A stretch of 11,532 nt of DNA from Nitrospira sp. (lineage in GTDB: Bacteria; Nitrospirota; Nitrospiria; Nitrospirales; Nitrospiraceae): the NCBI GenBank assembly GCA_015904075.1, contig JABMDH010000018.1, positions 1 to 11,532 on the forward strand. The letters run 5' to 3'. Shown one piece after another: positions 1-11,532 of this stretch; the stretch's first letter is position 1, and the number at the start of each line of letters is the position of its first letter. Both the position numbers and the translations under genes were made by a program. Below the pieces are notes generated by a model, which ran no database searches, was not told the origin of the DNA, and saw only the letters and a list, made by a program, of their open reading frames with translations.

Positions 1-862
1 CGGCATCGACCGGGACAAGATGCAGGCGGACGATTCGGTCGCCAAAGACCTCATGGGGAACACCCTGAGCGGCATGATGACCGGCATCGTGGAAGAAAAA
101 CCGAAGAACTCGGTCGGAACCCAGGCCTATCTCGACCGTATGAACCAGAATTACTTTGTCTGCGACGGCTGCGGATACATCGGGAAGGGCGAGACACCGG
201 TGAAGTGCCCGGTCTGCGCATCCGAGGGCGACAAGTTCAAACAGGTTGACAAGACGATTTTTGAGGCGGCTGCCAAGGCCGAAGGCGAGCTGGAAACCGA
301 TCTGGCGTACGACGACGTTCCGATGCAGTGGACCAAGGACGCCAAGGAAGCGATCCGCGCGGTTCCCGCCGGCTTCCAGCGCCGCCGCGCCAAAGCCAGA
401 ATCGAAAAGAGCGCCCGAAAGCTCGGCATGACGACGATTACGCTCGAATACGCCGCCCCCACGATCAAGGAAGCGGCGGACGAAGACTATCAGCCCATTT
501 TCGCCAACAAGGGCACCGGCACCGCGCCGGCAGCTGAAGAAAAGCTGGCCACCGTAGCCAATGGGACGAACGGCGAGCATGCGAACGACAATAGCGCCGC
601 CAAACCGGAAGAAACCTCTCCGTTTACCTGGAGCGCTGACGCTCAGGCCAGACTGGAGCGGGCTCCGGAAGGATTCATGCGCGACTGCACCAGGGCGTTG
701 ATTGAGAAGCATGCGGAGAAAATCGGAGCCACCCTCATCACGGCTGAAGTGGCCAACGAAGGCATCGAACAGGCCAAGGGTTACATGGCCGACGCCATGA
801 AGACGGGCAATCTGAAAGACATGATTGCCAATCTGACCGGTTCGAAGTCCGGGGCCAACTGA
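1..862 (+). CDS. Usp / rubredoxin-like / PCP_red fusion protein, copy A, C-terminal part (5' end outside window)
   Basis: The frame is open from the left edge (first full codon at base 2, GIDRDK before the Met at 20), so this is the tail of a larger protein; copy B shows the whole 696-residue form. Counting from Met20, a rubredoxin-like knuckle has Cys at about 48, 51, 63 and 66 (CDGC...CPVC), expected to bind Fe or Zn. Two PCP_red-like domains follow, at about 101-155 (QWTKDAKEAI..VP..FQRR..) and 203-255 (FTWSADAQARLERAPEGFMRD..). The linker between them is low-complexity (Ala, Asn, Gly, Thr, Glu) and is the fastest-diverging part against copy B. No membrane segment or signal peptide is visible, so a cytosolic place is inferred. 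The stop TGA (860-862) overlaps the next gene's ATG (862-864), implying translational coupling. The function is unknown: redox or tetrapyrrole binding is an inference from the domains. Confidence 0.9.
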   Translation, partial: GIDRDKMQADDSVAKDLMGNTLSGMMTGIVEEKPKNSVGTQAYLDRMNQNYFVCDGCGYIGKGETPVKCPVCASEGDKFKQVDKTIFEAAAKAEGELETDLAYDDVPMQWTKDAKEAIRAVPAGFQRRRAKARIEKSARKLGMTTITLEYAAPTIKEAADEDYQPIFANKGTGTAPAAEEKLATVANGTNGEHANDNSAAKPEETSPFTWSADAQARLERAPEGFMRDCTRALIEKHAEKIGATLITAEVANEGIEQAKGYMADAMKTGNLKDMIANLTGSKSGAN

Positions 863-2259
863 TGGGTAAATCGCTCCCGATGCTGAGCCTCCCCTCGTTG
901 CAGGGAGCGCTCGGGTCGCTTCAACAGCAGATCACGCAGTTCATGACCCCTACGCCGAAGGGCGAAGGAGTGTACGACGGCCGGACCGTCGATGACTTCA
1001 AGCCTTATCTCGTTGCGCTCAATCTGACGAAGCGCTGCAATCTCAAGTGCGATCACTGCTACCTCGATGCCACCACCAAATCGGCCGGCGGCGACGACGA
1101 ACTCTCCACTGAGGAGTGCTACAAACTCATCGATCAAATCGCTGAAGTGAATAAGGGCTGCCTGCTGGTCATTACAGGTGGAGAGCCGCTGGTCCGCCCC
1201 GACATTCTCGACATCGCCCGCCATGCGGTGAAACTCGGCTTCATGGTTGTCTTTGGAACGAACGGGATGCTCATCGATGACCGGATGGCCAAAACGCTGG
1301 TCGAGATTGGCGTCATGGGCGTCGGCATTAGCATCGACTCGCTGGATCCGGCCAAACACAACGCCTTCCGCGGTGTCCCGGGTGCCTGGGAAGCTGCTGT
1401 AGCCGGAATCGAGGCCAGCAAACGCAACGGCCTCCAATTCCAGGTCCATTTCAGCGCGCAGCCAATGAATTACACGGAACTACCAACGGTCATCGACTGG
1501 GCCCATCAACTCGGCGCCCGCGTCTTGAATGTCTTTTTCATGGTCTGCACAGGGCGTGGTGAAGAATTGACCGATATCACCCCGGCTCAGTACGAAGAAG
1601 TGCTCGGGTACCTAGTCACGTGCCAGGACAATTACAAAGGCATGCTTGTCCGTGCCCGCTGTGCGCCGCACTTCAAACGGCTGGCCTATGAAAAGGATCC
1701 GAATTCTCCGATTACCAAGGCCACCGGTTATATGGGCGGAGGCTGTCTTGCCGGCACGAACTACGCCCGTGTGACACCCAACGGTGAATTGACCCCGTGC
1801 CCCTATATGCCTCTCTCAGCCGGTAATGTCCGCCACAACAGCTTCGCCGATCTCTGGGACAAGTCGGACGTGTTCAATTCGTTCCGGTACCCCCAACTCA
1901 AAGGCAAGTGCGGCGATTGCGAGTACACCGATATCTGCGGAGGCTGCCGCGCCCGTCCCTATGTCGACCATGGAGACTGGCTGGACGAAGACCAGTGGTG
2001 TCTCTACACACCGAAAGGCGGCGAGAAAATCAAGGTTGCGTTCAATACGCCGGAAGAGTCCGAGGTAGCCTGGGACGACGCCTCGGCGCTCCGTCTCAGC
2101 CGCATCCCATACTTCCTTCGCGCCATGGTGAAAAAAGGGGTCGAGAAGCACGCCCGCGAGAATAACGTCCCTCTCATTACCATCGAGTTGATGGAAGAAC
2201 TCCGCAAGAAGCGATTCGGAAACGACGTCCCGGTCTTTAAATTCGATCGTGAACCGTAA
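862..2259 (+). CDS. Radical SAM/SPASM protein, NirJ/AhbC-like, with C-terminal PCP_red domain, copy A (intact)
   Basis: A 465-residue protein. The radical SAM cluster motif is Cys59-x3-Cys63-x2-Cys66 (RCNLKCDHC), followed by the GGEP SAM-binding motif at 106-109. The C-terminal auxiliary-cluster (SPASM-type) cysteines are at 295, 313, 350, 353, 359, 362 and 380. The stretch CGDCEYTDICGGCRARPY, then HGDW and the DEDQWC segment, matches the pattern known from NirJ, AhbC and AhbD, which modify siroheme-derived tetrapyrroles. Residues about 404-447 (WDDASALRLSRIPYFLR..) form an additional PCP_red-like domain, related to the C-terminus of BchB and not usual in NirJ. It should cleave SAM reductively and act as a cytosolic Fe-S enzyme; the substrate is unknown. 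Its ATG overlaps the stop of the Usp-fusion gene, so the two are probably made together. A peptide-modifying SPASM role is the main alternative. Confidence 0.93.
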   Translation: MGKSLPMLSLPSLQGALGSLQQQITQFMTPTPKGEGVYDGRTVDDFKPYLVALNLTKRCNLKCDHCYLDATTKSAGGDDELSTEECYKLIDQIAEVNKGCLLVITGGEPLVRPDILDIARHAVKLGFMVVFGTNGMLIDDRMAKTLVEIGVMGVGISIDSLDPAKHNAFRGVPGAWEAAVAGIEASKRNGLQFQVHFSAQPMNYTELPTVIDWAHQLGARVLNVFFMVCTGRGEELTDITPAQYEEVLGYLVTCQDNYKGMLVRARCAPHFKRLAYEKDPNSPITKATGYMGGGCLAGTNYARVTPNGELTPCPYMPLSAGNVRHNSFADLWDKSDVFNSFRYPQLKGKCGDCEYTDICGGCRARPYVDHGDWLDEDQWCLYTPKGGEKIKVAFNTPEESEVAWDDASALRLSRIPYFLRAMVKKGVEKHARENNVPLITIELMEELRKKRFGNDVPVFKFDREP

Positions 2260-2332
2260 CACGTGAGATGCAAAAAGTTCCGGCTCCCGGAGTCTTTCCT
2301 TATCCCTGACGCTTTACCCTTTCACGTTTCAC
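2256..2332. repeat. Imperfect inverted repeat between radical SAM gene and CopD-like gene, copy A
   Basis: The arms 2256-2277 and 2311-2332 pair at about 14 of 22 positions around a core ACGTGA/TCACGT. The left arm contains the TAA stop of the radical SAM gene. Inside the loop there is a perfect small hairpin, TCCGG (2279-2283), CTC loop, CCGGA (2287-2291), followed by a T-rich run, which could act as a weak terminator or attenuator. Copy B has a better-paired version at the same place. The spacer is 83 nt and the CopD-like ATG at 2343 follows 10 nt after the repeat, with no Shine-Dalgarno sequence visible. Confidence 0.5.
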
Positions 2333-2342
2333 GGCACTAGCG

Positions 2343-2852
2343 ATGGACGCTCTGGAAAGCATAGTCATCGATCTCAACACGCTGATTCCGATTATCAACC
2401 ATTGGTTTCATCTTCTCTCGGCAGTCATTTGGATCGGCGGGTTGGCCTTTCTCGTCATGGCAGTCACGCCCGGCCTGAAACAAGCCGTTGCGAAAGATCA
2501 GATCAAACCCATTACCGATGCGTTCTACCAGCACTACAAGAAAGTCGCCGGTATCCTCTTGCTCATCTTGCTATTCACCGGCGGTGTGAACCTCCATTAC
2601 GTCAACCAGGTCGTTACCTCGCAGACCGGCGCCGGCATACAGCACCATGCCAAATACCTCATGGTCTTCATGATCAAACTTCTTCTCGTGCTGGGCCTCC
2701 TGACGCTGTTTTTATACACAGTCATTTTCAAGTCAGACGACGAGACCGAAGAGGGGGAGTCCTATGAAGCCATCCCTTTCCAACGCGCCGCCCTCTGGAT
2801 GGGGTTTTTTATCATCCTCTGCGCAGCTGCCATGAAACATCTGCACCAGTAA
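2343..2852 (+). CDS. CopD/HemJ-like four-helix membrane protein, copy A
   Basis: A 169-residue integral inner-membrane protein. Hydrophobic segments lie at about 13-41, 67-83, 105-128 and 149-163. The first helix contains NHWFHLLSAVIWIGGLAF (His20, His23), which follows the H..L...W.GG pattern of CopD (copper resistance D) and the HemJ-type proteins. Other histidines are at 85, 101, 102, 165 and 167, and Lys112 sits in the third helix. In those families conserved His residues bind copper or heme. There is no signal peptide; helix 1 would serve as anchor. The start ATG is shared with copy B and no good Shine-Dalgarno precedes it; the sequence CACGGCACTAGC is conserved directly upstream in both copies. 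Placement after the radical SAM gene suggests a membrane partner, for example a heme- or electron-handling step. The exact function is not known. Confidence 0.88.
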   Translation: MDALESIVIDLNTLIPIINHWFHLLSAVIWIGGLAFLVMAVTPGLKQAVAKDQIKPITDAFYQHYKKVAGILLLILLFTGGVNLHYVNQVVTSQTGAGIQHHAKYLMVFMIKLLLVLGLLTLFLYTVIFKSDDETEEGESYEAIPFQRAALWMGFFIILCAAAMKHLHQ

Positions 2853-3053
2853 CGTCCTCCTCCTAGACCATTCCTTGCCAGCTATAGAGAGTAGTATTCG
2901 GCCTTACGGGAGGGAGGCACGTCTTCACAGACCCTGACTCTGGAAGCACGTCACAGCAGGCTTCGGTGAGGCGAGACTTGATCGAAAATCTGACTCATCC
3001 CCGTTCGGCCTTAACCGATATCGTGATCTTCCGACAATCCTGCCGGTCCACGC
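2853..3053. other. Convergent intergenic region, copy A
   Basis: This 201-nt spacer lies between the 3' ends of the CopD-like gene (plus) and the oxygenase gene (minus). I see no supported gene. Its right part, from about 2992, is well conserved with copy B (about 84% in a hand alignment running to 3061) and holds a short TCGG-CCTTAA-CCGA stem at 3005-3018. The left part is more divergent, with small indels. A bidirectional terminator is plausible but no clear GC hairpin with a T-run was found. Confidence 0.4.
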
Positions 3054-3713
3054 CTATCTGGATTGCTTTGAGCCGGAGCGCGCACGTTTGAAGACTCCCT
3101 TGAGACCGAAGTACCCGATAGAGTCTTTTAGATTTGAATAGAGCCGCTTGATGGGATTCATGTCCGGATTCGTCACATATTCCATTGTCAGGGCAATCCG
3201 CTCTTCTCCCTCTGCCAATGGTGTGACGGCATGCCACAGCTTATCACCGTTGAAAATCACCATGTCGCCGGGCTCAGTCACCAGTTCAAGATGGCGCGGC
3301 TGTTTCGATGGGTCGTCCTTAAACAGTTCGCACACCAACTTGCAGTGAGTCGATCGGTCGACCAACCCCATCAAGATCGTGTAGCGCGCCCCTTTGTAGT
3401 ACGACGTATCGTAATGAAACCCGATGTGATCGCCCGGCTCGGTATAGTAATAGAGCGCGCACGAATGCGGATCATCATCCGGACAGAACATCAATTTGGC
3501 GTCAACGAGCCCACTCAAGAACGACTTGAAGGGGTCCGACCGGTAGAGATCTAGAAACCGGGGAGCCTTCTCCTGCACCGTATAATAGCTGACGCTCCCT
3601 CCCTTTTTATGACCCGGGATATAGTTCCGATTGAGCTCCCCCTTGACTCCCTGAGCCTGAGGCACCAGCGTATCCTCGACGAATGCTCTCGGCAGGAATT
3701 GTTTGATGACCAA
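3054..3713 (-). CDS. Fe(II)/2-oxoglutarate-dependent oxygenase, copy A, N-terminally truncated or frame-disrupted
   Basis: The frame shown gives 219 residues from a TTG codon at 3713, and aligns with copy B from its residue 35 onward at very high identity. The catalytic facial triad is present: His100 and Asp102 (FHYDTS) and His161 (LWHAVTP), with Arg172 as probable 2-oxoglutarate ligand. The metal ligand is Asp rather than Gly, so it should be a hydroxylase-type enzyme, not a halogenase. Upstream of the TTG, homology to copy B's first 34 residues stops abruptly; the frame runs only some 22 codons further to a TAA and has no evident Shine-Dalgarno. An ATG at 3796-3794 preceded by GGAG lies in another frame and would need a frame change near 3711 to join. 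The product may therefore be shortened, use a new start, or be non-functional. The substrate is unknown. The core domain call is secure, the start is not. Confidence 0.75.
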   Translation of the reverse strand: MVIKQFLPRAFVEDTLVPQAQGVKGELNRNYIPGHKKGGSVSYYTVQEKAPRFLDLYRSDPFKSFLSGLVDAKLMFCPDDDPHSCALYYYTEPGDHIGFHYDTSYYKGARYTILMGLVDRSTHCKLVCELFKDDPSKQPRHLELVTEPGDMVIFNGDKLWHAVTPLAEGEERIALTMEYVTNPDMNPIKRLYSNLKDSIGYFGLKGVFKRARSGSKQSR

Positions 3714-3962
3714 ACGCCTTCGTATGCGGACACGAACTTGAGCAAAGGCATCGAAGGTAACTCGGGACGAGACGCCTTACTGGCGATTGAAGACATTCTC
3801 CGGTCACGCCGGCCCTCCCCCACTTCTTCACAGACGGAGGAACCACGCGTAACATCAGCCAGTTAGTCAAGTCGCTCGTCGATGATCATCGGGCAGGGAA
3901 CAGGAAACGCCTCCCATTCTTGCCATGATGTATATCCTCTGACCATTGGGCCCTTCACCTTC

Positions 3963-3992
3963 TTGCATTCTAGTTCAAGCCAGTGCTATCAT
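3963..3992 (+). promoter_or_regulatory. Candidate sigma70-type promoter for module copy B
   Basis: TTGCAT (3963-3968) and TATCAT (3987-3992) are separated by 18 nt and resemble -35 and -10 boxes. They would place transcription start near 3999 and give a leader of about 94 nt. The ATCCG/CGGAT inverted repeat (3991-3995, 4005-4009) overlaps the expected start and could be an operator or leader hairpin. This is a hand match only. Confidence 0.3.
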
Positions 3993-4070
3993 CCGCATTC
4001 TTTACGGATCTGTTAGCACGTCAACTATTTGGTTTTTCACACGATTGTGGCGTTTCGCCTGTCTCATGAT

Positions 4071-4092
4071 AGCGCCCTAAGGAGGCGCCTCC
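4071..4092 (+). promoter_or_regulatory. Strong Shine-Dalgarno within overlapping short hairpins
   Basis: AAGGAGG (4079-4085) lies 7 nt before the ATG at 4093 and fixes the start of the Usp-fusion gene. It is embedded in two mutually exclusive stems: GCGCC (4072-4076) with GGCGC (4084-4088), and GGAG (4081-4084) with CTCC (4089-4092). The 12 bases GGAGGCGCCTCC (4081-4092) form a perfect palindrome. Either stem could partly mask the ribosome binding site. Confidence 0.6.
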
Positions 4093-6183
4093 ATGTATAA
4101 GACTATCTATATCCCGGTTGATAACTCCGATCATTCCAATACGGCCGTAGATATCGGCGTCCAGATGGCCAAGGCATTTGGCTCCAAGATTGTCGGCAGC
4201 CATGTCTATGCCGCCAAGATGCACGACAAACGCTTCAAGCAGATGGAAGCAGGCCTGCCCGAGGAATACCACGACGAGAAGGAACTCGATCGCCAACGCC
4301 AGATTCACGACTCGCTGATCACCCGCGGGCTTCAGATCATCACAGATTCTTATCTCGACTACGTCGATAAGAAATGCAATGAAGCCAATCTGCCGATCGA
4401 ACGCCGATCGCTCGAGGGTCGCAATTGGAAAGTCCTGGCCGAAGACATCAACACCAACGGGTACGAGCTCGTCATCATGGGCGCGTTGGGGGTCGGCGCA
4501 GTGAAGGACAGTGTCATCGGCAGCAACACAGAACGTGTGGTGCGCCGCGTACGCAACTCCGATATGTTGATTATCAAAAACATGCAGCCGATGACGGTCG
4601 GCAAGATCGTGGTGGCCGTGGACGGCAGCCCCTATTCTTTCGGCGGCCTGATGACGGGACTTCAGCTCGGCAAAGCCTTAAACATGCCGGTGGAAGCGAT
4701 TGCGGCGTTCGACCCCTATTTTCACTATGCGGCGTTCCACAGCATTTCCGGCGTGTTGAACGAGGAGGCCGGCAAAGTCTTCCGTTTCAAGGAACAGGAA
4801 AAGCTGCACGAAGAAATTATCGACAGCGGCCTGGCTAAGATCTACCAGTCGCACCTCGATATCTCCCGTGAAATTGCACAGGCTGAGCAGACCGACGTCA
4901 AGACGACCTTGCTCGACGGCAAGGCCTTCGAGAAGATCATTCAATACGTGCGGAAAGACATTCCGGCCTTGCTCATCGTGGGCCGTATCGGCGTCCATAG
5001 CGACGAGGATATGGACATCGGCAGCAACACGGAAAATCTTCTCCGGAGCGCGCCCTGCAATGTGCTCATCTCGAATCGAAAATACGTGCCGCCGATCGAT
5101 ACCCAGGCGGAATATACGATCGCGTGGACCGAGGAAGCCTTGCGCCGGATGGAAAAGATCCCGGTCTTTGCGCGCGGCGTGGCCAAGACAGCCATTCACC
5201 GGTACGCCATTGAAAAAGGTCACACCATCATCAGCAACACCGTCGTGGACGCAGCGGTCGGGCATATCCTGCCTAAAGGTGCCATGGATGCCATGCGCGC
5301 ACTTGGCGGCAACTTAGATGCAGCCGGCATCGACCGCGACAAGATGCAGGCGGACGAAGCCGTGACGAAAGATCTCATGGGCCCGACGTTAAGCGGGATC
5401 ATGACCCAGATTGTCGAGGAAAAGCCGAAGTCCGTCGATGCCTCTACGCAAGCCTACCTGGACCGCATGAGTCAGAACTACTTTGTCTGTGACGGCTGTG
5501 GCTACATCGGTAAAGGTGATGCACCGGTCAAATGTCCGGTGTGCAGCGCGGATGGGACGAAATTCAAGCAAGTCGACAGGAAGATTTTTGAGGTGGCGGC
5601 GACGGCTGAAGGCGAACTGGAAACAGACCTCGCGTACGACGATGTGCCGATGCAATGGACCAAAGATGCCAAAGAAGCGATCCGGGCAGTACCGGCAGGA
5701 TTTCAACGGCGCCGCGCCAAGGCCAAAATTGAAAAAACCGCGCGCAAGCTGGGGATGACGACGATCACGCTCGAATATGCGGCCCCGATGATCAAAGAAG
5801 CGGCCTCAGAAGACTACACACCCATCTTCGCCAACAAGGGCACCGGGACCTCCGCCGAAGCGACGGCCACACTTGCCGCCGCGAATGGGAACGGATCGAA
5901 CGGAAACTTCGCGCGCGAAGCGGGCACCGGCCACGTGACGCTCGATCCCTATACCTGGACGGCTGAGGCACAGGCCCGGTTGGAACGGGCTCCGGAAGGC
6001 TTCATGCGGGACTGCACGAAGGCCCTGATCATCAAACATGCGGACAAGCTCGGCACGACCCATATTACGGCTGAAGTGGCGCATGAGGGCATCGAACAGG
6101 CGAAAGGCTATATGGAAAACGCCATGAAGACCGGCAACCTCAAAGACATGATTGCCGACCTGACTGGCAAAGCGAAGTCCTAG
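4093..6183 (+). CDS. Usp-Usp / PCP_red / rubredoxin-like / PCP_red-PCP_red fusion protein, copy B (complete)
   Basis: A 696-residue soluble protein with a strong Shine-Dalgarno. Usp domain 1 (about 1-163) carries the nucleotide-binding pattern G-x2-G-x9-G-S at 130-144 (GALG...GS). Usp domain 2 (about 167-330) has VDGSPYS near 177 and a second such motif at 297-311 (GRIG...GS), so both should bind ATP. A PCP_red-like domain follows at about 342-392 (AWTEEALRRMEKIPVFARG). Then comes a rubredoxin-like knuckle with Cys466, Cys469, Cys481 and Cys484 for Fe or Zn. Two more PCP_red-like domains lie at about 519-572 and 619-672, separated by an Ala/Asn/Gly-rich linker. PCP_red is known from the C-terminus of the BchB subunit of dark protochlorophyllide reductase; its triple occurrence with Usp domains is unusual. 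A role as a nucleotide-sensing, redox or tetrapyrrole-binding partner of the downstream radical SAM enzyme is an inference. Copy A matches it over the visible part. Confidence 0.93.
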   Translation: MYKTIYIPVDNSDHSNTAVDIGVQMAKAFGSKIVGSHVYAAKMHDKRFKQMEAGLPEEYHDEKELDRQRQIHDSLITRGLQIITDSYLDYVDKKCNEANLPIERRSLEGRNWKVLAEDINTNGYELVIMGALGVGAVKDSVIGSNTERVVRRVRNSDMLIIKNMQPMTVGKIVVAVDGSPYSFGGLMTGLQLGKALNMPVEAIAAFDPYFHYAAFHSISGVLNEEAGKVFRFKEQEKLHEEIIDSGLAKIYQSHLDISREIAQAEQTDVKTTLLDGKAFEKIIQYVRKDIPALLIVGRIGVHSDEDMDIGSNTENLLRSAPCNVLISNRKYVPPIDTQAEYTIAWTEEALRRMEKIPVFARGVAKTAIHRYAIEKGHTIISNTVVDAAVGHILPKGAMDAMRALGGNLDAAGIDRDKMQADEAVTKDLMGPTLSGIMTQIVEEKPKSVDASTQAYLDRMSQNYFVCDGCGYIGKGDAPVKCPVCSADGTKFKQVDRKIFEVAATAEGELETDLAYDDVPMQWTKDAKEAIRAVPAGFQRRRAKAKIEKTARKLGMTTITLEYAAPMIKEAASEDYTPIFANKGTGTSAEATATLAAANGNGSNGNFAREAGTGHVTLDPYTWTAEAQARLERAPEGFMRDCTKALIIKHADKLGTTHITAEVAHEGIEQAKGYMENAMKTGNLKDMIADLTGKAKS

Positions 6184-6297
6184 TCTTCTCGCTGTTCACT
6201 GTTGATTCTCAAGGTTGAACGACACGGGGATGACAAGGCGATCGGCATTGTAGTCGGGCCGCTTCAACACTCATAATTCACCATTCGCCATCACACC
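6184..6297. other. Spacer between Usp-fusion and radical SAM genes, copy B
   Basis: This 114-nt non-coding spacer has no counterpart in copy A, where the same two genes overlap by one base. I see no good Shine-Dalgarno before the ATG at 6298 (the preceding bases are CGCCATCACACC) and no convincing promoter. It contains a weak GTTGAA/TTCAAC pairing. Its TTCACCATTCGCC-like wording resembles the other spacers of the window. Confidence 0.5.
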
Positions 6298-7377
6298 ATG
6301 GGTAAATCGCTTCCTATTTTCAACGCTCCCTCTCTGGCCGGCGCCGTTGGAAATCTTCAGCAACAAATCAGTCAGTTCTTCACGCCCGTGCCGACCGGAG
6401 ACAGTCCCTATGACGGACGGACCGTCGATGACTTCAAGCCTTATCTGGTTGCCCTGAACCTGACCAAACGTTGCAACCTCAAGTGCGACCATTGCTACCT
6501 CGACGCCACCACCAAATCCGCCGGCGGAGACGACGAGCTGACCACCGAAGAATGTTATACCCTCATCGACCAAATCGCTCTGGTGAACAAGGGCTGCCTC
6601 CTTGTCATCACCGGCGGCGAACCACTAGTGAGGCCGGACATTCTGGACATCGCGCGCCATGCCGTCAAACTTGGTTTCATGGTGGTCTTCGGCACCAACG
6701 GGATGTTGATCGACGATCGCAAGGCCAAAGAACTGGTCGAGATCGGCGTGATGGGCATGGGCATCAGCATCGATTCCCTCGACCCGCAAAAGCACAATCG
6801 ATTCCGTGGTGTGCCAGGCGCCTGGGAAGCAGCGCTGGCCGGCATTGAGGCCTGCAAACGGAATGGGTTGGCTTTTCAAGTGCATTTCAGCGCGCAGCCC
6901 ATGAACTACCAGGAACTGCCGACGGTCATCGAATGGGCACACCAGCTTGGGGCCAAGGTCCTCAATGTCTTCTTTATGGTCTGCACCGGACGCGGCGAAG
7001 AGTTGACCGATATTACCCCGGCTCAGTATGAAGAAGTGCTCAGCTATCTGATCGATTGCCAGGACAATTACAAGGGCATGCTCGTTCGAGCCCGCTGCGC
7101 GCCGCACTTCAAACGGCTGGCCTACGAGAAAGACCCCAATTCACCGATTACTAAGGCCACCGGCTATATGGGCGGCGGCTGTCTTGCCGGCACCAACTAC
7201 GCCCGTGTGACGCCCAACGGAGAATTGACCCCGTGCCCCTATATGCCCCTCTCCGCCGGCAATGTCCGCCAGAACAGCTTCGCCGACCTCTGGGACAAAT
7301 CGGACGTGTTCAATTCGTTCCGGTATCCCCAGCTCAAAGGCAAATGCGGCGATTGCGAATACACCGATATCTGCTGA
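6298..7377 (+). CDS. Radical SAM/SPASM protein, NirJ/AhbC-like, copy B, up to an in-frame TGA in the CGGC motif
   Basis: This frame encodes 359 residues and then meets TGA at 7375-7377. It aligns without gaps to copy A: radical SAM cysteines 59, 63 and 66, GGEP, and SPASM cysteines 295, 313, 350, 353 and 359 are all kept. At residues 360-361 copy A has GGA GGC (Gly-Gly) and copy B has TGA TGC (stop or Sec, then Cys). The same frame stays open downstream to a TAA at 7693-7695, giving the identical 466-codon length. If translation stops, the product lacks the last two SPASM cysteines and the PCP_red domain and is probably impaired. If the TGA is read as selenocysteine, the motif becomes C-U-C-C. 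Most differences from copy A upstream are synonymous, so the gene was under selection until recently. No Shine-Dalgarno is visible before the start. Confidence 0.8.
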   Translation: MGKSLPIFNAPSLAGAVGNLQQQISQFFTPVPTGDSPYDGRTVDDFKPYLVALNLTKRCNLKCDHCYLDATTKSAGGDDELTTEECYTLIDQIALVNKGCLLVITGGEPLVRPDILDIARHAVKLGFMVVFGTNGMLIDDRKAKELVEIGVMGMGISIDSLDPQKHNRFRGVPGAWEAALAGIEACKRNGLAFQVHFSAQPMNYQELPTVIEWAHQLGAKVLNVFFMVCTGRGEELTDITPAQYEEVLSYLIDCQDNYKGMLVRARCAPHFKRLAYEKDPNSPITKATGYMGGGCLAGTNYARVTPNGELTPCPYMPLSAGNVRQNSFADLWDKSDVFNSFRYPQLKGKCGDCEYTDIC

Positions 7378-7695
7378 TGCTGCCGTGCCCGTCCCTATGT
7401 CGACCACGGAGACTGGCTGGACGAAGACCAGTGGTGTCTCTACACACCGAAAGGTGGCGAAAAGATCAAGGTAGCCTTCAATACGCCGGAAGAATCCGAT
7501 GTGCCCTGGGATGACGCGTCAACGCTCCGCCTCAGCCGCATCCCCTACTTCCTTCGCGCCATGGTAAAAAAAGGGGTCGAGAAGCACGCCCGCGAGCACA
7601 ACGTCCCGCTCATTACCATCGAGTTGATGGAGGAACTCCGCAAAAAGCGATTCGGCAACGACGCTCCGGTCTTTAAATTCGATCGTGAAACGTAA
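7378..7695 (+). pseudogene. In-frame continuation of radical SAM copy B after the TGA: end of SPASM plus PCP_red domain
   Basis: Read in frame after the TGA, this segment gives CCRARPYVDHGDW... and the PCP_red-like domain (WDDASTLRLSRIPYFLR..), nearly identical to copy A residues 361-465; a 60-nt sample differs at 2 positions. It ends at TAA 7693-7695. There is no frameshift or further stop. A GTG at 7501 could restart translation to give a 64-residue free PCP_red domain, but no ribosome binding site is evident there. It is either the dead 3' part of a broken gene or the rest of one protein if the TGA is read through. Near-perfect preservation means the stop, if real, is recent or tolerated. 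Confidence 0.7.
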
Positions 7696-7774
7696 CACGT
7701 GAGACGTAACAAGTTCTGGCTTCCCGATTCTTTGCTTCTCCCTGACGTTTCACCTTGTACCTTACACGTGTCAC
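7692..7774. repeat. Inverted repeat between radical SAM gene and CopD-like gene, copy B
   Basis: The arms 7692-7713 and 7753-7774 pair well around the core GTRACACGTG, with a further GTA-CAAG match when one base is gapped. The left arm contains the TAA stop at 7693-7695; the right arm ends 10 nt before the CopD-like ATG at 7785. It is the counterpart of the repeat at 2256-2332 in copy A, with sequence changes in both arms. As RNA it would put a stem-loop between the two genes. Confidence 0.55.
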
Positions 7775-7784
7775 GGCACTAGCA

Positions 7785-8294
7785 ATGGACGCTCTGCAAA
7801 GTATTGTCATCGATCTCAACCAGCTGGTTCCGATCATCAACCATTGGTTTCATCTGCTCTCGGCCGTCATTTGGATCGGCGGGTTGGCCTTTCTTGTCAT
7901 GGCGGTCACGCCCGGCCTGAAACAGGCCGTCGCAAAAGATCAGATCAAGCCCATTACCGATGCGTTCTACCAGCACTATAAAAAAGTCGCCGGCATCCTC
8001 TTGCTCATCTTGCTGTTCACCGGCGGCGTCAACCTCCATTATGTCAATCAGGTCGTCACCTCGCAGACCGGCGTCGGCATACCGCACCATGCCAAATACC
8101 TCATGGTTTTGATGATCAAGCTGCTTCTCGTACTGGGCCTCCTGACATTGTTTCTGTACACCGTTATTTTCAAGTCAGACGACGAGACCGATGAAGGAGA
8201 GTCCTATGAAGCCATCCCGTTCCAACGTGCCGCCCTCTGGATGGGATTTTTCATCATTCTCTGCGCAGCTGCGATGAAACACCTACACCAGTAG
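7785..8294 (+). CDS. CopD/HemJ-like four-helix membrane protein, copy B
   Basis: A 169-residue protein, nearly identical to copy A with a few conservative changes (for example Asn12-Thr13 to Asn-Gln, and Phe109 to Leu). The four hydrophobic helices, the NHWFHLL...W.GG signature with His20 and His23, and His85, His101 and His102 are all kept. I chose the ATG at 7785 because it aligns with the copy A start. An in-frame TTG at 7755 would add ten residues but lies inside the inverted repeat and lacks a ribosome binding site. It should be an inner-membrane protein that may bind copper or heme through its histidines. Preservation of this gene, while the upstream radical SAM gene has a stop codon, argues that copy B still has some function. 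The precise role is unknown. Confidence 0.88.
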   Translation: MDALQSIVIDLNQLVPIINHWFHLLSAVIWIGGLAFLVMAVTPGLKQAVAKDQIKPITDAFYQHYKKVAGILLLILLFTGGVNLHYVNQVVTSQTGVGIPHHAKYLMVLMIKLLLVLGLLTLFLYTVIFKSDDETDEGESYEAIPFQRAALWMGFFIILCAAAMKHLHQ

Positions 8295-8498
8295 CGTCTT
8301 TCCTCCTCAACCGTTCCTCGCCAGCGATAGAGAGTTGCGTTCGACCTTATGGGAGAGAAGGTGCGGGGAGGCACGCCTTCACAAACCCTGCCTCAGAAAG
8401 CATGGCACAGTTACGGCTGCACCCGATCAAGGGTCAGACTCATCCCCACTCGGCCTTAACCGATACCTTGCTCTTCCGACAATCTTACTGGGTCACGT
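8295..8498. other. Convergent intergenic region, copy B
   Basis: This 204-nt spacer is the counterpart of 2853-3053. No gene is supported. The block from about 8437 to the oxygenase stop is conserved with copy A, including the TCGG-CCTTAA-CCGA stem; the rest has diverged with small indels. A shared transcription-termination role for the two converging units is possible. Confidence 0.4.
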
Positions 8499-9260
8499 CT
8501 ATCTGGATTGCTTTGAACCGGAGAACGCACGTTTGAAGACTGCTTTGAGACCGAAGTACCCGATGGAGTCTTTGAGATTTGAATAGAGCCGCTTGACGGG
8601 ATTCATGTCTGGATTCGTCACGTATTCCATTGTCAGAGAGATCCGCTCCTCTCCCTCTGCTAATGGCGTAACGGCATGCCACAGCTTATCGCCGTTGAAA
8701 ATCACCATATCGCCGGGCTCGGTCACCAGTTCAAGATGGCGCGGCTGTTTCGATGGGTCGTCCTTAAAAAGTTCGCACACCAACTTGCAGTGCGTCGATC
8801 GGTCGACCAGCCCCATCAAGATCGTGTAGCGCGCCCCTTTGTAGTACGACGTATCGTAATGAAACCCGATGTGATCGCCTGGCTCGGTATAGTAATAGAG
8901 TGCACACGAATGTGGATCGTCATCCGGACAGAACGTGAGCTTCGCGTCGACGAGCCCACTCAAAAACGACTTGAAGGAGTCCGACCGGTAGAGATCTAGA
9001 AACCGGGGAGCCTTTTCCTGCACCGTATAATAGCTGACGCTGCCTCCCTTTTTATGGCCCGGGATATAGTTCCGATTGAGCTCTCCCTTGACTCCCTGAG
9101 CCTGGGGCACCAGCGTATCCTCGACGAATGCTCTCGGCAGAAACTGCTTAATGACCAGAAACTCATTCTGATCCCAATACTCACGGCGAAGGCGTTCAAT
9201 GTCCAATCCTGCCACTGCCCGCTCGACTGCTTCTGCCACAACACCTGCTTGCCCCGTCAT
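8499..9260 (-). CDS. Fe(II)/2-oxoglutarate-dependent oxygenase, copy B (complete)
   Basis: A 253-residue soluble enzyme of the 2OG-Fe(II) oxygenase superfamily. After an N-terminal helix-rich segment (1-34), the double-stranded beta-helix core carries His134 and Asp136 (FHYDTS), His195 (KLWHAVTP) and Arg206 as expected iron and 2-oxoglutarate ligands. The family oxidises its substrate with O2 and 2-oxoglutarate, releasing CO2 and succinate; the substrate here cannot be told. ATG at 9260 is supported by AAGGAG (minus strand, plus bases 9272-9277) 11 nt upstream. The gene runs toward the CopD-like gene and is 108 nt downstream of lolA on the same strand, with an inverted repeat between them. 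Its presence at the same place in both module copies suggests linkage to the module, but it is on the opposite strand and could be independently regulated. Confidence 0.9.
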   Translation of the reverse strand: MTGQAGVVAEAVERAVAGLDIERLRREYWDQNEFLVIKQFLPRAFVEDTLVPQAQGVKGELNRNYIPGHKKGGSVSYYTVQEKAPRFLDLYRSDSFKSFLSGLVDAKLTFCPDDDPHSCALYYYTEPGDHIGFHYDTSYYKGARYTILMGLVDRSTHCKLVCELFKDDPSKQPRHLELVTEPGDMVIFNGDKLWHAVTPLAEGEERISLTMEYVTNPDMNPVKRLYSNLKDSIGYFGLKAVFKRAFSGSKQSR

Positions 9261-9282
9261 ATCTCACATCACTCCTTGAGAC

Positions 9283-9345
9283 AATGGGTCAACCGTCAAT
9301 CGTGAGGAATTTGTCTCTTTCCCCATCGTTTGACGCTTGACCATT
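9283..9345. repeat. Imperfect inverted repeat upstream of oxygenase copy B, downstream of lolA
   Basis: The left arm 9283-9302 and right arm 9327-9345 pair at about 17 of 20 positions (core words GGTCAA and CGTCAA against TTGACG and TTGACC), with a 24-nt loop. It sits after the lolA stop and just before the oxygenase Shine-Dalgarno on the minus strand. It could end lolA transcription or fold in the oxygenase leader. No T-run typical of an intrinsic terminator follows it. It also contains repeated TTGAC words. Confidence 0.5.
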
Positions 9346-9368
9346 GACGTCCCCATGTCGTCTTAGGC

Positions 9369-10076
9369 TTACGGTCCATTCAACACTGGAGCCTTGACAA
9401 CTTCGACGCCTGGCGGGGCTTTGAAATCGAACACCTCGTTCCCCAATCCGGCATTCGGCTTCAACCCGGAAAACTCAAACGTGGCCACATTGCCGCTGAT
9501 CTCGTACAACGACACGGTGCGAAGAAAATACGTCTTGGGGAATACTTCCACGACGATCCGTTGAAGATTCCTCGATGGCTCATGCTCCTTGGACTTAGGA
9601 AACAACGTGATCAGCCGAACTCCACCGGTTCCCCGTTCGTTCCCTGTCGTCGGTTCGACATCGAACGATTGGTCCAAACTCGCTGCCCCCTGTAGAAGCT
9701 CCAATGGCGCCTGGGATGCCGCCATCTGTGTCAATTTTCCGACCAATACCTGTTTGTGCTCTGGTACGTAGACCCTGACATCGTCCCCATTTACATAGAT
9801 TTCTTCGTGCGCGGGATCGATATAGTCCCACCGTAGCCGGCCCGGCTTCTTGAGATACACCTTGCCGGACGAGATCACCGGACGCTCGAACCCTTCTATC
9901 CTCGTCTTCTGGACGAAGTCCGCTTGGAGATCTTTGGTTTTTTCATATCGCGCCTGAATCTGCTTCACGACCTCACGGACCTCCTGAAACGCCTTGTCAT
10001 CGGGCGGTCCATCGGCTCCTATGGCCGGAGAACTCATCAGCAGGCTGCACAGGATGACACACCAGTAGCGATTCAT
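9369..10076 (-). CDS. lolA: Outer-membrane lipoprotein carrier protein LolA
   Basis: A 235-residue protein. The first about 21 residues form a signal peptide (MNRYWCVILCSLLM..., hydrophobic core, cleavage likely near AIGA). The mature part has the LolA pattern: an N-terminal helix (VVKQIQARYEKTKDLQADFVQKT), then SSGKVYLKKPGRLRWDY and YVPEHKQVLVG in the beta-barrel half. LolA is the periplasmic chaperone that takes lipoproteins from the LolCDE transporter to the outer membrane, so the organism has an outer membrane. The ATG overlaps the TGA of the upstream ftsK-like gene by 4 nt (ATGA at 10076-10073), so the two are co-transcribed and coupled. The pairing of an ftsK-type gene with lolA is a known arrangement in Gram-negative bacteria. 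It looks intact and single-copy in this window, marking the end of the duplicated module. Confidence 0.9.
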   Translation of the reverse strand: MNRYWCVILCSLLMSSPAIGADGPPDDKAFQEVREVVKQIQARYEKTKDLQADFVQKTRIEGFERPVISSGKVYLKKPGRLRWDYIDPAHEEIYVNGDDVRVYVPEHKQVLVGKLTQMAASQAPLELLQGAASLDQSFDVEPTTGNERGTGGVRLITLFPKSKEHEPSRNLQRIVVEVFPKTYFLRTVSLYEISGNVATFEFSGLKPNAGLGNEVFDFKAPPGVEVVKAPVLNGP

Positions 10077-11532
10077 ACTTCCGCAGCCCCGACCGGCCCA
10101 CGCCGGCCCAGCACTTCACGGCGTCCATCCCGCCCCGCCGCACCGACAATCCCCTCGGTCTCCATCTGTTCAATCATACGGGCGGCTCGCGGGTAACCAA
10201 CGCGTAACCGGCGCTGAATCAGCGAGGCCGACGCTTGCCCGGTCGTCAGCACCAGATCTTTGGCCTGTTCATACACCTCATCTTTTTCCGCTTCCTTGGC
10301 CGCCTCTTCTGATTGAAGCGATTGCAGCTCCTGATTATACGTCGGCAGCGCCTGTTTCTTGACAAAATCGACGACAGCACTCACATCGTCATCCGACACG
10401 AAAGACCCATGCAACCGCGCAAGCCGTCCGGTCCCGGAGGCCAGATACAGCATATCGCCTCGGCCAAGTAGCGCTTCCGCACCATTGGCATCCAAAATCG
10501 TCCGCGAGTCGGTCTTTGAAGACACCTGGAATGCAATACGCGCGGGGAAATTGGCCTTGATCAATCCGGTCAGTACGTCAACGGACGGCCGCTGCGTGGC
10601 CAGTACGAGATGGATGCCAGATGCCCGCGCCATCTGCGCAAGCCGTGCAATTTTATCTTCCACGTCCTTGGGAGCCACCATCATCAAATCCGCCAATTCA
10701 TCAATCATCACCACGATATACGGCAGCGGCTCAGGCGGCGTCGGGGTAGGCCGCATGCAACCAACCTCACCCTCAGCAATCGCCGTCTCACCGGCAGACA
10801 GCCGTTGCTCTTCTGAAAGAAACTGCATCGGCAGTTCCTGCTGCTCAACGGGCGGCACGGTCCGATCAGCGAACGCCTCATGCAAACCGGATACTTTTCG
10901 ATTATACGAATCAATATTCCGCACACCGGCCTCGGCCAAGAGCTTGTACCGTCGTTCCATCTCGGCCACGACCCACCCCAGCCCCTTGGCCGCTGACTTG
11001 GGATCGGTGATCACAGGCCGCAAGAGATGGGGAATGCCCTCATACGACTGAAATTCCAGCATCTTCGGGTCAATGAGTAACAGTTTGACCTCACTCGGTT
11101 TTGCGGAGAAGAGAATACTTAACAGCATCGTATTCAGGCTGACGCTCTTGCCGGCTCCGGTCGCACCGGCAACGAGAAGATGCGGCATGGTTTTGAGATC
11201 CGCGGTGACCGGTGCGCCGAAAATATCTTTCCCCAATGCCAAGGTGAGTCTCGATCGAGCCCGCGTGAAGGTCTCGCTCATCAAGACTTCCTTAAGAGAC
11301 ACCGTTTCACGAGATCGATTCGGCACCTCGATACCCACCACCGACTTGCCGGGCAACGGCGCAACGATGCGGAGACTTACGGCTTTGAGTGCCAGCGCCA
11401 GATCGTCGGCAAGACTGACGATGCGCGCCACTTTCGTGCCGGGCGCCGGTTCAAATTCATACATCGTCACCACCGGCCCCGGTCGCACCTCTGTCACCCT
11501 GCCGTCGATGCCAAAACTGGCCAGCGCCTTTG
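10073..11532 (-). CDS. ftsK: DNA translocase FtsK/SpoIIIE, C-terminal part (5' end outside window)
   Basis: The frame is open to the right edge (KALASFGIDGRV precedes the GTG at 11497), so the N-terminal membrane region lies outside. Counting from that GTG codon, Walker A is at 111-118 (GATGAGKS), Walker B at about 260-268 (YIVVMIDEL), and the conserved ATQRPSVDVLTGLIKANFPAR segment starts at 300. The winged-helix gamma domain at about 413-460 (LVLTTGQASASLIQRRLRVGYPRAARMIEQME..) is the part that reads KOPS polarity sequences. FtsK is a hexameric ATP-driven pump at the division septum that moves chromosome ends and activates XerCD recombination at dif. A stretch of about 56 residues (202-257) between YNRKV and PYIVV is rich in Glu, Gln and Pro and somewhat longer than in E. 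coli FtsK; it is probably a surface loop. It overlaps lolA by 4 nt. Confidence 0.93.
   Translation of the reverse strand, partial: KALASFGIDGRVTEVRPGPVVTMYEFEPAPGTKVARIVSLADDLALALKAVSLRIVAPLPGKSVVGIEVPNRSRETVSLKEVLMSETFTRARSRLTLALGKDIFGAPVTADLKTMPHLLVAGATGAGKSVSLNTMLLSILFSAKPSEVKLLLIDPKMLEFQSYEGIPHLLRPVITDPKSAAKGLGWVVAEMERRYKLLAEAGVRNIDSYNRKVSGLHEAFADRTVPPVEQQELPMQFLSEEQRLSAGETAIAEGEVGCMRPTPTPPEPLPYIVVMIDELADLMMVAPKDVEDKIARLAQMARASGIHLVLATQRPSVDVLTGLIKANFPARIAFQVSSKTDSRTILDANGAEALLGRGDMLYLASGTGRLARLHGSFVSDDDVSAVVDFVKKQALPTYNQELQSLQSEEAAKEAEKDEVYEQAKDLVLTTGQASASLIQRRLRVGYPRAARMIEQMETEGIVGAAGRDGRREVLGRRGPVGAAEV

Follow-up and report, generated by a model that had tools for sequence, protein, structure and literature searches.

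Why a Nitrospira locus carries the same four genes twice in tandem, in copies that differ from each other, was examined in a window of 11,532 nucleotides, meaning the whole stretch of DNA analysed (GenBank assembly GCA_015904075.1, contig JABMDH010000018.1, forward strand). The genes encode a Usp/PCP_red/rubredoxin fusion (USP), a radical SAM/SPASM protein (RS), a CopD-like protein (COP) and, on the opposite strand, a 2OG oxygenase (OG). The original prediction described a four-gene module, present as copies A and B, whose retention suggested dosage or two specialised versions. Its description of the repeat was borne out: open reading frames and direct repeats agreed on each gene occurring twice, in identical order and strands, with a period of about 5.4 kb (5324-5445 in the direct-repeat listing).

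Offsets from copy A to copy B were 5436 in RS, 5442 in COP and 5445 in OG, matching the predicted spacing, and those in USP were 5324 over positions 1-106 and 5327 over 119-418 and 619-840, not the 5321-5324 first given. Nucleotide identity between the copies, taken per 100 bases, was 57-87% over 1-1600 and 83-97% beyond, except for 76% at 2901-3000, between COP and OG. Exact stretches of 69, 47 and 47 bases were common to both. Chance was ruled out as a source of the repeat by the kilobases of collinear homologous coding sequence. Differences between the copies were mostly synonymous, as had been claimed, the differing codons leaning that way in RS (153 synonymous vs 39 nonsynonymous), COP (39 vs 7), OG (37 vs 6) and USP (101 vs 66). 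Frames were open in both copies, except for a TGA in RS_B and the truncated end of OG_A.

Copy A starts with USP_A (1..862, + strand), the 3' part of the fusion, cut by the window start. RS_A (862..2259, +) is intact and encodes a 465-residue radical SAM/SPASM protein with a C-terminal PCP_red domain, and COP_A (2343..2852, +) is an intact CopD-like membrane protein of 169 residues. OG_A (3054..3713, -), a 2OG-Fe(II) oxygenase gene read from TTG for 219 residues, lacks the first 34 codons present in OG_B. In copy B, USP_B (4093..6183, +) is full-length at 696 residues, with two Usp stretches, three PCP_red stretches and a rubredoxin-like part; its residues 571-696 diverge from the listed relatives. 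RS_B (6298..7695, +) is open for 359 residues and is interrupted by an in-frame TGA (7375-7377) that falls inside the SPASM-region CGGC motif. COP_B (7785..8294, +) is again an intact CopD-like membrane protein of 169 residues, and OG_B (8499..9260, -) is a full-length 2OG-Fe(II) oxygenase of 253 residues. Each copy holds one damaged gene, OG_A in A and RS_B in B. The single-copy flank (9369..11530, -) contains LolA (9369-10076) and FtsK, which occupies 10073 to the end of the window. Scanning the window for Rfam families at their gathering scores, and for tRNAs, found nothing.

The point at which the two copies meet was located at 3712..3713. Here OG_A, truncated near its 5' end, is fused to the 3' end of the gene that normally lies 5' of USP, so that the right end of the unit is joined to its left end. 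The comparison set of relatives' loci, labelled L001, L002 and so on, includes L001, whose alignment is collinear on either side of window position 3712; L001 12849, within OG, and L001 position ~7454 meet there. The remnant at 3714..3866 (+) reads as the end of the L001 upstream gene, a B12-binding radical SAM gene that is full-length in L001 (5938-7608), and holds its final 50 codons and stop. It is followed by the USP_B upstream region (3867..4092, +), which lies inside the repeat unit. Read from the sequence, this fusion is a tandem duplication of a unit of about 5.4 kb; the left boundary of copy A lies beyond the start of the window, leaving the unit open at that end. The longest same-strand identity between the parental regions, OG (L001 12191-12960) and the upstream region (L001 7001-7830), was 8 nt, which counts against misassembly through shared k-mers. 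A microhomology, CAGAAAC, near the junction was not significant (reached by 7.85% of 2000 random pairs). The junction sequence had no match in viral_contigs, a set in which it was not expected.

Relatives were found to have the locus once. A single RS match per genome (E <= 1e-100) was obtained in 79 of 79 Nitrospira genomes, and one RS was present in each of the 80 loci kept out of 135 confirmed; the genome and locus sets overlap. The close relatives L001 and L003 carry USP-RS-COP-OG-LolA-FtsK once, with the flank in the same order as in the window. The count of the gene set proposed earlier therefore gave a duplicated module in the window and single copies in the relatives checked. The term 'four-gene module' fitted only partly: USP-RS-COP is a conserved unit, and OG is a looser neighbour on the opposite strand. 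It lies 77-3111 nt from COP in the 48 loci where it was found, and in 17 loci none was detected although 3 kb or more of sequence follows COP.

The two copies were then compared with these loci segment by segment. Copy A is L002/L006-like over 1-1227, USP_A included. The stretch from 1228 to approximately 4870, which crosses the junction into copy B, is L001-like; the switch, within RS_A, was placed at 1228-1232, flanked by closely spaced diagnostic sites taken from stand-in relatives. Over 1228-4900 the window shared 233 sites with L001 alone and 53 with L003 alone (155 and 51 without the mostly noncoding 3713-4092), and the strain signal was alike to the left and right of the junction. Most of copy B is equally distant from the two: over 4901-5900 and 7000-11532 (less 8292-8501), 212 sites were L001-only and 221 L003-only. 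A stretch at about 5900..7000, from the 3' end of USP_B to the middle of RS_B, has no close relative; the best one reached 48-88% identity per 200 nt, with the minimum over the USP-RS spacer.

Segment trees (43 rows from 41 loci) placed copy A with L006 in the 3' part of USP (support 93) and in RS 1-366 (95), and with L001 in COP plus OG (99) and, with weak support, in RS 367-690 (50) and RS 691-1395 (82). In RS 367-690, copy B fell within a starred set of five rows, nearest L041 and L056. The AU test rejected an A+B clade in USP 3' (p 3.6e-8), RS 367-690 (0.003) and COP plus OG (0.003), and did not reject it in RS 1-366 (p 0.061) or RS 691-1395 (p 0.21). In the trees that had been proposed for dating the separation of A and B, the best relatives of the copies change between segments; with an A+B clade rejected in three of the five, the copies differ in lineage origin. 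Mosaic scores of the window copies were 17.3 and 9.3, ranking first and second of 66 sequences; none of the 64 controls reached 10, and four reached 5 or more, two of them through copy A as partner (this 64-locus control supersedes an initial 9-locus painting). On a second measure, how widely identity ranges along the locus, the window did not stand out: copy B was exceeded by 3 and copy A by 8 of 69 controls. No close full-length counterpart of the mosaic RS_A, RS_B or USP_B was present among the best 120 cluster representatives listed per search. At least three Nitrospira lineages are shown to contribute to the mosaic copies, and L001-like DNA crosses the junction.

The arrangement is probably a heterologous tandem merodiploid, built by recombination between lineages. 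In this reading the locus, normally single-copy with USP-RS-COP preceding an opposite-strand OG, LolA and FtsK, carries a 5.4-kb tandem duplication; the sequence itself shows a non-homologous join, one junction and two near-complete units. An L001-like strain may have supplied the repeat-bearing DNA or contributed to its formation, candidate forms being a tandem array, a circular molecule, or a merodiploid arising during DNA uptake; homologous recombination with other lineages would then have overwritten portions of each copy. Damage already present in RS_B and OG_A, together with the scope for either copy to be lost by recombination with the other, suggests that the two-copy state is recent and probably transient. 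A narrower version, which we regard as possible and hold only tentatively, is that a cell took up DNA of another lineage carrying the 5.4-kb unit in tandem or circular form, became a two-allele merodiploid at a locus core to the genus, and had both copies reshuffled by recombination with further lineages. Tandem merodiploids are reported to arise in Streptococcus pneumoniae during natural transformation, as adjacent direct chromosomal copies whose alleles may differ, and have been proposed as room for the evolution of new traits (PMC3784515). According to the same text those duplications span ~100 to 900 kb and form via a repeated element (PMC3784515), unlike the 5.4-kb unit and near-homology-free junction here.

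The main rival to a merodiploid is an assembly chimera, in which reads of co-occurring Nitrospira species were stitched into an arrangement present in no cell. This is rather unlikely; such stitching would generate the mosaic and might also generate the tandem order. The arrangement was seen in none of the 79 genomes and 80 loci, and a chimeric contig would likewise be expected to yield both the sole duplicated locus and the two most mosaic sequences by one score. The exact stretches of 69, 47 and 47 bases shared by A and B point the same way, and the RS_B TGA, where two differences lie 3 bases apart and the frame is otherwise open, could stem from an error in the reads. Against stitching stand the equal strain signal on both sides of the junction and the frames, open save for that TGA and the truncated OG_A end. 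With no more than 8 nt shared at the junction and the 1228-1232 switch set between densely marked sites, k-mer overlap is unlikely at both.

In-situ duplication with retention for dosage or specialisation, the reading first offered, is improbable and already disfavoured. It would agree with a unit that includes the USP_B upstream region, with open USP_B, RS_A, COP_A and COP_B, with the two segments in which an A+B clade was not rejected, and with the A/B dN/dS of 0.04-0.10 in all parts. Over RS nucleotides 841-1395, copy A has a dS of 0.087 to the single L001 gene and 0.391 to copy B, so the low A/B values mostly reflect selection in single-copy ancestors. Copy A is likewise nearer to single-copy L001 than to B in COP and OG. 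Judged by these comparisons, the A/B divergence is not simply something accumulated between the two copies. The closest lineage changes between segments, one gene per copy is damaged and two copies occur in none of the 79 Nitrospira genomes, leaving dosage or specialisation unsupported.

Recoding of the RS_B TGA as selenocysteine, making RS_B a specialised selenoprotein, can practically be dismissed: the frame does run on to the same C-terminus and cysteine codons flank the TGA, but 80 of 80 loci have GG at the two positions concerned, no Rfam family reaches its gathering score in the window, and SelB exceeded its curated cut-off in 0 of 79 Nitrospira genomes (2 of 14 controls), which refutes the idea for the genomes searched.

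What the duplicated unit does was approached through protein families. RS_A, with the motifs CNLKCDHC and CGDCEYTDICGGC, matched NirJ2/AhbD best among NCBIfam models (TIGR04055 and TIGR04545, 324 and 310 bits over ~335 residues). Both scores lie under the curated cut-off of 500, and RS differs from those proteins in its extra C-terminal PCP_red domain. RS as a missing haem synthase was rejected, since all 10 genomes searched (picked from the 79) have, side by side, a ferrochelatase and a HemG/Y-type oxidase that pass their cut-offs. PCP_red (PF08369) exceeded the Pfam cut-off in USP and RS, and the RS_A region matched 2kru and 2xdq (E 8e-4 and 5e-4), in which this domain is solved as the C-terminal domain of BchB, a protochlorophyllide reductase subunit. 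In USP and RS, unlike in BchB, the domain is joined to Usp, rubredoxin-like and radical SAM parts; USP_B matched full-length BchB models in the last ~50 positions only (67 of 509 bits, far under cut-off).

COP has invariant H20, H23, H85 and H168 in 26 sequences (both copies and 24 of 78 COP-bearing loci). Its length of 169 residues, these histidines, weak CopD matches and four helices in a low-confidence predicted structure (mean pLDDT 58.6) suggest a resemblance to CopD/HemJ-like small membrane proteins. COP_B stayed under the CopD cut-offs (20.4 of 32.1 bits and 36.3 of 195 bits). Identity with HemJ (UPF0093) was unsupported: COP_B was unmatched by the HemJ profile and HemJ exceeded the Pfam cut-off in 0 of 10 genomes, 4 of which had weak HemJ-family matches elsewhere. 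Fe(II)/2OG halogenases (HalD, BesD, WelO5) have a facial site with Gly or Ala replacing the carboxylate. OG sequences carried FHYD in 48 of 49 cases, one having no match to the pattern, and on this ground a halogenase was rejected, despite a HalD Pfam score over cut-off (32.5, cut-off 26); 2OG-FeII_Oxy_3 scored just under its cut-off (26.8, cut-off 27) and WelO5 under its own (21.3, cut-off 27). Searches of the available literature on the USP-RS-COP unit found no paper. From sequence, we tentatively suggest that USP-RS-COP may be a redox unit core to the genus. In it, a NirJ2/AhbD-like RS and a Usp-rubredoxin partner, both with PCP_red, would act together with the CopD-like COP on a cofactor such as a tetrapyrrole, the ordinary haem-forming step being independent of the unit.

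Diverged tandem copies with low dN/dS resemble specialised paralogs; here the segment-wise relatives indicate that much of the divergence was imported. If the DNA is real, the window is a snapshot of recombination between lineages of a nitrifier, proceeding by way of a duplication. If the uptake reading is also true, two-copy states would serve nitrifiers as an intermediate step in swapping alleles of core genes across species and reverting to one copy. The locus also draws attention to the conserved USP-RS-COP unit of Nitrospira and to the multiplied PCP_red domain of the genus.

The four genes were found twice in the window, with identical order and strands: USP (a Usp/PCP_red/rubredoxin fusion), RS (radical SAM/SPASM), COP (CopD-like) and, on the opposite strand, OG (a 2OG oxygenase). 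The tandem occurrence put forward in the original prediction was thereby confirmed. Copy A (genes suffixed _A) begins upstream of the window and ends at 3712; copy B (_B) occupies 3713–9260, with the start of USP_B at 4093; LolA and FtsK follow copy B, in one copy each. The USP_B fusion comprises two stretches of Usp and three of PCP_red besides a rubredoxin-like domain. RS_A belongs to the radical SAM/SPASM proteins and carries PCP_red at its C-terminus, COP_B gave a weak CopD match below the cut-off, and OG_B was assigned as a 2OG-Fe(II) oxygenase (HalD over cut-off, 2OG-FeII_Oxy_3 0.2 bits under).

Homologous loci (L001, L002 and so on) were collected from relatives, and the best 80 of 135 confirmed stretches were kept; by title, 79 are Nitrospira, Nitrospiraceae, Nitrospirae or Nitrospirota and one (L027) is Nitrosospira. 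Among these best 80 of 135, RS is single in all 80, COP in 78 and USP in 76, and OG has one copy in 47 and two in one. The sole two-OG locus, L028, carries a second OG-like oxygenase gene at 670–1398, 13.7 kb from the usual OG. RS adjoins USP in 76 of the 80 loci (the other 4 end too soon) and COP is adjacent in 78 (of the remaining two, one ends too soon and one is without COP). OG is present in 48 of the 78 COP-bearing loci, at a distance of 77–3111 nt, and missing from 17 in which 3 kb or more was available for it; 13 more end too soon. Exactly one RS match was obtained in each of 79 genus genomes, including those of L001 and L003, at E ≤ 1e-100, a limit that a second copy would not reach if only a short piece of it were present; in two of the 79 the match covers only the first 189–236 residues. 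From the adjacency and the copy counts in loci and genomes, the conserved unit is USP-RS-COP and its normal copy number is one.

The closest relative, L001, aligns from 7454 onward with the window from 3712 onward, and window 862–3712 aligns with L001 10001–12849. Sequence from within OG is therefore linked, at window 3712/3713, to sequence from within the gene that lies upstream of USP. In L001 this gene (5938–7608) encodes a B12-binding radical SAM protein whose best match in NCBIfam is slr0320-type (447 bits, under the cut-off of 775), and window 3714–3866 is its last 50 codons plus stop. Relative to OG_B, OG_A is missing 34 codons; it starts at a TTG. Same-strand identity between the parental regions of the junction in L001 is 8 bases at most. 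Both break points have the heptamer CAGAAAC close by; this is no evidence by itself, because among 2000 random pairs of 40-base stretches 7.85% reached an equal match (not significant).

The window was painted in 200-base steps against the 80 kept loci. The closest loci are L002, L006 or L004 from 1 to about 1150 and mostly L001 from about 1200 to 4850; L001 and L003 are about equal after ~4850 to about 5900, no close relative was found at about 5900–7000, and L001 and L003 are about equal once more after about 7000. Site counts, which leave out 5901–6999 and 8292–8501, gave 233 sites common to L001 only and 53 to L003 only in 1228–4900 (155 and 51 without 3713–4092, where L003 is far from both window and L001), and 212 and 221, respectively, in 4901–5900 plus 7000–11532. 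The lineage switch in copy A is confined to 1228–1232: positions at which L001 and L003 share a base different from the window's are dense up to 1227, with the next at 1294, and those at which the four L002-type loci all share a base different from the window's become dense from 1233. Identity of USP_B to its seven best relatives (P0122–P0128) is 96–100% over residues 1–570 and 83–85% over 571–696.

Trees were built from both window copies and the 41 of 80 loci with all four genes full length. Copy A groups with L006 in USP 3' (support 93) and RS 1–366 (95), and with L001 in RS 367–690 (50; 99 for L001 and L003 together), RS 691–1395 (82) and COP+OG (99). Copy B groups with L001 and L003 in USP 3' (99); in RS 367–690 its place is within a starred set of 5 rows, where L041 and L056 are nearest to it. 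Grouping of the two copies together was rejected in USP 3' (p 3.6e-8), RS 367–690 (0.003) and COP+OG (0.003), and not in RS 1–366 (p 0.061) or RS 691–1395 (p 0.21). Scored for change of best relative between segments, the top two of 66 sequences were copy A (17.3) and then copy B (9.3); 0 of 64 controls reached 10, and of the 4 that reached 5, two had copy A as one partner. Identity range along USP 3' and RS did not single out the window (copy B exceeded by 3 of 69 controls, copy A by 8).

The original prediction also suggested that two diverged copies had been kept for dosage or as specialised versions. Here it was partly supported: the module is duplicated, but the low dN/dS between copies (0.04–0.10) does not show that both have been under selection since a duplication, because in RS 841–1395 dS of copy A is 0.087 to L001 and 0.391 to copy B. 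The CGGC motif, kept in 80 of 80 loci, is interrupted in RS_B by an in-frame TGA. At window 7375–7380 two of the CGGC codons read TGA TGC, with differences from every one of the 80 loci at 7375 and 7378; these linked differences, in a frame otherwise open, could be mutation, damage or read error. Since the remainder of that part of RS_B is still constrained (dN/dS to L001 0.038), the lesion is either recent or a sequence error. Selenocysteine at this TGA was not supported (SelB over cut-off in 0 of 79 genus genomes).

The event is of a known kind; its mosaic form is unusual and possibly an artefact. A chimeric contig, with the arrangement an assembly product, is considered possible but less likely than real DNA, the main arguments against it being that no k-mer is shared at the junction and that the first switch, as judged by stand-in relatives, is sharp. 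For a homology-free junction that lies within the DNA of one strain and has DNA of other strains on both sides, the simplest account would be that an L001-like strain supplied a molecule bearing the repeat (an array or a circle), that this molecule recombined into the chromosome of a relative, and that other lineages converted the copies further. Tandem merodiploids made by transformation are known in pneumococcus (PMC3784515); there the units are larger and the junctions repeat-mediated, whereas the junction here has no shared stretch above 8 bases.

RS resembles NirJ2 and AhbD, with scores below both cut-offs. Ferrochelatase scored over cut-off in all 10 genomes searched, which were chosen from the 79, as did a HemG/Y-type oxidase, and RS is for this reason not needed for ordinary haem. 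PCP_red (PF08369) gave 11–12 matches per genome (E ≤ 0.001) in all 10 Nitrospira genomes searched and, among 14 controls, was found in Synechococcus only. Judged by frame lengths, these matches sit on about five proteins per genome (examples at G001, a genus genome, C3:265766–268254, 313870–314571 and 327988–328281, and at L087:3116–4132 and 17465–18202); one is of 338 aa with PCP_red as its sole Pfam match. H20, H23, H85 and H168 of COP are kept in 26 sequences. Two genes upstream of USP, L001:5122–5898 encodes a methyl-plastoquinone methyltransferase of MpqE type (405.7 bits against a cut-off of 335), and methyl-plastoquinones are reported as the sole quinones of Nitrospira (PMC12324825); the link of USP-RS-COP to methyl-plastoquinone is by position only. 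On the RS, haem, PCP_red, COP and MpqE-neighbour observations, a role of USP-RS-COP as a cofactor-handling redox unit is tentatively proposed.
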